DNA of 64,000 nucleotides from Asticcacaulis machinosus (GTDB lineage: Bacteria; Pseudomonadota; Alphaproteobacteria; Caulobacterales; Caulobacteraceae): NCBI RefSeq assembly GCF_028550435.1, contig NZ_JAQQKV010000001.1, positions 930,001-994,000 on the forward strand, given 5' to 3'. The stretch's first letter is position 1. Each line of letters opens with the position of its first letter. The notes beneath the pieces are model-generated. The model had not been told where the DNA came from, ran no database searches, and saw nothing but the letters and a program-made list of their open reading frames with translations. The translations under genes were made by a program, and so were the position numbers. Shown here piece by piece: positions 1 through 64,000 of this stretch.

Positions 1-151
1 AAATATAGGTGGCCAGCAGGCCATAAAGGTAAAAATCGTACCATTCAAACACCGTCCCCAACGACGATGCGGCGATGACCAGTTTTTCGTTCTGGGTCGC
101 TTTATGGTGCTTAGGCGCAGTTTCCCCTGCGGTTGCCCCTGGACTTGCCAT
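1..151 (-). CDS. MFS transporter, N-terminal fragment (runs off window)
   Basis: Reading leftward from the ATG at 149-151, the translation begins MASPGATAGETAPKHHK and continues into SSLGTVFEWYDFYLYG, the hallmark first transmembrane segment of the metabolite:H+ symporter branch of the major facilitator superfamily (sugar, organic acid or osmolyte symporters). Only about 50 residues are inside the window, so the substrate cannot be read. The gene lies 96 bp downstream of the SMP-30-type lactonase on the same strand, so the two may be co-transcribed and could handle a sugar acid or lactone; that link is inference. The start is the only in-frame ATG before the conserved segment. Confidence 0.75.
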   Translation of the reverse strand, partial: MASPGATAGETAPKHHKATQNEKLVIAASSLGTVFEWYDFYLYGLLATYI

Positions 152-247
152 GCAATCTGTACTCCCTGATGTGGCATTTTCTTATTGCGCGCAGGTTTGA
201 CTGACTATCCGGATTGGTCAAGCCTTTGTTTGCCTTTAGGGAAAGGA

Positions 248-1183
248 TTATACCGAGTTCGCGCCACGGGTATTGACATAAAGGCTGAACAGCGACTGCC
301 CGGCCACCATGAACAGGCGGTTCTTGGCCCTCCCCCCAAAGCAGAGATTGGCGCAGCGGTTGGGCAGATGGATGTGGCCGATCGCCGCGCCGTCCGGCGC
401 AAACACGCGCACCCCGTTCAGGCCCGCGCCGCCGCCCCAGCCGCACCACAGATTGCCGTCCACATCGCAGCGAAAACCATCCGGCGCGCCCTCACCACAA
501 TCAACAAACACCCGGCCATTCGTCAGCGTCTGCCCATCGGTCGCGACGTCATAGACACGGATGCGTTTAGGCTTTGCGTTAGATTCAGCGATATAGAGCC
601 TTGTTTCATCGGGTGAAAAGCAGATCCCGTTCGGATGATCTATATCGGCAGCTACCACCATCGCCTCACCTGTGGCCGGATCAAGGCGATAGACATTCGT
701 CGGCAGCTCAGGCGTCGCGCGATGGCCCTCATAATCACCGCCGATCCCAAAGGTCGGGTCAGTGAACCAGATCGAATTATCAGACTTGACCGTCACATCA
801 TTGGGCGAATTGAGCCGCTTGCCCTCAAAGCGATCGATCAGGGTCGTGATTGTACCGTCATATTCAGTGCGCGTGACGCTGCGGGTGCCGTGCTGGCACG
901 AAATCAGTCGCCCCTGCCGGTCGCGTGTGTGGCCGTTGGTGTAATCAGACGGTTTACGAAAATGGGTAACGCCCCCCGTTTCTTCATCCCAGCGCAACAT
1001 TCGGTTGTTGGGGATATCACTCCACAGCAGAAAGCGCCCATCGCCAAACCACACCGGCCCCTCACCCCAGCGTGTGCCGTCATTAAGCTTTTCGACCGCA
1101 CTTAAGCTCAGGCGATAGCGCTCAAAGCGCGCATCGAGGATTTCAATCGACGGGTCGGGATAAATTTCGCTGGGCTGCCACAT
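248..1183 (-). CDS. SMP-30/gluconolactonase/LRE family protein
   Basis: A 311-residue soluble six-bladed beta-propeller of the SMP-30/gluconolactonase family, which uses one divalent metal to hydrolyse sugar lactones. The family's metal-site motifs are visible: EGPVW near residue 41 (Glu ligand), NSPNDV near residue 125 (Asn ligand), HPNGICFSPD near residue 183 and DGFRCD near residue 232 (Asp ligand). Length is normal for the family and there is no signal peptide, so it is probably cytoplasmic. The start at 1183 gives the expected N-terminus and has a purine-rich stretch upstream. It sits directly upstream of an MFS symporter gene on the same strand, suggesting a small carbohydrate-use operon. 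The exact lactone substrate is not readable. Confidence 0.88.
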   Translation of the reverse strand: MWQPSEIYPDPSIEILDARFERYRLSLSAVEKLNDGTRWGEGPVWFGDGRFLLWSDIPNNRMLRWDEETGGVTHFRKPSDYTNGHTRDRQGRLISCQHGTRSVTRTEYDGTITTLIDRFEGKRLNSPNDVTVKSDNSIWFTDPTFGIGGDYEGHRATPELPTNVYRLDPATGEAMVVAADIDHPNGICFSPDETRLYIAESNAKPKRIRVYDVATDGQTLTNGRVFVDCGEGAPDGFRCDVDGNLWCGWGGGAGLNGVRVFAPDGAAIGHIHLPNRCANLCFGGRAKNRLFMVAGQSLFSLYVNTRGANSV

Positions 1184-1288
1184 GAATCGTTTCTCACTTT
1201 AAATCTGTGCCGTTTGTACGGCAGAGGCGGCCCCTTGCCCACCCCGCGGCAAAAGGTTAATACTAACCTTAGACGGGGGCAATCAATC

Positions 1289-1783
1289 ATGGACAGCGGT
1301 CAAGATACGGAGTTCACGCGCATATTGCGTGAGACTCAAACCCGCATCAGCCATTCCCAGCACGCCCATTGGGAAGCCACCCAGACCTTTGAATCCCTGG
1401 CACGCACATTGATGTTGTTTAACCTGATCGGCGGCTTTGTGGTGTCGCTGCTGGCGGCTATGCCGATCGTGGTGCCCAACCTCTATGAAACCCACAAAGA
1501 CGCCGTGAGTATTCTTTTGTTTGCCTTGGGCGGGCTGGTCTCGGTGACCTCTATCCTCCAGGCGAGCTTACGCTGGTCGGAGCGATCGCAGCAGCATCTG
1601 AATGCCGCCAACGCCTATACCAGCCTGCGCCGCCAGCTTGAGATCGTAACATTACAATCGCGCACCGAGGCGGGGCTCAGCGACCTGATTGCCAAACTGG
1701 CCGACCTGTCCGAAACCGCGCCGGCCGTGCCGCAGAACATCTGGAACCGTGCGATTAAAAAAGCAGCGCATAAACTTAAATGA
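1289..1783 (+). CDS. SLATT-domain two-TM protein (putative defence effector)
   Basis: A 164-residue protein starting MDSGQDTEFTRIL. Two transmembrane helices are clear (about residues 40-62, LMLFNLIGGFVVSLL, and 74-96, AVSILLFALGGLVSV), followed by a helical tail with W-S-E-R-S-x-x-H-L-N-A-A-N-A-Y-x-S-L-R-R-Q-L-E. This arrangement fits SLATT domains, predicted membrane-acting effectors of nucleotide-activated or reverse-transcriptase-linked abortive infection systems. No SMODS nucleotidyltransferase, SLOG or RT partner is present in the window, so it would be a solitary SLATT protein. I chose the ATG at 1289 rather than an earlier in-frame start at 1214 because the extra residues look like translated leader. 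It lies between a broken integrase and host genes, on the far side of the prophage att site, so it may be cargo of an older element. Confidence 0.7.
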   Translation: MDSGQDTEFTRILRETQTRISHSQHAHWEATQTFESLARTLMLFNLIGGFVVSLLAAMPIVVPNLYETHKDAVSILLFALGGLVSVTSILQASLRWSERSQQHLNAANAYTSLRRQLEIVTLQSRTEAGLSDLIAKLADLSETAPAVPQNIWNRAIKKAAHKLK

Positions 1784-1789
1784 TTGGTA

Positions 1790-1915
1790 TCAGGTGATTA
1801 GCCGCTTCTTCAAGAACGCCAGAACCAGAATTTCTTCCGGCGTCAGGTGCTCATATTTACGCGCCAGAGTTATGTTGATTTCATGGTTGATTTGCTTGAT
1901 CAGGCTGCCATCCAT
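1790..1915 (-). CDS. possible 41-aa small ORF, unknown
   Basis: A short leftward reading frame encoding MDGSLIKQINHEINITLAR and then a helical, Leu/Glu/Lys-rich tail with LTPEEILVLAFLKK. It overlaps the end of the integrase remnant in another frame. It could be a genuine small protein or a frameshifted scrap of the decayed element. I do not recognise it. The amphipathic tail and the lack of rare codons are the only support. Confidence 0.25.
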   Translation of the reverse strand: MDGSLIKQINHEINITLARKYEHLTPEEILVLAFLKKRLIT

Positions 1916-2181
1916 ATACCCGCCGCATATTTTCGTTCCGCCTCAGTAAGTAAAGCTGATATTTCTACCGCTTTTATCTCGACCAAGCGATTAGCCTCAC
2001 GGCGATCTTTGGTTTTAAGTGAAATCTTAAATTCAGTACGAGCCTTACCGCCCGCCGTTTTGAAATAAGACCGAAGGTGCTCAGGGACTATCCGACAAAA
2101 ATAGTAGGTCGCGCCGACCTTTTCCATGTAGGTTTTCAAGGGTGCCTCTTCTGTTACAAATGTAACACCCAGCCGTCGCAA
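1900..2181 (-). pseudogene. tyrosine recombinase (integrase) N-terminal remnant
   Basis: A 93-residue leftward frame containing MEKVGATYYFCRIVPEHLR followed by a stretch with SLKTKDRREANRL. This matches the short N-terminal strand-helix module (DUF6538-like) that precedes the arm-binding domain in many tyrosine recombinases. A full recombinase is about 350-450 residues; here everything after the module, including the catalytic R-H-R-Y region, is missing. It starts 48 bp from the 22-bp att repeat, with the same orientation as the functional prophage integrase relative to its att copy. It therefore looks like the relic of an earlier element that used the same tRNA-Ser site. An alternative is a short stand-alone protein, which I think less likely. 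Confidence 0.6.
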
Positions 2182-2228
2182 ACCCTTATTTTCCTTTGAT
2201 TATTTAGACCAATCAACCACTTGAGGTG

Positions 2229-2250
2229 GGATGGCGGAGACGCAGGGATT
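2229..2250. repeat. attL: 22-bp direct repeat of tRNA-Ser 3' end
   Basis: The 22 bases here are identical to 44027-44048, where they form the 3' end of tRNA-Ser(GCU) plus 3 bp beyond its encoded CCA. The identity stops abruptly on both sides. Such a duplicated tRNA 3' end is the usual product of site-specific integration by tyrosine recombinases. This copy marks the left prophage boundary. Confidence 0.92.
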
Positions 2251-2309
2251 TATACAATCCATAATAGTCAATTGTTTAATTGAGATATATTAGTTTTTCC
2301 TTCCCTTTC

Positions 2310-2333
2310 AGCCCATACTTTAGCCCATACTTT
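2310..2333. repeat. tandem 12-bp repeat, putative integrase arm site (left)
   Basis: Two head-to-tail copies of AGCCCATACTTT lie 59 bp inside attL. The same tandem pair, differing at one outer base, is at 43897-43920 inside attR in the same orientation. Short tandem direct repeats flanking the core on both phage arms are what arm-type integrase binding sites look like. No other copies were seen in the window. Confidence 0.6.
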
Positions 2334-2462
2334 TAAGGCCGCTACAACGTGAATAGCTGACGCTATAACTATGCCGGTAGCGGTCGCTCGATCATCGCAG
2401 CGGCTTTTATTATGACATAAATTAAACGCGAAGCGCAGAGGCCTTCAAAATTTCGGAGCTAA

Positions 2463-2746
2463 GGCGGGAAAGGAGTAACATAAGTAATGTTGTTGAATTT
2501 AAACGGTAATTTATGTAATATTTCATGTAATGTTCTTGTAACCTAATTACTCATATTTATGTATTTTCAGCCGAATTATTTAATCAATAAAATCAATGAC
2601 ATTACAAAAACGCCCCCTCAAGATTACTTCATATTACAGATTTTTGTAACTTTTACACCGCCTGTAAACAATTGAAATAAATCATCTTTTTTCGGACAAT
2701 CTGCAAATGTTCACGGTTCAGGTTACTAGGTTACTCCTTTCCCGCC
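2463..2746. repeat. AT-rich region framed by 17-bp inverted repeats with iteron-like GTAAY motifs
   Basis: The stretch 2251-3031 has no convincing gene. Inside it, GGCGGGAAAGGAGTAAC at 2463-2479 is repeated as an exact inverted copy at 2730-2746. The sequence between is markedly AT-rich and holds 13 occurrences of GTAAY or its complement RTTAC, including the last bases of the inverted repeats. Motifs in the left half mostly read GTAAY and in the right half mostly RTTAC. This resembles a replication origin or a protein-binding array, but no function is proven. From 2880 to 3030 the sequence returns to GC-rich DNA with nothing recognisable. Confidence 0.55.
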
Positions 2747-3031
2747 ACGCATCCTGACTTTTCAAAATCTCACATTAAAAAATTTCCAAATTTGCAGCCT
2801 ACCACACCCCTGAAAAACAGGCTCCTGACTGCGCTAGATTGCGCTGTGTGCTACCTACCTAAATCCTGCCTCTAATCCCTGCCGCGTAAGGCCTGCGCTG
2901 ATCTGGCCAAGTGCATAAAAAGTGATACAAAAAGCGCGCGGGCGAGGTGGGGGGACGAGCGCGGCGCGCAGGGCCGGACACCGACGCCCTCGTATCATTC
3001 CGCCCCGCCCCGCTGAGCGTCGCAGGCGCAC

Positions 3032-3064
3032 AAAAAGAAACCCGACAGGCGCAGGCCTGCCGGG
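3032..3064 (-). terminator. rho-independent terminator of the P-Q-dam operon
   Basis: On the minus strand, CCCGGCAGGC and GCCTGTCGGG form a 10-bp stem (one G-T pair) with a 4-base loop, followed by TTTCTTTTT. It lies just after the stop codon of the adenine methylase gene and would end the leftward late transcript. Confidence 0.8.
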
Positions 3065-3087
3065 AAATACCGTCGCTGTACGGCGCT

Positions 3088-3885
3088 CTAATTGGCTATG
3101 ATGACCTCTCCGGCGATCGTGCTTTTGTCCGCCCCGCTGATCGTATACCGAACGCTTGCCGCCTCGATCTCGAAGCTCCTAAAGATCGCTCTCACCTCTG
3201 GCCTGTCATTCAGGCTCAGGATGAACCGGCCCTTGATCCCCGCCAGTACCTCGGACATCGCCTCGAACTGATCACGGCTGAACAGGTCACGGCCATAGTC
3301 GCCCTCGTTGCCGTAGTAAGGCGGGTCGAGATAGAACAGCGTCCCTTCCCGATCATAGCGCCGGATGAACTCAGCCCACGGCAGGCGCTCGATCACAACA
3401 CCGGCCAGCCGGTCGTGAACCTCTTCAATCATCGGCACCAGCTTGGTCACGTCGAACGCGGCAGGCCTGCCGGTCGATACCCCAAAATTCCGCCCGGCTA
3501 CCTTGCCGCCGAAGGCCAGCCGCTGCAGATACAGGAATCGCGCCGCCCGGTGCATGTCGGTCAGAGTGTCAGGATCTGTAGCGATCAGCCGTTCAAACTC
3601 CGCCCGACTGGATATCCGCCAGCGGATCATATCGGTGAAGGCAACATAATGATGCTGCAGCACGCGAAAGAATGTGGCCACATCCTCGCTGTAATCATTG
3701 ATGACCTCCGCCTTTGGCCTGAGATCCCGCCGGAAGAATACCCCGCCCATGCCGACGAACACTTCGGCATAGGTTTCATGTGGAATGGCCTCGATACGTT
3801 CCCCGATCCTTCTGGCCAGCCCACGCTTACCGCCAATATAGGCCGCGACCGGCCTCACCGGCTTTACCGTTGATAACTCACTCAT
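3088..3885 (-). CDS. DNA adenine methylase, D12 class (Dam-like)
   Basis: A 265-residue S-adenosylmethionine-dependent N6-adenine DNA methyltransferase of the D12/Dam class. The AdoMet motif region appears near the N-terminus (AAYIGGKRGLA and EVFVGMGGVFF, where many Dam enzymes have PFxGxG), and the catalytic DPPY is at residues 187-190 (FYLDPPYYG). The length is typical of phage Dam proteins. It is the last gene of the leftward terminase-portal unit, 88 bp after the portal stop codon, and a strong terminator follows. It probably modifies phage DNA against host restriction, or mimics host methylation. The recognition sequence cannot be deduced. In Caulobacterales the chief host mark is GANTC by CcrM, and this enzyme is not of the CcrM class. 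Confidence 0.88.
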   Translation of the reverse strand: MSELSTVKPVRPVAAYIGGKRGLARRIGERIEAIPHETYAEVFVGMGGVFFRRDLRPKAEVINDYSEDVATFFRVLQHHYVAFTDMIRWRISSRAEFERLIATDPDTLTDMHRAARFLYLQRLAFGGKVAGRNFGVSTGRPAAFDVTKLVPMIEEVHDRLAGVVIERLPWAEFIRRYDREGTLFYLDPPYYGNEGDYGRDLFSRDQFEAMSEVLAGIKGRFILSLNDRPEVRAIFRSFEIEAASVRYTISGADKSTIAGEVIIAN

Positions 3886-3973
3886 TGAAATTGCGCTCCG
3901 CTTTAATGTTCGCTAAATGTTCCACGCCTTCCCAAGGCGGCGGGGTGCGATCTCAACGGAGACCTTGGGGGTT

Positions 3974-4999
3974 TTAAGCCCCTGCCCCGCCAACCGGCTG
4001 AAACTCCTTAAACACGACCGCCTCGACGCCCAGCCAGTCATTGATCTGCAGAAACTTCGATTGCAGGGGCTTGATTTCGTTCTCGAAGAACACGTCGCGG
4101 GCTTTGCCGATATCGCCAAAGCCGCCCGAATTGGCTGGAACGATCCCCAGCAACTGAGGCGGCACACGGTGCGCGGCCAGTACATCGTCGCGGGTCGTGT
4201 TTTTGATGCCAAGGAACTCGTCTTTTGCCGCCGCCTCGCTCATGGGGACTATCTGCACTCCGTCCTTTTTACCGTTCGGCACATGCAGGAATAGATTTTT
4301 GAAGTTCCCCACACCCTTGGCCTTGCGGATTTGTTCACGGATGGCATCCACGTCTTTGACGGCAAGAGTCGATTCCGACAGATAGAAAACGAAACCGGCA
4401 TGGGCGCCATTGAGGTAATACCGGCGACGAAACAGGGTCGCGGCCTCATTGAGCAACAGGCTTTGCAGCGCGCCCAGATATTCCGGCAGGCCGTAAATCT
4501 CCTGTGACAGATCATATTCCATGATTTGCAGGATCGAGCCCTTGGCAAACTCATGGGCCTGAAACCGGTTATTGACGTAATAGAACTGATCGGCCTCGAC
4601 ACCCCGGCGGGTATACATGGCCATTGAGCGCTTAAGCGCCATCGGCCTGCCCATCATGTTATCGACGCGCTCGACATAGCAGTTTGCCACCGCCAGATAG
4701 TCCAAAGCCAATTGCTCAAAATCAGCCCGCGACAGCAGATTGGTCGGAATAAAGCTTTCGGCCAGAAGGTTCTTTTTAAGGACGATAGCCGACCGATGAT
4801 GCGATCCGGCGTTCATGACCCGTGCCAGTGACTTTAGGCTGATCGGCGGCTCATACCATTTGCCATTGCGCCAGCACTCGATATGCTCGAGCAATTCACG
4901 ACGATCCAGAACGCTTTCGGCCTCGCCAAACGTGAAGGCTTCCACCTTCCCCTTTGAGCGCGTGGCGGGTGTTTTAGTCGCAGGGGCGGCATCGGTCAT
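3974..4999 (-). CDS. Q: phage portal protein, P2 gpQ family
   Basis: A 341-residue portal protein of the PBSX/P2 gpQ family, which forms the dodecameric ring at the head vertex through which DNA is packaged. Family signs are the WYEPPISLKSLARVM region near residue 48, YLAVANCYVERV in the wing domain, and the conserved end HRVPPQLLGIVPANSGGFGD followed by E-x-x-F-x-x-N-E-I-x-P-L-Q. Size matches P2 gpQ (about 344 residues). The ATG overlaps the last base of the terminase stop codon, so the two are translationally coupled, as in P2 where P and Q are adjacent. Confidence 0.93.
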   Translation of the reverse strand: MTDAAPATKTPATRSKGKVEAFTFGEAESVLDRRELLEHIECWRNGKWYEPPISLKSLARVMNAGSHHRSAIVLKKNLLAESFIPTNLLSRADFEQLALDYLAVANCYVERVDNMMGRPMALKRSMAMYTRRGVEADQFYYVNNRFQAHEFAKGSILQIMEYDLSQEIYGLPEYLGALQSLLLNEAATLFRRRYYLNGAHAGFVFYLSESTLAVKDVDAIREQIRKAKGVGNFKNLFLHVPNGKKDGVQIVPMSEAAAKDEFLGIKNTTRDDVLAAHRVPPQLLGIVPANSGGFGDIGKARDVFFENEIKPLQSKFLQINDWLGVEAVVFKEFQPVGGAGA

Positions 5000-6795
5000 T
5001 AGAAAAACTCCACGGTTGCGGTAGGGGTGACGCCGTCTGTGGCGTTCATCGGTTCACAGGAAAGGGCGTTTAAAAGCGCCCAAGCGATATCGCCATGTCC
5101 GGTTTCCGCCGACCGGCGCGACACATAGGTCACGTCCCGGCCACTGGCGGTAATTTGAGGATGGATTGAAGCCAGCGCGGCATAGAGATCTATCCAGCCC
5201 GCGTCGAATTCCAGACGGCCATTGCGCATGACGTTCTGGGCCTTAAGCACCATCTGGCCTTTGGATTGCGACGAATACTGAACCGACCTGGCGGTCGGGA
5301 ACCACTGTTTAACGATCTGATAGACGCCCTCACCCACGCCCTGCGTGTCGATGGCGATCTCAGTCACGTTGTATTTTCGGCAGTATTTTTTAATTTCGGC
5401 GGCTTGTTCCTCGAAATCCTTGCCTATCAGGCGCACTCGCTCCAGCACACGGAACTTGCCCTTAGAATTACGCGGCGCGGCCAAAACCACCAAGCCCGCC
5501 GGATCGCCCACATTGCCCTTGTTCGGATCATAACCGATCCAGCACTCACCGGCATAAGGCCGTAAGGCATAGGGCTCATAGTCATCCCACACCTCATAGC
5601 TGTCGACCATGCACGGCCTGACCAGCGAGAGCGGGAAGCACGATTCACTGTCGTCAATGAACTCGCATAAAAACAGGTTGGCGAATTCCGCGACTGAGTA
5701 GTCGATCATCAACTCGTCAAGATCGACCAGGTCGAAGCCGCCCGCGATGGCGTCATGAACCGATATGATCTGACGCCAGATACCGTCCGGGCCTAAATGA
5801 CCATCTTTCAGCACATTATGGCTGACATCTATCTTAACCCGCTTATCTTTGGCGCGGCGGCGGTTGAACCGCTCACCCGTCCACATATGATAGGCCTGAT
5901 GGGCGATGGTCGAAGGCGTCGAAAACAACGTCCGGCGATACCGCTTGTGGGTCGCCATAGCCGATGCGACCTTAAAGATTTCGTCAAAGCCGTAAATCCA
6001 GAAGGTTTCATCGATATAGACATCGCCGTGATAGCCTTGGGCGGTACGGTAATTGGTGCCAAGGAAGTAGAGCGTAAACGGCTCTAACATGTTGCCTTCG
6101 GCATCCGTTCGCTCAATCACCATAGGATCGCCGGTCAGCTTTATGCCGGTCGCGGCCCTGACAAACTCAACGATGTATTGCCTGAAGATATTGGCCTGCG
6201 CTCGACTAGCCGATATGAATATCTGATTATTGCCGGTCTCAAGACCACGGATAAAGGCCTCACGTGCAAAGTAATAGGTTGCCCCGATCTGACGTGATTT
6301 CAGTATAAAGCGGGTACGATAAGACGAACTATCACGCCAGCCTTCCTGATACTGGAACAGGCCTTCAGAGAACGCTTCTATCAACTTGGCGGCGCTTTCG
6401 GCGTCGATCAGATTTTTGTCCGGTGCCTTTTTTGGCCCCTTGTTCCGGTTCTCGACCTTCGGATTAAGATCGCCCTCGTGCCCGCCCGGTTCCTGATATC
6501 GCTGCACCCGCGCAAATCGCTCGAACTGGCGGCCTATAAGGTCGATTTCCTTGAAATCAGAACCTGTCTTCTTCTCCTTCATGATCAAGGTATTGTAGCG
6601 GGTCAACACGCAGTCTTCGGCCTTGCGGATCGCCGGAGCGTCATCCCATTTGTCCCGGTTTTTCCAAGAGGAAACCGAGCTGGGATTGAGGTTCAGTTCT
6701 TCGGCAATCTCGCTGACACCCCAGCCACGCCAATAGAGGCTACGCGCCATTCGGCGCGCATCATAAGGGATATAGGAGGGGTCGATACAGGTCAT
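4999..6795 (-). CDS. P: phage terminase large subunit, P2 gpP family
   Basis: A 598-residue packaging ATPase/nuclease. The N-terminus has a helix-turn-helix (residues 21-45, GVSEIAEELNLNPSSVSSWK) as in gpP. The variant Walker A is KSRQIGATY at 166-174 and Walker B with catalytic Glu is VYIDE at 259-263. The C-terminal RNase H-like nuclease begins with WIGYDPNKG. The size matches P2 gpP (590). It is the first gene of a leftward late unit. Its ATG is 44 bp from the edge of the 26-bp dyad at 6840-6865, which is shared with the divergent O unit, the same divergent P/O arrangement as in P2. Confidence 0.95.
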   Translation of the reverse strand: MTCIDPSYIPYDARRMARSLYWRGWGVSEIAEELNLNPSSVSSWKNRDKWDDAPAIRKAEDCVLTRYNTLIMKEKKTGSDFKEIDLIGRQFERFARVQRYQEPGGHEGDLNPKVENRNKGPKKAPDKNLIDAESAAKLIEAFSEGLFQYQEGWRDSSSYRTRFILKSRQIGATYYFAREAFIRGLETGNNQIFISASRAQANIFRQYIVEFVRAATGIKLTGDPMVIERTDAEGNMLEPFTLYFLGTNYRTAQGYHGDVYIDETFWIYGFDEIFKVASAMATHKRYRRTLFSTPSTIAHQAYHMWTGERFNRRRAKDKRVKIDVSHNVLKDGHLGPDGIWRQIISVHDAIAGGFDLVDLDELMIDYSVAEFANLFLCEFIDDSESCFPLSLVRPCMVDSYEVWDDYEPYALRPYAGECWIGYDPNKGNVGDPAGLVVLAAPRNSKGKFRVLERVRLIGKDFEEQAAEIKKYCRKYNVTEIAIDTQGVGEGVYQIVKQWFPTARSVQYSSQSKGQMVLKAQNVMRNGRLEFDAGWIDLYAALASIHPQITASGRDVTYVSRRSAETGHGDIAWALLNALSCEPMNATDGVTPTATVEFF

Positions 6796-6839
6796 AACGG
6801 ACAGTTATGCCCGCCATAGGAAGCCTCGCGATTACTCAG

Positions 6840-6865
6840 TTTTGTTATGTGCGCCTATTACAAAA
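6840..6865. promoter_or_regulatory. late-promoter dyad 1 (between P and O), putative Ogr-like activator site
   Basis: A 26-bp element with TTTTGT at one end and ACAAAA at the other. Near-identical elements (in the opposite orientation) are at 19498-19523 and 23425-23450, and all three stand at the head of late units. The ends contain TGT-N14-ACA; the P2 Ogr/P4 Delta site is described as TGT-N12-ACA centred near -55. It lies 44 bp from the P start codon on the left and 87 bp from O on the right. Confidence 0.7.
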
Positions 6866-6952
6866 GCGGGTCGTTGCCTTCAAACACCTGTCCGCGCCTC
6901 TTTGGCCCCAAACGTATTTTTACGCCCCGTTTGTCCCAAGGAGCCGCCAGCT

Positions 6953-7813
6953 ATGGCCAAATCGAAGTTTCACCGTGTAGCCACCGAGGGCGCGACCGCC
7001 GATGGTCGCAAGATCGAGCGCAAAGACATCGAAGACATGGCCGCGACCTATAATCGCCAGACCTATGCTTCTCGCGTCAACATGGAACATTTTCGTGGCC
7101 TGACAGCGGACGGGCCTTTTAAAGCCTATGGCGATGTGCTGGCCCTCAAAACTGAAGAGATCGAAGTTGAAGTCGGCGGCAAAAAAGAAAAGCGGCTGGC
7201 CTTGCTGGCACAGATTGACCCGACCGAAGAATTGATCGCATTCAACAAAAAGCGTCAGAAGCTTTACACCTCTATCGAAATTAACCCGAATTTCGCCCAA
7301 TCGGGCAAGGCTTACCTGCAGGGCCTTGCCGTCACAGACAGCCCCGCCTCTCTGGCAACGGAGATGTTGGAGTTTGCGGCTAGTGCCCCCGTCAATCCGT
7401 TTGCTATGCGCAAAGTCGAAGCGGGCAACCTCATCACCGCCGCCGAAGAATTCAAACTGGAACTGGAAGACGAAGCGGCTGGTGAATCTAGCGAAGTCAT
7501 TTCAGCGTTTTCGGCCATGAAGGCGTTTTTCACCGGTCTGGCCACGCCCGCAAAGACCGAGCCATCGCCACCGGTCGTGACACCATCCGCCGATGCCCCA
7601 GATTTTTCCAAGTTCTCAGCGACCATTGCCGAAGGCTTTGCCAAGATCGGCACAGTGCTCGAAGCCACCGCCAAGGCTAACGATGATCGGTTCACCAAAC
7701 TGACCGGCGATCTGGCGGCGCTTCAAACCAAGCTGGAAACCACCCCGGCCACCACCTTCACCCAACGCCCCGTTTCCCCCGGCGGCGATAACCGCCCGCG
7801 CGCCGACTGTTAG
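6953..7813 (+). CDS. O: capsid scaffolding protein and prohead protease, P2 gpO family
   Basis: A 286-residue protein with an N-terminal serine protease and a C-terminal scaffold helix region. Aligning by eye with P2 gpO, the catalytic triad is kept: Asp17 (ATADGR), His46 (NMEHFRG) and Ser107 (YTSIEINPNF). The part after residue 200 is Ala/Glu/Lys/Thr-rich, as expected for the scaffold. I chose the ATG at 6953 because AAGGAG lies 9 bases upstream and the N-terminus then matches gpO (MAKSKFHRVATEG); an earlier in-frame ATG at 6842 would put the late dyad inside the gene. It is the first gene of the rightward head operon O-N-M-L. Confidence 0.94.
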   Translation: MAKSKFHRVATEGATADGRKIERKDIEDMAATYNRQTYASRVNMEHFRGLTADGPFKAYGDVLALKTEEIEVEVGGKKEKRLALLAQIDPTEELIAFNKKRQKLYTSIEINPNFAQSGKAYLQGLAVTDSPASLATEMLEFAASAPVNPFAMRKVEAGNLITAAEEFKLELEDEAAGESSEVISAFSAMKAFFTGLATPAKTEPSPPVVTPSADAPDFSKFSATIAEGFAKIGTVLEATAKANDDRFTKLTGDLAALQTKLETTPATTFTQRPVSPGGDNRPRADC

Positions 7814-7859
7814 CCCGCGCCCCCTTCGCCCAGCCACTTAATCGGAGCCTCCCCTCAAA

Positions 7860-8885
7860 ATGCGCAACAAAACCCGCCAACTGTTTACCGCCTTCGTTTC
7901 CCAGATCGCCCTAATCAATGGCGTGGCCTCTGCCGAGACGAAATTCAATGTCGATCCGACCATCCAGCAAAAGTTGGTCGATAAGCAGCAAGAGTCGGTT
8001 GACTTCCTTAAGCTGATCAACATCGAAGTTGTGAAAGAGCAATCGGCCCAAATCGTCGGGCTAGGTGTCAGTCGCCGGATTGCCTCGCGCACTAATACCG
8101 CCGGTGGCACTAAGCGCTCTACTAAGTCCGTCCACGCTATGGATGGGCGTGAGTATCTGTGTAAGCAAACCAATTTCGACACCCACCTGAAATATGCCGA
8201 AGTTGACCGCTGGGCTAAATTCGATGATTTTGAGGTGCGTATCTCAAACCACATCGCCCATGCTCAGGGCCTTGACCGCATATGCATCGGCTTTAATGGC
8301 ACCTCCGCCGCTGCAACGACTGATCTTGTTGCCAATCCGCAGCTTCAGGACGTCAACATCGGCTGGCTCCAAAAGCTTCGCGTCGAAGCCCCGGCGCAGG
8401 TGCTGGATAAAGCTCCGGCGGGCGGCACCAAGGTCTATTTCGGCACCCATGCCAGCAACGTCTATAAGAATCTCGACGCCATTGTTATGGATGCGGTTGA
8501 GGAACTCCTGCCATCTTGGGCGGCGGACGACACTGGCCTCGTCGCCATTGTCGGTCGTGACCTCCTGCATGACAAGTATCTGCCGAAGGTCAACCAGCCG
8601 CTGGCCCCGACTGAGGAAAATGCGCTTAAGTTGATCATGGCTGAAAAGCGCCTGGGCGGCTTGCCTGCCTACCGCGCGCCATTTTTCCCGGCCGGAAAAA
8701 TCCTGATCACGAAGTTTTCCAACCTGTCGATCTATGAGCAGGAAGACACCCGACGCCGCAACATCAAGGACAATCCCGAACTCGACCAGGTAGATGATTT
8801 CCAGTCGGTCAACGAAGCCTATGTCATCGAAGACCTTGATTATGCCTGCCTGATCGAAAACATCGAAGAGCGCAACGCCGCTTAA
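7860..8885 (+). CDS. N: major capsid protein precursor, P2 gpN family
   Basis: A 341-residue major capsid protein of the HK97 fold, P2 gpN family (P2 gpN is 357 residues). Typical segments are MRNKTRQLFTAFVSQIA at the N-terminus, the region around TDLVANPQLQDVNIGWLQ, IVGRDLLHDKYLPKVN, and the C-terminal NEAYVIEDLDYACLIENI. In P2 the N-terminus is removed by gpO; the same is likely here. GGAG lies upstream of the start. A strong terminator-like hairpin follows the stop codon, so the capsid message probably exceeds that of the downstream genes. Confidence 0.95.
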   Translation: MRNKTRQLFTAFVSQIALINGVASAETKFNVDPTIQQKLVDKQQESVDFLKLINIEVVKEQSAQIVGLGVSRRIASRTNTAGGTKRSTKSVHAMDGREYLCKQTNFDTHLKYAEVDRWAKFDDFEVRISNHIAHAQGLDRICIGFNGTSAAATTDLVANPQLQDVNIGWLQKLRVEAPAQVLDKAPAGGTKVYFGTHASNVYKNLDAIVMDAVEELLPSWAADDTGLVAIVGRDLLHDKYLPKVNQPLAPTEENALKLIMAEKRLGGLPAYRAPFFPAGKILITKFSNLSIYEQEDTRRRNIKDNPELDQVDDFQSVNEAYVIEDLDYACLIENIEERNAA

Positions 8886-8906
8886 CCCGTTCCTCCCTGC
8901 AACTGA

Positions 8907-8940
8907 GGGGGATCGGCGCGTCCGCTCCCCCCTTTTTTTT
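8907..8940 (+). terminator. terminator-like hairpin with T8 directly after capsid gene
   Basis: GGGGGA pairs with TCCCCC, with a further CGG/CCG pair set inside after one mismatch and a 5-base loop, followed by eight T. It lies inside the head operon between N and M, so it cannot be fully efficient if M, L, X, R and S are read from the same promoter. It probably attenuates. Confidence 0.75.
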
Positions 8941-8949
8941 AGGTGCTTA

Positions 8950-9744
8950 ATGACCAGTCCCGCCCGCGCCCACCGCATTGCTGTCCTTGCCGGAGCCGCT
9001 ATCCTCGCCGCCGGATCTATCGGGCGGGCCGCAGACCGTCCGCAAGAAGGCAAGGAAGCCACTGAGTATGAATTGCTCCGCGCCAAGTTCGGCGTGCACC
9101 GTGCCCAGCTTAAGCAGATCGAATCCACCGAAGATAAGATCGCCAAAAAACGCGAAATGCTGCCGGAATATGACGACTATATTTACGGTGTCCTCAGCGC
9201 TGCAGAAGACTCAGGCCTTGCCCTGCAGGATGAAATCTTCGCTAATCTGATGGTCTGGCAACTCGATGTGGGCAATTTCTCATCGGCCTTCACGATGGCC
9301 GAACATATCCTTGAACACAATATTGATCTGCCCACACGGTTCAAATCTTCCCCGGCGACGTTCCTGATCGATACCGTGTCAACCGCCGCCATCAAGGCCT
9401 ATACCCTGAGCGACGAATTCCCCGTCGAACATCTGCAACGGGCCTCCGCCCTGACCTTTACCCATGATGTGTTTGATCAGGCCCGCGCCAACCTTCATAA
9501 GGCTATCGGCCTGTTGCTCATGCGCGAAGCTGACCGGCTGATGGACAATAAGGAAGCCTCGGTCAGCGCCCCATCCGCCGCGCGCCGCGAAGCTTTGAAG
9601 CATCTGCGTCGTGCCTATGAACTGAATACCAATTGCGGTGTCAAAAAGGAGATTGGTGTCCTCACCCGTCTCCTGAAGAAAGAGCCAGTGGAGCCGGAGA
9701 CCAACGGTGAAACGGACGCCCCGGCTGATACTTCCGACACCTAA
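8950..9744 (+). CDS. M: phage terminase small subunit/endonuclease, P2 gpM family
   Basis: A 264-residue gpM homologue (P2 gpM 247), which recognises cos and takes part in cutting with gpP. Recognisable parts are YELLRAKFGVHRAQLKQIES near residue 37, LPEYDDYIYGVL, the family block with D-E-I-F-A-N-L-M-V-W-Q-L-D-V-G, and EHNIDLPTRFKSS. The C-terminus is acidic and Pro/Thr-rich and probably disordered. Its start codon is 9 bases after the T tract of the hairpin that follows the capsid gene, with AGGTG as a weak ribosome site. Confidence 0.92.
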   Translation: MTSPARAHRIAVLAGAAILAAGSIGRAADRPQEGKEATEYELLRAKFGVHRAQLKQIESTEDKIAKKREMLPEYDDYIYGVLSAAEDSGLALQDEIFANLMVWQLDVGNFSSAFTMAEHILEHNIDLPTRFKSSPATFLIDTVSTAAIKAYTLSDEFPVEHLQRASALTFTHDVFDQARANLHKAIGLLLMREADRLMDNKEASVSAPSAARREALKHLRRAYELNTNCGVKKEIGVLTRLLKKEPVEPETNGETDAPADTSDT

Positions 9745-9848
9745 AGACCGCCCCCCGGCGCTCGGGGGCGGTGATGGTCTCAGACGGCATAAACACCGGC
9801 CTGACACCTGATCCCCACCCCCGAAACTATCTCAACCGCAGAGGCTAC

Positions 9849-10325
9849 ATGTCCGGTTTTATAGCATCCCCGCCCGAACCCGCCTCCGCCCCCGGATCAA
9901 AAGTTACAGGCGGGGCGTTCTGGCCGGATATCGACCTCAATAACTTCCGCGACACCATGCGGATCGGCGGCTCTACTATCCCCGATCCCCGCCTGATCAA
10001 GGCCATCGAAGCGGCTATCATTACCGTCACTGCTGACCTGCGCGAATGGCGGCTCGACAAACTGTCCGAGGGTCACCCCTCGCTGGCTGCCGTCAGCGAC
10101 GAAGAGATCAATGGCGAAAAGGCGCTTGTGGTTATCTGGAAACGGGCCGTTATGTCTTTCGCCACCGCTGACCTGATGGAAACGCACCGCGACGTGAGCG
10201 CCACCAATGAAGGTGCGAAGCGGGCCGAAGAACAGTTGCCGACCGCGGCTGATCATCGCCGCAACGGCGTCCATGCCATCCGCGATATCTTGGGCGTTAG
10301 CCGCACGACTGTGGAACTGATCTAA
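9849..10325 (+). CDS. L: head completion/stabilisation protein, P2 gpL family
   Basis: A 158-residue protein matching gpL (P2 gpL 169), which plugs the filled head and joins head to tail. Family signs are FWPDIDLNNFRDTMRIGGS near residue 22, RLIKAIEAAIITVTADLREWR and the C-terminal RNGVHAIRDILGVSRTTVELI. I chose the ATG at 9849, which has AGAGG 4 bases upstream and gives the normal length; an earlier in-frame start at 9771 would run through apparent leader sequence. The stop codon shares one base with the start of X. Confidence 0.9.
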   Translation: MSGFIASPPEPASAPGSKVTGGAFWPDIDLNNFRDTMRIGGSTIPDPRLIKAIEAAIITVTADLREWRLDKLSEGHPSLAAVSDEEINGEKALVVIWKRAVMSFATADLMETHRDVSATNEGAKRAEEQLPTAADHRRNGVHAIRDILGVSRTTVELI

Positions 10326-10552
10326 TGGCTGACGCCACAACAATGACAGCGACGGCGCTGCAAGGCGAAACGCTCGACGCACTGGTCTGGCGCGTGGCGC
10401 GTGGCAGGGCCGAAATGGTCGAGAAAGTCCTTTTGATGAACTATGGACTGTCGGATATCGGCACCATTCTGCCTGAAGGCCACGCCGTCATATTGCCGGT
10501 CGTAAAGGCCGAGTCCGTCCCCGTCTACGATATCGTTCAGCTTTGGAATTGA
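10325..10552 (+). CDS. X: tail protein X, P2 gpX family (LysM-like)
   Basis: A 75-residue protein of the phage tail X family. The sequence GETLDALVWRVARGRAE followed by L-P-E-G-H-A-V-I-L-P resembles a small LysM-type fold; gpX is essential for P2 tail assembly. It starts on the last base of the L stop codon, giving translational coupling. In P2 the lysis genes follow X; here a short ORF and then R follow, and the lysis genes are in another unit. Confidence 0.9.
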   Translation: MADATTMTATALQGETLDALVWRVARGRAEMVEKVLLMNYGLSDIGTILPEGHAVILPVVKAESVPVYDIVQLWN

Positions 10553-10555
10553 TTC

Positions 10556-10702
10556 ATGCTCTGGCAAGTCATTCGCGACAACGGAAAGACAGTTTACCGC
10601 GTCAATAAAATTACAGGTAAACGCTCAATTTATCAAAAGCCGGGTGGTCATCAGCCGATTGACAAAGGGTGGCTGATTACGGGGGAATTTAGACATGGAT
10701 AA
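10556..10702 (+). CDS. hypothetical 48-aa protein between X and R
   Basis: A small ORF starting MLWQVIRDNGKTVYRVNK and ending LITGEFRHG. It starts 3 bases after the X stop codon and overlaps the start of R by 8 bases, which fits a coupled gene in a packed operon. It is basic (Lys/Arg-rich) with a predicted beta character and no membrane segment. I do not recognise the family; small Lys-rich proteins at this spot in P2-like phages are usually of unknown function. Confidence 0.55.
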   Translation: MLWQVIRDNGKTVYRVNKITGKRSIYQKPGGHQPIDKGWLITGEFRHG

Positions 10703-11252
10703 AACGACCGCCGTGCGTGACTTTATCGAAGGCAGTGTTCCAGAGCTAAAGCGCAACCCCGACCGGCTGCGCATCTTCATCCGTACCGGCAGCGTCGCAC
10801 TGCGCTATTCCAATGATCATCACGGCTACCAGTATAATTACGTTCTGAACATAGAGGTGCGCGATTTCGGCGGTCATCCGGATCAGGTATTTCTGCCTCT
10901 GGCGCTGTGGCTGCGCCGGTATCAGCCCGACCTCCTGCTAAACCATGATCGGGCAAATCGGGCGATTTCGTACCAGGCTGACTTTCTCGACAACAAATCC
11001 GTCGATCTCGATATCACGATTGACCTGACGGAATCGGTCGATGTCACGCCCTTTGAGGATGGCTTCAAGATCACGCACCGCGATGACGCACTCGACAATG
11101 ACGCGGCCAATGTGGCCCTGAAAAAAATCTATGATCAGGACGGCAAGTTCATCGCCGGTTATCCGTCCATGTACTTCCTGACAGGCGTGGGTGGCGACCA
11201 TCTGCTCGGTACCGATGGCGCGGCCCTGAAAGAGATCAATCTCTATGAGTGA
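10695..11252 (+). CDS. R: tail completion protein, P2 gpR family
   Basis: A 185-residue gpR homologue (P2 gpR 155). The conserved block VALRYSNDHHGYQYNYVLNIEV near residue 38 and PLALWLRRYQPDLL near residue 70 identify the family, which is needed to complete the tail and join it to the head. The C-terminus after residue 135 is longer than in P2. The ATG overlaps the preceding small ORF, and the stop overlaps S by 8 bases. Confidence 0.88.
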   Translation: MDKTTAVRDFIEGSVPELKRNPDRLRIFIRTGSVALRYSNDHHGYQYNYVLNIEVRDFGGHPDQVFLPLALWLRRYQPDLLLNHDRANRAISYQADFLDNKSVDLDITIDLTESVDVTPFEDGFKITHRDDALDNDAANVALKKIYDQDGKFIAGYPSMYFLTGVGGDHLLGTDGAALKEINLYE

Positions 11253-11916
11253 ACTAAGGGCGCTTGAGGAGCTGGAGGCTATCGTTTCCGGCCTCTTGCG
11301 CGATCTGTCATCACCTGGTCGCCGCCAGCTCATGCGCAAGGTGGCACGTGATGTGCGCAAATCTCAGTCTGACCGCATTAAGGCGCAGAAAAACCCGGAT
11401 GGCTCGGCCTTTGAAGCCCGTCGCCCTAAGCCTAAGCCGTCGATGGGGAATTATGCCGTTCACTTCCTCTATCCGTCCGGCGGTTCTGGCCCTCCGCGCG
11501 CGGTGCTTATGAAATCGTGGATGCGCGATGGCCAGATGCTCACCGGCTATGACATCGAAGCCGGTGGCATCCGCTCATTTTTCTGGGATAAAATCATCAA
11601 GTGGCTGGGCGTCTCACCGGACGACCAGAACAAGAGCGGCGGTAAAATCCGCAACCGGCCCAGCCTTAAAGAAAAGGCTATGTTCCGTAAGCTCCGGTCG
11701 CCCAGATTCTTGAAATCTGGCGCCAATGAGCGCGAAGCATGGATCGGCTTTGTGGGCGATGTCGCGCGCCTGGCATCGGTGCACCAGCATGGACTTTCGG
11801 AAGAGCCGGCGAAAGGTCAGAAGGCCGTAAACTATGCCATGCGCCAGCTTCTGGGGCTGTCGATCGAGGATCGCGAGGATCTGCTCGATAGCGTCTTAAA
11901 GCATCTGGCAGACTGA
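11245..11916 (+). CDS. S: tail completion/virion morphogenesis protein, P2 gpS family
   Basis: A 223-residue protein of the phage virion morphogenesis family (P2 gpS 150). It begins with a helical region (LRALEELEAIVSGLLRDL), followed by R-x-L-M-R-K-V-A-R-D-V-R-K-S-Q-x-x-R-I-K-A-Q-K-N-P-D-G, the family signature, and ends with YAMRQLLGLSIEDREDLLDSVL. It is longer than P2 gpS because of an insert rich in Lys/Arg around residues 95-150. It is the last gene of the head operon and converges with the leftward tail-spike operon with no gap. Confidence 0.86.
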   Translation: MSELRALEELEAIVSGLLRDLSSPGRRQLMRKVARDVRKSQSDRIKAQKNPDGSAFEARRPKPKPSMGNYAVHFLYPSGGSGPPRAVLMKSWMRDGQMLTGYDIEAGGIRSFFWDKIIKWLGVSPDDQNKSGGKIRNRPSLKEKAMFRKLRSPRFLKSGANEREAWIGFVGDVARLASVHQHGLSEEPAKGQKAVNYAMRQLLGLSIEDREDLLDSVLKHLAD

Positions 11917-12111
11917 TCAGGGCCGTTCAAACAGGCGCAGCCACGGCGGGACATGAAGCCCCGCCATAACTAACCACATTCCCCACATGCTGACCCAGAT
12001 ATTCGCCCCGCCGCAGAGCGCGAAATCTGGCGTCAGATAGTTGATGGCCGCCAGCGCAAGGCACACCGGAGTGGCCGATAATTTTAAGGCCTGAATTATG
12101 GTGCTGATCAT
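11917..12111 (-). CDS. small two-TM membrane protein at end of tail-spike operon
   Basis: A 64-residue protein with two hydrophobic segments (about residues 12-28 and 38-54). The ATG overlaps the tail-spike stop codon by 4 bases (ATGA), so it is coupled to that gene. Its size and topology would suit a holin, antiholin or superinfection-exclusion protein, but the sequence shows no family I recognise, and the main lysis cassette is elsewhere (19567-21283). It ends immediately beside the convergent S gene. Confidence 0.6.
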   Translation of the reverse strand: MISTIIQALKLSATPVCLALAAINYLTPDFALCGGANIWVSMWGMWLVMAGLHVPPWLRLFERP

Positions 12112-15100
12112 CCCAGCGTTACCCCGTGGCGTTCGGCCATATATATCTCGGCTCCGAAGTGGTTCGCATTGCGGGCAGTGTCATTGGAGATCATGATCTC
12201 GCCAATTTCACCATTAAACGCGCTGTTCCATGACCAATCCCAAATAGAGCCGATGACAAAGCGGTTGGCATTGGTGCCAAGCGTCGGCACGTTGACATCA
12301 GCGGCGGTAACGACCTGCGCGCCGTTAACCCAGACATCTGCCGTGGTGCCTGAAACGACGATGGTGACGATGTCCCACGCATCCTGATCAAAGACATTGA
12401 CCGGGCTGATGGCTGACTTGGTCGTGCCTCCGCCCGCCTTGCGTACAACCGACAATCCATTATTGGCGTTCATCAGGTGCGTGCTGAAATAATCGCCATT
12501 GCTGCTCATGCACCATGCGAGCAGCGTTCCGCTTGAGCCGCCCGCGCCTCGTCTAACGGCCATAACAACAGAATAGCCGTTATCGTCGCCGGTTGCTGCA
12601 TTGATGATCGAAGACGCTGTTGATGTCAGACGCTCAGTCGCGGAGGCCGTAAATTTGACGGCTTTCTTGCCGTTGATGCTGTCAATGACGTAGCTCGGAT
12701 AGTTTCCGGCCTCACTCAGGTGGTTGTTGTTGCCCGATTTATCGCGCCATAGCCTGACGCGATCCGCTCCGGCAACCGCCGCCGTGGTGCCGCCGGTATT
12801 GCTAAAGATCGTGGTATTGTCCTGCGCATCGTACCAAGCGACCTTTGTCCAGTCGGCTGGGGCCCATGCCACACCGGCAACCGGCTCGGTGACATCAGCA
12901 TAAATAGCGGTCGCCCCGCCATCAGCATTATGGGCCGTGACACGCGGGCGGACGATTTTGCCATAGTCGGCCTGCACAAGGGTGTAGGTGGCACCATTGG
13001 CCCCCTCAATCGGAGCGTTGCCCCGATACCACTGGATCGAATAGCCTGTCGGGCTATTTGACCAGACGCCGTTTGACGCGGTTCGCGTCGCCCCGACAGT
13101 ATTGCTACCGGTGACCCCCGGCAGGGTGGTGTTTACCGGCGCAGCGGGTGGCGAAATCAGCCCGGCGCGGTAGGCATTAAGCTGGAACCCGATGGCATCG
13201 GTCTGGATACCGGCCCGTCCACGATAGAGCCCTACCCGCCCCGCCGCAGTCACGGTACCGTCGCTACGGGTGAGGAACTCTTCTCCGTCGATGGTAACGG
13301 TGATGTTGCTGCCGTTGATCGATCCTCTGAAACGCTTGCTGGTTTTCGCATCCCAGATGAAGGTTTTCTCGATCAGGTAGTTCCAAGTCCCGGCACTCAT
13401 GCGGAAAATTTTAATCTTTTTAAACTCTTCCTCGTGGGCGATAGTTATCAGGTACCCCGTCATGGCGGTCTCATTGAACCGCAGCATGATCCCTTCCGAG
13501 CCTTGTTGATGGGACAGATAGTCGATATCGAGTTCGACATAATGGTTGGCGCTCGACGGCACCCCGGAAGCCAGATAATAGCCGCCGGTCGTATGTGGAT
13601 GGATCAGCTTGCCCACAGCGGTGATAACTGATGGATTGGTGGTCGAATCCGGGCTTGCCGGGTGGGCAATCCACCCCGCCCCGCGCTCGCCGGTATGGGC
13701 CAGTAGGGTGGTGCCTGCAGCATCCGTAAAGCTATCGGACACGAACACCTGCCGGAGGGTGACCGAAATTGCCGCCGTCGAGACGTTACCATAAAGGTCT
13801 TTGCCTTTGAGGGTAACATTGTAGCTGTTGTTGCCGTCGGCATCTTGCGGCGCAAAGGCTGATTTGACGCCGCCCGCCCAATCGAGTTGCCGCTGATCGG
13901 TAACCGTGAACATGGCAGCATCCGTGCCCCCATCGACTGTCCAGAAGATCGGTGCTTTGTTGGCCCGCAGCGGTAGCGCCAGGGGTCGAAGTTCCGGCTC
14001 GATCAAATTGGAAAGCTGCAGCACGGGCGGGTTAGTATCCGCCACCAACTGACGACCGGGGATATATTCCGGCAGCACTGACAGTTGCGGCTTCACGTTC
14101 GGGTTCACAGTGTTTGTTGCTAAAAATGACCCAGAAAAGCCGGTTAACGTAACATCGACGGGAAACTGGAAATAGTGACCGTTGTAGCGCTCAACGTCTG
14201 GGAACCAGAGGCGTGACTTCCAAGTGCCGTTATCGTTAAAGCATCCATTGCGCAGAACAAGCGCTTCGCCGGTCAGGGTCGGCCCGGTGCGTGCGCCACG
14301 GATGGACAGCCCGACGCCACCGGTATCTAAGCCTTGGTGGTCAGGGTATCGCCGGTCGCCAACACAGTCCCTGATGACGCCGAATATAGCGATCTGGCCC
14401 GTAATACCCCCGGCCTGCACCGTCAGATCAATGCCGTTGGTGGTTAGGCCATCCCCCAGCACAAAATAAGGGGTATCGCCCGGTGCAACGGCTGGGTAGG
14501 ATGATCCCAGCTTACGGCCATAGGGCTCAAGCGGATAGGGCTGGGGCAGGTCTGCCCGCGTAATGTTCGCCCAGGTACGCGCAATAACGGCCTTAGGATC
14601 AGTCCCACTGATAACCCACGGCCCCATCACATCTTTTTGGTGGTGGGTGGCCGCGTTCATATAAAGGCCGTCCCATTTGTTCAGGAAATGGGTGTCCACA
14701 TTGTCAAACAGGCCGTCGATCCAGAAACCATCATAATTTAGAGCGCCGCCGCCGATATCTTGGAAGCCGACACTGAAATTTTTGATCTTATAGTTGACGA
14801 ACATGAACCGCCAACTGACCGTACCGATGACACCACCCACGCCGCCTTTGGTGTCGTTAACCCACAGGAAGTCATAGAAATAATAGCTGTTTGAATAGTT
14901 GTGCAGATGGAACGGATTACTGACGTTGACGCAGTGGAAGCCCCGCGCGACCATCGGGATCGCGTCTTGGCGCTCAGGCCCCCGGTGGGCGACGAAGAAG
15001 CCAACCTTTGCGTTCCACCCGCCATTGTCATGCCAGTCCGGGATCTGGGCGGTTCTCAAGCCATAGGTGTTATCGTCTCGGTACTGGTTTCCGGCGTCGC

Positions 15101-17258
15101 CGCCCTGACTGATCGGGTCGAACAGCCTAAGGGAGGTGTCTATGGGCGTGCGCAGTGCGATCAACGCCGCATTGTGATATTCAATTTGCTGATGGTAAAT
15201 CCAGCCGTAGTTACAGGATGAAAATTTGTTGCCCTGACATAAGACTTGCCGCGCCTGACACTCGTAAGCATTGCCGACATGGCCGTTATGGTTGGTATAA
15301 AACTCCGACCGGTCGCCCCACCCAATTGGGTAGCCGTCACCCCGCGCCCAACATACAAGGTTGTTCAGCCATTGGCCGATTTCATTGCCGAGTTCGGTGA
15401 CGATACCTGCGCCGCGTACATTAAAGACGAGGCATTCTTCAATGGCCGCGCGGCTGGCATGATGGGTGATACCCCAGCCCGGTATCGGCACTTCACCGGC
15501 CGGTGCCCATGCCACACAGCCGAGCATAACCACTTGCCTGCGGCCCAGATATGCCCCCGTCCAGTGGATATGCAGGGCATAGCGCCCCCGCACATTGACC
15601 GGATCGGTAACGCTTACTGTCTGAGCGGCAGTCGTATAAATCAGCCGCCCGTCCGGCGTCGCAAGGCTCGGATCGGTATCGGTACGGCCCATATTCAGCG
15701 TTTCGACAAAGCGGATATCCTGATCGTCGCAGTGCATGAACATGGAATGGGCGCGCTTCTGGCGCGGCGTTGTCTCGGCTGACCGCCACCGGATCGAACG
15801 CGACAGGTTCGCTACCAACGGCTTAATGACCACGACTTCGCCGTGATCGAGCACATCGGTATAGCGGTTATGGGGATAGGTCAGCGCCGAATCGAACGTC
15901 ACCGTATTGCCGGAGATATTCGTGATTGTGCGCACTTCATCGTGGCTCAGTTTGAACCCGGCATTATTCTGCCGCACTGCGTCACTGCCTTCATAGGGAA
16001 GGTAAGCCTGCGTCGGGCCGGTATACTGAGGGTCGTTTGTGGTCGTACCGGATAGCGTCGTCGCCACGAACAATATCTTGTCGCCAATTTTCCAGTTGGC
16101 CGTGGCCACGCCTTCTAAGACAACGGAAGTCGCGCCCACCGCCATATTGCCGTTGCAGGTCAAGCGCGCAGCCTTCGCGGCACCATGAATACGGGTCGGC
16201 CCCATCGTGTTGAGGCCAAGTCGCGCCGTCGCGCCGGGGGCTTCGGATTGCCAGAACACGATCTCAGTGCGCGGCTTACCGGCGGTCGTGCTTTCCGGTA
16301 CCGGGCTTGTGGTATCGCCCATCCAGAAGACGCCGTGACTGATGATCGTATCGACCCACAGCCGGGTATCTTTGGTGATGTCCCATTTCAGAGTGCCGCC
16401 GTTACAAACGCACAGGTCTTTGATCTTAACGTCGCTTTCGACATCATAGATGACCTCATAGGTCATCGTCCTGACAATAGCGTTTTCACCGGGAACTGTG
16501 CCGGTATTCCACGTTGTGCCGTCTGACCACCTGCCGTTTTTCACGGCGTAGTGGGTGGACGCCCCAAGCGTCGGATGGGTGTTCGGGTCGTTGGCGTCCC
16601 TTTGCACGAAGTCATAATACGACTGTGGCACAGGGGCAGCGCGGCCCCCATAAATGGTGTCAATCTCAGGGATGCGCCCCGTGGTTACCGATACTGTGAC
16701 CGGGGTGCTGTATGGGCTGTTCGACGCATTCGGGTGGGATTTGACAATCGCGCCAACAATTTCACCGGCAGATACCGCCGACGTTCCGCGCAGCAATTTC
16801 CAGCCGTTAACCTCATCGCCGCCGACGATAAAACGGCCGTCATTTGGCATGAAGGCCGGCGTCGCTCCCGGCTCGACACCGGTGATATTAAAGATAACCG
16901 CGCCTTGCTCTGCCGACAGTATGATCGATGCCGACGTCGGATTAATCGGCCCCAGCAAGTAAATCTCAGGCACTGCCACCTTAGGCGCGGCCCAGATGAC
17001 ATTCTCGTACGTCCAGTCAATATCGCAATTGGCATCTTCGGCCACCTGCAGATACATGGGGGCGGTCGCACCGAAAATCTCCGCCCCGTCGCGCCGCCAC
17101 TGGATGTCGGCATAGATAACGCCATCAGGTAAGATAGCCTGAAGCGTTTTGCCGACGCCCGGTTGTCCCAGCGTCTTCCCTTGGCCAGCGGCCTTAACGG
17201 CTTTTATCTCAGCCGCAACACGTTGAAAACCGGCGATGACGCGCGCGACCAAATCCAT
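12108..17258 (-). CDS. giant tail spike/fibre with G8-like, beta-helix, Ig-like and lectin-like domains
   Basis: A 1716-residue virion protein and the largest gene in the window. Order by eye: N-terminal helix and Ig-like part (1-200), probably virion-anchoring; a G8-like domain at about 236-345 (NGRWSDGTTWNTGTVPGENA, then a GTLKW strand and I-x-x-H-G-V-F-W-M-G); a long right-handed beta-helix at about 350-950 rich in His/Asn/Trp; a cadherin-like repeat; a concanavalin-like domain (FVSDSFTDAAGTTLL onward); an Ig-like repeat with GVWSNSPTGYSIQWYRG; and a C-terminal LamG-like domain (VAWYDAQDNTTIFS onward). The G8 plus beta-helix arrangement recalls animal CEMIP/TMEM2 hyaluronidases, so it may degrade or bind a host surface polysaccharide. 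It lies in the J-I late unit, in the position of P2 gpH. Confidence 0.8.
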   Translation of the reverse strand: MDLVARVIAGFQRVAAEIKAVKAAGQGKTLGQPGVGKTLQAILPDGVIYADIQWRRDGAEIFGATAPMYLQVAEDANCDIDWTYENVIWAAPKVAVPEIYLLGPINPTSASIILSAEQGAVIFNITGVEPGATPAFMPNDGRFIVGGDEVNGWKLLRGTSAVSAGEIVGAIVKSHPNASNSPYSTPVTVSVTTGRIPEIDTIYGGRAAPVPQSYYDFVQRDANDPNTHPTLGASTHYAVKNGRWSDGTTWNTGTVPGENAIVRTMTYEVIYDVESDVKIKDLCVCNGGTLKWDITKDTRLWVDTIISHGVFWMGDTTSPVPESTTAGKPRTEIVFWQSEAPGATARLGLNTMGPTRIHGAAKAARLTCNGNMAVGATSVVLEGVATANWKIGDKILFVATTLSGTTTNDPQYTGPTQAYLPYEGSDAVRQNNAGFKLSHDEVRTITNISGNTVTFDSALTYPHNRYTDVLDHGEVVVIKPLVANLSRSIRWRSAETTPRQKRAHSMFMHCDDQDIRFVETLNMGRTDTDPSLATPDGRLIYTTAAQTVSVTDPVNVRGRYALHIHWTGAYLGRRQVVMLGCVAWAPAGEVPIPGWGITHHASRAAIEECLVFNVRGAGIVTELGNEIGQWLNNLVCWARGDGYPIGWGDRSEFYTNHNGHVGNAYECQARQVLCQGNKFSSCNYGWIYHQQIEYHNAALIALRTPIDTSLRLFDPISQGGDAGNQYRDDNTYGLRTAQIPDWHDNGGWNAKVGFFVAHRGPERQDAIPMVARGFHCVNVSNPFHLHNYSNSYYFYDFLWVNDTKGGVGGVIGTVSWRFMFVNYKIKNFSVGFQDIGGGALNYDGFWIDGLFDNVDTHFLNKWDGLYMNAATHHQKDVMGPWVISGTDPKAVIARTWANITRADLPQPYPLEPYGRKLGSSYPAVAPGDTPYFVLGDGLTTNGIDLTVQAGGITGQIAIFGVIRDCVGDRRYPDHQGLDTGGVGLSIRGARTGPTLTGEALVLRNGCFNDNGTWKSRLWFPDVERYNGHYFQFPVDVTLTGFSGSFLATNTVNPNVKPQLSVLPEYIPGRQLVADTNPPVLQLSNLIEPELRPLALPLRANKAPIFWTVDGGTDAAMFTVTDQRQLDWAGGVKSAFAPQDADGNNSYNVTLKGKDLYGNVSTAAISVTLRQVFVSDSFTDAAGTTLLAHTGERGAGWIAHPASPDSTTNPSVITAVGKLIHPHTTGGYYLASGVPSSANHYVELDIDYLSHQQGSEGIMLRFNETAMTGYLITIAHEEEFKKIKIFRMSAGTWNYLIEKTFIWDAKTSKRFRGSINGSNITVTIDGEEFLTRSDGTVTAAGRVGLYRGRAGIQTDAIGFQLNAYRAGLISPPAAPVNTTLPGVTGSNTVGATRTASNGVWSNSPTGYSIQWYRGNAPIEGANGATYTLVQADYGKIVRPRVTAHNADGGATAIYADVTEPVAGVAWAPADWTKVAWYDAQDNTTIFSNTGGTTAAVAGADRVRLWRDKSGNNNHLSEAGNYPSYVIDSINGKKAVKFTASATERLTSTASSIINAATGDDNGYSVVMAVRRGAGGSSGTLLAWCMSSNGDYFSTHLMNANNGLSVVRKAGGGTTKSAISPVNVFDQDAWDIVTIVVSGTTADVWVNGAQVVTAADVNVPTLGTNANRFVIGSIWDWSWNSAFNGEIGEIMISNDTARNANHFGAEIYMAERHGVTLG

Positions 17259-17263
17259 AGGAC

Positions 17264-17770
17264 TTACAGGCCCCCTTCAAAACTCGTGACAAAATTGGTG
17301 TCCGGATCGCCGATCCCCAGGTTGGTGCAGCCGTTCAGCTTTTGCTGCGCCGTCAGGCCCTGATTGGGGATGTCGATGCGCAGCCGGTTCGACAGCGCCG
17401 TCGTGATGTTGGCGGCAAAATTGGCGTCATCTCCCAGCGCGGCGGCAAGCTCATCCAGCGTATCGAGAGCGCCGGGAGCGCTGGAAATGACCGAATTGAC
17501 GGCGGCAGCTATCTGGTTTGAAATCTTGGTGACCGACCACGTTTTGCTGGTCGAGGCCACGGCGGCGTCATCAATCTGCGCTCCGATGGACGCGGCCACC
17601 GTGTCAAGATTGGCCTTGAGTTCATTCAAAGCCGCGACCAGACTGGTCTTCGCAGTCGTGGTCAGCATCGATAAATCGGCACTATTGCCGTTCAACAGGG
17701 TGCGGATTGATTTGCATTCAGTGGCGGCACGAACCGCCAAATCGATGGTGCGCTGTGCGGAAGTGGACAT
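17264..17770 (-). CDS. phage tail fibre-associated protein, coiled-coil/repeat type
   Basis: A 168-residue Ala/Thr/Leu-rich protein with segments typical of phage tail-fibre connector regions: TSLVAALNELKANLDTV (about 45-61), DDAAVASTSKTWSVTKI (about 67-83) and GALDTLDELAAALGDDANF (about 100-118). Such segments form trimeric coiled coils. It lies between the 78-residue protein and the giant spike with AGGAG before its start. It probably bridges baseplate protein I and the spike, or forms its trimer shaft. The exact function is inferred from context. Confidence 0.72.
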   Translation of the reverse strand: MSTSAQRTIDLAVRAATECKSIRTLLNGNSADLSMLTTTAKTSLVAALNELKANLDTVAASIGAQIDDAAVASTSKTWSVTKISNQIAAAVNSVISSAPGALDTLDELAAALGDDANFAANITTALSNRLRIDIPNQGLTAQQKLNGCTNLGIGDPDTNFVTSFEGGL

Positions 17771-17778
17771 GGTGTCTC

Positions 17779-18015
17779 CTAGATCAGGCGGTTGTTGAAA
17801 ATCAGGGTGAAGTCACCGGGGTCGTCATCGGTTTTTATGACCTCTGTATCCATCGCCACGCCCCGGTCGTTGAGGAACGCAGGTGTCACGGCCTCTGGGG
17901 TCAGAGCGCCATTGTCGGCGAGGAAAGCCTTGGTCACGTCTGCCCTGATGACGGCTCCGGCCATACGCAGGTCGTCCGTTGAAATCGGTCGGGATTCGGG
18001 GGTGTCGTCGGCCAT
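17779..18015 (-). CDS. hypothetical 78-aa protein in tail-fibre operon
   Basis: A small acidic protein beginning MADDTPESRPISTDDLR, with AFLADNGALTPEAVTPAFLND in the middle and a C-terminal beta-rich LIFNNRLI. A good AAGGAG ribosome site precedes the ATG. It lies between gpI and the fibre connector, so it is probably a minor tail component or fibre chaperone. I do not recognise a family. Confidence 0.6.
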   Translation of the reverse strand: MADDTPESRPISTDDLRMAGAVIRADVTKAFLADNGALTPEAVTPAFLNDRGVAMDTEVIKTDDDPGDFTLIFNNRLI

Positions 18016-18027
18016 GTCTGGGCTCCT

Positions 18028-18561
18028 TTAAGCGGCGGTCAGGGAAAGGCGGGCAAAGGTGGCAACCCGCGCGGCGGGCACGATCCCGATTGAGTTTTGA
18101 GCCACAAGGCCCTGCACGAATTCAAAGTGAGACCGCACCGGCTTGGTTCGCCGAACCTCATTGATCACGTGCTCGATGTATTCGGCGCTGGCGGGCGCGC
18201 CGCTGGCGTCGGTGACGTTGAGCGCTAACTCAAAGGTGTGTGGCGTCCCCTTCGGAACCATCTCGAACCACTCCCGGATCGCGACTTGCGCGCCGACAGC
18301 CCGCACCACGTCATGAACCGATTGGGCAGTGCCTTTTTTCCGCTGCAGGGCGATGGCGATCCGCACCCGGTCACGCTTTGCAGCCTCAGGCCAGTCCGCC
18401 GACCAGTTATCGATGCTCAGCGCCCACGCTAACCACGGCAGGACATGCAGCGGGCAGGTATCGGCGTCCCAGATCGCCCGCAAAGGGATCGGTGGGGTGC
18501 GGTCAGTCGCAGCCTCAACGGCGCGCTCTAAGGGTGAAGAATTGGGGGGGAGCAGGCTCAT
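18028..18561 (-). CDS. I: baseplate/tail protein I, P2 gpI family
   Basis: A 177-residue gpI homologue (P2 gpI 176). The family hallmarks are L-P-P-N-S-S-P-L-E-R-A-V-E near residue 4, IWDADTCPLHVLPWLAWALSI near residue 29, DNWSADWPEAAKRDRVRIA and RKKGTAQSVHDVVRA. In P2 gpI belongs to the baseplate wedge. The ATG overlaps the J stop codon by 4 bases. Confidence 0.93.
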   Translation of the reverse strand: MSLLPPNSSPLERAVEAATDRTPPIPLRAIWDADTCPLHVLPWLAWALSIDNWSADWPEAAKRDRVRIAIALQRKKGTAQSVHDVVRAVGAQVAIREWFEMVPKGTPHTFELALNVTDASGAPASAEYIEHVINEVRRTKPVRSHFEFVQGLVAQNSIGIVPAARVATFARLSLTAA

Positions 18562-19454
18562 TCATCCGTCCCCACATGCGTAATCGTTATGCCCGTGCAT
18601 CGGCTGGCCTGATGGTCAGCAATAACGATATCGGCGGCAGGCGATGTCAGGAGCGTGTTCTGAGCCCCTTCGCCGTTGATGGCGGCGAAAAAGGCCGCGC
18701 GGTTCACGTCGCGGCCAAGCTTATGAAGACGCACCGCCAGCGCTTGCGCATTGGCCAATCCATTTTCGATAACGATGCCGCCGTCGGGGCCGGGGTAGGT
18801 TTTAACCTGCGCTGTCACCTGATATTCGATGATCTGCGCGGCCTGTACGGTGACCTCATCAGTCAACGGGCGTTTATCACTGGCGGACAGGGCCGCTTGA
18901 ACCGTGTTGATCAGTCCGGAGGTAGCGACGCCGCTGCCCGTCCGGGACAATATCGTGACGACGACTTCACCCGGCGCAGGGCTGGCGACGGAGGCGTCCG
19001 CCACATCGCTGTGAGCCGATCTGGCGTGATAGATATAGGCCCCGGCAGGGCCTGCGACGCTGTAGCCTTCGGGCGCAAGCTGAATGCGCTCTCTGAAATC
19101 CTCATCGCCTTCCATAACGGCAGGCGCACCGGTTTCCGGATTGGCAGGGGTAAGCATCAGTCGCTCAACCCCAAAGGTTGCGCCTATGTGATCGAGGTCG
19201 CTCCCCATTGCATAGGCCAGCATCCGCGCCTTTCCGGCGTCATTAATGCGCTGACGCATCAGAAACTCGCGGTAGGCCACGACTTCCAGCAGCTTGACGA
19301 TGGGGTCGGATTCGAGCGTGTCATCAAAATCAGGGATGAAGGCTTTCAGGCTCGCCACGGTATCCGCAAGGATTTGCTCATAGCTCAACGGCTCGATGAC
19401 GTTGGGCGCGGGCAAGCGGGAAAGATCGATAGCGTTGAAAGTGGCGTCGCTCAT
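18558..19454 (-). CDS. J: baseplate assembly protein J, P2 gpJ family
   Basis: A 298-residue gpJ homologue (P2 gpJ 302), the outer baseplate wedge component. Family signs are FNAIDLSRLPAPNVIEPLSYE at the N-terminus, RINDAGKARMLAYAMGSDLDHI near residue 89, and the central YSVAGPAGAYIYHARSAH. It is the first gene of a leftward unit J-I-78aa-168aa-spike-64aa. Its ATG is 43 bp from the dyad at 19498-19523. In P2 the order V-W-J-I forms one unit; here J-I has been separated from V-W and inverted. Confidence 0.94.
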   Translation of the reverse strand: MSDATFNAIDLSRLPAPNVIEPLSYEQILADTVASLKAFIPDFDDTLESDPIVKLLEVVAYREFLMRQRINDAGKARMLAYAMGSDLDHIGATFGVERLMLTPANPETGAPAVMEGDEDFRERIQLAPEGYSVAGPAGAYIYHARSAHSDVADASVASPAPGEVVVTILSRTGSGVATSGLINTVQAALSASDKRPLTDEVTVQAAQIIEYQVTAQVKTYPGPDGGIVIENGLANAQALAVRLHKLGRDVNRAAFFAAINGEGAQNTLLTSPAADIVIADHQASRCTGITITHVGTDE

Positions 19455-19497
19455 GCCGCCATTTGCGCCCCTCTCTGTCTAAGGCGCGACACGGCCC

Positions 19498-19523
19498 TTT
19501 TGTAATAGGCGCACATGACAAAA
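19498..19523. promoter_or_regulatory. late-promoter dyad 2 (divergent J and lysis units)
   Basis: The second copy of the 26-bp TTTTGT...ACAAAA element, differing from the 23425 copy at two positions. It sits exactly mid-way between two divergent start codons, 43 bp from each (19454 leftward, 19567 rightward). At 27 bp to its right is CGATGAACGTGCGGCC, nearly repeated at the same distance from dyad 3. Confidence 0.72.
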
Positions 19524-19566
19524 TCCCAGACTGGTCTTCGCCCGCCCGCGCGATGAACGTGCGGCC

Positions 19567-19914
19567 ATGACGCATCCCGAACTGGCCATTCTCTGGTTAA
19601 TCAGCTTTTTTGCGGGCCTGACCTCAATTACGGGCAGGCTGGGATACATGCTGTTTGGCATTGGAAAACAGCCCCCGACCGACCCGGTTGAACTCAGCCA
19701 CTGGCGTCGTAAGCGCCGCTGGCTGGCGATCTCCGATCTGTCCGCTCTGCCCGCCTTCGCGACCGTCAGCGTCGCCGTCACGGTCTATTCCAACTTCCCG
19801 CCTGTCGTCTCGGTTCTGCTGACCATGATCATGGGGGCGCTGGGCTTCGGCTTCCTGCTGAACGGGCTGCAATTCTTTATCCGCCGAGAGTTGAAAATGG
19901 AGAACACGCCATGA
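19567..19914 (+). CDS. multi-TM membrane protein, putative holin
   Basis: A 115-residue membrane protein with hydrophobic segments at about 7-28, 58-77 and 79-101, and a charged C-terminus. It is the first gene of a unit that continues with a 39-residue one-TM protein, a GH19 endolysin and Rz/Rz1, so a holin or holin-regulator role is the best guess. I recognise no specific holin family. No Shine-Dalgarno site is visible ahead of the ATG, which fits the predicted near-leaderless transcript from dyad 2. Confidence 0.62.
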   Translation: MTHPELAILWLISFFAGLTSITGRLGYMLFGIGKQPPTDPVELSHWRRKRRWLAISDLSALPAFATVSVAVTVYSNFPPVVSVLLTMIMGALGFGFLLNGLQFFIRRELKMENTP

Positions 19915-20030
19915 TTCCAACCTTGGCCGTGATTGGCCTGATTTCCCTTGTCGCCGCCGCCCTGACCTTCCGCCGCGCCGTGCACCACGCCCGCCGTGAA
20001 ATCCATTGCCGCCACAATCGTGAGTCCTGA
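19911..20030 (+). CDS. 39-aa single-TM protein in lysis cassette
   Basis: A short ORF MIPTLAVIGLISLVAAA followed by the basic tail LTFRRAVHHARREIHC. Its ATG overlaps the previous stop codon by 4 bases, and the endolysin start follows its stop codon after 3 bases. One N-terminal transmembrane helix plus a strongly basic tail is the form of small antiholins and pinholin regulators, but assignment is by context only. Confidence 0.55.
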   Translation: MIPTLAVIGLISLVAAALTFRRAVHHARREIHCRHNRES

Positions 20031-20033
20031 ATC

Positions 20034-20741
20034 ATGACACCCGCCGAAGTGAAAACCGCTCAAGGGAACCTGACCCGTCTGGGCTATCAGCCGGGTCTGA
20101 TCGATGGTGAGTTCGGCGCGAAAACCTTGTGCGCCATGATGGCTATGGCGGCGGGTCGCAAAGCGGACGCCAAGCTGCAAACCTATGCCGATGCGCTTTG
20201 TCCGCAACTGATCAAGGGCCAGATCATCGGTCGCTACCGCCTCGCCCACTTTCTGGCCAATGCCGCTATTGAATCGGGCTGGTTTGGCAGGCTTACGGAA
20301 AGCCTGCACTACAAAGACGCCGCCCATCTGGACGCCACATTCTCGGCGGTCAAAGGCGTGAATGATGCTACACTTCTGATCCGTCAGGGCGAAGCCGCAA
20401 TCGGCAACCGCATCTATGCCAACCGCAATGGCAACGGTAATGAAGCCTCCGGCGACGGTTTTAAATATCGCGGTCGCGGCTTCCTGATGCACACCGGCAA
20501 GGCCAACTATGCCGCCCTCGAAAAGGCGGTCGGCAGGCCGCTGGTTACTCAGCCGCAGTTTCTGGAACAGCCGCTATATTCGGCCATTGCCGCCGTCGAA
20601 TTCTGGAATTCAAACAGCCTGTCTGTGCCTGCCGACCGCAACGACGCCAAATGGGTGCGGCGCGGGATCAATGGCCCGGCTATGCTGGAACTGGCCACGG
20701 CCAAAAAAATCGCGGAACGCCTGTCGGGGTTATTCGTATGA
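20034..20741 (+). CDS. endolysin, glycoside hydrolase family 19 (lysozyme/chitinase-like)
   Basis: A 235-residue muralytic enzyme. Residues 1-57 resemble a peptidoglycan-binding helix bundle (TAQGNLTRLGYQPGLIDGEFG, the PG_binding_1 pattern), followed by a GH19 lysozyme fold. The catalytic Glu is probably Glu80 (FLANAAIESGWF), with Glu89 nearby, and KYRGRGFLMHTGKANY is the conserved substrate cleft. There is no signal peptide, so it needs a holin to cross the membrane, which fits the two membrane proteins upstream. Its stop codon overlaps the Rz start (ATGA). Confidence 0.9.
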   Translation: MTPAEVKTAQGNLTRLGYQPGLIDGEFGAKTLCAMMAMAAGRKADAKLQTYADALCPQLIKGQIIGRYRLAHFLANAAIESGWFGRLTESLHYKDAAHLDATFSAVKGVNDATLLIRQGEAAIGNRIYANRNGNGNEASGDGFKYRGRGFLMHTGKANYAALEKAVGRPLVTQPQFLEQPLYSAIAAVEFWNSNSLSVPADRNDAKWVRRGINGPAMLELATAKKIAERLSGLFV

Positions 20742-21283
20742 TCGATGCCCTCAAAACACTCGGCCTATGCCTTGGGATGGTCACGCTCTCGTTTGGTGCC
20801 GGTTATCTTGAAGGCAGCAAGGACGCTTACGAGAAAGCAGAACTGGCATCTGCCCGCCAAGCCGAGGCCGCAATGACCTCGATCCGCAGGCAACAGGCCC
20901 TGATCAACATTTTGAGCCGCGACGCCGCCATTGCTGAAACCCAGCGCCAAACCGCCGTAAAGGAAATTCACCGTGAAACTCAGCGCATTATTGAGCGCCC
21001 TGTCTATCGCACTGTCTGTATCGATACTGACGGCCTGCGCATCCTCGACCAAGCCGCCGATATCGCCAATTCCAAAACAACCGGCTATCTCCCCGAGCCT
21101 GCTGACGCCGCCTCCGGAATTGCCGAAAGTCCGCCGCCAAGCACCGCCGGAGACCTGACGCATTCAACGGGTGCAGACTGCGTTCAGTCCATTGTCGATC
21201 TCTATGACACGGCGGGCCAAATCCGCGCTCAGCTCATCGCCCTGCAATCTCAAGTCACAGCATCCCAAGAGGCGCAGCCATGA
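20738..21283 (+). CDS. Rz-like inner-membrane spanin
   Basis: A 181-residue protein with an N-terminal transmembrane anchor (LGLCLGMVTLSFGAGYLEG, about 8-26) and a long periplasmic helix rich in Ala/Glu/Gln/Arg (about 30-95), the form of Rz i-spanins that link inner and outer membranes in the last step of lysis. I chose the ATG at 20738, which overlaps the endolysin stop codon; a longer in-frame extension would lie inside the endolysin gene. A separate lipoprotein gene (Rz1-like) is embedded in another frame at 20973-21158, confirming the spanin assignment. Confidence 0.85.
   Translation: MIDALKTLGLCLGMVTLSFGAGYLEGSKDAYEKAELASARQAEAAMTSIRRQQALINILSRDAAIAETQRQTAVKEIHRETQRIIERPVYRTVCIDTDGLRILDQAADIANSKTTGYLPEPADAASGIAESPPPSTAGDLTHSTGADCVQSIVDLYDTAGQIRAQLIALQSQVTASQEAQP
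20973..21158 (+). CDS. Rz1-like outer-membrane spanin lipoprotein (embedded in Rz)
   Basis: A 61-residue lipoprotein read in another frame entirely inside the Rz-like gene. It has a signal peptide MKLSALLSALSIALSVSI and the lipobox LTAC, so Cys22 would be lipidated, followed by a Pro-rich mature part (PPISPIPKQP, LLTPPPELP), exactly the composition of Rz1. Nested Rz/Rz1 pairs are known from lambda and P2 (lysB/lysC). It would bind the Rz C-terminus in the periplasm. Confidence 0.82.
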   Translation: MKLSALLSALSIALSVSILTACASSTKPPISPIPKQPAISPSLLTPPPELPKVRRQAPPET

Positions 21284-23184
21284 GCCTGTCTTTAGTCATC
21301 ACCAATGCTGGTCGCGCCGCCTTAGTGAATGCGGCCAATACGGGGACAAACACAGTTCTGGTAACTCAGATCGGCGTCTCGGCGACGGCGGTGACCGCAA
21401 ACCCCACCATGACCGCCCTTGCCGGTGAGATTAAACGGCTGGCCACATTTGGTGGCGTGGCCGTGGCGGATGACACGCTCCACATGACCATCCGCGATGA
21501 AACCGCGTCGGTATATTCCCTGCGGTCGTTCGCGCTTTATCTTTCCAATGGCGTCCTGTTCGGCCTGTTTGGTCAGGCGTCACCCATCATGGAAAAGACC
21601 GTCAATTCGACCCTGCTTCTGTCGGTTGATATCAAACTGGCGGATATCGCCGCACCCACCATAACATTCGGATCGACCGAGTTCCTGAACCCGCCGGCGA
21701 CAACCGAAGTGCAGGGTGTGATCGAACTGGCAACTGATCCCGAAGTTGCAGGAAAAACCGACGCTACCCGCGCCGTGACGGCCAAGAGCCTGTGGTTTGC
21801 CTTTTCTACGTGGCTGGCGGCATGGGGATCGGACGTCTGGCGGTCATCAAACGATGGCTCCGGCTCAGGCCTCGATTCCGATCTGCTCGATGGCCAGCAA
21901 GGCGCATGGTATTCCAATATTGCCGCCCGTTTAGGTTTCACACCGGCCAACAAAGCTGGCGATACTTTCACAGGCCCTATCCGTCGCGATGAACTGGCCT
22001 ATCTCGATATTCAGGGTGGCAACCCTATCCTCAACTTTGACGCCGCCGATTACATCTATTTCAGCCGCGCTACGAATGTCCTCTATTTCATAATCGGAGG
22101 CGCAGCGCGGGCGTCGCTTGACCCCTCTGGAGTTTTCTCAAGTGCGGGCCAAATGGGGGCTGCGGGTCAGATTGTCTGGAACGCGGGCAATGATGGCGCG
22201 GGCTCAGGCATGGATGCCGACCTGTTCCACGGTCGCCCACCGTCAGCTTACACGCGGAACGATGGGACGCCCAATGCGGCACGAAGTCAGGGGCAAATCA
22301 GTGCAGGCGATACGCCCAATGAAGGCTTTCACTCTGCGCCGATCCAGATCCGTGAAATAGGCTATGTTGGCACTGCGACCAGATCGACGGCCTACGCGCC
22401 GTCGATAGCCTTTCATTGGGCAGGGGTAAACGCCGCCCATCTTAAGATGTATGAGGATGGTTCATTACGCGCGCGCGGTAATAACAATGACCCAGCCTCC
22501 TACGTGCCTTTCTATGCCGCCAATGTATACTCACACAGTCAAATTGTCTGGTCGGCAGGCAATGATGGCGCGGGCTCAGGCCTCGATTCCGATCTGCTCG
22601 ATGGCCAGCAGGGTGGATGGTATGCGGACATTCCGGGGCGGTTAGGGTTTGTTCCGGTCAGGCAAGGCGGTGGCTCCGGCCAAGGCCCGAACATCGTCCA
22701 TATCGGCTGGTCTGGCTCCCGCCTTAAAGCCCAGGTCGATAGCTCGGATCTGGGCAGTATAGTGTTTGATCCGCATATTGCCGATGTCTGGCGGGCCTCA
22801 AATGATGGCGCAGGTTCTGGTATGGATACCGACCTGTTCCGTGGCAACCCGCTGGAAGCCTTTGCCCTGCTGAATCAATTTGATTTCAACGCCAATCCTG
22901 TCGGCCACTTTCAAATGCCCGGTGGCTTTGTCGTGAACTGGGGAACGTCAGGTGTCCTGAATGGAGACCAGCCAGCGACCATCAATCTCAGCAAACCAGT
23001 CTCACTCCACCTTGCTGCCGTCTGCGTTCCCAACGGCTCAAATGCGAACGTGGACAATCACGGGATCATGGTTAATCAGCCGATTGGTCAGCCTGCCACC
23101 TCCCTGACGGTAGGGCGCGGCTTTATCACCGGCGGCGGTGGCACATCGGGCACAGTCACATTTATCGCCATCGGAAAAGTTTAA
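21280..23184 (+). CDS. phage tail fibre protein with repeated NDG-GSG motifs
   Basis: A 634-residue tail fibre. The N-terminus (about 1-135) resembles the P2 gpH/tail-collar attachment region: ITNAGRAALVNAANTGTNTV, and V-Y-S-L-R-S-F-A-L-Y-L-S-N-G-V-L-F-G. Then comes a connector ATTEVQGVIELATDPE. The motif N-D-G-(S/A)-G-S-G-(L/M)-D-x-D-L-(L/F) occurs four times (near residues 190, 307, 427 and 508), as in many phage fibres. The Gly-rich C-terminus probably carries the receptor tip. It is in the lysis unit, separate from the giant spike, so the virion would carry two kinds of adhesin. The start overlaps the Rz stop codon. Confidence 0.85.
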   Translation: MSLSLVITNAGRAALVNAANTGTNTVLVTQIGVSATAVTANPTMTALAGEIKRLATFGGVAVADDTLHMTIRDETASVYSLRSFALYLSNGVLFGLFGQASPIMEKTVNSTLLLSVDIKLADIAAPTITFGSTEFLNPPATTEVQGVIELATDPEVAGKTDATRAVTAKSLWFAFSTWLAAWGSDVWRSSNDGSGSGLDSDLLDGQQGAWYSNIAARLGFTPANKAGDTFTGPIRRDELAYLDIQGGNPILNFDAADYIYFSRATNVLYFIIGGAARASLDPSGVFSSAGQMGAAGQIVWNAGNDGAGSGMDADLFHGRPPSAYTRNDGTPNAARSQGQISAGDTPNEGFHSAPIQIREIGYVGTATRSTAYAPSIAFHWAGVNAAHLKMYEDGSLRARGNNNDPASYVPFYAANVYSHSQIVWSAGNDGAGSGLDSDLLDGQQGGWYADIPGRLGFVPVRQGGGSGQGPNIVHIGWSGSRLKAQVDSSDLGSIVFDPHIADVWRASNDGAGSGMDTDLFRGNPLEAFALLNQFDFNANPVGHFQMPGGFVVNWGTSGVLNGDQPATINLSKPVSLHLAAVCVPNGSNANVDNHGIMVNQPIGQPATSLTVGRGFITGGGGTSGTVTFIAIGKV

Positions 23185-23194
23185 GGAGCCTTTT

Positions 23195-23422
23195 ATGAAA
23201 ACTACCATTGGCAAATACGACGCTGATAATGGCCATGTACCGGTTGTGTTCGTCCATGCGGGCGTCACTCATAACCGAACGGTGAACGCAGTGATGAAGG
23301 ACGGTCAATATGACGCGGTCGCCACAAAGGCCCGCGTAGCCGAAGTCGCGGCCGGTGTTGAGGTTAAGATCAACACCGGTGTCATCCGAAACCCGCCGCC
23401 CGAATCCCCGCCCGCCGCGTAA
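23195..23422 (+). CDS. hypothetical 75-aa protein, possible fibre accessory
   Basis: A small protein starting MKTTIGKYDADNGHVPVVFVH, with a strong AAGGAG 6 bases before the ATG and only 10 bases after the fibre stop codon. The middle (TRTVNAVMKDGQ-like, AVATKARVAEVA) is alpha/beta and the end is Pro-rich. The position suits a fibre assembly chaperone or a small head/tail protein, but I do not recognise the family. It is the last gene of the lysis/fibre unit, before dyad 3. Confidence 0.65.
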   Translation: MKTTIGKYDADNGHVPVVFVHAGVTHNRTVNAVMKDGQYDAVATKARVAEVAAGVEVKINTGVIRNPPPESPPAA

Positions 23423-23424
23423 GG

Positions 23425-23450
23425 TTTTGTAATAGGCGCACACAACAAAA
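23425..23450 (+). promoter_or_regulatory. late-promoter dyad 3 (V-W-FI-FII-E-T-U-D unit)
   Basis: Third copy of the 26-bp dyad. CGATGATCGTGCGCCC begins 27 bp downstream, as at dyad 2. The centre of GATGAT is 44 bp from the dyad centre, which would place it at about -11 if the dyad centre is at -55. An 8-bp inverted repeat (CGCCCCTC at 23451-23458, GAGGGGCG at 23472-23479) lies between the dyad and the gene. Confidence 0.72.
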
Positions 23451-23494
23451 CGCCCCTCTGGCGCATAGTCCGAGGGGCGATGATCGTGCGCCCT

Positions 23495-24037
23495 ATGAGC
23501 GCCAATGACGACATTCCCGGCCTGATCGGCGATGTGATCCGCAAAGGGATCATTGACACGGTCGATCTGAGCACAGGTACCGCCACGGTTAAGGTCGGGG
23601 ATATCACCTCCCCGCCTTTGCCGTGGTGCGAGTGTGCCGGTGCGGTGTCCACCTGGTGCCCGCCGTCTGAGGGCGAGTCCGTCATCCTTTTGTGCATGGA
23701 AGCCGACATCGAAGCCGCCGTAATCCTGCGCGGCCTCAACACCACAGCCAATCCCCCGCCGATCACGGGCCCCCGCGTTCATATCAAAATGCCTAACGGC
23801 ACCTTCTTTGATTATGACTATGAGGCCAATGTCCTGACCCTCGACCTGACCGGCAAAGCCATCCTCAAAGCCCCTGACGGCTTTGAGTTCGAGGGCGATG
23901 TGAAAGTCACTGGTAAGGTAGACGCCACCGGCAAGATCACGTCTGACGATGATGTGTTGGCTGCAGCCATCAGCCTGAAGGGCCATAAACATGGCGGGGT
24001 ATCCGCCGGTGCAGCCAAGACGGCGGTGCCGGAATGA
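23495..24037 (+). CDS. V: baseplate central spike protein, P2 gpV family
   Basis: A 180-residue gpV homologue (P2 gpV 211), the spike that pierces the outer membrane. Family parts are G-D-V-I-R-K-G-I-I-D-T-V-D-L near residue 11, WCECAGAVSTWCPPSEGESVILL, a beta-helical stretch (FDYDYEANVLTLDLTGKAI) and the C-terminal H-K-H metal-binding end (LKGHKHGGV) found at the iron-binding spike tip. An ATG at 23480 is also in frame. I prefer 23495 because it is 44 bp from the dyad, matching the 43-44 bp of the other dyad-proximal genes, and the alternative would start inside the probable -10 block. Confidence 0.9.
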   Translation: MSANDDIPGLIGDVIRKGIIDTVDLSTGTATVKVGDITSPPLPWCECAGAVSTWCPPSEGESVILLCMEADIEAAVILRGLNTTANPPPITGPRVHIKMPNGTFFDYDYEANVLTLDLTGKAILKAPDGFEFEGDVKVTGKVDATGKITSDDDVLAAAISLKGHKHGGVSAGAAKTAVPE

Positions 24038-24071
24038 CGCCCTCAAGAAACGAAGTGTTAGGGCAACCAAC

Positions 24072-24413
24072 ATGAGCGGCATGGATCGCCTGACGGGTAA
24101 GCGCATCGAAGGCATGGAACATATCGTCCAGTCTATCCGCGACATCCTGACCACCCCCCTCGGCACACGCGTTATGCGCCGCGACTACGGCTCTGAACTG
24201 TTCGCCCTGATCGATCAGCCCATGAACACGGCCATGTCCTTGCGGATCGCCGCTTCCGTCGCCGGAGCCGTGCATCGGTGGGAGCCGCGCGTAAGGCTGA
24301 CGCTCGTGCGCTTCCATTCGGCATCCGCACTGGGCGGCGCGGCCATAGATATCGAAGGCCGTCGCCTCGATCTGCCTTTGTTTCCCGCCTTCGCCCTTAA
24401 AGTCCCTCTCTAG
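24072..24413 (+). CDS. W: baseplate wedge protein, P2 gpW (gp25-like) family
   Basis: A 113-residue gp25/IraD-like protein, the inner baseplate wedge subunit that starts sheath polymerisation (P2 gpW 115). The hallmark E-H-I-V-Q-S-I-R-D-I-L-T-T-P-L-G-T-R-V-M-R-R-D-Y-G-S is at about 16-41. The ATG at 24072 gives the normal length. It follows V by 34 bp. Confidence 0.93.
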   Translation: MSGMDRLTGKRIEGMEHIVQSIRDILTTPLGTRVMRRDYGSELFALIDQPMNTAMSLRIAASVAGAVHRWEPRVRLTLVRFHSASALGGAAIDIEGRRLDLPLFPAFALKVPL

Positions 24414-24424
24414 GAGCCCATCCC

Positions 24425-25558
24425 ATGCCCAACCATCACGGCGTAAAAACTCTTGAAACCACGACCGGCACCCGCCCCAGCGCCAGCGCCTCAACCGCCG
24501 TTATCGGCATTGTCGGCACCGCGCCCGCCGCGACGTCTGATGATTTGCCTTTGAACACGCCCAGACTCTTCACCGATATCTATGCCGCCATCGCGGCAGC
24601 GGGCGCGACCGGCACTCTGGCCAATGCCCTGCGCGCGATTGCTGATCAGGTCAACCCGACCGTGGTCGTGGTGCGGGTCACCGAGGGTGCAAATCCGGGC
24701 GCAACCAACATCAATGTCATTGGCGACATTACGACCGAAGGTCAAAAGACGGGGGCGAAGGCGCTGCTGTCTGCCAAATCTCAATTGGGCGTCACCCCCA
24801 AAATCATCGGTGCACCGGGCTTTGGCGCTCAGGAGGTGACCGCCGCACTGGCGGTAATCGCCAAACAACTCGACGGCTTTGTTTATGCCCCGGCTATCGG
24901 CGAAAACATAGCTGAGGCCAAGACCTATCGCGCAGGTTTTGCGCAACGCGAGTTAATGCTCCTGTGGCCGGAATTTTCAGACTTTTCAGGCTCAGCCGTC
25001 GCCCGTGCTATGGGCCTGCGCGCCCTGATCGATCAGGAAGTCGGCTGGCATAAAACCCTGTCCAACTATCCGGTGCAGGGTGTGACCGGCCTGTCAAAGG
25101 GCGTTCACTTCGATATTGCCGGGGTATCGACCGATGCCTCCGAACTCAACGATTCCGAAATCACCGCCCTGATCCGTGACGGCGGCTATCGCTTCTGGGG
25201 CAACCGCACCTGTTCGGACGAACCGTTGTTTGCCTTTGAAACCGCCGTCCGCTCCGGCGCGGCGGTGCGGGAAATCATCCGGGAATCGCTCCGCTGGGCT
25301 ATCGATAAGCCCCTGACCAAATGGCTGATCAAAGACATTGTGGACACCGGCAACGCCGCCCTGCGCGGCTTGGTGTCTCAGGGATATCTGATCGGCGCGA
25401 AGATGTGGTACGACCCCGCTAAGAACGCAGCATCCGCGCTCGCGGGCGGTAAGCTGATCATCGACTATGATTATACGCCGTGCGCGCCGCTGGAATCTCT
25501 GACGATAAATCAGCGCATCACCTCCGAATACTACTCGGACATCCCCGCCATTTCCTAA
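24425..25558 (+). CDS. FI: contractile tail sheath protein, P2 gpFI family
   Basis: A 377-residue tail sheath subunit (P2 gpFI 396). Conserved parts are HHGVKTLETTTGTRPSAS at the N-terminus (P2-like H-G-V), TAVIGIVGTAP near residue 22, the C-terminal DVVDTGNAAL-like block (KDIVDTGNAALRGLVSQGYL) and IDYDYTPCAPLESLTINQRIT. A good AGGAG precedes the ATG. An 8-bp GC-rich hairpin follows before the tube gene. Confidence 0.95.
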   Translation: MPNHHGVKTLETTTGTRPSASASTAVIGIVGTAPAATSDDLPLNTPRLFTDIYAAIAAAGATGTLANALRAIADQVNPTVVVVRVTEGANPGATNINVIGDITTEGQKTGAKALLSAKSQLGVTPKIIGAPGFGAQEVTAALAVIAKQLDGFVYAPAIGENIAEAKTYRAGFAQRELMLLWPEFSDFSGSAVARAMGLRALIDQEVGWHKTLSNYPVQGVTGLSKGVHFDIAGVSTDASELNDSEITALIRDGGYRFWGNRTCSDEPLFAFETAVRSGAAVREIIRESLRWAIDKPLTKWLIKDIVDTGNAALRGLVSQGYLIGAKMWYDPAKNAASALAGGKLIIDYDYTPCAPLESLTINQRITSEYYSDIPAIS

Positions 25559-25578
25559 GCCCCGCAATCAGCATCACG

Positions 25579-25615
25579 CCTCCTGATTAGTCAGGGGGCT
25601 AAACCTCTTTTTCAG
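25579..25615 (+). terminator. hairpin with downstream T-run between sheath and tube genes
   Basis: CCTCCTGA and TCAGGGGG form an 8-bp stem (one T-G pair) with loop TTAG; CTTTTT follows about 8 bases later. The T-run is too far away for a strong intrinsic terminator, so it may be a weak attenuator or an RNA-stability stem. Its position, after an abundant structural gene, parallels the hairpin after the capsid gene. Confidence 0.4.
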
Positions 25616-25632
25616 CCACAGGATCACATACC

Positions 25633-26142
25633 ATGTCACTGCCTTCTATCCTGAAATTCATGCAACTGTTCGTGGATGGCGGTAGCTTCCTCGGCCAGAT
25701 TCCCGAAGTCACCCTCCCCAACATCGCGCTTAAGCTGGTCGATTACCGCGCAGGCGGGATGCTGTCAGAAGCTAAGATCGAAATGGGGGTCGAGCCGATC
25801 GAGTTCGAATGGAAAGCGGGCGGTCTTCTGGTCGATGCCTACCGTCAGTTTGGGGTGCCGACCCTTGACGGCACTCAGCTTCGCTGGGTCGGCGGCTATC
25901 AGTCCGACGACACCAATAAATGGACGCGTGTCGAAATTGTCATGCGCGGTCGCCACGGCCAGATTGCACCGGGTACCGCCAAGGCGGGTGAGCTGGGCGA
26001 TAAGACCATCACCACCCACTGCCCGTACTACCGCCTCGAAATCGACGGCAGAACCGTCATCGAAATCGATATTCTGGCCCCGACTCTGATCATTGACGGC
26101 GTGGATCGCCTCGCCGGTATGCGCGCCGCCCTCGACCTGTAG
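25633..26142 (+). CDS. FII: tail tube protein, P2 gpFII family
   Basis: A 169-residue tail tube subunit (P2 gpFII 172). Family signs are F-V-D-G-G-S-F-L-G-Q near residue 13, VTLPNIALKLVDYRAGGM, EMGVEPIEFEWKAGG and the C-terminal HCPYYRLEIDGRTVIEIDI. It forms the inner tube of the contractile tail. Gene order sheath-tube-chaperone-tape measure is as in P2. Confidence 0.95.
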   Translation: MSLPSILKFMQLFVDGGSFLGQIPEVTLPNIALKLVDYRAGGMLSEAKIEMGVEPIEFEWKAGGLLVDAYRQFGVPTLDGTQLRWVGGYQSDDTNKWTRVEIVMRGRHGQIAPGTAKAGELGDKTITTHCPYYRLEIDGRTVIEIDILAPTLIIDGVDRLAGMRAALDL

Positions 26143-26166
26143 CCTTAATCCAAAGAAAGTCAGACC

Positions 26167-26460
26167 ATGTCCGACCCCAAATTTGCCGTTGTCGATCTCG
26201 AAAAGCCCTACAAACTGGGCGACACCGAACATAAATCCATCAAAGTCCGTAAGCCCGGCGCAGGTGAATTGCGCGGGACGAACCTCAACGCCCTCCTGAA
26301 TTCGAACGTCGATCAGATGTTGACGCTTCTGCCGCGCCTGACAATGCCACCGATTTCGGAACAGGAACTCGCAGATCCCGACATAATCGACGTGGCCGAC
26401 TTTACAGCGCTGGTAAATGAGGTGGTCATTTTTTTGACACCGGCTTCGCTGCGGGGCTGA
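26167..26460 (+). CDS. E: tail assembly protein gpE (unshifted product)
   Basis: A 97-residue protein (P2 gpE 91). MLTLLPRLTMPPISEQELADPDI and VADFTALVNEVVIFL match the gpE family, and the gene lies between tube and tape measure as expected. The first part is shared with the frameshifted product E'. The ratio of gpE to E+E' controls tape-measure assembly in myophages. The slippery heptamer is near codon 89. Confidence 0.88.
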   Translation: MSDPKFAVVDLEKPYKLGDTEHKSIKVRKPGAGELRGTNLNALLNSNVDQMLTLLPRLTMPPISEQELADPDIIDVADFTALVNEVVIFLTPASLRG

Positions 26461-26618
26461 AAGCCGCATCGATCGACGAAATGATGCGCGATATCGCCGC
26501 GATCTATTCGGGATATTGGACGCAAGGTACCCTAAGCGCCCTGCCGCTCGAAGAACTTGTCGCGGAGCATCAGGGCGCCATTAAACGCTATAACCTTATG
26601 AATGGGATCAAGGATTAA
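26167..26618 (+). CDS. E': gpE+E' fusion by -1 ribosomal frameshift (tail assembly chaperone)
   Basis: In the gpE reading frame the codons ATT TTT TTG contain the heptamer T TTT TTG at 26430-26436, the same slippery sequence used for P2 E+E'. After a -1 slip, reading continues from 26436 as D-T-G-F-A-A-G-L-K-A-A and ends ...NLMNGIKD at the stop at 26616-26618, giving about 150 residues. The E' part contains YWTQGTLSALPLEELVAEH, the conserved P2 E' pattern. The stop codon shares its last base with the tape-measure start. The site, position and product all fit the known system. Confidence 0.88.
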
Positions 26619-28834
26619 TGGCCGAGCGTAAATTAGCCCTACTCCTTCAATTCAAGGGTGTTGATGGCCTCTCCGGCGTCTTAAAAGGTATCGTCGGTGC
26701 CGGTGGGGCCGCGCAGGATAAATTGCGCGGCCTCAACCACACTCTGAAGGAAGAGCGTAAGGAGCTTAAGGAGCTTCAAAAAGCCATCGGCGCGGTCGGC
26801 GTTCCTACCCGTCAAATGGTGGACGATCAAAGGCGCCTCGAATCCCAGATCGCAGCGACCACCAAAAAGGTTAATGCCCAAAAGGATGCGATATCGCGTG
26901 TGGGCCGCTTTTCGGCTATGGGCGATTCCGCGCGGTCAAAGGGGACGGAAAATATAACGACCGGCGTAGCGATGGCCGCGCCGCTTTTTCTGGCCGGTAA
27001 AGCCGCCGCCAGCTTCGAAGACGGCATGATCGATATCCGCCAGAAAGCCGGGCTGACGGTCGCGGAAACCAAAAAACTGGAAGGGAATATACTGCGCGCC
27101 GCCAAAGCCGCGCACCAGATCCCAGAAGCGATGCGCATGGGCGTCGATACTCTGGCAGGTTTTGGCATGACGCCACAGCAAGCCGGGGTGATGATCGCCC
27201 CAATCGGTCGGGCCGCGACCGCCTATCGTGCCGAGATCGCGGATCTGGCCGCCGCGTCATATGCCAACTTCGACAACCTGAAAGTCCCTATAAATGAGAC
27301 CGCGCGCGCCCTCGATGCGATGGCCAGCGCGGGTAAAAACGGCGCATTTGAAATTAAGGACATGGCTACCTTCTTCCCGAACCTTACGGCTCAGGCTCAG
27401 GCACTGGGTCAAAGGGGGGTGCCCGCCGTAGCTGATCTGTCGGCCGCATTGCAGATCGCGCGAAAAGGCGCAGGCAGCGCAGAAAAAGCGGCCACCAATG
27501 TTGAAAACCTGCTGGCGAAACTCAACACAGAGGAGACCGAAAAGAAGTTCGCTAAAATGGGTGTTGATCTGCCCAAGGCTTTGAAAAAGGCTTATGCCGA
27601 AGGCAAGACCCCGCTTGAGGCCATAGCCGAGCTAACCCAAAAAGCGACTGGTGGCGACCTGTCAAAGGTCTCTAAATTATTCGGCGATATGCAAGCTCAG
27701 GCGGCACTTCGCCCTCTTGTGCAAAACATGGAGGAATACCGGCGCATCAGGGCCGAAGCCTTGAAAGCATCCGGCGTAGTCGATCAGGATTTCGCTATCC
27801 GGTCGGCCAGTGCGGGCACTCAGGCGCGCGCGATTATGGGCGATCTGTCCCGCCTGGCATTGGTTGTCGGCACCGCCCTGATGCCTGCCTTCTCAGAAGT
27901 GTCAGGCCATATCCGCACGGCGGCGGATCGTTTTGAGGCGTTTGCCTCGAAAAATCCGCAGGTCATATCGTTCATTGTGAAAACCATTGCCGTGCTGGCG
28001 GGCCTCAATATCGCGCTGGGGGCCTCACGGTTCGCCTTTGGCATGGTCATCGGGCCCATAGCGCACCTTTACAACGGCTTCCTCATGCTGGGTAAGCTGG
28101 GGCCGGTCATGCAGGGGATTATCGGTTTTGCCCCGCGCATCCTGCAGGCGTTCACGATCATGCGCACGGCGGCGATCTTTCTGGCTCAGGGTATCGCCCG
28201 CGCGGGTCTGATGCTGCTGGCCAACCCTATCGTTCTGATCATCACGGCCATAGTCGCGGCGGTCGCCATAGCCGGTTTCCTGATCTATAAAAATTGGGAC
28301 AAGATCAAGTCAGCGTTTGCTGTGGGATTGACCTACCTTCAGGGGCTTTGGGGCACCTTCAAAACCATCGGCGGCAACATTATGCAGGGCCTGATCGGCG
28401 GCATATCCGATAAGATCGCGTTGGTGAAATCGATGATCACTGGCATTGCCGGTAAGGTCGCCGGTTGGTTCAAGGGCATATTGGGCATCCATTCCCCTTC
28501 ACGCGTGTTCGCCGGATTCGGGGGCAGTATTGCCGAAGGGCTTAGGGTTGGGATGCGCCGGGGCATGGATGGCCCGCTGGGCGAAGCGCGGCGAATGGCG
28601 GAGGCCGTGTCGTCCCCATTCTCCGGCACATCGATCCGCCAGAGCCAGACCGCTGCCGGTGCCGCCACTCAGGCGTCAGGCGCTATACATATCGGCAGTA
28701 TTCCGATCACAATTAACGCGGCCCCCGGTCAGTCTCCCGACGACATCGCGGCGACCTTAGAGCGTAAGCTCAAAGACATGATCCGGGAATTGTCGAAACC
28801 GTCTCTGGCGTCATTCCGCGACCGTGACGATTAA
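26618..28834 (+). CDS. T: tail tape measure protein, P2 gpT family
   Basis: A 738-residue tape measure protein (P2 gpT 815). It has a coiled-coil N-terminus (about 35-90, LNHTLKEERKELKELQKAI), the phage TP901-type core with FEDGMIDIRQKAGL and AARAMDAMASAGKNGAFEIKD-like sequence (about 135-260), and two hydrophobic regions (about 450-475 and 520-560, LLANPIVLIITAIVAAVAIAG). A C-terminal GIHSPSRVFAGFGGSIAEGL block is typical. Its length sets the tail length; by that rule the tail would be slightly shorter than that of P2. Confidence 0.95.
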   Translation: MAERKLALLLQFKGVDGLSGVLKGIVGAGGAAQDKLRGLNHTLKEERKELKELQKAIGAVGVPTRQMVDDQRRLESQIAATTKKVNAQKDAISRVGRFSAMGDSARSKGTENITTGVAMAAPLFLAGKAAASFEDGMIDIRQKAGLTVAETKKLEGNILRAAKAAHQIPEAMRMGVDTLAGFGMTPQQAGVMIAPIGRAATAYRAEIADLAAASYANFDNLKVPINETARALDAMASAGKNGAFEIKDMATFFPNLTAQAQALGQRGVPAVADLSAALQIARKGAGSAEKAATNVENLLAKLNTEETEKKFAKMGVDLPKALKKAYAEGKTPLEAIAELTQKATGGDLSKVSKLFGDMQAQAALRPLVQNMEEYRRIRAEALKASGVVDQDFAIRSASAGTQARAIMGDLSRLALVVGTALMPAFSEVSGHIRTAADRFEAFASKNPQVISFIVKTIAVLAGLNIALGASRFAFGMVIGPIAHLYNGFLMLGKLGPVMQGIIGFAPRILQAFTIMRTAAIFLAQGIARAGLMLLANPIVLIITAIVAAVAIAGFLIYKNWDKIKSAFAVGLTYLQGLWGTFKTIGGNIMQGLIGGISDKIALVKSMITGIAGKVAGWFKGILGIHSPSRVFAGFGGSIAEGLRVGMRRGMDGPLGEARRMAEAVSSPFSGTSIRQSQTAAGAATQASGAIHIGSIPITINAAPGQSPDDIAATLERKLKDMIRELSKPSLASFRDRDD

Positions 28835-28846
28835 GGAGCACCCGAC

Positions 28847-29254
28847 ATGATGATGGCCCTTGGCTCTTTTATCTTTGAACTGGCCTCCCTGCCCTATCAG
28901 GAACTGCAGCGCCAGACCGCCTACCGCCACGCCACAACCGATCGTTTTGGCGCGCGGCCCGCTGCGCAGTATCTGGGCGAAGGCGACGACACGATTACCC
29001 TGACCGGCGCGCTGGTCGGCGGCGGGCTGGGCCGGTTTGCCTCTATGGATGAAATTCGCGATCTGGCGGCAACCGGTGACGCCTATACCTTAGTCAGCGG
29101 GTCGGGCGATGTGCTCGGCGAATGGTATATCGCCAATATCGCTCAAAACGACAGCACTTTCATGAAGGATGGCAAGCCGCGAAAAGCCGATTTCACCATC
29201 TTGCTTAAGCGGGATGATGATCCACTGCCCCCGATATCTGAGGCCCGCGCATGA
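28847..29254 (+). CDS. U: tail protein U, P2 gpU family
   Basis: A 135-residue gpU homologue (P2 gpU 159), needed for tail completion. Recognisable parts are MMALGSFIFELASLPYQELQ at the N-terminus and RQTAYRHATTDRFGARPAAQ, followed by the D-T-I-T-L-T-G-x-L block. AAGGAG lies 8 bases before the first of three ATG codons; either 28847, 28850 or 28853 could be used. It overlaps D by 4 bases. Confidence 0.92.
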   Translation: MMMALGSFIFELASLPYQELQRQTAYRHATTDRFGARPAAQYLGEGDDTITLTGALVGGGLGRFASMDEIRDLAATGDAYTLVSGSGDVLGEWYIANIAQNDSTFMKDGKPRKADFTILLKRDDDPLPPISEARA

Positions 29255-30276
29255 GTTTTGAAAAACGGATGCCAAAGGCGACCTGGCGCATCACGCTCGA
29301 CGGCCGCGACCTGACCGACAAGTTGCGTCCGCTGCTGATTTCCCTCACCCTGACCGAAAAGCGCGGGGAGGAAGCCGACGAGTTGGAGCTTATCATCGAT
29401 GACAAAAACGGCACGGTCGAAATTCCGCCGGCCGGAAAAAAACTAAAGGTCGAAATGGGCTGGCAGCAGGGCCAAGGCCTGCCGATTGGCCTTGTCGATA
29501 AGGGCGAGTTTAAGGTCGATGAGGCCGAGTGGGAAGCCGATCCGGATAAAATCATTATCCGTGCCAGATCCGCGGACTTTACCGACAGCTACCGTGTGCG
29601 GCGTGAGCGCTCCTTTGTGAACACGACGGTCGGCCATATTGTTGAAACCATCGCCTCTGAAAATGGCTTGACCGCGCACATCGACCCTAACTTGAAATCA
29701 AAGTCCGTACCGGCACTGGGCTCCGGCGCGAAATCCGATTCCGCCCGAATCATGGAATTGGGAAAAAGGTTTGATGCCGTCGCGACCGTAAAGATGGGCA
29801 AGCTCATTTTTGCGCCCATCGGCAAAGGCCAGACGGCGGGCGGCACATCCCTACCCGTTGAGACAATTGATCGCAGCCAGTGCGGGCTGGGCGCGCGCTA
29901 CGGGCGCGCTGAACGCGATACCTATAACGGCGTCGAAGCGCAATATCACGACAAAGCCACCGGCACCAAAATGACCGTGGTTGCCGGTGGCGGTAATGGC
30001 GACGGTAAACCTAAGCGTCTGCGCAGAACGTTTGCCAGTGAGGCCTCAGCCCGTCAGGCGGCAGAAGCCGAACACAAACGCGTGGTGCGTTCAAAGGCAA
30101 AGATGTCCCTGCCCTTGGCATTAGGCCGTCCAGACCTGACGCCAGAGCGCCCGCTCAAACTGACCGGCTATAAGACTGAGATAAACGACCATGACTGGCT
30201 GATCGCCGAGGCCTCGCATTCAATGGATGGTCGAGGCGGTCTCATGACGCGGCTCAGCCTTGAGACCGGTAGTTAA
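29251..30276 (+). CDS. D: baseplate hub/late control protein D, P2 gpD family
   Basis: A 341-residue baseplate hub (P2 gpD 387; GPD family, VgrG-hub-like fold). Conserved parts are ITLDGRDLTDKLRPLLISLTLT near residue 12, EKRGEEADELELIIDDKNG, ARSADFTDSYRVRRERSF near residue 105, and the C-terminal GYKTEINDHDWLIAEASHSMD. It is the final gene of the tail unit. In P2 the ogr gene follows D; here ogr-like is 5 kb away in the early operon. Confidence 0.93.
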   Translation: MSFEKRMPKATWRITLDGRDLTDKLRPLLISLTLTEKRGEEADELELIIDDKNGTVEIPPAGKKLKVEMGWQQGQGLPIGLVDKGEFKVDEAEWEADPDKIIIRARSADFTDSYRVRRERSFVNTTVGHIVETIASENGLTAHIDPNLKSKSVPALGSGAKSDSARIMELGKRFDAVATVKMGKLIFAPIGKGQTAGGTSLPVETIDRSQCGLGARYGRAERDTYNGVEAQYHDKATGTKMTVVAGGGNGDGKPKRLRRTFASEASARQAAEAEHKRVVRSKAKMSLPLALGRPDLTPERPLKLTGYKTEINDHDWLIAEASHSMDGRGGLMTRLSLETGS

Positions 30277-30307
30277 CCGAAATATTTGGTCGACCTCCGG
30301 ATCAATA

Positions 30308-30706
30308 TCAAGTGAAGGCTTGAGAAGCTATGTTTTCAAACGCCGCTAATGCCGTTCCAATCCCTATGGTTCCACCTTGTGTGGCGATACCATCGTTTGA
30401 AATAATGGGAAAATCAGTCTTGCTCAGATTAACACCTCTGTAGTGCAGCGCCTTAGAGTAACTTTCGTTACTCGCCACAGCTTTAATGTCAGAAATAACC
30501 GCGAGGACGACCGCCTCATCATCGACATTTGGCTCCCTTGTCTGCAAAGACTCATGCAAATCTGCCAGCCGCTTCCCAGCAAAGTGAACGGCGGGTAGGA
30601 TAGACTGAACACCATCGTCAAGGCTAGTTCCCCCGGCAATGGTTTGCTGCTCAATGGAAAACAACAATTCCGATAAAGGCAGCAGCGCCTCTTTTTTCAA
30701 CGTCAT
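30308..30706 (-). CDS. hypothetical 132-aa protein, second gene of moron operon
   Basis: A 132-residue soluble, mostly helical protein starting MTLKKEALLPLSELLFSIEQQ, with a Ser/Asp/Glu-rich middle and a C-terminus rich in Gly/Ala (GGTIGIGTALAAFEN). AGGAGG lies directly upstream of the ATG, and the gene starts 12 bp after the stop codon of the acyltransferase, on the same strand. The family is not recognised. Its codon use and lower GC look less phage-typical than its neighbours, which suits a moron. A partner role for the acyltransferase is possible but not shown. Confidence 0.62.
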   Translation of the reverse strand: MTLKKEALLPLSELLFSIEQQTIAGGTSLDDGVQSILPAVHFAGKRLADLHESLQTREPNVDDEAVVLAVISDIKAVASNESYSKALHYRGVNLSKTDFPIISNDGIATQGGTIGIGTALAAFENIASQAFT

Positions 30707-30718
30707 GCATTCCTCCTG

Positions 30719-31864
30719 TTAATCTAAAATTGAGGTGGACTGGGGCTTGAAGATCGCCACCGCTCTCGCGGCCAACACGGTCTTAACCCCGATCCACCAT
30801 TTTTCACTGGCCTTGATCTGGCCTCTAAAGCCCATCATGGGCTTTTCGATCCAGTTCCATGACACCCAGCCAATCACAAAACAGATAGGCAGCGCGATGA
30901 GGATGTTCCAGTACCATTCTCTTAGATCAGGGAACAGATGCACGATGGTTTGCTGAACCACAGCGCCATAGAGGAATATGCCGTATGAGTAATCGGCGGC
31001 ACGGCTAAAGGCGCTCCTGACCGGATTACAAAGCCCCAGAAAAACGGTGAAATAGGTGGCCGGGATGACGCCAAGATACTCGCCGCCTGTGACATATGAC
31101 AAAAGGACAACCGACAGCACGGCGCTGATCGCAAACAGCACCCAGTTAAAGGCGATCCGGTCGCGGTAAAGGTACATCGCCACACCGGCAAGGAAGAACG
31201 GTACTAAGAACTCACCGCCGATCACGCCGGGCGATTCCAGACCTTGCCAATCGTTCGCCGCCTTTTTCATCAGGTCGCGGCCCATGACCAAAGCCAAGGC
31301 GATCCAGACCAAGAATTTTCTTCGTTTCAGGCCCAGCACAAACAGTATCGCCAGCACGATGTAGCATTTAAGCTCATAGGGCACCGTCCAAAGCTGGGAG
31401 TTGACCTGACGCGGGAACGGATTGGTCTCGAAAACACCCGGCAAATAATAGCTGATATGGCCGGTGACATTGACCAGATAGCGCAGGAAATCGGGATGCG
31501 TGAAATATTCGCCCAAAGGCAGCATCGTAACGAACGTACCGATCAGCAGCGCCGACAGCAGAACCTCGACCGTCAGGGCCGGATAGATGCGTATGAATCG
31601 TAAGCCAAGGAAATTCACCAGCGTCTGAGATCGCTCAAGACTTCCGGCGACCAGAAAGCCCGACAGGGCAAAAAACATAGGCAGGATCAGCTTAAGCACC
31701 GGGCGCGCCGGACTATCCCAGAATTGATACGCGATGGCATCGCCGTAACAATAAAGGACGCTGTGGCTGACCACGACGCCCAGCGATAAAATAAGCCGCA
31801 TATAGTCGAAACCGCTGGGGCGATGATCAGCCCGGAGCATTTCAGATGCCAGCGTCATGTTCAT
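30719..31864 (-). CDS. acyltransferase 3 family membrane protein (OafA-like)
   Basis: A 381-residue integral membrane protein with about ten hydrophobic segments and the family features of acyltransferase 3 enzymes: an N-terminal SGFDYMRLILSLGVVVSH (Arg and His of the first helix, where the catalytic site lies), FFALSGFLVAGSL near residue 65, R-F-I-R-I-Y-P-A-L near residue 89, and WTVPYELKCY. These enzymes transfer acetyl or other acyl groups to O-antigen, capsule or other surface sugars. In a prophage this is a typical lysogenic-conversion gene that alters the phage receptor and blocks superinfection. It is leftward, opposite to the late tail unit, with its own likely promoter at 31930, so it can be expressed in the lysogen. 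Confidence 0.88.
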   Translation of the reverse strand: MNMTLASEMLRADHRPSGFDYMRLILSLGVVVSHSVLYCYGDAIAYQFWDSPARPVLKLILPMFFALSGFLVAGSLERSQTLVNFLGLRFIRIYPALTVEVLLSALLIGTFVTMLPLGEYFTHPDFLRYLVNVTGHISYYLPGVFETNPFPRQVNSQLWTVPYELKCYIVLAILFVLGLKRRKFLVWIALALVMGRDLMKKAANDWQGLESPGVIGGEFLVPFFLAGVAMYLYRDRIAFNWVLFAISAVLSVVLLSYVTGGEYLGVIPATYFTVFLGLCNPVRSAFSRAADYSYGIFLYGAVVQQTIVHLFPDLREWYWNILIALPICFVIGWVSWNWIEKPMMGFRGQIKASEKWWIGVKTVLAARAVAIFKPQSTSILD

Positions 31865-31884
31865 AATAGCCCCCGACTCCCAAA

Positions 31885-31935
31885 TACCCCGGCCCGATAT
31901 CAGGCAGGGGTATTATTGTATGGACACATCGTCAA
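31885..31935 (-). promoter_or_regulatory. promoter -35 and leader hairpin before the acyltransferase moron
   Basis: Reading leftward, TTGACG at 31930-31935 is a good -35 hexamer and an AT-rich stretch (TACAATAATAC) follows. A 7+3-bp hairpin, ATACCCC at one end and GGGGTAT at the other (31885-31914), lies in the leader before the ATG at 31864. It could alternatively serve as an end signal for the upstream leftward operon, since the -35 overlaps that operon's last codons. Spacing of -35 and -10 is not ideal. Confidence 0.4.
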
Positions 31936-32375
31936 GTTGATTTCAGGCGATCTTGCTCTAGGGTGGTGAGGGCTTTTTCGATTAGCTCTTGATCTTCACC
32001 TAGACCCTCAAATGAATAAGAAGCAGGCTGATCAGATATCCACGCGGCCATATGTTTTGCATGGAACCATGCCGATTTAAGCGCCGCCTCCAATTCCGCT
32101 ATCCGTGCGGACTGATCGGGCGGCGAGGTGTAAAGAGGGATAAGCTCAGCACCATGTCTTCTAAGGGTTTCTATGTCGCCTGCTAGCGTGTATGCTGTAT
32201 ATTCACGGTCAGGTAACTGACTTTTTACAAGATACCCTACCGGCTCACCGCTTGTGGGTTGAAGGGCGGCGCGGATGATCGCAAACCGCTTTTCATTCGG
32301 GCTTCCTTGCTCTGCATTTGTTAGCAGCTCAATTTGGCTCAACGCCTCTAAGGCGGATGGGTTAGGTTGGGTCAT
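31932..32375 (-). CDS. hypothetical phage protein, 147 aa
   Basis: A 147-residue protein starting MTQPNPSALEALSQIELL. The segment GEPVGYLV...ELIPLYTSPP is a pattern seen in many small phage proteins of unknown function that are built around a C-terminal helical domain (here ARIAELEAALKSAWFHAKH and onward). The ATG at 32375 overlaps the upstream stop codon by 4 bases. It is the last gene of the leftward operon that starts with the XRE regulator at 33464. I chose this start over a longer one at 32444 because of that coupling. Confidence 0.66.
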   Translation of the reverse strand: MTQPNPSALEALSQIELLTNAEQGSPNEKRFAIIRAALQPTSGEPVGYLVKSQLPDREYTAYTLAGDIETLRRHGAELIPLYTSPPDQSARIAELEAALKSAWFHAKHMAAWISDQPASYSFEGLGEDQELIEKALTTLEQDRLKST

Positions 32376-32788
32376 AGCAGCCACCCCATCGGCGTCAGGG
32401 CTATAGCAAGCATGGTCAGCAGCACAATCGACAGCCACGGCCATACTTGGCCTTTGTCTCGCGGATCAAAGCCATCCGGCGTGAAATCGGTTATAACCGT
32501 CTCAGGCTGGGCCGTCAGTTCGGCACTGGGCAGGTACCCCGCCTGATTAGCCTTCTTCAACCACACCGCCGTCATGGTGTCAGAGGCGCACGACATTGCC
32601 GCCGTGGTAAGCTTAGCCCGTATGTGTGCGCGGCGGGTGATGATGACGGGGCGCGGCTTGAATTCCATGACCTGAGCCGTTTTCGCACGGATCAGGCGCA
32701 GCCGCCCGTCGTGATCGCGCCGCATGCAGACTATGCCGGACACGTCGCTATTTGCGCGGGCGGGATCGAAACCGATGACAATGCTCAT
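32372..32788 (-). CDS. hypothetical protein with C-terminal TM segment, 138 aa
   Basis: A 138-residue protein. The start [22 protein letters not shown] looks like the first beta-hairpin of an RNase H/actin-like fold, but it is too short for a RuvC-type nuclease. The C-terminus has a transmembrane segment (about 118-136, VWPWLSIVLLTMLAIALTP). It overlaps both neighbours by 4 bases. No recognised family. Confidence 0.62.
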   Translation of the reverse strand: MSIVIGFDPARANSDVSGIVCMRRDHDGRLRLIRAKTAQVMEFKPRPVIITRRAHIRAKLTTAAMSCASDTMTAVWLKKANQAGYLPSAELTAQPETVITDFTPDGFDPRDKGQVWPWLSIVLLTMLAIALTPMGWLL

Positions 32789-33063
32789 GCCGCACCGCCT
32801 GTCACTTCATCTATCGCAGCACGGATAATCGAAAGTCTGTCGTTAATCCCGTCTTGCAATTCATCATCTTCAAAACCTGAAATGAATGTTTCAGCAGTCT
32901 GAAGCGCCTCAATCAGATTAGGCACGTGGCACAGCATACGCGCCGCCTTTTCGCTCAGATTTTCAGCAAGCACTTCACGATAAGGCGCGGGTGTTTGAAC
33001 CCACCATGATTTGCCATTTGTATGGGCCTCATAAGGCCCGATCAGGCTTTGTGTGTGTGTCAT
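32785..33063 (-). CDS. hypothetical protein, 92 aa
   Basis: A 92-residue protein, [21 protein letters not shown] at the N-terminus, then an amphipathic helix [21 protein letters not shown] with acidic residues after it. The pattern W-x-V-x-x-P plus a helix with E-A-L-x-x-A is common in small phage proteins of unknown function. Coupled by 4-base overlaps on both sides to the regulator gene and the next ORF. Confidence 0.62.
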
Positions 33064-33464
33064 GCCGCCACCTGACCAGCCGCGATGAAACCATTTGCGG
33101 TCGCCAGCAGGATTTTCACCTGCCCCGGATGCAACTTGGCCAAGGCATCAAACAGTTCGGGGTGCTCAACCGACATCGCTTGGGCGTCATCGACCCACCG
33201 GGCGCTGTTTTCGACCTGACAATCCCAGTCACGCTCCGGAAACAGGCTCTCGATGCGAACCTCCAGAACTTTGGCGATTTTGAAAAGCTTTGAGGCGCTC
33301 ACGCGGTTCGCCCCGCGCTCATACTTCTGCACCTGTTGGAACGTAAGATCGATGGCCTCAGCCAAGGCTTCCTGAGACATTCCCCGCTGTTTGCGCACAC
33401 GGCGGACGTTCATGCCCACGATCACGTCAATCGGGTCAGGGCCATTATCTAAGATGGATAACAT
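33060..33464 (-). CDS. XRE-family helix-turn-helix regulator
   Basis: A 134-residue DNA-binding protein. The HTH is at about 17-70 ([23 protein letters not shown], then [19 protein letters not shown]), the alphaproteobacterial XRE form also found in stress and phage regulators. The C-terminus lacks a peptidase domain. GGAG precedes the ATG. It is the first gene of a four-gene leftward operon and lies just after the S24-type repressor, so it may be expressed in the lysogen and control its own operon through the dyads at 33517-33566. Confidence 0.85.
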
Positions 33465-33516
33465 GTGTGTAATCTCCCATAGCGTGATAAGCTATGAGTT
33501 GATTAAAACACTGAGT

Positions 33517-33566
33517 TACACCACACCGTCAAGTGTTAAATACACCGTGCTAGTGTTTTTTACACT
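33517..33566. promoter_or_regulatory. cluster of ACAC/GTGT dyads, putative operators
   Basis: Upstream of the XRE regulator and overlapping the end of the repressor gene lie ACACCGTCAAGTGT, ACACCGTGCTAGTGT and AGTGTTTTTTACACT, three inverted half-site pairs in 50 bp. ACACGGTGT is also present at 34297-34305, near the repressor start, and TACACC occurs twice in the repressor-cro gap. These are candidate binding sites for one of the two regulators. Confidence 0.5.
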
Positions 33567-34321
33567 CTGATGCCAACGGGATAGACTGCCATAACGTCCT
33601 TAAGGTGATATTTCACAACGCTTTCCTGATACGCCGTGACGCCGCCCTCAAGTTCGACAGGCTCATATTGAATGCACTCAACATGGGTATTCGTCGTCCG
33701 GATGTACTTTTTCACAAACACCTGACCGTCGTGATACCGGACGATGACGCCTTCATCTTTTTTAGGTGCGCCGACCATATTGTAGGAAATATACCCCCCC
33801 GACGACGCGTAGGGATAAACGCTCTCACCAAAGACCCGCATAAATCGCGTGTTTTTGTCGATGAACATAGACAGGTCAAAGGTTTCGGTACCATCGCCCT
33901 GATAAATATGCACCCCCTCCGGTGACGCGCGCGCGACACCATCAAGCGGAAATACAAGGCTTTGACGCTCTGGACGGTCTGTATCATCGCGTAAAAGCGG
34001 CGGGCTGGGCATGTCGAACATAGGCCGACCATCCATCACGGCTTCGACCTCGCGCTCAAGCGCGTCCATTGTGAAGCCCAACGCCTCTACGCATTTCCGC
34101 TGCAAAGCCACATCGAGGAATGCCTGATTAGAGCCGGTTTCATATCGCTGCCAGGATTGCTGATTAATACCAAGCTTTTCGGCAGCTTGAGCCTGCGAGA
34201 GGCGCGTTCGCGCCCGTAGCCTCGCCAATGCGTGGCCATAAAGAATCGCCTGCTCTTTCGGTGTCAAATCCTTCATGACCCGATAGTGCAATAACGACAC
34301 GGTGTTTGTTATCACCATCAT
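33560..34321 (-). CDS. CI-like phage repressor, S24/LexA-type peptidase
   Basis: A 253-residue repressor. The N-terminal HTH (about 33-62, LARLRARTRLSQAQAAEKLGI) is followed by a linker and a LexA/UmuD-like S24 peptidase domain (about 130-250). The nucleophile Ser is likely in FGESVYPYASSGGYI (near residue 165) and the Lys in VRYHDGQVFVKKYI (near residue 208). The usual Ala-Gly cleavage site is not obvious. It probably maintains lysogeny and is destroyed in an SOS-like response. Two starts are possible, 34321 and 34276 (MKDLTPKEQ); neither has a strong ribosome site. It is divergent from the Cro-like gene. Confidence 0.85.
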   Translation of the reverse strand: MMVITNTVSLLHYRVMKDLTPKEQAILYGHALARLRARTRLSQAQAAEKLGINQQSWQRYETGSNQAFLDVALQRKCVEALGFTMDALEREVEAVMDGRPMFDMPSPPLLRDDTDRPERQSLVFPLDGVARASPEGVHIYQGDGTETFDLSMFIDKNTRFMRVFGESVYPYASSGGYISYNMVGAPKKDEGVIVRYHDGQVFVKKYIRTTNTHVECIQYEPVELEGGVTAYQESVVKYHLKDVMAVYPVGIRV

Positions 34322-34407
34322 AGACAGAGTTAACTACACATTTACTATTGCCGGATACACCAAATCAGTAGCCACATACACCGACCACTCACATTGATTC
34401 GATCACA
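34322..34407. promoter_or_regulatory. divergent repressor/cro control region
   Basis: An 86-bp gap between the divergent repressor and Cro-like genes. It has TACACC at 34356-34361 and at 34377-34382, 21 bp apart, about two helical turns. A third, related ACACGGTGT lies at 34297-34305. This is where the lysis/lysogeny promoters and operators should be. No sharp -10/-35 pair could be chosen by eye. Confidence 0.5.
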
Positions 34408-34686
34408 ATGCAAATTTGTCACACAACGCAACCACCAAAGCCTGTTGAACGCGCGCCATTCCACCTATGGCTTTTCAAGCACGGGATGAGCGTCGCACAG
34501 GGCGCTCGCGCGATTGGCGTAAGCCAGCAGACATTAGAGCGCAACCTGCTGCCACCGTCAAACGAGCGCTTCTCACCGGCGTCGGTCGAAACGCGGGTCG
34601 CCGTGCGCAAATATACCAAAGGCGAAATCAAGCTGGATGATTGGTTCGAACGTCCTGAAACCGATGAGGAAGGGGATGACCAGTGA
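34408..34686 (+). CDS. Cro-like helix-turn-helix regulator
   Basis: A 92-residue protein with a helix-turn-helix at about 25-50 (FKHGMSVAQGARAIGVSQQTLERNL), divergent from the repressor gene and first in the long early operon: the position and size of Cro proteins. The C-terminus is acidic (RPETDEEGDDQ). It overlaps the next gene by 4 bases (GTGA-like coupling). The start could be the ATG at 34408 or a later one; no clear ribosome site is seen. Confidence 0.75.
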   Translation: MQICHTTQPPKPVERAPFHLWLFKHGMSVAQGARAIGVSQQTLERNLLPPSNERFSPASVETRVAVRKYTKGEIKLDDWFERPETDEEGDDQ

Positions 34687-35168
34687 AAAAACGCATTTTC
34701 GCCCGTGGCGATCAGGTGTGCTTAGCACCCGACTTTCAAAAAGCGCGTGAGCATTTCAGAGCCGCGAAGTTGGCGGGCATATTTGATATCACGGACGCCC
34801 TGAAAGCCCTGACCGATTTAGCCATCGGCCCGGCAATCCAGTGGCAGCGGCGCTACACCCTCCGTATTGGCGAAGGCCGATGCGTCGAGGGGGATGTTAC
34901 CACTATCGACTTCCTCAGCCGCGAGCTTGAACGCCTCGAAGCCTATGACCGTGACGCCCGCCGAGCAGTGGCACGGAAAGATCAAAGCCTTGAGGACATA
35001 GAGGCCGATCTGCGCCGGACTTACGACCGGCCCGCAGCAAGCCTCACACTCAATTTCGATAAGGTCGCCAGCTTAGACGCCGCAGCCCTCGAATCCTATC
35101 AGCACATCCCGGCGGACATTAAGGCCAATGGATGGGGCGAAGACCTCTCACATAAGCAGGGGCATTAA
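34683..35168 (+). CDS. hypothetical early protein, 161 aa
   Basis: A 161-residue, charged, mainly helical protein starting MKKRIFARGDQVCLAPDFQKA. Helices KAREHFRAAKLAGIFDITDALKAL-like and EDIEADLRRTYDRPAAS are seen. There is no recognised domain. It lies between cro-like and ogr-like genes in the early operon, a position often taken by anti-repressor or replication accessory genes. Function unknown. Confidence 0.65.
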   Translation: MKKRIFARGDQVCLAPDFQKAREHFRAAKLAGIFDITDALKALTDLAIGPAIQWQRRYTLRIGEGRCVEGDVTTIDFLSRELERLEAYDRDARRAVARKDQSLEDIEADLRRTYDRPAASLTLNFDKVASLDAAALESYQHIPADIKANGWGEDLSHKQGH

Positions 35169-35170
35169 AG

Positions 35171-35479
35171 ATGGTGGTGGGACACCCTCAATCAAATCAA
35201 TCCGGGCTGGGTATCATGAGTAAACCAACTGAACAGCGAGCTGAGTGGCTGGACGCCCAGCGCAAACGCAGTCGCGAAAAAGGCCCTATGGCCCCTTGCG
35301 AAGTGTGCGGGGCAAAGTCCACGGCCAGAAGCTCTTACCGCTTAGGGCCGCGAACGCGGTGCCTATATTACACCTGCAAAAACCCTGAGTGCGGACACGA
35401 ATGGGTAATGAACCTTGAATGGATCAAGACGACGCGACCCTCCCGGCTAGTTTGTGAGCCGGTCGCCAAGCCGACCTAA
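35171..35479 (+). CDS. ogr: Ogr/Delta-like zinc-finger late activator
   Basis: A 102-residue protein whose core PCEVCGAKSTARSSYRLG, then Y-Y-T-C-K-N-P-E-C-G-H-E-W-V-M, has the C-x2-C-(about 21)-C-x4-C zinc-binding pattern and T-x-R-S-S of the Ogr/Delta family. These proteins turn on P2 late genes through a dyad about 55 bp upstream of the start and contact the alpha subunit of RNA polymerase. The dyads at 6840, 19498 and 23425 are obvious targets. AGGGG lies 8 bases before the ATG at 35171; a second ATG at 35216 would give 87 residues, closer to P2 Ogr (72). Unusually, the gene is in the early operon, not after D. Confidence 0.83.
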   Translation: MVVGHPQSNQSGLGIMSKPTEQRAEWLDAQRKRSREKGPMAPCEVCGAKSTARSSYRLGPRTRCLYYTCKNPECGHEWVMNLEWIKTTRPSRLVCEPVAKPT

Positions 35480-35589
35480 CGCCTACCCCGACGAATTTTC
35501 CAAAGCCACGCGCCTAATGGTTCAGGCCGCGAACGCTATTGTCTTGTCTGCCATCGGCCTGCCGATGCCTCTGAAAGTACCCCTGCCCT

Positions 35590-38277
35590 ATGTCGATGCG
35601 ACAGGACATATATGATGAGTTGCTACCGCGCCTTATGGCCGATTTCCGGTTTAAGGTCGAAGGTGACAACCTGCGCAAAGGCGAATGCCCGCAATGCAAA
35701 GGCCGTGAGCTATTTGCCTATAAGGCCACACCCTGGACGCTTCACTGCGGTCGGGCCAATAAATGCGGCGAAAAGTTCAGCGTAAAAAGCCTTTATCCTG
35801 AAATATTCGATACCTGGTCGAACCGTGTAAAGCCCACCCCTCAAAATCCGAACGCCAGCGCGGAAGCTTATCTCGAAGGGGCACGCGGCCTGAAACTGTT
35901 GGGCCTGCGCAAAGCCTTCTCTCAGGAAATTTTCAAAGACTACGACCGGAACATGACCTCCGCCACCGTGCGGTTTCAGCTTTCCAACGGGGCGAAATGG
36001 GAGCGTCTGATCGACCATCCCGGACGGTTCGACCGCAAAGCCAATTTTATAGGCTCCTATCGCGGACATGTCTGGATGGCGCCAGATCAGGGCCTTGAAG
36101 TTCTCGCCCGTGCAGACCGCATATGGATCACCGAAGGCATTTTCGACACATGCTCTTGGCGGCAGGCGGGTGAGTGCTCGGTCGCCGCCATGTCCACCAA
36201 TAACTACCCTGATCAGTTTTTGGCCGATCTGAAAAAAGAAATCGCGGCACAAAACCTGCGCGGCCCAGAATTGATCTGGGCGTTCGATAATGGGCGGGCG
36301 GGCGTTGAATACACCCGCAAATACCATGCGGAAGCCATGAAAAACGGATGGCGGTCAACGGCGGCTCAGCCGGTGCCCGAAGACAGCAAAGCCGACCACG
36401 ATTGGAATGACCTGCTTATGGCGGGCAAGCTGACGCCCGAACTGATACCGGAATATCTGTGGAATGGCCGCTTGATACTGGCCGACAACGCCACCGACAA
36501 AGCCATTCTGCTATGGGAAAAACAACGGCGCGCCAGCTTCCATTTCATCCACGACAGCCGCACATGGTGGGCGTCCTTCGATCAAAAAAAGATCACTGAA
36601 ACCAAGGACAAGGAAGAGGTTACCGAAAACTTTGCCGCACGTTCATGCGCCGAAGTCACCCAGATCGCCAACTGTGCATTTCGCGTACTCTACGCTCAGT
36701 TAGATTTAGGCACCGGCGAAAACCATTTTTTTCTCGACATCGACGTTCATGGCAGACCGGGCCTCTTTAAGGCGCGCATGTCCGCCGCCGCATTAACAGC
36801 CGGATCAGAATTTAAAAAGGCCCTCATGGGGGCTGCGGGGGCTTTATGGGAAGGCGGATCGCGCCAGCTTGACCGGCTTGTGGCCGAACAGACCTTCGGC
36901 ATGAAAACCGTCACGGCCCTGCCCTTCGTTGGCTATTCCGGCCGCAAGGATAAGAAAGAACAGCCGGTTCATAATGCATGGGTGCTGGGCGATTTCGCCG
37001 TCCAAAATGGCAAGGTCTATAAAATCAATGCCGAGGACTATTTCGATTTAGGCAGCATGCAGCTCAAGCTGGCCAGCCGCGATCCTTACCTTGATATCAA
37101 ATACGATCCGGATGCCTTTGATATCTCGTGGGTCATGGTTGTGTGGCGCGCCTTCGGGCCTAACGGCATGGTCGTTACCGTCTTCTGGCTGCTGTCGTTT
37201 TTTGCGGAACAAGTCCGCATTCATCACCATAAATCTCTGGGCTTTGTCGAAATGTCGGGCATCCCCGGCACCGGCAAATCCACACTTATCGAATTCCTAT
37301 GGAAGCTGTGTGGGCGGGATAATTACGAAGGCTTTGACCCTTCCAAGGCCACAACCGCCGCGCTCGCCCGCAATCTGGCCAAGGTCGCTAATCTGCCGAC
37401 CGTCTTTATGGAAAGCGACCGCGCTGACACCAATTCACACGCCAAAAAATTCGACTGGTCAGAGGTAAAGCCCTTTTTCAATGGCCGGATTGTGCGCTCA
37501 CGCGGGAAACCCAGCGGCGACAATTCAACCGATGAAAGCCCGTTCCGAAGCGCACTGATCATCAACCAGAATGCACCGGTCGTGGCTGAACAGGCCGTTA
37601 TGGAGCGCATCATACAGATGGCGTTCACTAAGGAAGGCTGGAGCGCTGACACTAAGGAAGCCGCGACCCAACTTGAACACTGGCCGATGGACGACATCAG
37701 CGGCACCATAATCCATATCATCCGACGGGAAAAAGACATTCTTGAGAAGTTCTCTGCCCTTAAGGATAAATATGAGGCGGCGTTTCTGGCCGCTGACAAC
37801 CGGGTTAAAAATGGGCGGATACGGCTTAATCACGCGCAGTTACATGCGGCGCTAGAGGCCTTCGCACCGATCCTGAAACTGACACCGGATATTCTGCGCA
37901 CCACCCACGATCATATTAACAGTCTCGCCATAGCCCGCGACCAGCTTATCGAAAGCGATAATGAGACTGTGGCTAAGTTCTGGGACATCTTCGATCACCT
38001 CGAAGACGATCCCAAAACCCTGACCCCAGAAGGGGAAGTGCGCGGCCTCAACCACAGCCGTGGCACCGATTTCATTTCGGTCAACCTCCTGCAGTTTGAA
38101 CAGGCCGTAAAGCGCGCAGGCCTCGCCGCGCCGACAACAGACGAACTGAAAGCCAACCTCAAAAACTCGAAATCCCGCCCGTTCGTCGAGTCGAACAAGG
38201 TCATCAACTCCGGCCTAACCCACGCCTCTGTGCGCTGCTGGGTATTCCGCCGCGAACCTCAAAAGAAAGGAGGCTGA
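35590..38277 (+). CDS. bifunctional DNA primase-helicase (zinc ribbon, TOPRIM, P-loop ATPase)
   Basis: An 895-residue replication protein. An N-terminal zinc ribbon has Cys33, Cys36, Cys53 and Cys59 (CPQCKGRELFAY, LHCGRANKCGE), as in primases. A TOPRIM-type part follows (about 180-235): R-I-W-I-T-E-G-I-F-D-T and LIWAFDNGRAG, with the catalytic Glu and acidic pair. The C-terminal part (about 530-750) holds Walker A GIPGTGKST near 557-565 and Walker B-type FMESDRADT. It should prime and unwind phage DNA, as P4 alpha or T7 gp4 do. P2 itself uses the gpA nickase, absent here, so the replication module is of different origin. Confidence 0.85.
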   Translation: MSMRQDIYDELLPRLMADFRFKVEGDNLRKGECPQCKGRELFAYKATPWTLHCGRANKCGEKFSVKSLYPEIFDTWSNRVKPTPQNPNASAEAYLEGARGLKLLGLRKAFSQEIFKDYDRNMTSATVRFQLSNGAKWERLIDHPGRFDRKANFIGSYRGHVWMAPDQGLEVLARADRIWITEGIFDTCSWRQAGECSVAAMSTNNYPDQFLADLKKEIAAQNLRGPELIWAFDNGRAGVEYTRKYHAEAMKNGWRSTAAQPVPEDSKADHDWNDLLMAGKLTPELIPEYLWNGRLILADNATDKAILLWEKQRRASFHFIHDSRTWWASFDQKKITETKDKEEVTENFAARSCAEVTQIANCAFRVLYAQLDLGTGENHFFLDIDVHGRPGLFKARMSAAALTAGSEFKKALMGAAGALWEGGSRQLDRLVAEQTFGMKTVTALPFVGYSGRKDKKEQPVHNAWVLGDFAVQNGKVYKINAEDYFDLGSMQLKLASRDPYLDIKYDPDAFDISWVMVVWRAFGPNGMVVTVFWLLSFFAEQVRIHHHKSLGFVEMSGIPGTGKSTLIEFLWKLCGRDNYEGFDPSKATTAALARNLAKVANLPTVFMESDRADTNSHAKKFDWSEVKPFFNGRIVRSRGKPSGDNSTDESPFRSALIINQNAPVVAEQAVMERIIQMAFTKEGWSADTKEAATQLEHWPMDDISGTIIHIIRREKDILEKFSALKDKYEAAFLAADNRVKNGRIRLNHAQLHAALEAFAPILKLTPDILRTTHDHINSLAIARDQLIESDNETVAKFWDIFDHLEDDPKTLTPEGEVRGLNHSRGTDFISVNLLQFEQAVKRAGLAAPTTDELKANLKNSKSRPFVESNKVINSGLTHASVRCWVFRREPQKKGG

Positions 38278-38279
38278 TC

Positions 38280-38732
38280 ATGAAACGCTTCATCTGCTCC
38301 GGCTGTGACGCCACGGCTGACGGCCCCGCCGATGCCCTGCCCGAAGGCTGGCATTGGCAGACGACCGCCCGCCTGGGCGAAGTGCCGCGGTGCCATGACT
38401 GTGCCATCAAAAACGCCAGTCGCATCGCCACCGGTCGCATGAGCACCGAGGAAATCCTCAATGCGGGCAATGATGGTGCCGAAACCGATGCCATCACATC
38501 CGCCGCCCAGTCGCGCCTTAAATCCTTTGTCGAACGCTTCGACCGCCTGCTCGATGACGCCGAAACCATCCGCATCGACATTAAGGAAGTTGGCCTCGAA
38601 GCCAAAGGCGAAGGCTTCGACGTGAAAATTCTTAAGCGTGTCGTGATCGCCCGCCGGAAAGACCCCACCAAACGACAAGAGGAAGAAGCCCTCTTCGACC
38701 TATACGCCTCCGCCATTGGCGGTCTGGGCTAA
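38280..38732 (+). CDS. zinc-motif protein fused to a GapR-type DNA-binding domain
   Basis: A 150-residue protein. Cys6/Cys9 (CSGC) and Cys38/Cys41 (CHDC) look like a zinc ribbon. From about residue 78 to the end, AQSRLKSFVERFDRLLDD, then D-I-K-E-V-G-L-E-A-K-G-E-G-F-D-V-K-I-L-K-R and RQEEEALFDLYASAIG, matches the GapR family (DUF2312). In Caulobacter crescentus GapR is a nucleoid protein that binds overtwisted DNA ahead of replication forks. A perfect AGGAGG (38268-38273) precedes the ATG, 2 bp after the primase-helicase stop. This suggests high expression and a role in phage fork topology or interference with host GapR. The fusion to a zinc motif is unusual. Confidence 0.82.
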   Translation: MKRFICSGCDATADGPADALPEGWHWQTTARLGEVPRCHDCAIKNASRIATGRMSTEEILNAGNDGAETDAITSAAQSRLKSFVERFDRLLDDAETIRIDIKEVGLEAKGEGFDVKILKRVVIARRKDPTKRQEEEALFDLYASAIGGLG

Positions 38733-38757
38733 CTCAATCCCGAAAAGGACAACCCTG

Positions 38758-39318
38758 ATGAGACTTGAATTAAGCGGCCACGATTGGGCGTTCGTAAAAA
38801 GAGTTATCGCGTCAGCTAATGTTGAGCACGACCCGCGCTTTGCTGAGAGATCACAATCGCTTTTAAGCCCAGGCTATATTGAAAATGAGGCGCTGCAATT
38901 AAACCTTAGCCTACTAATCCATGCCGCGCGCAAAGAAGGATTTGATGAGGGCAGGATATCCATCACTGCCCATAAAATGGCCGTTGAAAAAATGCAGGCC
39001 AACGCTGTCAGCGGTCGGCCAACGGCTGAGGTTATGGCCGAAGCTAACGCGCAGCTTGACGACGCCGACCAACCGGCCCCGGCACATCCCGGCTGGCTGG
39101 TCTGGAACCCCAACGGACGCCAGCCTAACTATCATCACGCCAGCATAGCCAGTGCCGAAACCGAGGCCCAACGACTGGCAGACATTAACCCTGACCAGCC
39201 CTTCTATGTGTATGGCCCGCTGACCTGCGCCCGCGCGCAGCGTGTTCTCGTGAAATCGAAATCCATCCCCGTCCCGCCAAAAACGGAGGTCGATCTCGAT
39301 GACGAAATCCCTTTCTGA
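38758..39318 (+). CDS. hypothetical replication-linked protein with SSB-like acidic C-terminal tip
   Basis: A 186-residue protein I do not recognise by fold. The first 100 residues are helical (MRLELSGHDWAFVKRVIASAN onward), then HPGWLVWNPNGRQPNYHHAS and QPFYVYGPLTCARAQR look like a small beta-sheet domain. The last residues, VDLDDEIPF, are almost identical to the C-terminal tip of single-stranded DNA-binding proteins (DDDIPF), which recruits RecO, PriA, RecQ, Topo III and polymerase III chi. I chose the ATG at 38758, which has AGGA upstream; an earlier in-frame start at 38716 lies within the GapR-type gene. The end overlaps the next gene by 20 bases. Confidence 0.68.
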   Translation: MRLELSGHDWAFVKRVIASANVEHDPRFAERSQSLLSPGYIENEALQLNLSLLIHAARKEGFDEGRISITAHKMAVEKMQANAVSGRPTAEVMAEANAQLDDADQPAPAHPGWLVWNPNGRQPNYHHASIASAETEAQRLADINPDQPFYVYGPLTCARAQRVLVKSKSIPVPPKTEVDLDDEIPF

Positions 39319-39604
39319 CCAAGGCGGCATTGCCGTCCACTTCACTGAGGACGCCCCTTGCGGGCGGGCCTATGACTGGCGGCTCTACTGGTCACCAGCG
39401 GAAGTTGTGGAACTGATCACCGACCGTCTCAACCGCCCCCGCCATGCGCTCGAATTCCGCACCGTTCCGCTTGGCGACGGCGACGGTATCGAAGTTCGCG
39501 CCCGCCCCGAAGGCAAAACCGTCCCCGTCTACATGGCCCTGATCTGGGGCGACATCACCTTCCGCGATCTGATCGCGGTCGGCCACCACAGGAAAACCGC
39601 ATGA
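39299..39604 (+). CDS. hypothetical protein, 101 aa
   Basis: A 101-residue alpha/beta protein (MTKSLSDQGGIAVHFTEDAPC at the start, RHALEFRTVPLGDGDGIEVRA in the middle). No recognised family. It overlaps the preceding gene by 20 bases, hence encodes over the SSB-like tip in another frame, and overlaps the next ORF by 4 bases. Confidence 0.62.
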   Translation: MTKSLSDQGGIAVHFTEDAPCGRAYDWRLYWSPAEVVELITDRLNRPRHALEFRTVPLGDGDGIEVRARPEGKTVPVYMALIWGDITFRDLIAVGHHRKTA

Positions 39605-39744
39605 AACAGCATAATTGCCAACCTGACCATAAACTCGGCCGCTTTGTCTGCCGCGCCTGCCTTCGTCAGTCCCTTAAGCCCCTGACCGGCTTCACCTGCA
39701 CCGGCGTTCCGATCCGCTCGGCGTTGAAAGGCGGTGCAGCATGA
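39601..39744 (+). CDS. 47-aa Cys/His protein
   Basis: A small ORF starting MKQHNCQPDHKLGRFVCRACL with possible zinc ligands Cys6, His10, Cys17 and Cys20, followed by a basic tail. It overlaps both neighbours by 4 bases (ATGA), which argues for translation despite its size. No known family. Confidence 0.55.
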   Translation: MKQHNCQPDHKLGRFVCRACLRQSLKPLTGFTCTGVPIRSALKGGAA

Positions 39745-39953
39745 TCGTCCCCGCCCTCTCTGGAATTCAGATCAAGGTGGTTGATAGCGGCACGCCGGTT
39801 TCGGTCGGTCAATCGATCCATTTTGTCGATGACGCCCATTACGTCCTCGACGGGGGCACGATCCATATGACCAAGCCCATGCTCGATCAGCTTAAGGCGG
39901 CCATCGCCCGCCAAGATTCACCGTCCGTACTCACATCGCCGGGGGACGCATAA
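39741..39953 (+). CDS. hypothetical protein, 70 aa
   Basis: A 70-residue protein (MIVPALSGIQIKVVDSGTPVS start; HFVDDAHYVLDGGTIHMTKP middle). Mostly beta with a C-terminal helix. ATGA overlap with the preceding small ORF. Not recognised. Confidence 0.58.
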   Translation: MIVPALSGIQIKVVDSGTPVSVGQSIHFVDDAHYVLDGGTIHMTKPMLDQLKAAIARQDSPSVLTSPGDA

Positions 39954-39955
39954 CC

Positions 39956-40234
39956 ATGACCGCCCCCTTCACCCCGAACACCGAATGCACCCTGTGCGGC
40001 GACGAAGCCACCTTCTTCGGTCAGGACGATTGGAACATGTGCCGCGCTTGCCATGCCCGTTTCACGGCTCAGCAAACCGGCATCGTTCAGCCTGCCGCCC
40101 CACCGGAAAAGCCGACGCCACCCCCACCTCATTTGTACTGCGACGACCACCCATTGCTGCCGTTCGCAGCCGCCGCTGGGGCCGTAGCCCTCCTGATAAC
40201 CGTCATCATCTCACTTATGAAAGTTGCCGCATGA
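39956..40234 (+). CDS. zinc-ribbon protein with C-terminal TM helix, 92 aa
   Basis: Two CxxC knuckles (CTLC at about 11-14 and CRAC at about 29-32) form a probable zinc ribbon. A Pro-rich linker (PPEKPTPPPPH) leads to a C-terminal transmembrane helix (about 68-88, LPFAAAAGAVALLITVIISL), so the zinc ribbon would be tail-anchored to the inner membrane, facing the cytoplasm. Function unknown. It overlaps the ASCH-domain gene by 4 bases. Confidence 0.6.
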   Translation: MTAPFTPNTECTLCGDEATFFGQDDWNMCRACHARFTAQQTGIVQPAAPPEKPTPPPPHLYCDDHPLLPFAAAAGAVALLITVIISLMKVAA

Positions 40235-40701
40235 CTGACCTTCCCAAACTCGCCCTGTCGATCCGTCAGCCGTGGGCCTACGCGATCATGAACCTCGGCA
40301 AAGACATCGAAAACCGCTCGTGGCGTCCGCGCAGCTTTTTACCCTTTGATATCTGCATTCATGCGGCATTGGGCATGAAGCGCCACGAAATGACCGACGC
40401 CTTTGAATTCATCGATAAGGCCGCACCTCTGGCTTCACCGCGCGACTGCCTGCGCCGTCAAAACACAATCCTGAACGATGCCCGCCACGGCGGCATTGTC
40501 GCCGTGGCCACGGTCACAGATTTCGTCACCGAGTCCGACAGCCCTTGGTTCACCGGCCCCTATGGCTGGGTGCTCGAAAACGTCCGCCCTGTCGATTTCA
40601 TCCCGGTACGCGGAGCCCTTGGCCTCTTTCCTTGGCGCGACCGGATCGAACGCTCGACCGGCAGGGCCTCCCTTCTCACCTCAATCCAACAGGCTGACTA
40701 A
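40231..40701 (+). CDS. ASCH-domain protein
   Basis: A 156-residue protein of the ASCH (PUA-like beta-barrel) family. The signature is LALSIRQPWAYAIMNLGKDIENRSW (read as LSIRQPWA at 8-15 and KDIENRSW at 24-31), then H-A-A-L and GGIVAVATVTDF, PYGWVLENVRPV. ASCH proteins bind RNA or nucleotides; some hydrolyse N4-acetylcytidine. They are common in phages. The ATG at 40231 is coupled to the preceding gene. It shares one base with the PP-loop gene downstream, and the pair may act in one RNA or nucleotide-modifying step; this is inference. Confidence 0.8.
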   Translation: MTDLPKLALSIRQPWAYAIMNLGKDIENRSWRPRSFLPFDICIHAALGMKRHEMTDAFEFIDKAAPLASPRDCLRRQNTILNDARHGGIVAVATVTDFVTESDSPWFTGPYGWVLENVRPVDFIPVRGALGLFPWRDRIERSTGRASLLTSIQQAD

Positions 40702-41531
40702 TGAGCAACCGCGAAACCATTGCGGTCTGGTTTTCATGTGGCGCACCAAGCGCCATAGCCGCAAAACTGACCATAGAACAATGTGGCGATACCCATGATG
40801 TGCGGATCGTCAATAATCCCGTCATTGAGGAAGGCCCTGATAACCTCCGATTTCTGCTCGATGTCGCGGCTTGGCTGGGCAGGCCTATTGAACAGGCCAT
40901 CAATCCCAAATGGCCGACCTGCTCTGCCGTCGATGTCTGGGAAAAAGAACGCTACATGTCCGGCATCAACGGTGCGCCCTGCACTCGCGGCCTGAAAAAA
41001 CAAGCCCGCCAGCACTGGGAAAAAGAAAATCAGGTTGATTGGCACGTCCTCGGTTTCGCAGCGGATGAGAAAACGCGCCATGATCGATTTGTCCTGACTG
41101 AACGCGCCAATGTTCTGCCCGTGCTAATCGAAGCAGGGCTGACCAAGGCCGACTGCTTTGATGCAGTAACCGATGCGGGCCTTAAACTCCCGCAGGGTTA
41201 CCTCGATGGGTTCGACAATGCGAACTGCCAGGGGTGTGTAAAGGCGCAGTCACCGACATATTGGAACCTCACGCGCGTGGTTTACCCTGATGTCTTCGCA
41301 GCGCGCGCCGAAATGTCGCGGCGTTTGGGCGTTAAACTGGTCAAATATAAGGGCCAGCGCATACAACTCGATGAATTGCCGGCTCATGCCAAGGGCAGGC
41401 CAATGAAGTATTTGCGGATGCCAGATTGCGGTATTTTCTGCGAAGAACCGGCCTTGTTTGCAGAAAACGCAAAGAACGATCATTTTGCCGACGCCGGGAA
41501 AATGGTCACCGCGACCGGCGGTGCCGCATGA
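40701..41531 (+). CDS. PAPS reductase-like PP-loop protein with Cys pairs
   Basis: A 276-residue protein of the phosphoadenosine phosphosulfate reductase/ATP pyrophosphatase superfamily. The PP-loop is present as V-W-F-S-C-G-A-P-S-A-I-A-A-K, a variant with Cys-Gly-Ala in place of the usual Ser-Gly-Gly. Two further conserved blocks are GAPCTRGLKK (about 91) and the Cys pairs NCQGCVKAQ (about 174) and DCGIFCEE (about 239). Such phage proteins are probably not true sulfate reductases; they may use ATP to activate a nucleotide or RNA base, perhaps with an iron-sulfur centre. Coupled by overlap to the ASCH gene and the 95-residue gene. Confidence 0.72.
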   Translation: MSNRETIAVWFSCGAPSAIAAKLTIEQCGDTHDVRIVNNPVIEEGPDNLRFLLDVAAWLGRPIEQAINPKWPTCSAVDVWEKERYMSGINGAPCTRGLKKQARQHWEKENQVDWHVLGFAADEKTRHDRFVLTERANVLPVLIEAGLTKADCFDAVTDAGLKLPQGYLDGFDNANCQGCVKAQSPTYWNLTRVVYPDVFAARAEMSRRLGVKLVKYKGQRIQLDELPAHAKGRPMKYLRMPDCGIFCEEPALFAENAKNDHFADAGKMVTATGGAA

Positions 41532-41815
41532 GCGCTTTTGGCAAACCCCTATTACCCGCCGTTATGGCGCTCAAATGCGTCCATAGTCAGTGGGGAGGTG
41601 GCCTGACATTGGGCAAAATATATAGCGGCGTTATGGCTCAGTCTCAATATGGAGACCAATACGTTCTGGTTCGTGATGACAGAGGCGACCATGTCGAATT
41701 TTCCGCTTTCCGCTTTGAGCCTTTAAATCCGGCACGCAGGCCACTGTTCATTCATCTGCGCCCATCGTCTGACCAGATCGCCTACGCTAACCGCGTAAAG
41801 GCAGGTGCCGCATGA
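41528..41815 (+). CDS. hypothetical protein, 95 aa
   Basis: A 95-residue protein starting MSAFGKPLLPAVMALKCVHS. The middle has LTLGKIYSGVMAQSQYGDQYV and V-R-D-D-R-G-D-H-V-E-F-S-A-F-R-F-E, which looks like a small SH3-like beta-barrel often seen in phage proteins. Overlaps both neighbours by 4 bases. No assigned function. Confidence 0.6.
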   Translation: MSAFGKPLLPAVMALKCVHSQWGGGLTLGKIYSGVMAQSQYGDQYVLVRDDRGDHVEFSAFRFEPLNPARRPLFIHLRPSSDQIAYANRVKAGAA

Positions 41816-42534
41816 TGCGCCCGACCTCCAAAGGCAAGGCGGTGTCTGAACAGCACCGCCCCGCCCCTATCGGCGGCTATCAATCCGATATGTTCAAAAG
41901 CGTGGAATTCTTCGACCGCGCCAACCACCTGCAGCTTTTCCCATCGCACCCGTGGACGGTGCGCGCGCTCTGGGAAGTCTTAGGCCCGATCCTGTTTCCC
42001 TCTTGGCCTGATATCCCCAAAGGCGTAGTGATCTATGAACCGTGCGCGGGCCTTGGCCACATGGTCGCACCCTTACGTGAAATTTTCGACCCGGTAATAC
42101 CCTCTGATGTCTATGACTGGGGAAAGGGATACTGTGTCCGTGATGCTCTGACCTTTGAGGGGATGCCTCAGAGCTTGAATATCTGTTTCACCAACCCGCC
42201 CTTTGATAAGCCCCTCAAAGGCATGGCCGAACGGATCGTCAGGCAGGCCCAAAAATCCTGCGACTATGTGATCATTCTGGCCCGTAGCGGCTTCCTGTTC
42301 GGTCAGGAGCGCCAAAAACTGCACCACCATAACGCGGCGGGCAATCTGCGTTACCTTTTGCCCTTGGCCGAGCGCGCCCCCATGCAACTGGGCGAGTATA
42401 ACGCCAAGTGCTCAAAGCCGCAGGAATACGCCTTCTTTGTCTATGAGCGCGGTTACACCGGCACCTATACCGGCCTCCCCATCCCCGTCGGTGCCAAGGC
42501 CCGCCACTTCCGCCCGGAGGACATTAACATATGA
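41812..42534 (+). CDS. SAM-dependent methyltransferase-like protein (N6-adenine type motif)
   Basis: A 240-residue Rossmann protein. Motif I-like VIYEPCAGLGHMV is at about 81-93, an acidic SDVYDWG strand end follows, and the catalytic-type NPPF is at about 131-134 (ICFTNPPFDKPL). These are the features of class I N6-adenine DNA or RNA methyltransferases. No target-recognition domain is obvious and the protein is short, so it may act as an orphan modifier or methylate a protein or RNA. It differs from the D12-class Dam at 3088. Coupled to the excisionase-like gene by a 4-base overlap. Confidence 0.75.
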   Translation: MMRPTSKGKAVSEQHRPAPIGGYQSDMFKSVEFFDRANHLQLFPSHPWTVRALWEVLGPILFPSWPDIPKGVVIYEPCAGLGHMVAPLREIFDPVIPSDVYDWGKGYCVRDALTFEGMPQSLNICFTNPPFDKPLKGMAERIVRQAQKSCDYVIILARSGFLFGQERQKLHHHNAAGNLRYLLPLAERAPMQLGEYNAKCSKPQEYAFFVYERGYTGTYTGLPIPVGAKARHFRPEDINI

Positions 42535-42716
42535 CCGACATCCCTATGCCTCCGGTGTCCTACACCATCAAAGACTTCTGCGCAGTGACCGGCCTTGGCA
42601 AAACCACGGTCTATGAGCGGATAAAGACCGGCGAAATCAAAGCCATCACCCTCTTCGGTCGCCGCCTAATTCCGGCGACCGAGGCGAAGCGTCTGATTGA
42701 GGCGGCGTCCCATTGA
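42531..42716 (+). CDS. excisionase/AlpA-like helix-turn-helix protein
   Basis: A 61-residue MerR/AlpA-type winged helix protein. YTIKDFCAVTGLGKTTVYERI is the HTH (about 11-31) and ALTLFGRRLIPATE-like (here ITLFGRRLIPATEAKRL) forms the wing. Such proteins act as recombination directionality factors or activators of integrase. It is the last gene of the early operon and overlaps the 3' end of the convergent integrase gene by 71 bp, so the two transcripts are antisense. Confidence 0.82.
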   Translation: MTDIPMPPVSYTIKDFCAVTGLGKTTVYERIKTGEIKAITLFGRRLIPATEAKRLIEAASH

Positions 42717-43881
42717 GGTACGCTGCCCAGTCTGCCATCAATTGCCGTCGCTTTCTTAACGCCGTGGCCCGCCTGTAAGCTTTTTGGGTATCATCCCCAA
42801 CCGAATGGGCGAGCGCATGTTCAGCGGTTTCCTCAGAATGGTCAGTCTCATCTCCAGCCCAGTCCCTGAAACTGGATCGAAAACCGTGCGGTGTGTAATG
42901 ACCGACCCCCATGCGCTGCATTAAAGCCCTCAGGGCATTGCTTGAGATATGTCGCCCCGGTCTCTGCCCCCAAAACACCACATGCTGGCGTATGAAGGGT
43001 TTAAGCTGCCCTAAAATCACAAACGCTCTCTCACTCAGCGGCACGATATGATCGCGGGGAAGCTTCATTTTTGCCGCCGGAACCACCCACAGCTTTTCAT
43101 CCCAGTCAATTTCATCATCGGTCATGGCCTCGACCATGCCGGGGCGGCTGGCGCATAATATATGAAATTCCAAAGCCCGCGCAGTAACCGCATCCCTATT
43201 GCGCAGATCCTGCACAAAGGCGGGCAGTTCAATGTAGGGCATGGCCGCAAAATGGCCGCGTGTCAGCTTTTTGCGGGGAGGCAATAGGTTTTCAAGATGA
43301 CCTTTCCAGCGGGCGGGATTTTCAGACGTATAAAAACCCTCAGTCTTGGCGGCATTAAGTACCTTCTCGATACGTCCCCGAAGCCTCGAGGCGGTTTCGG
43401 GCTTGTCGTACCAGATAGGAAGCAAGACGGCGTGGATATCGGCTGTGGTGATGTCGGTAATTTTAAGCTTGTGGAGCGGGGAGGCATAGACATCAAGTGT
43501 CATTTTCCATTGCGCCCGGTGCTTGTCATTTTTCCACTGATCTTCGATCCCGGCGATATAGCTTTCTTTATATTGCCCGAACGTAGGTATGCTGGACTTG
43601 ATCAGACCGCCGGTTTTACGCTCAATAATCGGATTTAGCCGTTGCTTGTGCAATTTTTTGGCTTCATAGGCCAGTTCGCGGGCGGATTTGAGATCGACAT
43701 CAGCAACAGCTCCCAGCCCCATTTCATGTAATTTTCCATTTTGCCGAAACCGATAAATCCACGTTTTGGAGCCGGAATCGCGCACATGCAAATAAAGCCC
43801 GTCGCCATCGGCGTACCGCCCAGGGGCCTTCATCTTGATCACGCCCATAGCTGTCAGTCGCTTTGAAACACGCGCCGCCAT
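42646..43881 (-). CDS. int: tyrosine recombinase (P4-type integrase)
   Basis: A 411-residue integrase. The N-terminal DUF4102-type arm-binding domain is seen as GRYADGDGLYLHVRDSGSKT and K-L-H-E-M-G-L-G. The catalytic set is visible: Arg in LCASRPGMVEAM, His-x-x-Arg in HGFRSSFRDW, the second His in AEHALAHSVG, and Tyr in TQKAYRRATAL. I chose the start at 43881 (MAARVSKRLTAMG), typical for the family. A longer frame from 43923 (MKVWAKVWAG) would translate the tandem arm repeat, and from 43995 still more; both seem unlikely. It is adjacent to its tRNA-Ser att site and points away from it. Confidence 0.93.
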   Translation of the reverse strand: MAARVSKRLTAMGVIKMKAPGRYADGDGLYLHVRDSGSKTWIYRFRQNGKLHEMGLGAVADVDLKSARELAYEAKKLHKQRLNPIIERKTGGLIKSSIPTFGQYKESYIAGIEDQWKNDKHRAQWKMTLDVYASPLHKLKITDITTADIHAVLLPIWYDKPETASRLRGRIEKVLNAAKTEGFYTSENPARWKGHLENLLPPRKKLTRGHFAAMPYIELPAFVQDLRNRDAVTARALEFHILCASRPGMVEAMTDDEIDWDEKLWVVPAAKMKLPRDHIVPLSERAFVILGQLKPFIRQHVVFWGQRPGRHISSNALRALMQRMGVGHYTPHGFRSSFRDWAGDETDHSEETAEHALAHSVGDDTQKAYRRATALRKRRQLMADWAAYLNGTPPQSDASPRSPELGGDRRG

Positions 43882-43896
43882 CAGATTAATCTTCCC

Positions 43897-43920
43897 CGCC
43901 CATACTTTAGCCCATACTTT
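43897..43920. repeat. tandem 12-bp repeat, putative integrase arm site (right)
   Basis: (C/A)GCCCATACTTT repeated twice, as at 2310-2333 and in the same orientation. It lies 106 bp from attR and immediately upstream of the chosen integrase start, so integrase binding could also repress its own promoter. Confidence 0.6.
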
Positions 43921-44026
43921 CATGCCGGATAGCGGCGGAACGATACGGAAACATACGGAAAGCGCAAGCGAAAAAAGCCAATAAAAAACCGCCACTTAGT
44001 TCAAGGGCGGTTCGCGGCGGAAAGTT

Positions 44027-44048
44027 GGATGGCGGAGACGCAGGGATT
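44027..44048. repeat. attR: 22-bp repeat within tRNA-Ser
   Basis: This copy of the 22-bp core includes the last 19 bases of tRNA-Ser(GCU) with its CCA. The prophage therefore restores the full tRNA gene at its right end. The matching attL copy at 2229-2250 is a tRNA tail without the rest of the gene. Confidence 0.92.
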
Positions 44049-44121
44049 CGAACCCTGGGTACCCTTTTAGGGGTACGCTCATTTAGCAAACGAGTGCCTT
44101 CAGCCTCTCGGCCACGTCTCC
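44030..44121 (-). tRNA. tRNA-Ser(GCU)
   Basis: A 92-nt serine tRNA with long variable arm. The acceptor GGAGACG pairs with CGTCTCC; the discriminator is G and CCA is encoded. The anticodon arm CTCGT-TTGCTAA-ATGAG gives anticodon GCU; the variable arm is GTACCC/GGGTAC; the T-arm has GGTTCGAATCC. It is the integration target of the prophage. Confidence 0.95.
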
Positions 44122-44358
44122 GTTATCGCTGATTTAGCGCGTTCGTTTCAAAAAGGCAACGGCCTGAGATAAATTGTGCACATGTCGCTGTTAAGCTTAG
44201 GGACAATCAGCCTTATCTGCTATTGACGCGCCACTTCGGGCATTAAAAAAGCAATTAAAAGTTGAGTAAATTCGCCTGAACAATGTGCGTTAACGTGACT
44301 CTAAGGGATGCGTGATATCCCTTGGCATAAAATAAAATTGTGATGGTTACGCCCTCCT

Positions 44359-45903
44359 ATGCTCATCGACCTAATCCGGCCCGACGCGGCCAAAACGGGC
44401 CACAGCCACCGTCAGGTGCCTGATGCAGAGCGTGCGCGCCTGACCGAAGCCCTGCATGTGCGCCGCGGGCCCTTCCGTCCCCAGCGGCTGGTGTCACTGC
44501 GGGAGCGCAAAAGCGGTTACTGGGCCGCCTATGTCTTCCGCATGGTCGATATATGCGCATTGATTTTCTTTGGGTTTCTGGGCGTCCGCGCCGAATCGCG
44601 CGGCAATTTGCTAAGTTTACCGGTCGGGCAGGTTCTGCCTTTCCTCGTGGCCACTCTGGTGGTGGCCATGACCCTGTCAGCGTTTGGGCTTTACCGGCTT
44701 AATCGCACGGAAAAGCTATGGGAGCGCCTGCTAAAAGTCGCGGCATCTGTTGGCCTTGGCGCCGCAGCAGGCTTTGCCGTTACCCGCTTGACGCTGGAGC
44801 CTGGCATCGTACCCTATGCGCTTGAAATGTGGACGATGGCCTCTCTGGCGTTTTTCAGCCTGCTGCATCTTTTGTGGTTCACCACCGTCGCGCGCTGGCG
44901 CAAGCAGGGTCGGCTGACGCCGAATATCGTCATTGTCGGGGCCACCAAACACGCCCAGCGCCTGATTGACGGGGCTCTGGCACGGCGCGATGTCAATATC
45001 TTAGGCATTTTTGACGACCGGCTGGCGCGTAACCCGGACACCGTTCTGGGCGTGCCGGTGCTGGGCGACACCAAGGCGCTGCTGAGCCACAAGATCACCC
45101 CCTATGTCGATCAGATCGTAGTCGCGCTTGACCCGTCGGCCAAGGCCCGCGTCAAAGACATTATCACCCGCCTGAAAAGCCTGCCGAACGAAGTCTCTCT
45201 GCTGGTCGACGTGCATAATGACGAAGGCCGCGAAGCCGCCCTGTCGCGTATGGCCGATCAGCCTTTGGCGCGGGTTTCCGGCATTACCGAAGACGATAAG
45301 CGCGCCTTTAACAAACGGGTTCAGGACATGATCGTCGGCGTGACCGCCCTGGTCGTATTTGCGCCGGTCATGGCCATGATCGCCATTCTGATCAAGCTGG
45401 ACAGCAAAGGCCCGGTCTTTTTCCGTCAGCGCCGCCACGGCTTTAATAATGAGCCAATCATGGTGTGGAAGTTCCGCTCCATGCGCAAGGATGCCGAAGA
45501 TGCCACCGCGTCGCAGCAGGTCACCGCCGGTGATGAGCGTGTTACCCGTATCGGCCGCATTATCCGTAAGACCAGCCTTGATGAACTACCGCAATTGTTC
45601 AACGTCATCATGGGCGAAATGTCTCTGGTCGGCCCCCGCCCCCACGCGATCGGCATGAAGACCGGCCCGGACGAGTCAGCCCGTCTGGTGGCTGAGTATG
45701 CCTGGCGCCACCGCATGAAGCCCGGCATGACCGGCTGGGCCGCCGTCAATGGCTCACGCGGTCCGCTGCATAATGCTGACGATGTCCGCCGCCGGATTAG
45801 TCTGGATGTCGACTATATTGAGCGGCAATCGCTGTGGCTCGATCTCTACATTATGATGATGACGCTGCCGTGTATACTGGGTGATCGTAAGGCGATCCGT
45901 TAA
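44359..45903 (+). CDS. hfsE: undecaprenyl-phosphate sugar phosphotransferase, HfsE-like
   Basis: A 514-residue polyisoprenyl-phosphate hexose-1-phosphate transferase, which starts polysaccharide repeat synthesis on undecaprenyl phosphate. Domains: N-terminal membrane helices (about 55-160), a CoA-binding-like Rossmann domain (about 190-310, NIVIVGATKHAQRLIDGA), then a transmembrane loop and the catalytic bacterial sugar transferase domain (about 315-510) with GPVFFRQRRHGFNNEPIMVWKF, DELPQLFNVIMGEMSLVGPRPH and GMTGWAAVNGSRG. It heads a cluster with a flippase, a GT2 enzyme and a polysaccharide deacetylase, the order hfsE-F-G-H of Caulobacter crescentus. The hfs name rests on this gene order. 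Confidence 0.82.
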   Translation: MLIDLIRPDAAKTGHSHRQVPDAERARLTEALHVRRGPFRPQRLVSLRERKSGYWAAYVFRMVDICALIFFGFLGVRAESRGNLLSLPVGQVLPFLVATLVVAMTLSAFGLYRLNRTEKLWERLLKVAASVGLGAAAGFAVTRLTLEPGIVPYALEMWTMASLAFFSLLHLLWFTTVARWRKQGRLTPNIVIVGATKHAQRLIDGALARRDVNILGIFDDRLARNPDTVLGVPVLGDTKALLSHKITPYVDQIVVALDPSAKARVKDIITRLKSLPNEVSLLVDVHNDEGREAALSRMADQPLARVSGITEDDKRAFNKRVQDMIVGVTALVVFAPVMAMIAILIKLDSKGPVFFRQRRHGFNNEPIMVWKFRSMRKDAEDATASQQVTAGDERVTRIGRIIRKTSLDELPQLFNVIMGEMSLVGPRPHAIGMKTGPDESARLVAEYAWRHRMKPGMTGWAAVNGSRGPLHNADDVRRRISLDVDYIERQSLWLDLYIMMMTLPCILGDRKAIR

Positions 45904-45999
45904 GTATGCGGATATAACACCTTGGCCGTTCAAGGCTTTTAAAGGTTTGCGTGACACAATCGTCCGATCATTCACGATATATGGCCACAAAATACGCCC

Positions 46000-47457
46000 A
46001 TGTTCCGTAAAGGCCTGATCGGTTATCTGCCCGCCAATATTCTGCAAGGGGTGATCGGGTTCGCCACTCTGATGGTGTTCACCCGTATCCTGTCGCCGGA
46101 AGATTATGGCCGTTATGCGCTGGCGTTCGGGGTGTCGTCTCTGGCCCAGACCGTGTGTTTTACCTGGCTGGAAGCCGCGATGGCCCGCTTTTATCCGGCC
46201 GAGGCCAAAACCGATCCACATGCACCGGCCCTCTATGGCAGTGTCTATCGCTTGTTTGCGTTTGTAACCGTCGTGTTTGCCGTCATCTGCGGACTCGGCC
46301 TGTGGTTATGGCCCGCGGGTAATGATCCGGCCCTCAAAATCGCGGTCGCCTATGGACTTGGGGCCGTGGTGTTCCGTAGCCTGATCAAACTGGTGCAGGA
46401 ACAACGCCGGTCAGAAGGCCGCGTAGGTTCAGCCTCCATTCTTGATATGCTGCAAACCGCAGGCGGGTTCGGGTTTGGGGTTATGTTTGCGCTGCTCGGC
46501 ACCGGCGGCGGATCGCCCTTGCTGGGGGCGGCGGTGATTGCCCTGCTCTGTTTGCCGGCCTTTGCCCGCGAAGACTGGGGCCGCGCCGTCCGCGGCCGGT
46601 TTGATGCTGAACGCGCCAAATCTTACGCCCACTATGGTTTTCCGATTGCCGCCTCACTGGTGCTGACCTTGGCGCTATATACCGCCGACCGGTTCCTAAT
46701 CGCACATTATCTGAGTGAGGCCGACGCCGGCGCCTATCATGCCGGTTACAGCCTGGCGTCGCGCATACTGGATGTGCTGTTCATATGGTTCGGAGCCGCA
46801 GGCACACCAGCTATGGTCCACGCTCTGGAAACCGGCGGCGAAAAGGCGCTGAAAACCGCCGCCGCCGAGCAGATCAAAACCATGAGCTTTATCCTGTTTC
46901 CGGCTGTGGGAGGCCTGATTATGGTCGCTCCCGCCTTTGGCGAACTGATGATCGGCGAAGACCTGCGCGCCAAGGCCTTGAGCATCACCACACTCGTGGC
47001 CTTAGGGGCGTTGTTTTCGGGGCTGAATACCTATTATTTCCTTCAGGCGTTCACATTGGCCAAGAAGACCCGCCTGCTGGTAGTCGCCATGCTGATCCCG
47101 GCGGTGGCCAATATCGCGCTTAATGTGTTGCTGATCCCACGCATGGGCCTGATCGGGGCGGCGTGGGCATGCGCCCTCAGTTTTGGCGCGGGCCTGATCG
47201 GGTCGTGGCTATTGGGCCTGCGCACCCTGCCCTTGCCCGTCCCTGCTGCGGATCTCGCCAAAACAGCCCTGTGTACAGCCGCGATGATGGCCGTAATCGC
47301 CACTCTGCCGTCACATGGCGGCATCATCGAACTGGTGCTAAAATCAGCCACAGGCGCGATTATTTACGGATTTTGCGCGTATTTTTGCAATTTGCACGGT
47401 ATTCGGGCACACTTACTAAGATTTTATAATCTATTTCGCGCTAAATTCGGCGTATGA
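46000..47457 (+). CDS. hfsF: polysaccharide flippase (Wzx/MATE-type), HfsF-like
   Basis: A 485-residue membrane protein with about 12-14 hydrophobic segments of the polysaccharide biosynthesis (Wzx) family. Family parts are NILQGVIGFATLMVFTRILSPEDYG at the start (here read as VIGFATLMVFTRILSPEDYG) and YTADRFLIAHYLSEADAGAYH near 225. It should flip lipid-linked holdfast repeat units across the inner membrane. The next gene's ATG overlaps its stop by 4 bases. The HfsF name follows from gene order with HfsE, HfsG and HfsH. Confidence 0.8.
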   Translation: MFRKGLIGYLPANILQGVIGFATLMVFTRILSPEDYGRYALAFGVSSLAQTVCFTWLEAAMARFYPAEAKTDPHAPALYGSVYRLFAFVTVVFAVICGLGLWLWPAGNDPALKIAVAYGLGAVVFRSLIKLVQEQRRSEGRVGSASILDMLQTAGGFGFGVMFALLGTGGGSPLLGAAVIALLCLPAFAREDWGRAVRGRFDAERAKSYAHYGFPIAASLVLTLALYTADRFLIAHYLSEADAGAYHAGYSLASRILDVLFIWFGAAGTPAMVHALETGGEKALKTAAAEQIKTMSFILFPAVGGLIMVAPAFGELMIGEDLRAKALSITTLVALGALFSGLNTYYFLQAFTLAKKTRLLVVAMLIPAVANIALNVLLIPRMGLIGAAWACALSFGAGLIGSWLLGLRTLPLPVPAADLAKTALCTAAMMAVIATLPSHGGIIELVLKSATGAIIYGFCAYFCNLHGIRAHLLRFYNLFRAKFGV

Positions 47458-48410
47458 TCATGCACGACACCCGCCTCGATATCGAAGCGACGCTGATTTT
47501 CAACAGCGTGCATGAGCGCGTGACCCCGCGCCTGTCGGTACTTATCCCGTTTTTCCGCGAATCCCCTGCCGAACTGATGAAGGCGCTGAATGCCATTGCC
47601 GGTGACGTGCGCGATGAGGTCGAGGTCGTTCTGCTGGATGACGGATCACGCCGTCCGGACCTGAGCCTTGAGGTCATGGACCTGCTCGATACCCTGAATA
47701 TCGCCATCTGTTTTATCGAGCTTAAGCACAATGTCGGCCGCGCCAAGGGCCGCAATCGTCTGGTGGATGCCGCGCGTGGGGCCTATGTGCTATTTCTCGA
47801 TGCCGACATGCTGCCGGATCAGGACAATTTTCTGGAGCGTTGGGTCGATATGACCCGCGCTGAGGCCCCCGTCGTGTTTGGCGGGTTTTCGTTGCTGAAG
47901 GCCCCGAAATCCAAAGCCTTTGCCCTCCATGCCCAGATGGCCGGCCACAGCGACTGCCTGGATGCCGCTGAGCGCTTGAAATCGCCTGAAAAATATGTGT
48001 TCACGTCGAACCTGCTGGTGCGCAAGGACGTGTTTAAAACCCATGACTTTGACCCGGAGTTCCGTGGCTGGGGCTGGGAAGACGTCGAATGGGCCATGCG
48101 CGTCTCGGCCGATTTCGGCATTGATCATATCGACAACACAGCCACCCACATGGGCCTTGATACCGCCGATGTCCTGCTGTCGAAATATGAGCAGTCCGGC
48201 GCCAATTTCGCCCGCGTGGTGCGTAAGCACCCTGAGATCGTCACCCGTTATCCCAGCTATAAGATGGCCCGCCTGATCAAGGCGTTACCGTTTGGCAAGG
48301 TGCTGCGTGGCCTGCTGAAATCGACAGTGCAAAGCCAAAGCCTGCCGCTGAAAGCCCGCGCGTTTGCCCTGCGGCTCTTTCGCGCCAGCATCTATGCAAA
48401 CGCCCTATGA
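47454..48410 (+). CDS. hfsG: glycosyltransferase family 2, HfsG-like
   Basis: A 318-residue GT-A fold glycosyltransferase. The N-terminal VLIPFFRESPAELMKAL, the nucleotide-binding VVLLDDGSRRPD (about 63-74), the metal-binding FLDADML (about 108-114) and the acceptor-side WGWEDVEWAMRV (about 203-214) are classical GT2 motifs. In the holdfast pathway HfsG adds N-acetyl-D-glucosamine-type sugars to the lipid carrier, and the same is likely here. It is coupled by ATGA overlaps to flippase and deacetylase. Confidence 0.82.
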   Translation: MIMHDTRLDIEATLIFNSVHERVTPRLSVLIPFFRESPAELMKALNAIAGDVRDEVEVVLLDDGSRRPDLSLEVMDLLDTLNIAICFIELKHNVGRAKGRNRLVDAARGAYVLFLDADMLPDQDNFLERWVDMTRAEAPVVFGGFSLLKAPKSKAFALHAQMAGHSDCLDAAERLKSPEKYVFTSNLLVRKDVFKTHDFDPEFRGWGWEDVEWAMRVSADFGIDHIDNTATHMGLDTADVLLSKYEQSGANFARVVRKHPEIVTRYPSYKMARLIKALPFGKVLRGLLKSTVQSQSLPLKARAFALRLFRASIYANAL

Positions 48411-49168
48411 GCGAGGCCATCTATAGCGCCGACCGCTCGCTGTACGGCAAATTGCGGCGGCGGGTATCAAAGCTGATCTATCGTAAACCGGCCCGCCTTG
48501 AAGGGCTGAAACGCCCCCTGATCACCTTTAGCTTTGATGATGCCCCGCAGTCTGCGCTCACCGAAGGGGCGCAGATTCTGGAAGCTTACGGCGCGCGTGG
48601 CACCTATTTTATCTCGACCGGTCTGATGGGTAATGAAAGCCATCTGGGAAAGTACCTCACCGGCAATGAAGTGCGCCAACTTGCCGATCGCGGCCATGAA
48701 ATCGCCTGCCACACCTATGAGCATCTTGATTGTGGACGGGCGGATGCCAAAACCATTGCCCAAAGTCTGGCGCACAACCGCGCCGCGTTAGCGGCTTTGG
48801 GTATCACCGGCATCAGCACCTTCGCCTATCCGTATGGCGATGTCTCGCCTCAGGCCAAAGCGGTACTAAACAATACCTACACTTCGGCCCGCGCCCTGCA
48901 TCACGGCCTGATCACCACCGGCACCGACCTCAATCAGGCCCCGGCCATCGGTATCGAAGGCGCTGATGGCGAAGCCAACGGCCTCAAATGGTTAGAGGCC
49001 GCCCGCGCCACTCCGGATAGCTGGCTGGTGCTCTACACCCACGATGTCCGCGAAACCCCAAGCACCTGGGGCTGCACCATCAAAACCTTTGAAAGCCTTG
49101 TGAAGGCCGCACGCGACCATGATTTTGAGATTGTCACCTATGCCAAAGGGATCAGGCGGGCGGCCTGA
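48407..49168 (+). CDS. hfsH: polysaccharide deacetylase, HfsH-like
   Basis: A 253-residue carbohydrate esterase family 4 (NodB homology) enzyme. Motif 1 is ITFSFDDAPQ (Asp-Asp), motif 2 HTYEHLDC (the H-x3-H metal site), motif 3 FAYPYGDVS, and the catalytic-His motif LYTHDV. It removes N-acetyl groups from the holdfast polymer, which in Caulobacter is needed for adhesion and cohesion. It is the last gene of the hfs-like operon and overlaps the convergent regulator gene by 17 bp. Confidence 0.84.
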   Translation: MSEAIYSADRSLYGKLRRRVSKLIYRKPARLEGLKRPLITFSFDDAPQSALTEGAQILEAYGARGTYFISTGLMGNESHLGKYLTGNEVRQLADRGHEIACHTYEHLDCGRADAKTIAQSLAHNRAALAALGITGISTFAYPYGDVSPQAKAVLNNTYTSARALHHGLITTGTDLNQAPAIGIEGADGEANGLKWLEAARATPDSWLVLYTHDVRETPSTWGCTIKTFESLVKAARDHDFEIVTYAKGIRRAA

Positions 49169-50021
49169 TATGGCGGGCAAAAAAGGCCAGTTCAAACGCC
49201 ACCAGCCGACGGTAGTTATCACGCAGTAAATCCGTCGCACACGGGGCGCCTGTATCCGTCAGCGCCACCAGCCCCAGTTCCACAGCCTCGCTGATCAGAT
49301 GGGTCGTCTGCGTCTTTGACAGGCCAAACTGCGCGGCAATCGCCGACCGGCTGGGGCAAGGCACGTTGCGGAAATCAGCGTGCATGATGGCAAAAATCAA
49401 CGGCGCCGCCCCTTCGCGGCCCCGGAAAAACGGATGGAACTGCGGCATGGCCTCCGCCATAGCCGGGCCCAGCGCAAACTCTTCTCCACCAGTAGCCCAT
49501 ACCCGCACCACCATATCTTCATCATCCAACAGGGTCTGGCTGTAGCGGGCACGCGGATGAAGAATATCAAGGCTGACCGCCGCGCACATGACCCGGCGCC
49601 GCACAAAGGCCAATAACCTCGGCGTCGGCACGTAGAATTTACGCCGCCGGTCTTGGGTATCCGGCATCTTGCTGACCAGCCCCATGATCTGCATCAGCCC
49701 CAGCATGGTTTTCAGGTGGCGCGGACTGCTGTTGAAGTTAGCGCACGCCTGAGCCAGCTCGGTATAGGTCGCGCCACCTCCAGCCGCAGCCCCATATCTC
49801 TGGCCGTGCAGATGCAGCAGGTGGCCGATGACCCGGAACCGGAATTGCTGAGATATGATCTTGTTGAAATGACGCTGGCTTTTGCGAAACCGGATAAGAT
49901 CTCCGGTATATTCATACAGCGCAGCCTCAAACATCGGATGATGCCCCAAAGCCTGTGCCTCACGCGCAATCTCAGCAATAGTTTCAACCCCCACCGTCAT
50001 CCCCATACCCAGACTAAACAC
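49152..50021 (-). CDS. winged-helix-like regulator, hypothetical
   Basis: A 289-residue protein with two HTH-like segments, ATYTELAQACANFNSSPRHLKTMLGL (about 105-130) and CPSRSAIAAQFGLSKTQTTHLI (about 228-248), plus a helical N-terminus. This suggests a duplicated MarR/ROK-like winged-helix regulator. I cannot assign a family. It is convergent to, and overlaps, the HfsH-like gene, so it may lie outside the holdfast operon. The start could be one of several Met codons in the first ten residues. Confidence 0.6.
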   Translation of the reverse strand: MFSLGMGMTVGVETIAEIAREAQALGHHPMFEAALYEYTGDLIRFRKSQRHFNKIISQQFRFRVIGHLLHLHGQRYGAAAGGGATYTELAQACANFNSSPRHLKTMLGLMQIMGLVSKMPDTQDRRRKFYVPTPRLLAFVRRRVMCAAVSLDILHPRARYSQTLLDDEDMVVRVWATGGEEFALGPAMAEAMPQFHPFFRGREGAAPLIFAIMHADFRNVPCPSRSAIAAQFGLSKTQTTHLISEAVELGLVALTDTGAPCATDLLRDNYRRLVAFELAFFARHIRPPA

Positions 50022-50178
50022 AATCAGGTGCGTTTGTGATCACGCGCTTAACCCATGATCAAATTGAAAAGTCTAGCGATTTATAGGTGAAAGGGGAAAA
50101 CAGCATGATGAAAACGCGAGGAGCACAGCCTGAAACGCTCAGCTTCAGCATAAGCATCACCGCATATGGTGCCTGTTG

Positions 50179-50955
50179 ATGCGTCCAATGGCCGCCCTTG
50201 TCGAAGACAGCCCCACTCAGGCCCGGATTATTGCCCTGATGATCGAGGCCCAGGGCTGGCAATGCCAACACTTTGAAACCCTGCGCGAAGCGGGTCAGGT
50301 ACTGGCACACACACCGGTGCAGGCGGTATTTCTGGATGTTTTTGTCGGCCCCTATAATGCCCTGTTACAGGTCGGCCGCTTCCGGCAACTGGCACCGTCT
50401 GCCCCCATCATCGTCATGACCGCCGGATCGCCTCAGGAAGACATCGAAGAGACCCTGACCAGAGCCAGACTGACCAAAGCCGATTTCGTCCTGCGCAAAC
50501 CCTTCACCTCAGATCAGATGAGTGACATTCTTGACATCTCATTCGACAAGGGCGCTGCCGTGCGCCGCCCGCATATTCTTGTGATTGACGACAGTGACCC
50601 GATCAGAACCGTGGCGCGCAACACCTTAGAGGCCGCAGGCTATCGGGTGTCGGACGCGGCCAGCATGGAGGACGCCTTCGGTTATGTTGAACTGGCGCAG
50701 GTCGATCTGGTGCTGTGTGAACTGTTCATGCCGGGCATCGGGGGCCTGCGCGGGATCCGTGAGATCAAGGCCGCCTGGCCTCAGGTCAAGGTCGTGGCTA
50801 TGTCCGCAGGCCTTGATACCAAAATCAGCGGCGAAGAGGCCTTAAGCATCAGCCGAAAGATGGGCTCCGATGCGCAATTGTCAAAACCCTTTGACCCGGC
50901 CGATCTGGCGCAACTGGTTGACCTGATGCTGCGCGATCCGGCCATGCTGGATTAA
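50179..50955 (+). CDS. protein with two receiver (REC) domains, second with Glu at the phospho-site
   Basis: A 258-residue protein made of two CheY-like receiver domains and no output domain. REC1 (about 5-125) has the acidic pair (VEDS), the phospho-acceptor Asp in AVFLDVFVG and Lys in LRKPF. REC2 (about 133-255) has VIDDSD and the Lys in LSKPF, but its phospho-site is Glu in DLVLCELFMPG. Glu often mimics phospho-Asp, so REC2 may be permanently active. I chose the ATG at 50179; a TTG one codon earlier is also possible. It may act in a phosphorelay with kinases encoded elsewhere. Confidence 0.8.
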   Translation: MRPMAALVEDSPTQARIIALMIEAQGWQCQHFETLREAGQVLAHTPVQAVFLDVFVGPYNALLQVGRFRQLAPSAPIIVMTAGSPQEDIEETLTRARLTKADFVLRKPFTSDQMSDILDISFDKGAAVRRPHILVIDDSDPIRTVARNTLEAAGYRVSDAASMEDAFGYVELAQVDLVLCELFMPGIGGLRGIREIKAAWPQVKVVAMSAGLDTKISGEEALSISRKMGSDAQLSKPFDPADLAQLVDLMLRDPAMLD

Positions 50956-50956
50956 T

Positions 50957-51033
50957 TGGCGACTCCGGAGGGATTCGAACCCCCGACCTCTGCTTTAGGA
51001 AAGCCTTGCTCTATCCTGCTGAGCTACGGAGCC
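50957..51033 (-). tRNA. tRNA-Arg(CCU)
   Basis: A 77-nt tRNA. The acceptor GGCTCCG pairs with CGGAGTC, with discriminator G and encoded CCA. The anticodon loop TTCCTAA gives CCU; the T-arm is GGGGG-TTCGAAT-CCCTC. The anticodon stem as read, AGGCT/AGCAG, has only three Watson-Crick pairs, with two A-G oppositions at the outer end. Confidence 0.92.
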
Positions 51034-51361
51034 ACGCGCTCACGCCTTAGCACAGGCGCAAAGGCTTTGAGAAGTCCGCCCGGCTCGCCCGCGTGAAATA
51101 ACTGTGCGCAGCCCGTCAATCTTCATATGGACTATAAGAACGACTCAGCGCAAAAGAGAACCAGTCATTTATGGTTAACGCCATTTCACGCCACCATATA
51201 TAGTATAGAACAAATCAGGCATCTGTCGATGTCACTGATTCGGTCATGATTCGTTTCCATGCCGTTCCACTATCCGGTAATCCCTCATTAATCTTGCGCA
51301 CAGCTGCCTATTGACGCACTTTCGTCTTTGCAAAGCCGCATAAGGGCACTACATCCTAATC
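51034..51361. other. intergenic, nothing recognisable
   Basis: A 328-bp gap between tRNA-Arg and the helicase gene. A TTGACG at about 51313 could be part of the helicase promoter, but no matching -10 was found. An AT-rich ATATATAGTATAG lies near 51195-51210. No RNA gene or ORF is supported. Confidence 0.5.
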
Positions 51362-53842
51362 GTGCCCGATACTCTGTCCCCCGCCCCCGCTTTCACTGCT
51401 CATAAGCCCTATGACGGGCGGCTGGTGGCAGTCCTTGGCCCGACCAATACCGGCAAGACTCACTATGCCTTAGAGCGGATGATGGGCCATGCGACCGGCA
51501 TGATTGGCCTGCCGCTACGGCTGCTGGCGCGCGAAGTTTATGACCGTGTCGTCAAGGAAAAAGGTGTGCACGCGGTGGCCCTGATCACCGGCGAAGAGAA
51601 AATTATCCCTAAACTGCCGTCCTGGTTTATCTGCACGGTTGAGGCCATGCCGCTGGAGCGCAAGGTTGATTTTCTGGCCGTCGATGAAATCCAGCTCTGC
51701 GGCGATACCGAACGCGGCCATGTCTTTACCGACCGGCTGCTTAATGCTCGCGGGCGGTATGAAACCCTGTTTATGGGCGCAAAGACGGTGGCGCCTTTAT
51801 TTCGCAACCTGTTCCCCAATGGCGAAATCATGTTCCGTGAACGGTTATCGCAGCTATCCTACACCGGCCCGCGCAAGCTGACCCGCCTGCCCAAACGCAC
51901 CGCCATCGTCGCCTTTTCGACCGAAAAAGTCTATGCGATTGCCGAGCTGATAAGGCGTCAGCGCGGCGGGGCCGCGGTCGTTATGGGATCGTTGTCGCCC
52001 AAGACCCGCAACGCACAGGTCGAGTTGTTTCAGTCCGGTCAGGTCGATTTTCTGGTGGCGACCGATGCGATCGGCATGGGCCTGAACATGGACATCGACC
52101 ATGTCGCGTTCTCCGGCCTGACCAAGTTTGACGGTAAACGCACCCGCCACCTGTTTGCCCAGGAAGCGGGCCAGATTGCCGGACGCGCCGGCCGCTTTAC
52201 CAATACCGGCACCTTTGGCGTCACCGGCGATTGCGATGACATGGACGAAGATCTGGTGGCCGCCATTGAGAACCACCGCTTCGACAGCCTGATGGCCGCC
52301 CAGTGGCGCAATCGTGAGCTTGAGTTTGCAAGCATTGAGGCCCTGCTGCGCAGCCTGACACGGCCGACGCCCTCTGCGGCCCTGATGCTGGCCAAGGAGG
52401 CACTGGACGAAAAGGCCCTGCGCCATCTGGTGCAGATCGACGACATTGCGGATAAGGTTCGCAATCCGGTCAGTTTGCGTACCCTGTGGGATGTCTGCCA
52501 GTTGCCGGATTTCCGTAAGGTCAGTCTGGATGAGCACTTAAAGACCGTCGAATTTCTGTTCTGGTCGCGGATGCGGCCCGATGGCTTTGTGCCGGAGGAC
52601 TGGTTTGAGGAGCAGTTAGGCTACCTCGACCGGCTGGACGGCGATATCGACACATTGGCGGGCCGGCTGGCGGGGGTGCGCACCCTGTCCTATATCGCCA
52701 ACCGGCCTAACTGGCTGAAACAGATTGAGTTATGGCGCGACCGCACCCGCGACCTTGAGGAACGGCTGTCGGACAAACTACACGAAGGGTTGATGAAGCG
52801 CTTTGTCGATGCCCGTACCTCGGCCCTGCTCAAGGTGCTCAATACCGACGATGACCTGAAACCCGAAGTCTCCCCTGACGGCGAGGTGCGCCTTGAAGGG
52901 CAACTGGTCGGCACCCTGCGCGGGCTGGAATTTACCGTCACGTCCGGGGAGAGCCTGATCGAAGACAAAACCCTGCGGCAAGCGGCCCACCGCGCCATTC
53001 GCCCGCTGATCAATGAGCGGCTCAAAGCGCTGGCCCACGCCAAATCAGGTGAACTGCGCCTGAAAGACAGTGGTGTGATCACCTGGAAAAACCAGCCGGT
53101 GGCGCGGCTTGAGGCCTCCGACTGGTTCTCCCCACGTATAAGCCTGCTGCAAAGCTTTGATCAGGCTCATCTGGTTGAAATCGCCACGCGCCGCCTGAGT
53201 GACTATGTCCGCCAGACCACCTTTAAGGAACTGAAAGCCCTTAAGGGGGTGCTGGACGCCTCAAAGGATGAAGCCGTCACCGCGCCGGTGCGTGCCATTG
53301 CCTATCAGCTTTATGAGAATGGCGGCGTGTTATTGCGCAATTCTGATACCAAACTGTCACCTGAAGATAAGACTACCCTGCGCACCCTGCATATCGCCGC
53401 CAACCGCTTTGTCTACAGCCTGCCCGACCTGAACAAGCCCAATGCCCGCCGCCTGTTGCAAGCCTTTGGCAAGGTCGCCGCTAAGGGCGACCACCCGGCC
53501 CGCGCCCTGAGCCTGAAAGGTCAGATCGACCTGCCCGGTTATGGCGTGGTTGTACTTAAGGTTCTGGATGCTGCCGACAAGGCGATGGACAAAGCCGTCT
53601 GGATCAAGGGGGCAGCCTATGTGCGCGATCAGGATATGACCGCCATTCCCGGCAACGCCCGTCAGGGCGATAAGCTGATGGCCGCGCTGGGTTATGCCAA
53701 GACCGACACTCGCGATGTGGCTGAAGGTGATGCCCGCACCGGCTGGCGCCCGAAAAAATCGGCTGATAGCCGCAAACCCAAACGGCCTGAACCGGAATAT
53801 ATCAACCCCTATTCGCCCTTTGCGGTGTTGCGGCAAAAGTGA
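51362..53842 (+). CDS. SUV3-like DExH RNA helicase
   Basis: An 826-residue helicase from a GTG start. Walker A is GPTNTGKTHYALERM (about 22-36), the motif II equivalent is LAVDEIQL (about 106-113), and motifs V-VI are FLVATDAIGMGLNMDIDHVAFSG and QIAGRAGRF. This is the alphaproteobacterial relative of mitochondrial SUV3, an RNA degradosome helicase. A long C-terminal region (about 330-826) is specific to the bacterial form. It is 1 kb from the S4/Hsp15-like gene; in many alphaproteobacteria these two genes are neighbours. The DMT transporter between them is on the other strand. Confidence 0.9.
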   Translation: MPDTLSPAPAFTAHKPYDGRLVAVLGPTNTGKTHYALERMMGHATGMIGLPLRLLAREVYDRVVKEKGVHAVALITGEEKIIPKLPSWFICTVEAMPLERKVDFLAVDEIQLCGDTERGHVFTDRLLNARGRYETLFMGAKTVAPLFRNLFPNGEIMFRERLSQLSYTGPRKLTRLPKRTAIVAFSTEKVYAIAELIRRQRGGAAVVMGSLSPKTRNAQVELFQSGQVDFLVATDAIGMGLNMDIDHVAFSGLTKFDGKRTRHLFAQEAGQIAGRAGRFTNTGTFGVTGDCDDMDEDLVAAIENHRFDSLMAAQWRNRELEFASIEALLRSLTRPTPSAALMLAKEALDEKALRHLVQIDDIADKVRNPVSLRTLWDVCQLPDFRKVSLDEHLKTVEFLFWSRMRPDGFVPEDWFEEQLGYLDRLDGDIDTLAGRLAGVRTLSYIANRPNWLKQIELWRDRTRDLEERLSDKLHEGLMKRFVDARTSALLKVLNTDDDLKPEVSPDGEVRLEGQLVGTLRGLEFTVTSGESLIEDKTLRQAAHRAIRPLINERLKALAHAKSGELRLKDSGVITWKNQPVARLEASDWFSPRISLLQSFDQAHLVEIATRRLSDYVRQTTFKELKALKGVLDASKDEAVTAPVRAIAYQLYENGGVLLRNSDTKLSPEDKTTLRTLHIAANRFVYSLPDLNKPNARRLLQAFGKVAAKGDHPARALSLKGQIDLPGYGVVVLKVLDAADKAMDKAVWIKGAAYVRDQDMTAIPGNARQGDKLMAALGYAKTDTRDVAEGDARTGWRPKKSADSRKPKRPEPEYINPYSPFAVLRQK

Positions 53843-54745
53843 CTATACCGCCTGCGGCCCACGACGCAGGGTGAGCAACAGAATTGTGCCCAGAATACAG
53901 GCCGTGCCGATCCATTCATAGGCCCCGAATGACACCCCAAGCCATATGACCGCCAGTACAGTCGCCGCCAACGGCTCGGCACAGGCCATAAGGCTTGAGA
54001 TGCGCGCCCCGATGACCTTCACCGCCGTCAGGTAAGCGTAAAACGGCACCAAAGTCCCAAACACGATGATAAAGGCCATAAAGCCATAGGTCTCAGCATC
54101 CCACACCCCGCTTACCTGCCAGGGCGGATACACAACCGCCAGCGCTCCGCCCCCGATCAGCATCCCCCAGCCAATGACCAGTGGTGCCCGATATTTGTGC
54201 ATCAGGGCGATCGGCTGGATCGAATAAAACGCCAGCGCCAGAGCTGAACTTAATCCCCAGAACAGAGCAATGGGCGATATGTTGAGGGTGCTCAAATCCC
54301 CATGCGTCACCAGAAAATACACCCCAGCTACCGCCAGCACGATCGACAGCACCTCAAGTGGGCTGGGCCAGCGCTTTTCCTTGAGCGCAAACCATGCGGC
54401 GATCATCACCGGCCCGACATACTGAATGACTGTCGCAGTAGCGGCATTGGAAGCCTCGATCGCCGCAAAGTAAGTATATTGAACCGCCAGCATCCCCAAA
54501 AGCCCGAAGGCCAGCATCCGGCGGGCATCCTGAGGGGTGCGCCATATCCTGAAAATATCCCGCGGGTGACGAGCGGCGACAAAACCTAAGAACAGCACAC
54601 CCGCGATCAGCATCCGCACGGCGACCAGCCACCCGACATTGATGCCTTTGTGTTCAAACAAAAACTGCCCCAGCGTGCCGGATACCCCCCATAGCAGAGC
54701 CGATAAAAAGGCCAGACCATAGCCCTGCACTGGGGAAATTTTCAT
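53843..54745 (-). CDS. DMT superfamily transporter, EamA family
   Basis: A 300-residue membrane protein with ten hydrophobic segments in two EamA repeats (about 5-145 and 150-290). Typical pieces are FLSALLWGVSGTLGQFLFE, the AIEASNAATATVIQYVGPVMIA segment and MACAEPLAATVLAVIWLGVSFG. It exports or imports small metabolites or amino acids; the substrate cannot be told. Its stop is directly beside the helicase stop (convergent). Confidence 0.88.
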   Translation of the reverse strand: MKISPVQGYGLAFLSALLWGVSGTLGQFLFEHKGINVGWLVAVRMLIAGVLFLGFVAARHPRDIFRIWRTPQDARRMLAFGLLGMLAVQYTYFAAIEASNAATATVIQYVGPVMIAAWFALKEKRWPSPLEVLSIVLAVAGVYFLVTHGDLSTLNISPIALFWGLSSALALAFYSIQPIALMHKYRAPLVIGWGMLIGGGALAVVYPPWQVSGVWDAETYGFMAFIIVFGTLVPFYAYLTAVKVIGARISSLMACAEPLAATVLAVIWLGVSFGAYEWIGTACILGTILLLTLRRGPQAV

Positions 54746-54899
54746 AACGCTTACCTGTTACTCTGTGGGCCTATCATTCCGCGGGCGGCATACTACGTCT
54801 CCGCCAAAAGAACAATTGCCGGGCGAGGCTAAGTCGCACGGGTTTGATTTGACATTTGGAACATCCGGCCGAAGATAAAACATCAACGGAAAGGATTTA

Positions 54900-55202
54900 A
54901 TGTCAGCCGATTTATTACAAAGTTGCCGTATTGATGTCTGGCTGTGGCGCGCCCGCTTTTTCAAGACCCGCACCCTGAGTGCGAAGTTTTGTGAGACGGG
55001 CCATATCCGCCTGATCCGATTGGGTCACACTCAGCGTGTGAATAAGGCCGGGGCTTTTGTTAAGCCTGACGACCAACTGGTGTTTGCTTTGGGTACCCGG
55101 CTGATCGACATCACCGTGCTGGACATGGGCGAACGGCGCGGCCCCGCCAGCGAGGCCAGGACACTTTACCGGCCAAACATGGCAGAGGCCGGATGGCCAT
55201 AG
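54900..55202 (+). CDS. S4-domain RNA-binding protein (Hsp15-like)
   Basis: A 100-residue heat-shock-protein-15-like RNA-binding protein. The S4 domain is seen as RIDVWLWRARFFKTRTLSAKF (about 10-30), then G-H-I-R-L-I and AGAFVKPDDQLVFALG. Hsp15 recycles stalled 50S subunits carrying nascent chains. Length is normal for alphaproteobacteria. It has no close upstream ribosome site of note. Confidence 0.85.
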   Translation: MSADLLQSCRIDVWLWRARFFKTRTLSAKFCETGHIRLIRLGHTQRVNKAGAFVKPDDQLVFALGTRLIDITVLDMGERRGPASEARTLYRPNMAEAGWP

Positions 55203-55353
55203 CTGCACTTGCCACACATTCGCAACCACATGCGCCCATTAGCAAAATTAAACTTAAGGCACCCCAATTCTGCCTTGACAGTTGCGGTTCAAAAAAGCCA
55301 AGACGACGCCTATTCAGATGACTGCGTATTCTTGATGAGGCTAAAAGCGTTCG

Positions 55354-55695
55354 ATGACCTATATCGTCACTGACCCCTGCGTAAAGTGCAAGTTCATGGA
55401 CTGCGTGGAAGTGTGTCCGGTGGACTGCTTCTACGAAGGCGAAAACTTCCTCGTCATCAACCCGGATGAGTGCATTGACTGCGGCGTCTGCGAACCTGAA
55501 TGCCCGGTTGACGCCATCAAAGCCGACACTGAGGATGAGCCCGACGGCAAGTGGCTGGAGATAAACTCGAAATATTCGCGCACCTGGCCGAATATATCGG
55601 TTAAGGGCACACCGCCGGCTGATCGCGAAGAGTTTGAGCGCGAAGAAGGCAAGTTCGAGAAGTATTTCTCCGAAAAACCCGGCGACGGCAAGTAA
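55354..55695 (+). CDS. fdxA: 7Fe-type ferredoxin FdxA
   Basis: A 113-residue seven-iron ferredoxin. Cys9-x7-Cys17-x3-Cys21-Pro supplies the [3Fe-4S] cluster and the [12 protein letters not shown] block supplies the [4Fe-4S] cluster. The C-terminal tail after residue 55 is the usual extension. This is an essential soluble electron carrier in many alphaproteobacteria and is often found next to carD, as here. Confidence 0.94.
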
Positions 55696-55723
55696 GCCGG
55701 CAATCTAGAATAAGGCTAAAATA

Positions 55724-55753
55724 GGGCTAAGAATCCCCTAAAAATCTTAGCCC
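55724..55753 (+). terminator. hairpin after fdxA
   Basis: GGGCTAAGA and TCTTAGCCC form a perfect 9-bp stem with a 12-base loop, starting 28 bp after the fdxA stop codon. There is no T-run directly after it, so termination would be weak or protein-dependent. Confidence 0.45.
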
Positions 55754-56099
55754 CTGTTAATAAATCTTGCCTGCAACGCTTTATTTTTGCGCATTTTTGT
55801 GATAGATACGTGTCTGTTATGTCGGCAGCGCGCTCTATGGTGCTCGCCTGATACTGTTTTCTTCACTCCCCGCGCCTCTTAAATCCTTTTAAGGACGCAT
55901 CATCGACAAAGGTCGGATGACAGGCTTGTCTTAGTCAGGAATTGGCACATATCCGCATGTCTTTAAACCCCAAACGGTTTGCAGGCATCGGTTTTTCTGT
56001 GCCTTAATTGCCCTCAGCGCCGTTCACGCACTGAGTTTGCATAACTGATACCTCAAAGACAACCCCGATCTCCCGCCTTGCCTTAACGAAAGGACCGCA
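55754..56099. other. intergenic upstream of carD
   Basis: A 346-bp stretch upstream of carD. It must hold the carD promoter. AT-rich sequence near 55780-55810 and AAGGA at 56091-56095 (the ribosome site) are the only clear signals. No ORF or RNA gene can be supported. Confidence 0.5.
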
Positions 56100-56612
56100 A
56101 TGTCGAACGCCGCTGCAAACTCCGATTACAACGTAGGTGATAAGGTCGTATACCCCGCTCATGGCGTGGGCCAGATCTCCGCTGTCGAGGTTCAGGAAGT
56201 CGCTGGCATGACACTCGAAGTCTATGTCGTCACCTTCGATCATGAAAAAATGACCCTGCGCGTTCCGACAAAAAAAGCCAAGACCGCCGGCCTGCGCCAT
56301 CTGGCCGCCGAAGCCGTCATGTCTCAGGCCCTGACCACACTCAAAGGTCGCGCCCGCATCAAGCGCACCATGTGGTCGCGCCGCGCTCAGGAATACGAAG
56401 CCAAGATCAATTCCGGCGATCTGGTATCTATCGCCGAAGTCGTACGTGACCTCTACCGTTCAGGCAACCAGCCGGAGCAGTCCTACTCTGAGCGTCAGCT
56501 TTACGAATCGGCCCTGGATCGCATGGCCCGTGAAGTCGCCGCCATCGAGCAGATCGATCGCGACGCCGCCGTCGCCATCCTGAACAAGTCCCTGCACAAG
56601 GTCGCGGCCTAA
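56100..56612 (+). CDS. cdnL: CarD-family transcriptional regulator (CdnL)
   Basis: A 170-residue CdnL/CarD regulator. The N-terminal RNA polymerase-interaction domain (Tudor-like, about 8-70) has YNVGDKVVYPAHGVGQI and VVTFDHEKMTLRVPTKKA. The C-terminal helical domain (about 80-165) has RARIKRTMWSRRAQEYEAKI and EVVRDLYRSGNQPEQSYSERQLYE. CdnL stabilises the open promoter complex at rRNA and growth genes, and in Caulobacter it is degraded in the stringent response. AAGGA is 4 bases before the ATG. A strong terminator follows. Confidence 0.93.
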   Translation: MSNAAANSDYNVGDKVVYPAHGVGQISAVEVQEVAGMTLEVYVVTFDHEKMTLRVPTKKAKTAGLRHLAAEAVMSQALTTLKGRARIKRTMWSRRAQEYEAKINSGDLVSIAEVVRDLYRSGNQPEQSYSERQLYESALDRMAREVAAIEQIDRDAAVAILNKSLHKVAA

Positions 56613-56638
56613 GCCTTACCTGTCAGGTTGTTGATTTT

Positions 56639-56670
56639 AAAAGCCCTTCGGATCACCGGAGGGCTTTTTT
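56639..56670 (+). terminator. rho-independent terminator of carD
   Basis: AAAAGCCCTTCGG pairs with CCGGAGGGCTTTTTT (one T-G pair) around a 4-base loop, 27 bp after the carD stop. Strong GC stem and T6 tail. Confidence 0.88.
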
Positions 56671-56792
56671 AATGTCGCAAACCGGGCTCAAATTAGAGCG
56701 GAATGCCATTTAATGGAAACATTGCGCTCAAGCCGCCACTGAGGCGGCGGCCAAGGTGGCGGAGCCACCGCCCGGCGAGGGCTAAAAATAAA

Positions 56793-56834
56793 ACGATATC
56801 ATTATGTTTTCTCCTGAAAACATAATGATATCGT
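56793..56834. repeat. perfect 19-bp palindrome hairpin in intergenic DNA
   Basis: ACGATATCATTATGTTTTC and its exact complement, separated by TCCT. It lies in a 530-bp gene-free stretch between carD and rpmB. A GC-rich inverted region (near 56735-56783) precedes it, and ATCAATTGATATCAAT follows. There is no T-run, so it is not a typical terminator; a transposable palindromic repeat or a protein-binding site is more likely. The rest of 56671-57103 holds nothing else that I can name. Confidence 0.7.
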
Positions 56835-57103
56835 ATCAATTGATATCAATTTAGTTTCATAAAAAACATTATTGCATTGCCGCAAAGCTGTGCTATAGCT
56901 GTCTTCAGATACCGAACGTCACTCTTCGATATCTAATCCCCTTGGAGTCAGGCCGCCGCTTCCCCTGCAGGCGGCCTGCCCTTCCAGGACGTTTTTCAAG
57001 TCTTCGGATTTTCGGGTTCGCTCCATTTGAGCGGACTCTTTTTTTGTCCGGCGACTGACCGCCGTGTAAGCATTCGTCGTCTTGCAAAAATCGCTATTTT
57101 CAC

Positions 57104-57132
57104 TTGACCAGACGACGGCCTTTGCCTATACA
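57104..57132 (+). promoter_or_regulatory. promoter of rpmB
   Basis: TTGACC at 57104-57109 and TATACA at 57127-57132 with a 17-bp spacer, a near-ideal sigma-73 (housekeeping) promoter, 68 bp upstream of the rpmB start codon. Confidence 0.78.
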
Positions 57133-57200
57133 CCGCACCTCTTGCGTGAGGGAGACATCTCCCGCCGCGCCTAACATTATTTTCGACGAAGGTGAATCCT

Positions 57201-57497
57201 ATGTCGCGTCGCTGCGAACTTACGGGTGTAGGCCCCATGGTTGGCCACTCTGTGAGCCACTCTAACATCAAAACCAAGCGCCGCTTCCTGCCGTCGCTGC
57301 GTCAGACCGCGCTTCAATCCGAAGCCCTGAACCAATCTTTCCGCCTGAAGATTTCCAACGCCGCCCTGCGTACGCTGGACTTCCGTGGTGGCCTGGATGC
57401 GTTCCTCGTTAAGGCTGACGATAATGAGCTTTCGCTGCGTGCCCGTCGCCTGAAGAAGCAGATCAAGGCAAAGCTGGCGGAAACCGCCGCCGCTTAA
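57201..57497 (+). CDS. rpmB: 50S ribosomal protein L28
   Basis: A 98-residue L28 with the conserved start [21 protein letters not shown] and the central T-K-R-R-F-L-P-S-L. The C-terminal extension is usual for alphaproteobacteria. GAAGGTG is a ribosome site ahead of the ATG at 57201. A monocistronic gene with its own promoter and a strong terminator. Confidence 0.96.
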
Positions 57498-57517
57498 TTG
57501 CCGGATATTCGTTTCAA

Positions 57518-57552
57518 AAAAACCCCCGAAGCTTTGCGCTTCGGGGGTTTTT
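57518..57552. terminator. bidirectional terminator between rpmB and the phytase-like gene
   Basis: AAAAACCCCCGAAGC pairs perfectly with GCTTCGGGGGTTTTT around a 5-base loop. The A5 and T5 flanks allow termination from both sides, which suits the convergent genes rpmB and 57563-58561. Confidence 0.9.
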
Positions 57553-57562
57553 GCATTTTGGA

Positions 57563-58561
57563 TCAGTCCTTAAACGCCCAGTCAAAACCAAGCAAAAGGG
57601 TATATTCCTCATCTTCTGCGATTGGATCGCTGATGAGGTAGAGCCTGTAGCCGACCTCGGTGCGAATGGCTGATACGCCTTCATAATTGGCATAGGGCAT
57701 GGGCGATGCAACCGTCATCAGTTCTCCCTTTGACACCAGCCGACCGCCTTCAAAGCGCAAATGGGTGAGTTTTGTGCGTGGCCCGGTCCACGGCGTATAA
57801 AACCTGTACAGTGCCAGAATATCGTTCGGCCGATCCGGCAGCGCGCTCAGCGACACCAGAGCATAGCCAAACCCCGGCGTCTTCGGCCCGCGAATCGCGG
57901 CGCAGTTAAAGGTCGACAGCGGACACAGCCAGAAACCGCCCGATTCGGCTCCAAGCAGTAAGGACGCCGCCCCTTGCTCGCCCATCAGCAGGGTCATGGC
58001 CTCAAGGCCTTCATTATCGGGCAGCGACGGCAGGTTTTGCAATGGCAAGCGCTCAGCGGCACCCCGGAACCCGTTGGCCTTGTACCGTAAAACCCGCGGT
58101 TCGCCTTCAAAGGCAATGTAATGATCGCCGGTGTGCTCATCGACCGCCAGGGCTTCGGCATCGGCCAGCACCTTATTGCCCAGAACCTGCCCATCCGTGC
58201 CGCGCAACAGCTCAAACGTCAGGGGCCCCCGCCGCTCACCGTTTGCAGGGATTGTAAAGGTCGCAAAGGCGCCGGCATCCGACACAGCCTCAACCATCAG
58301 CCCGTCAGGCCCGTACCTTGCCTTCAGGTCGGACAGACCGATAAACAGGTCCGTACCGATCGGCCTCAGCTTATAGCCCACGGCATAGGTAACCGCCTGA
58401 GGTTTAGCCCCCTCAACCGGCAGACGCTCAATATCGATAAAGCGTTGCGGCGTATCATAGGGTTGGGGTTTAGGGGTCAACAGCCCCTTCACCGGCTTGG
58501 CCAGAGACGCATAGGCCGCCAGACACACAAAGGCCGACACAAACATCAGGCTTAAACGCAT
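57563..58561 (-). CDS. esterase-like/phytase family secreted protein
   Basis: A 332-residue protein with a signal peptide MRLSLMFVSAFVCLAAYASLA. The rest is a beta-propeller-like domain of the 'esterase-like activity of phytase' family, with GYKLRPIGTDLFIGLSDLKA, the block DNEGLEAMTLL (metal-site acids) and YEGVSAIR near the C-terminus. Such periplasmic proteins often hydrolyse phosphate esters, but substrates are mostly untested. It has its own transcription unit. The interspersed repeat at 58583-58688 lies just upstream of it. Confidence 0.8.
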   Translation of the reverse strand: MRLSLMFVSAFVCLAAYASLAKPVKGLLTPKPQPYDTPQRFIDIERLPVEGAKPQAVTYAVGYKLRPIGTDLFIGLSDLKARYGPDGLMVEAVSDAGAFATFTIPANGERRGPLTFELLRGTDGQVLGNKVLADAEALAVDEHTGDHYIAFEGEPRVLRYKANGFRGAAERLPLQNLPSLPDNEGLEAMTLLMGEQGAASLLLGAESGGFWLCPLSTFNCAAIRGPKTPGFGYALVSLSALPDRPNDILALYRFYTPWTGPRTKLTHLRFEGGRLVSKGELMTVASPMPYANYEGVSAIRTEVGYRLYLISDPIAEDEEYTLLLGFDWAFKD

Positions 58562-58582
58562 GACACGTCCCCAAAATCGATT

Positions 58583-58688
58583 CTAGAGCATTTTGCGAAA
58601 AAGTGGATACCGGTTTTTCGCTTAAAAAATGCGTCAAAACAAAAGGCTAGAGCACATTTCGATTCAATGTGAACGAAATACGCTCTAG
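58583..58688. repeat. MITE-like interspersed repeat with CTAGAGC ends
   Basis: A 106-bp element with terminal inverted repeats CTAGAGC and GCTCTAG. It contains a hairpin half (GCATTTTGCGAAAAAG and complement-like TTTTTCGC...AAAATGC) and a second GGCTAGAGC at 58646. Repeats of this type, with AAGTGGATACCGGTTTTTCGC, are common between genes of Rhizobiales and Caulobacterales. It lies between two divergently placed gene ends and may serve as a weak transcription boundary. Confidence 0.65.
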
Positions 58689-58704
58689 CATCGATGGCTA
58701 AAGA

Positions 58705-60585
58705 TCAGCGCGTCTTCCCTGCAGATTTTGTTTTTTCCTCAAACAACTCTGCCAGCTTTTCGACCAGGGCGCCACCCAGATGCTCGACATCAATCAGGGT
58801 CAGGGCGCGTTTGTAATAGCGTGTGACATCATGGCCAATGCCAATAGCCGCCAGTTCAACCCGTCCGGAGGTTTCAATGTCGGCAATCATCTTACGCAGA
58901 TGGTTCTCAAGGTAATGGCCATTATTGACGCTTAAAGTGCTGTCATCGACCGGCGCGCCATCGGATATCACCATCAATATCTTGCGCTGCTCCGGCCGGG
59001 CCAGCAGACGCGCGTAAGCCCATTGCAGGGCCTCACCGTCGATATTTTCCTTAAGCAGGCCCTCACGCATCATCAGTCCGAGATTTTTATGGGACCGCCG
59101 CCACGGATTATCGGCGGCCTTATAGATGATGTGGCGCAGATCATTCAGCCGGCCGGGTTGGGCGGGCTTGCCTTCACGCACCCACTTTTCTCTGCTTTGC
59201 CCGCCCTTCCAGGTCTTGGTGGTAAAGCCCAATATCTCGACCTTAACCCCGCACCGCTCCAGGGTTCGCGCCAGAACATCGGCGCACACGGCAGCGACCA
59301 TGATCGGTCGACCACGCATCGACCCGGAATTATCAAGCAGCAGGGTCACCACCGTATCGCGGAACTCAGTGTCTTTTTCCTGCTTAAACGACAACGGCGC
59401 TGACGGGTCGATAATCACCCGTGTCAGACGTGAGGCATCAAGCACCCCTTCTTCGAGGTCAAAACTCCACGACCGGCTCTGCTGGGCCAGCAGACGGCGC
59501 TGCAAGCGGTTGGCCAGACGCGACACGACATTGGACAGATTAGCCAGTTGCTGATTCAGGAAGCCACGCAGGCGCTCTAACTCTTCGGCATCGCACAAAT
59601 CTTCGGCGGCAATAATCTCATCATATTCGCGCGTATAGACATCGTAATCCTTGACGATGGGGGCGTCGTTATCAGGCCCCTGCCCTTCGTGCGCCTCACC
59701 GGCCTCACCATCGACCTCCTGATCTGATGAGGTCTCCGACATGGATTGCGGATCACCGTCCATCTGGGTGTAGTCATCCTGCCCCTCGGCGGCCTGCTCC
59801 TGTCCGGCAGCATCCTGATCGTCCTGATCGGGCTTGGCCTGATCATCGTCTTCGGTATCAGCTTCGGGTTCGTTTTCGGCGGAATCGTCCTGACTGTCCG
59901 GCCCCTCTTCTTCCTGGCCCTCGTCGTTCTTTTCGTCCTGCGCGTCCTGACTGTCGTCAACCAGATCGAGCGCTTTTAAGATATCACGGGCCTTCTGGGT
60001 AAAGGCTTTCTGGTCGCTTAAGACCTCCGTCAGTTCCCCCAGCCGGTCCCCCAGCTTGGCCTCCAGTTCATCGCGAAACAGATTGACAACCCGCTGAGCT
60101 GACGCGGGCACCGGATCGCCCGTCACGGCTTCGCGTGCGATCAGACCCATGACATCGGCCAGATTAAGATCGGATTTCTCCTCCTTGCGCGTCAGGCCGC
60201 TTTTTTCGAGATCGCCTTCTAAGGCTGCCCGCAAATTCAGCCGCACCCCTCCCATAGCCCGCGCGCCCAAGGCTTCGAGCCGCGCCTGCTCCAGCGCATC
60301 AAACACCTCACCGGAACGCTCATCCGCCGGGCGGGCACGGGCATGAATCGGCTCATTATGGTGGGCGACCTTTAGCGCCATCCGATCCGCGATACCGCGC
60401 ACTTGTGCCGCCAGACGCGGAGCCAGATCGCGCGGCGGATTAGGCAGAATCAGGCGGTTGCCGTCCCGGCGCGGGCCATCGGGGCCAAACACGACCTCAA
60501 GCTCGGCATCCTCGGCCAGAGCGCGGGTGGAATGCACCAGCGCTTTGCGGAACGGATCAGACAGGACGGTAGGCTTTTGCGCCAT
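58705..60585 (-). CDS. cobT: cobaltochelatase subunit CobT
   Basis: A 626-residue CobT, which with CobS forms the AAA+ motor of the aerobic (CobNST) cobaltochelatase that inserts Co2+ into hydrogenobyrinic acid a,c-diamide in vitamin B12 synthesis. The N-terminal domain is followed by a long acidic linker (about 210-310, rich in Asp, Glu and Gln) and a C-terminal von Willebrand A domain (about 400-620) with MIDAS motif [19 protein letters not shown] precedes the ATG. CobS lies just upstream on the same strand, separated by a repeat element. Confidence 0.94.
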
Positions 60586-60600
60586 AACTTACCTTGAGCC

Positions 60601-60708
60601 CCTCCCCTGATTTCAGGGGAGGTACCGCCGACAGGCGGGGGTGGGGTTAAAAGCGGTGCAGGTTAACCCCACCCGCCCTACGGGCACCCTCCCCTGCTTC
60701 AGGGGAGG
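60601..60708. repeat. intergenic palindromic repeat between cobS and cobT
   Basis: CCTCCCCTGATTTCAGGGGAGG at 60601-60622 (two 10-bp arms) and CCTCCCCTGCTTCAGGGGAGG-type sequence at 60688-60708 flank a centre with GGGTGGGGTTAA and its complement TTAACCCCACCC. The whole can fold into a long cruciform of nested stems. It looks like one of the GC-rich intergenic repeats scattered in Caulobacterales genomes. Confidence 0.7.
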
Positions 60709-60717
60709 TTCTAAAAA

Positions 60718-61710
60718 TCAGATCACCTTAACTTTCAGCGCGCTCTCTTTCACATCCGCCCCAAACGCGCGTTGATAGAACTCCGCAAGCGTCGGGCGCT
60801 CAAGCTCATCAGTCTTGTTCAGAAACGTCAGGCGGAAGGCCACCTCAGGGTCATTGCCAAAGATGATCGTGTTTTGTGCCCAGGTGATGACCGTCCGCGG
60901 CGACATGACGGTCGATATATCGCCATTGGCAAAGGCTGAGCGGGTCATGTCGGCCACACGCACCATCGCCTCAATCAGCGACCGGCGCTCAGGAGTCGCA
61001 AACTCCGGCAGCTTAGCCAGCACGATCCCAACCTCGGCTTCATGCGACAGGTAATTGAGCGTCGTCACGATCGACCAGCGGTCCATCTGGCCCTGATTGA
61101 TCTGCTGAGTGCCGTGATAAAGGCCGGAGGTGTCGCCCAGACCAATCGTATTGGTGGTCGAAAACAGGCGAAAGTACGGATTCGGACGGATGACCTTGTT
61201 CTGATCCAGCAGGGTCAGGCGCCCCTGCGCCTCCAGCACGCGCTGGATGACGAACATCACATCGGGGCGGCCCGCATCATATTCATCGAACAGCAGGGCC
61301 ACCGGCCGTTGCAGCGACCAGGGCAGAACGCCTTCTTTGAACTCGGTCACCTGCTGGCCGTCTTTCAGGACGATGGCGTCTTTGCCAATAAGATCAATCC
61401 GCGACACATGGCTATCGAGGTTGATCCGCACCATCGGCCAGTTTAGCCGTGCGGCCACCTGTTCGATATGGGTCGATTTCCCGGTGCCGTGAAAGCCCTG
61501 CACCATCACCCGGCGGTCGTAGGCAAAACCCGCGCAGATGGCCAGCGTCGTCTGCGGATCGAACTGATAGGTAGGGTCGATCTCCGGCACATGTTCATCA
61601 CGGTGGGAAAAGGCCGGCACCTTCATGTCCGAATCGACCCCGAAAAGCTCACGCACACTGACGGTGATATCCGGCGTCAGGGACAAGAGCGGATCGTTGA
61701 GTTCAGACAT
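60718..61710 (-). CDS. cobS: cobaltochelatase subunit CobS
   Basis: A 330-residue AAA+ ATPase of the MoxR/CobS type, partner of CobT. The Walker A is [17 protein letters not shown], Walker B-like is [13 protein letters not shown], and sensor/arginine motifs are in [14 protein letters not shown]. The start [19 protein letters not shown] at 61710 is typical and has GGAAAG 7 bases upstream; a longer frame starting at 61743 is unlikely. The gene order cobS-cobT is standard in alphaproteobacteria. Confidence 0.94.
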
Positions 61711-61908
61711 AATGAAACTTTCCGTAAAACACGTCGCGGGCATACCCGGAATATGGGTTTTCAGCTAAGACTTTAAGGGACAGGAAACAACCTAAAAATT
61801 CAATGATACGGGGTTTTTTTGACGCAGGCACAGTCCGTGTCATCAATCCTTTTGACAGGGGCGGTAATTGCCTTCAGAAACCATGAACCTGTTACCCGCC
61901 ATTAGATT

Positions 61909-63510
61909 ATGCCCCCCCTCACCGACTTACGCCAAAAAATCCGCGCCCTGTTCGACCATCCAGCCCTGTCGTGGCTGAAAGGTGAAAACGCGCGCCGGGA
62001 TGTGTGCGGATTGTTGATCGTCTTGATGGCGTGCATGACCTATCTGCATAACCTCAATGACCCAAACAAAGCCTTCTGGGATGAGGTCTATTATGTTACC
62101 GCTACCGAGCGGTATCAGGAAGGTGTTGCGTCATATGCCTCGCACCCGCCGCTGGGGCTGATGCTGATCGCCGCCGGTGAAGCGATCGCCGGTAAAAATG
62201 ACAAAATCGATACCCACCCGCTGGCCCTGACCAAGAAAACCCAGAAGGAAACCCCTCTGCCGGACGGCTACAACTTCTACGGGGCGCGGCTGATGTCGGC
62301 CCTGTTTGGGGTTATGGGTGCTTTCGTATTTTACATGATCATGCTGACCCTGTGGAACCGGGCGATGACGGCCTTTGCGTTCAGCTTGATCTATGTGTTT
62401 GAAAACGCTTATATCGTCCATTTTCGTGCCGCGATGCTCGACAGCTTTCAGTATGTGTTCGTCATGGCCGCCGTGTGGGTATTTCTGCAATTGTTCCTGA
62501 AACGGATCGAAAAACCGGCCCAAAGACTTGGCATGTGGTATGCGGCGTTCGGAACGCTGATCGGCCTTGCGGTCATGGTCAAGGTCAATGTCGTGGTGTT
62601 TGCAGCCCTCGGCGGGTTCCTGATCCTGCGTGATGCCTATGATCATCGTGCCGAACTCAAGGCCTATATCCCGCGCGCGCTTAAGGCCTCGGTTCTGATG
62701 GCGGCGACCTTTGTGACTGTGATCGCCGCGGTCTTTACGCTGCATGTGCTGATCAATCCGAACAATCCGCCCCCCGAAAGTGCCGCCGGTAATTTCGATC
62801 GCCAGCATATGCCCCAAAGCTATCAGGACTATCTGGCCGGTGAACGCCCGCTTACGCCGCAGATCGTGTGGGATGCCACCCGCGGCTATTACAGCTTTAT
62901 GAACAATGACTTCACCCATATCGTAAAGACTGAACCCAATGCGTCGCACCCCATTTTGTGGCCGCTGATGTCAAAGGCGATCACCTACCGCTGGGACTCC
63001 TCTAAGGGCATTACCTCCTACGTTCAGATGATCGGCAATGTCGCCCAGTGGCTGACGGCCTTTGTGGCCCTGTGGGTCGCGCTGGTGATGATCATGCGCC
63101 GCCTAAGCGGCACCAGTCGCTATCTGAAAGGGCCTGAATTTTCCCGCGATATGAACCTGCTGATGGCGTTCATGGCCATGTATGCGGTGTTTATGGGCGC
63201 GCACATGTATCTGGGCACCAAGCGGGTCATGTATATCCACCACTATATCCCGGCCCTGAGTTTAAGTTATTTCATTCTGGCCTTGGTGGTCAAAATCGGC
63301 TTTCAGCGCTTTAAGGTCGCCGTCAAATGGCAGGCCGCCAGCATCGCCGCTATGCTGGCCGTATTTCTGATCAGCTTTGCCTTCTACAGCCCCCTGACCT
63401 TCCATAAGCGGCTGACGTTAAAGCAGTGTGAGATGCGCAACGTGCCGCTCAAAGTCGTCAATTGCCACGTCCCTAAGGCGAAAAAACCGCCCACACCCGC
63501 GGTATCTTAA
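61909..63510 (+). CDS. protein O-mannosyltransferase-like (PMT/GT39 family)
   Basis: A 533-residue membrane glycosyltransferase of family 39, which transfers mannose from a polyprenyl-phosphate donor to Ser/Thr of exported proteins. Family signs are FWDEVYYVTATERYQEG (the acidic Asp-Glu catalytic site after TM1), the SHPPLGLMLIAAGEA motif near residue 79, and GVMGAFVFYMIMLTL. About 11 hydrophobic segments and the C-terminal LGTKRVMYIHHYIPAL are as in bacterial PMTs. It points rightward, away from cobS, with a short leader. Confidence 0.87.
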   Translation: MPPLTDLRQKIRALFDHPALSWLKGENARRDVCGLLIVLMACMTYLHNLNDPNKAFWDEVYYVTATERYQEGVASYASHPPLGLMLIAAGEAIAGKNDKIDTHPLALTKKTQKETPLPDGYNFYGARLMSALFGVMGAFVFYMIMLTLWNRAMTAFAFSLIYVFENAYIVHFRAAMLDSFQYVFVMAAVWVFLQLFLKRIEKPAQRLGMWYAAFGTLIGLAVMVKVNVVVFAALGGFLILRDAYDHRAELKAYIPRALKASVLMAATFVTVIAAVFTLHVLINPNNPPPESAAGNFDRQHMPQSYQDYLAGERPLTPQIVWDATRGYYSFMNNDFTHIVKTEPNASHPILWPLMSKAITYRWDSSKGITSYVQMIGNVAQWLTAFVALWVALVMIMRRLSGTSRYLKGPEFSRDMNLLMAFMAMYAVFMGAHMYLGTKRVMYIHHYIPALSLSYFILALVVKIGFQRFKVAVKWQAASIAAMLAVFLISFAFYSPLTFHKRLTLKQCEMRNVPLKVVNCHVPKAKKPPTPAVS

Positions 63511-63612
63511 GGCTTTATTTAACATAGCACCGGCATAGTTAGCCTATCTCACAGACGGGCAACGGCGTCCGCGGTTCAGAGAAAACCTCCCCTCCCCACG
63601 CGAGTTTTTCCC

Positions 63613-64000
63613 ATGCCCTCTATCGCCGCCGCCACTACGGGCGCGCCGTCAATGACGCCTGCCTTTTCCTCCACCACCCTGATCAATCTGGCTGGCCGCC
63701 AACGTATGCTGAGCCAGCGTATCGGCCTGCTGCTGATGTTGCGGGCTTCACAAAGCGCCACACCAGAGCTGGCGTTTGAAACCGACCGCACGCTTGATGC
63801 GGCTATCACCACTTTTGAAGCCAGTTACGCCCTGATCTGCGACGGTCGCACGGACGTAAGCCAGCCGGTCACCCCCTTGCCGCACCTGAAAGCGCTTCTG
63901 GCTTCCAACTGCCGCAATCATCCGCAAAAGACGGTGCATCAGCGCTTTTCAGACTTTATCGCAACGGCCCGCCGCTGGGCCGAAGACCTGCATAGCGGGC
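63613..64000 (+). CDS. PilJ-type sensor/type IV pili methyl-accepting N-terminal domain (runs off window)
   Basis: From the ATG at 63613 the translation runs to the end of the window (129 codons). The signature LINLAGRQRMLSQRIGLLLML (about 24-44) is the PilJ/NarX-type N-terminal helix motif, where the A-G-R-Q-R-M-L-S-Q-R core senses ligand in a four-helix bundle. No signal peptide precedes the motif, so the form may be cytoplasmic or lack the usual first TM helix. The C-terminus is cut, so the output domain is unknown. Confidence 0.65.
   Translation, partial: MPSIAAATTGAPSMTPAFSSTTLINLAGRQRMLSQRIGLLLMLRASQSATPELAFETDRTLDAAITTFEASYALICDGRTDVSQPVTPLPHLKALLASNCRNHPQKTVHQRFSDFIATARRWAEDLHSG

Follow-up and report, generated by a model that had tools for sequence, protein, structure and literature searches.

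The replication region of a P2-like prophage

The window, by which we mean the whole 64-kb stretch of DNA analysed here, contains a prophage region. The ten ORFs that we scanned include those for an endolysin, a spanin, a tail fibre, a tail sheath, a tape measure protein, a baseplate protein and an integrase. Between the phage structural and integrase ORFs lie, on the plus strand, genes for an Ogr/Delta-type regulator of the P2-like kind (35171..35479; PF04606, E 5.7e-11; PHROG 603, transcriptional regulator) and a primase-helicase with a Toprim domain (35590..38277; PHROG 1139, DNA primase, E 2.9e-258; Toprim_2), which has relatives in P2-like phages such as Smp131 and Dobby. These matches are best explained if the module described below belongs to the early region for DNA replication in a P2-like prophage. 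A tRNA-Ser gene adjoins the integrase, and a 22-base direct repeat that lies over the end of this tRNA gene (44027-44048) recurs 41.8 kb away at 2229-2250. The repeat pair possibly represents the attachment sites and may mark the prophage ends. A minus-strand ORF at 30719-31864 adjoins the tail genes; we take its product to be membrane acyltransferase-like and perhaps surface-modifying cargo.

Two further plus-strand genes follow the primase-helicase. The first (38280..38732), preceded by an AGGAGG ribosome-binding site read directly from the sequence at 38268..38273, encodes a 150-aa protein that joins a zinc-type motif to a GapR domain, as judged from profile, structure-sequence and alignment matches. 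The second (38758..39318) begins at the ATG at 38758 and encodes a 186-aa protein that ends in an SSB-type tip, VDLDDEIPF (39289..39315). Within the tail codons of this gene (39280-39318) lie both the start codon and the ribosome site of its downstream neighbour (39299..39604, plus strand), an ORF with no assigned function. The coordinates and frames that an initial annotation of this DNA gave for the GapR and tip genes are correct.

We surveyed the distribution of the module through its primase and GapR genes. The primase was found in 6 of 390 Caulobacteraceae genomes, all six among the 25 listed from the window's genus, and in each of the six the GapR fusion is the first or second gene after the primase. 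A class-wide sample of 385 genomes contains the primase in three besides the window's own, with no GapR among the ORFs listed downstream in those three (one contig ends about 1.4 kb on). The primase also matches 21 of 50,697 phage records, P2-like phages included. Seven of these 21 were read: in six, the two genes translated downstream of the primase include no GapR and carry no tip, and in the seventh, L269, GapR directly follows the primase. The gene after the primase in phage ESSI2 is named SSB in the record, and its translation carries no tip. Together, the searches yielded nine distinct primase-GapR loci (the window, L066, L068, L003, L004, L070, L001, L002 and L269); L069, L071, L076-L078 and L279 are repeats of some of these.

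The GapR domain itself is already common in phages, being present in 139 of the 50,697 records, at least 108 of which are named after alphaproteobacterial hosts. This count runs contrary to a 2025 report that presents GapR as first identified in a phage genome (PMC12185513).

The GapR-domain protein and its FtsK-gamma relatives

The profile search bears out the initial annotation's assignment of the C-terminal half of the 150-aa protein to GapR. Residues 76-147 (38505..38720, plus strand) span all 72 positions of PF10073 with a score of 79.1 bits against a cut-off of 22.6 (E 1.9e-22), and the best sequence matches among solved structures are Caulobacter UPF0335/GapR chains (E 2.1e-21). The part of GapR that forms the tetramer appears, from the sequence, to be present. 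Because the protein scores 99.1 bits against NCBIfam NF052541, below the equivalog cut-off of 140 bits, we class it on its sequence as a GapR-domain protein and not as GapR itself.

The CxxC...CxxC motif that had been described at the N-terminus, fused to GapR, is also present (38295..38402, plus strand) and is a putative zinc motif. Its four cysteines (C6, C9, C38 and C41) are invariant in all eight aligned sequences, namely the window protein and seven relatives, as are D10, P21, G23, W24 and G33. The predicted structure of this part comprises four short strands together with one helix, with pLDDT 85-90 over residues 1-40, within a whole-protein model of pLDDT 73 and pTM 0.35. A fold search with the model found nothing in the PDB that reached E 0.001, and the best fold matches of the zinc part are ribosomal-particle chains (E 0.2-0.6), which we take to be zinc fingers of the eL24/Rlp24 type. 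A search with the zinc domain returned 12 matches, of which the eight besides G000, G019, G023 and G040 are weak (E 0.001-0.0094). Reading covered four of these eight, the others being G148, G169, G182 and G288: G021 is real by gene order, G033 and G303 show no operon match, and G206 has one ORF match (E 4e-4) that we took as chance.

Alignment with the other loci places the window protein in a wider family that the initial annotation had missed. In six of the nine primase-GapR loci the GapR protein carries an N-terminal FtsK-gamma domain, which in five (L066, L068, L001, L003 and L070) is matched by the Pfam FtsK_gamma profile alongside GapR (E 1e-21 to 5e-24) and in L004 was recognised by alignment and motif. 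FtsK-gamma is a site-reading winged helix. Of the features of this group, the window protein has the CxxC...CxxC part joined to GapR and encoded beside the primase. The reading of this protein as a zinc-GapR fusion holds for the window copy; the wider family consists, in most of its members, of FtsK-gamma/zinc/GapR fusions.

FtsK-gamma was not found in the window (best tblastn match E 2.3), and the one FtsK_gamma match in the genome falls on a different contig, within an open frame of 846 aa, as would be expected for the host FtsK. This absence is not unique, because the GapR proteins of L002 and L269 also lack the domain. Since the nearest relative is L066, we infer that FtsK-gamma was lost from the window copy. 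The window protein starts two bases past the stop codon of the primase gene, a position that corresponds to the beginning of the zinc domain in L066.

Five FtsK-gamma-bearing relatives each match PHROG 4212 in two stretches. Elsewhere, phage GapR proteins carry different N-terminal extensions (L112, 6797-7270; L084, 6974-7612), and that of L112 is winged-helix-like, with an HTH_24 match (E 1.9e-4) just under the cut-off for that profile. The variety of these extensions suggests that GapR has repeatedly been fused to DNA-reading parts.

The SSB-type tip and its carriers

The initial annotation had also described the second protein as an unrelated one that ends in VDLDDEIPF, the docking tip of SSB, and this end is confirmed. 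The end is an acidic tip of the DDxIPF type; the SSB of the host, which is the only PF00436 match in the genome, ends in FDLDDEIPF, so that the last eight residues of the two proteins are identical. No other window ORF of at least 40 aa has an SSB end of the pattern searched for. The tip protein itself has no Pfam or NCBIfam match, PF00436 included, and its PDB sequence matches are none better than E 0.85. Its central domain (39091..39219, plus strand; GWLVWNP...H...EAQRLA...FYVYGP), which is common to relatives, matches PHROG 17352, a family with no assigned function (E 1.2e-05).

A model built from five sequences is weak (pLDDT 64, pTM 0.34). Its N-terminal part is rich in alpha-helix, its central domain combines strands with a helix, and its tail is of low confidence; no OB barrel is seen in it. 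In fold searches with this model, too, no PDB match reached E 0.001. In a viral fold library the matches are mostly short alignments to uncharacterised phage proteins, with one to DUF2188 (E 0.08) and an uninformative one at E 4.8e-4 that has a TM-score of only 0.23. The searches do not support the view that the protein is an ordinary SSB, as no profile, sequence or (weak) model sign of an OB domain was found. No SSB was recognised anywhere in the 64-kb window, where the SSB model also finds nothing. On the points named in advance as able to overturn the initial annotation, then, the GapR domain matches, the tip is kept in the best relatives and no OB fold is predicted (in the pLDDT 64 model).

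The gene after GapR varies among the nine loci. Four of them have a strict tip of the SSB type at its end (VDLDDEIPF in the window and L066, AKDDEIPF in L068, RIDDLPF in L003), and L001 has a degenerate one, DLDDVNF; in L004, L070, L002 and L269 it has no tip. The proposed trio of primase, GapR and tip protein is kept in four of the nine loci and not in all. The central domain is common to the window, L066 and L068, and the body of the L003 protein differs (it matches PHROG 29525). As judged from these sequences, the slot after GapR is mosaic, with the tip borne on two different bodies. Because four of the nine loci lack the tip and that of L001 is degenerate, the tip protein can be dispensed with in this module. 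The slot proteins of L068 (5922-6722, minus strand) and L001 (6725-7351) start with a Walker-A-like GPVASGKTT sequence that the window copy lacks.

Outside the primase-GapR loci, the relatives L256 and L257, each from a different genus, resemble the window protein in hardly more than the central domain, and end in DDHIPF and EEIPF. Each lies beside a gene for a PDDEXK-type DUF3799 protein, and L257 also beside RecT. The expectation that homologues keep the tip is borne out in the four relatives with the best-matching central domains and fails for a weaker central-domain relative in phage Alpheus, which has no tip. The relatives search gave 13 non-self matches, of which G023, G019, G293 and G058 were followed. 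The nine others (E 0.0028-0.0085) were not counted as relatives; among these, L047, L051 and L052 lack a tip and no tip ORF lies in the regions of G014 and G198, the remaining four being G259, G266, G085 and G380. Searches by peptide pattern for relatives of the tip protein found none in viral contigs and one in genome contigs.

True SSBs can also occur near GapR. A PF00436 SSB ending in NDDIPF directly follows GapR in L082, and L019 and L013 have an SSB gene farther downstream, L019 together with a polymerase III clamp gene. In L013 (7737-8214) the phage SSB and its tip lie in two reading frames, and the record therefore seems to be frameshifted between them. Among 61 viral loci with a GapR ORF, GapR is followed by a tip gene in only two, L082 and L076, and L076 is identical to L003.

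We extended the analysis of tips to the viral collection. DDEIPF followed by TGA occurs in at least 120 stretches of viral contigs, and a control, the single same-composition shuffled hexapeptide IDPEDF followed by TGA, occurs in two stretches of the entire collection; a chance origin of the tip is made unlikely by this one control. From 120 listed loci (L136-L255) we took 121 tip ORFs, of which 34 match an SSB model built here, five are shorter than 60 aa and 82, in 29 groups, are not SSB-like. The SSB filter was made from the host SSB and the same ORF set, and some of the 82 may for that reason be divergent ssDNA-binding proteins; one group representative matches a T7-type SSB family. At most nine of the 29 representatives have Pfam matches, with helicase, ERF, T7-type SSB and ExoX-like families among them, and PHROGs adds annealing proteins, a recombinase, a primase and an ssDNA-binding protein to the tip carriers. 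The tip is no peculiarity of this phage, and SSB-type tips are present on many phage proteins that are not recognisable as SSBs.

At the other loci, tip ends are found on 9 of 3,760 distinct ORFs of at least 80 aa (three SSBs, four slot genes and two others), a count that omits the loci linked to the tip pattern (L136-L255, L256-L259, L040-L044 and L054-L056) and comes from a non-random sample, the loci having been chosen as relatives of GapR or of the operon. One of the two others (L014, 3789-4418) lies upstream of GapR and ends in ALDDPIPF. This ORF is related to all 13 sampled members of the L144 group, tip-ended phage proteins of about 200 aa without assigned function.

Possible roles of the two proteins

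The initial annotation had combined its domain calls into a joint function, in which the phage supplies its own fork-topology factor and recruits host proteins. The domain calls stand, and the joint reading, which we infer from them, is the best supported. We regard it as an evenly balanced proposition that the two genes encode a phage fork-topology factor and an SSB-tail docking adaptor that recruits host proteins without a recognisable phage SSB. The GapR part would clamp over-wound DNA in front of the fork of the phage and help topoisomerases, as the host GapR does, and the zinc part would make a phage-specific contact. The loose tail of the tip protein would present the same last eight residues as the host SSB to the binding partners of the SSB tip, such that host PriA, RecO and the polymerase III chi subunit could be held at the phage DNA. 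All three are encoded in the host genome and are candidate partners.

According to the literature, RecO and DnaG bind the SSB tip (PMC7913777, PMC5872125), as do HolC/chi and DinG (PMC11981726), and PriA binding to it is mentioned in PMC5928155. GapR recognises positive supercoils as a tetramer and requires its tetramer part to do so (PMC8360656). The idea that the phage supplies its own factor needs qualification. Because the host genome encodes its own GapR and an SSB that ends in this tip, the phage proteins supplement the host factors or compete with them. A version in which the phage provides a function that the host lacks is not supported, as genes for GapR, SSB and FtsK_gamma are all found in the host genome.

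The tip protein might instead be a decoy that fills the SSB-tip pockets of host proteins and keeps them off the host SSB, for takeover or against repair. The identity of its last eight residues with those of the host SSB would suit such a role, as would the fact that profile searches recognised no DNA-binding domain in the protein. However, the tip gene adjoins primase and GapR genes, its relatives lie beside RecT and nuclease-type genes, and helicase, annealing and ssDNA-binding families are represented among the tip carriers that we sampled. Recruitment fits this neighbourhood better, and we consider a decoy unlikely. Less probable still is that the partner is made by the phage, with the tip recruiting the phage primase-helicase and acting only within the phage replisome. 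The SSB hexapeptide is an interaction site for DnaG in E. coli (PMC5872125), and the tip protein lies beside this primase module wherever it is found in the window's genus. Against this, no such primase is among the listed neighbouring ORFs of L256 and L257, and the same primase occurs in P2-like phages that have neither GapR nor a tip in the translated downstream genes.

The tip could also be a coincidence of translation, in which acidic codons near the stop codon serve as the ribosome site of the next gene and merely resemble an SSB tip. The tip codons of the window and L066 hold GGAGG and the next ATG, and in those of L257 a GAGGAG immediately precedes the point where the following gene starts, so these three tips are not independent of translation signals. 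Nevertheless, a ribosome site leaves the I-P-F residues unexplained, L068, L003 and L256 keep the tip with, by eye, no GGAGG or GAGGAG in its codons, and the one shuffled control (2 against at least 120) points the same way; we consider this explanation highly improbable. A further alternative concerns the GapR protein alone and is compatible with docking by the tip. This protein might be chiefly a regulator or silencer of the prophage, aimed by its FtsK-gamma and zinc parts, and not a fork factor. The site-reading character of FtsK-gamma would suit such a role, and in L001 the GapR part has a match (E 8e-4) to a PHROG that bears the name transcriptional regulator. The position of the GapR gene beside the primase argues for a role at the fork, as does the occupancy of over-wound DNA ahead of forks by host GapR (PMC8510090). 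On balance the regulator is doubtful.

The tip carriers found in other phages allow the docking reading to be put more generally, and we do so tentatively. The SSB tip may be a portable docking tag that many phages place on non-SSB proteins, including helicases, annealing proteins and small adaptors, and that loads SSB partners at phage DNA without a phage SSB. In the module described here, the slot after GapR would take any tip carrier at hand, and GapR would be aimed by FtsK-gamma and zinc modules. If this is correct, PriA, RecO and similar enzymes can be loaded by platforms other than the host SSB, phages can shift the SSB loading signal onto other proteins, and a simple sequence rule would be available for finding new phage replication and recombination factors. 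The FtsK-gamma/zinc/GapR fusion would likewise couple, within one naturally occurring protein, a module that reads DNA sites and a sensor for over-wound DNA. Our search of open-access PubMed Central returned nothing on SSB-type tips of non-SSB phage proteins or on an FtsK-gamma/GapR fusion.

Relation to known systems

The closest known counterpart of the first protein is the nucleoid protein GapR of Caulobacter (DUF2312/UPF0335), with which it shares the complete 72-position domain, including the C-terminal part, and, by eye, most of the basic residues. It differs from Caulobacter GapR in its extra CxxC domain, in falling below the NCBIfam equivalog cut-off and in being encoded by a phage gene beside a primase in a host that keeps its own GapR. 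Its GapR half also matches positions 258-351 of the 353 in PHROG 4212, a family with no assigned function. Six of the nine loci have a GapR protein whose N-terminal domain is the gamma domain of FtsK (PF09397), here detached from the motor and joined to GapR; the window copy lacks it. The second protein resembles SSB (PF00436) in the last eight residues of its tip, which are identical to those of the host SSB, and differs from it in that profiles, sequence matches and the (weak) model show no OB domain. A parallel is provided by the SSB of phage HK620, which stimulates Sak4 and requires its last six residues to do so (PMC5928155). In that case the function of a phage DNA protein depends on the tip, and the tip carrier is an SSB homolog.
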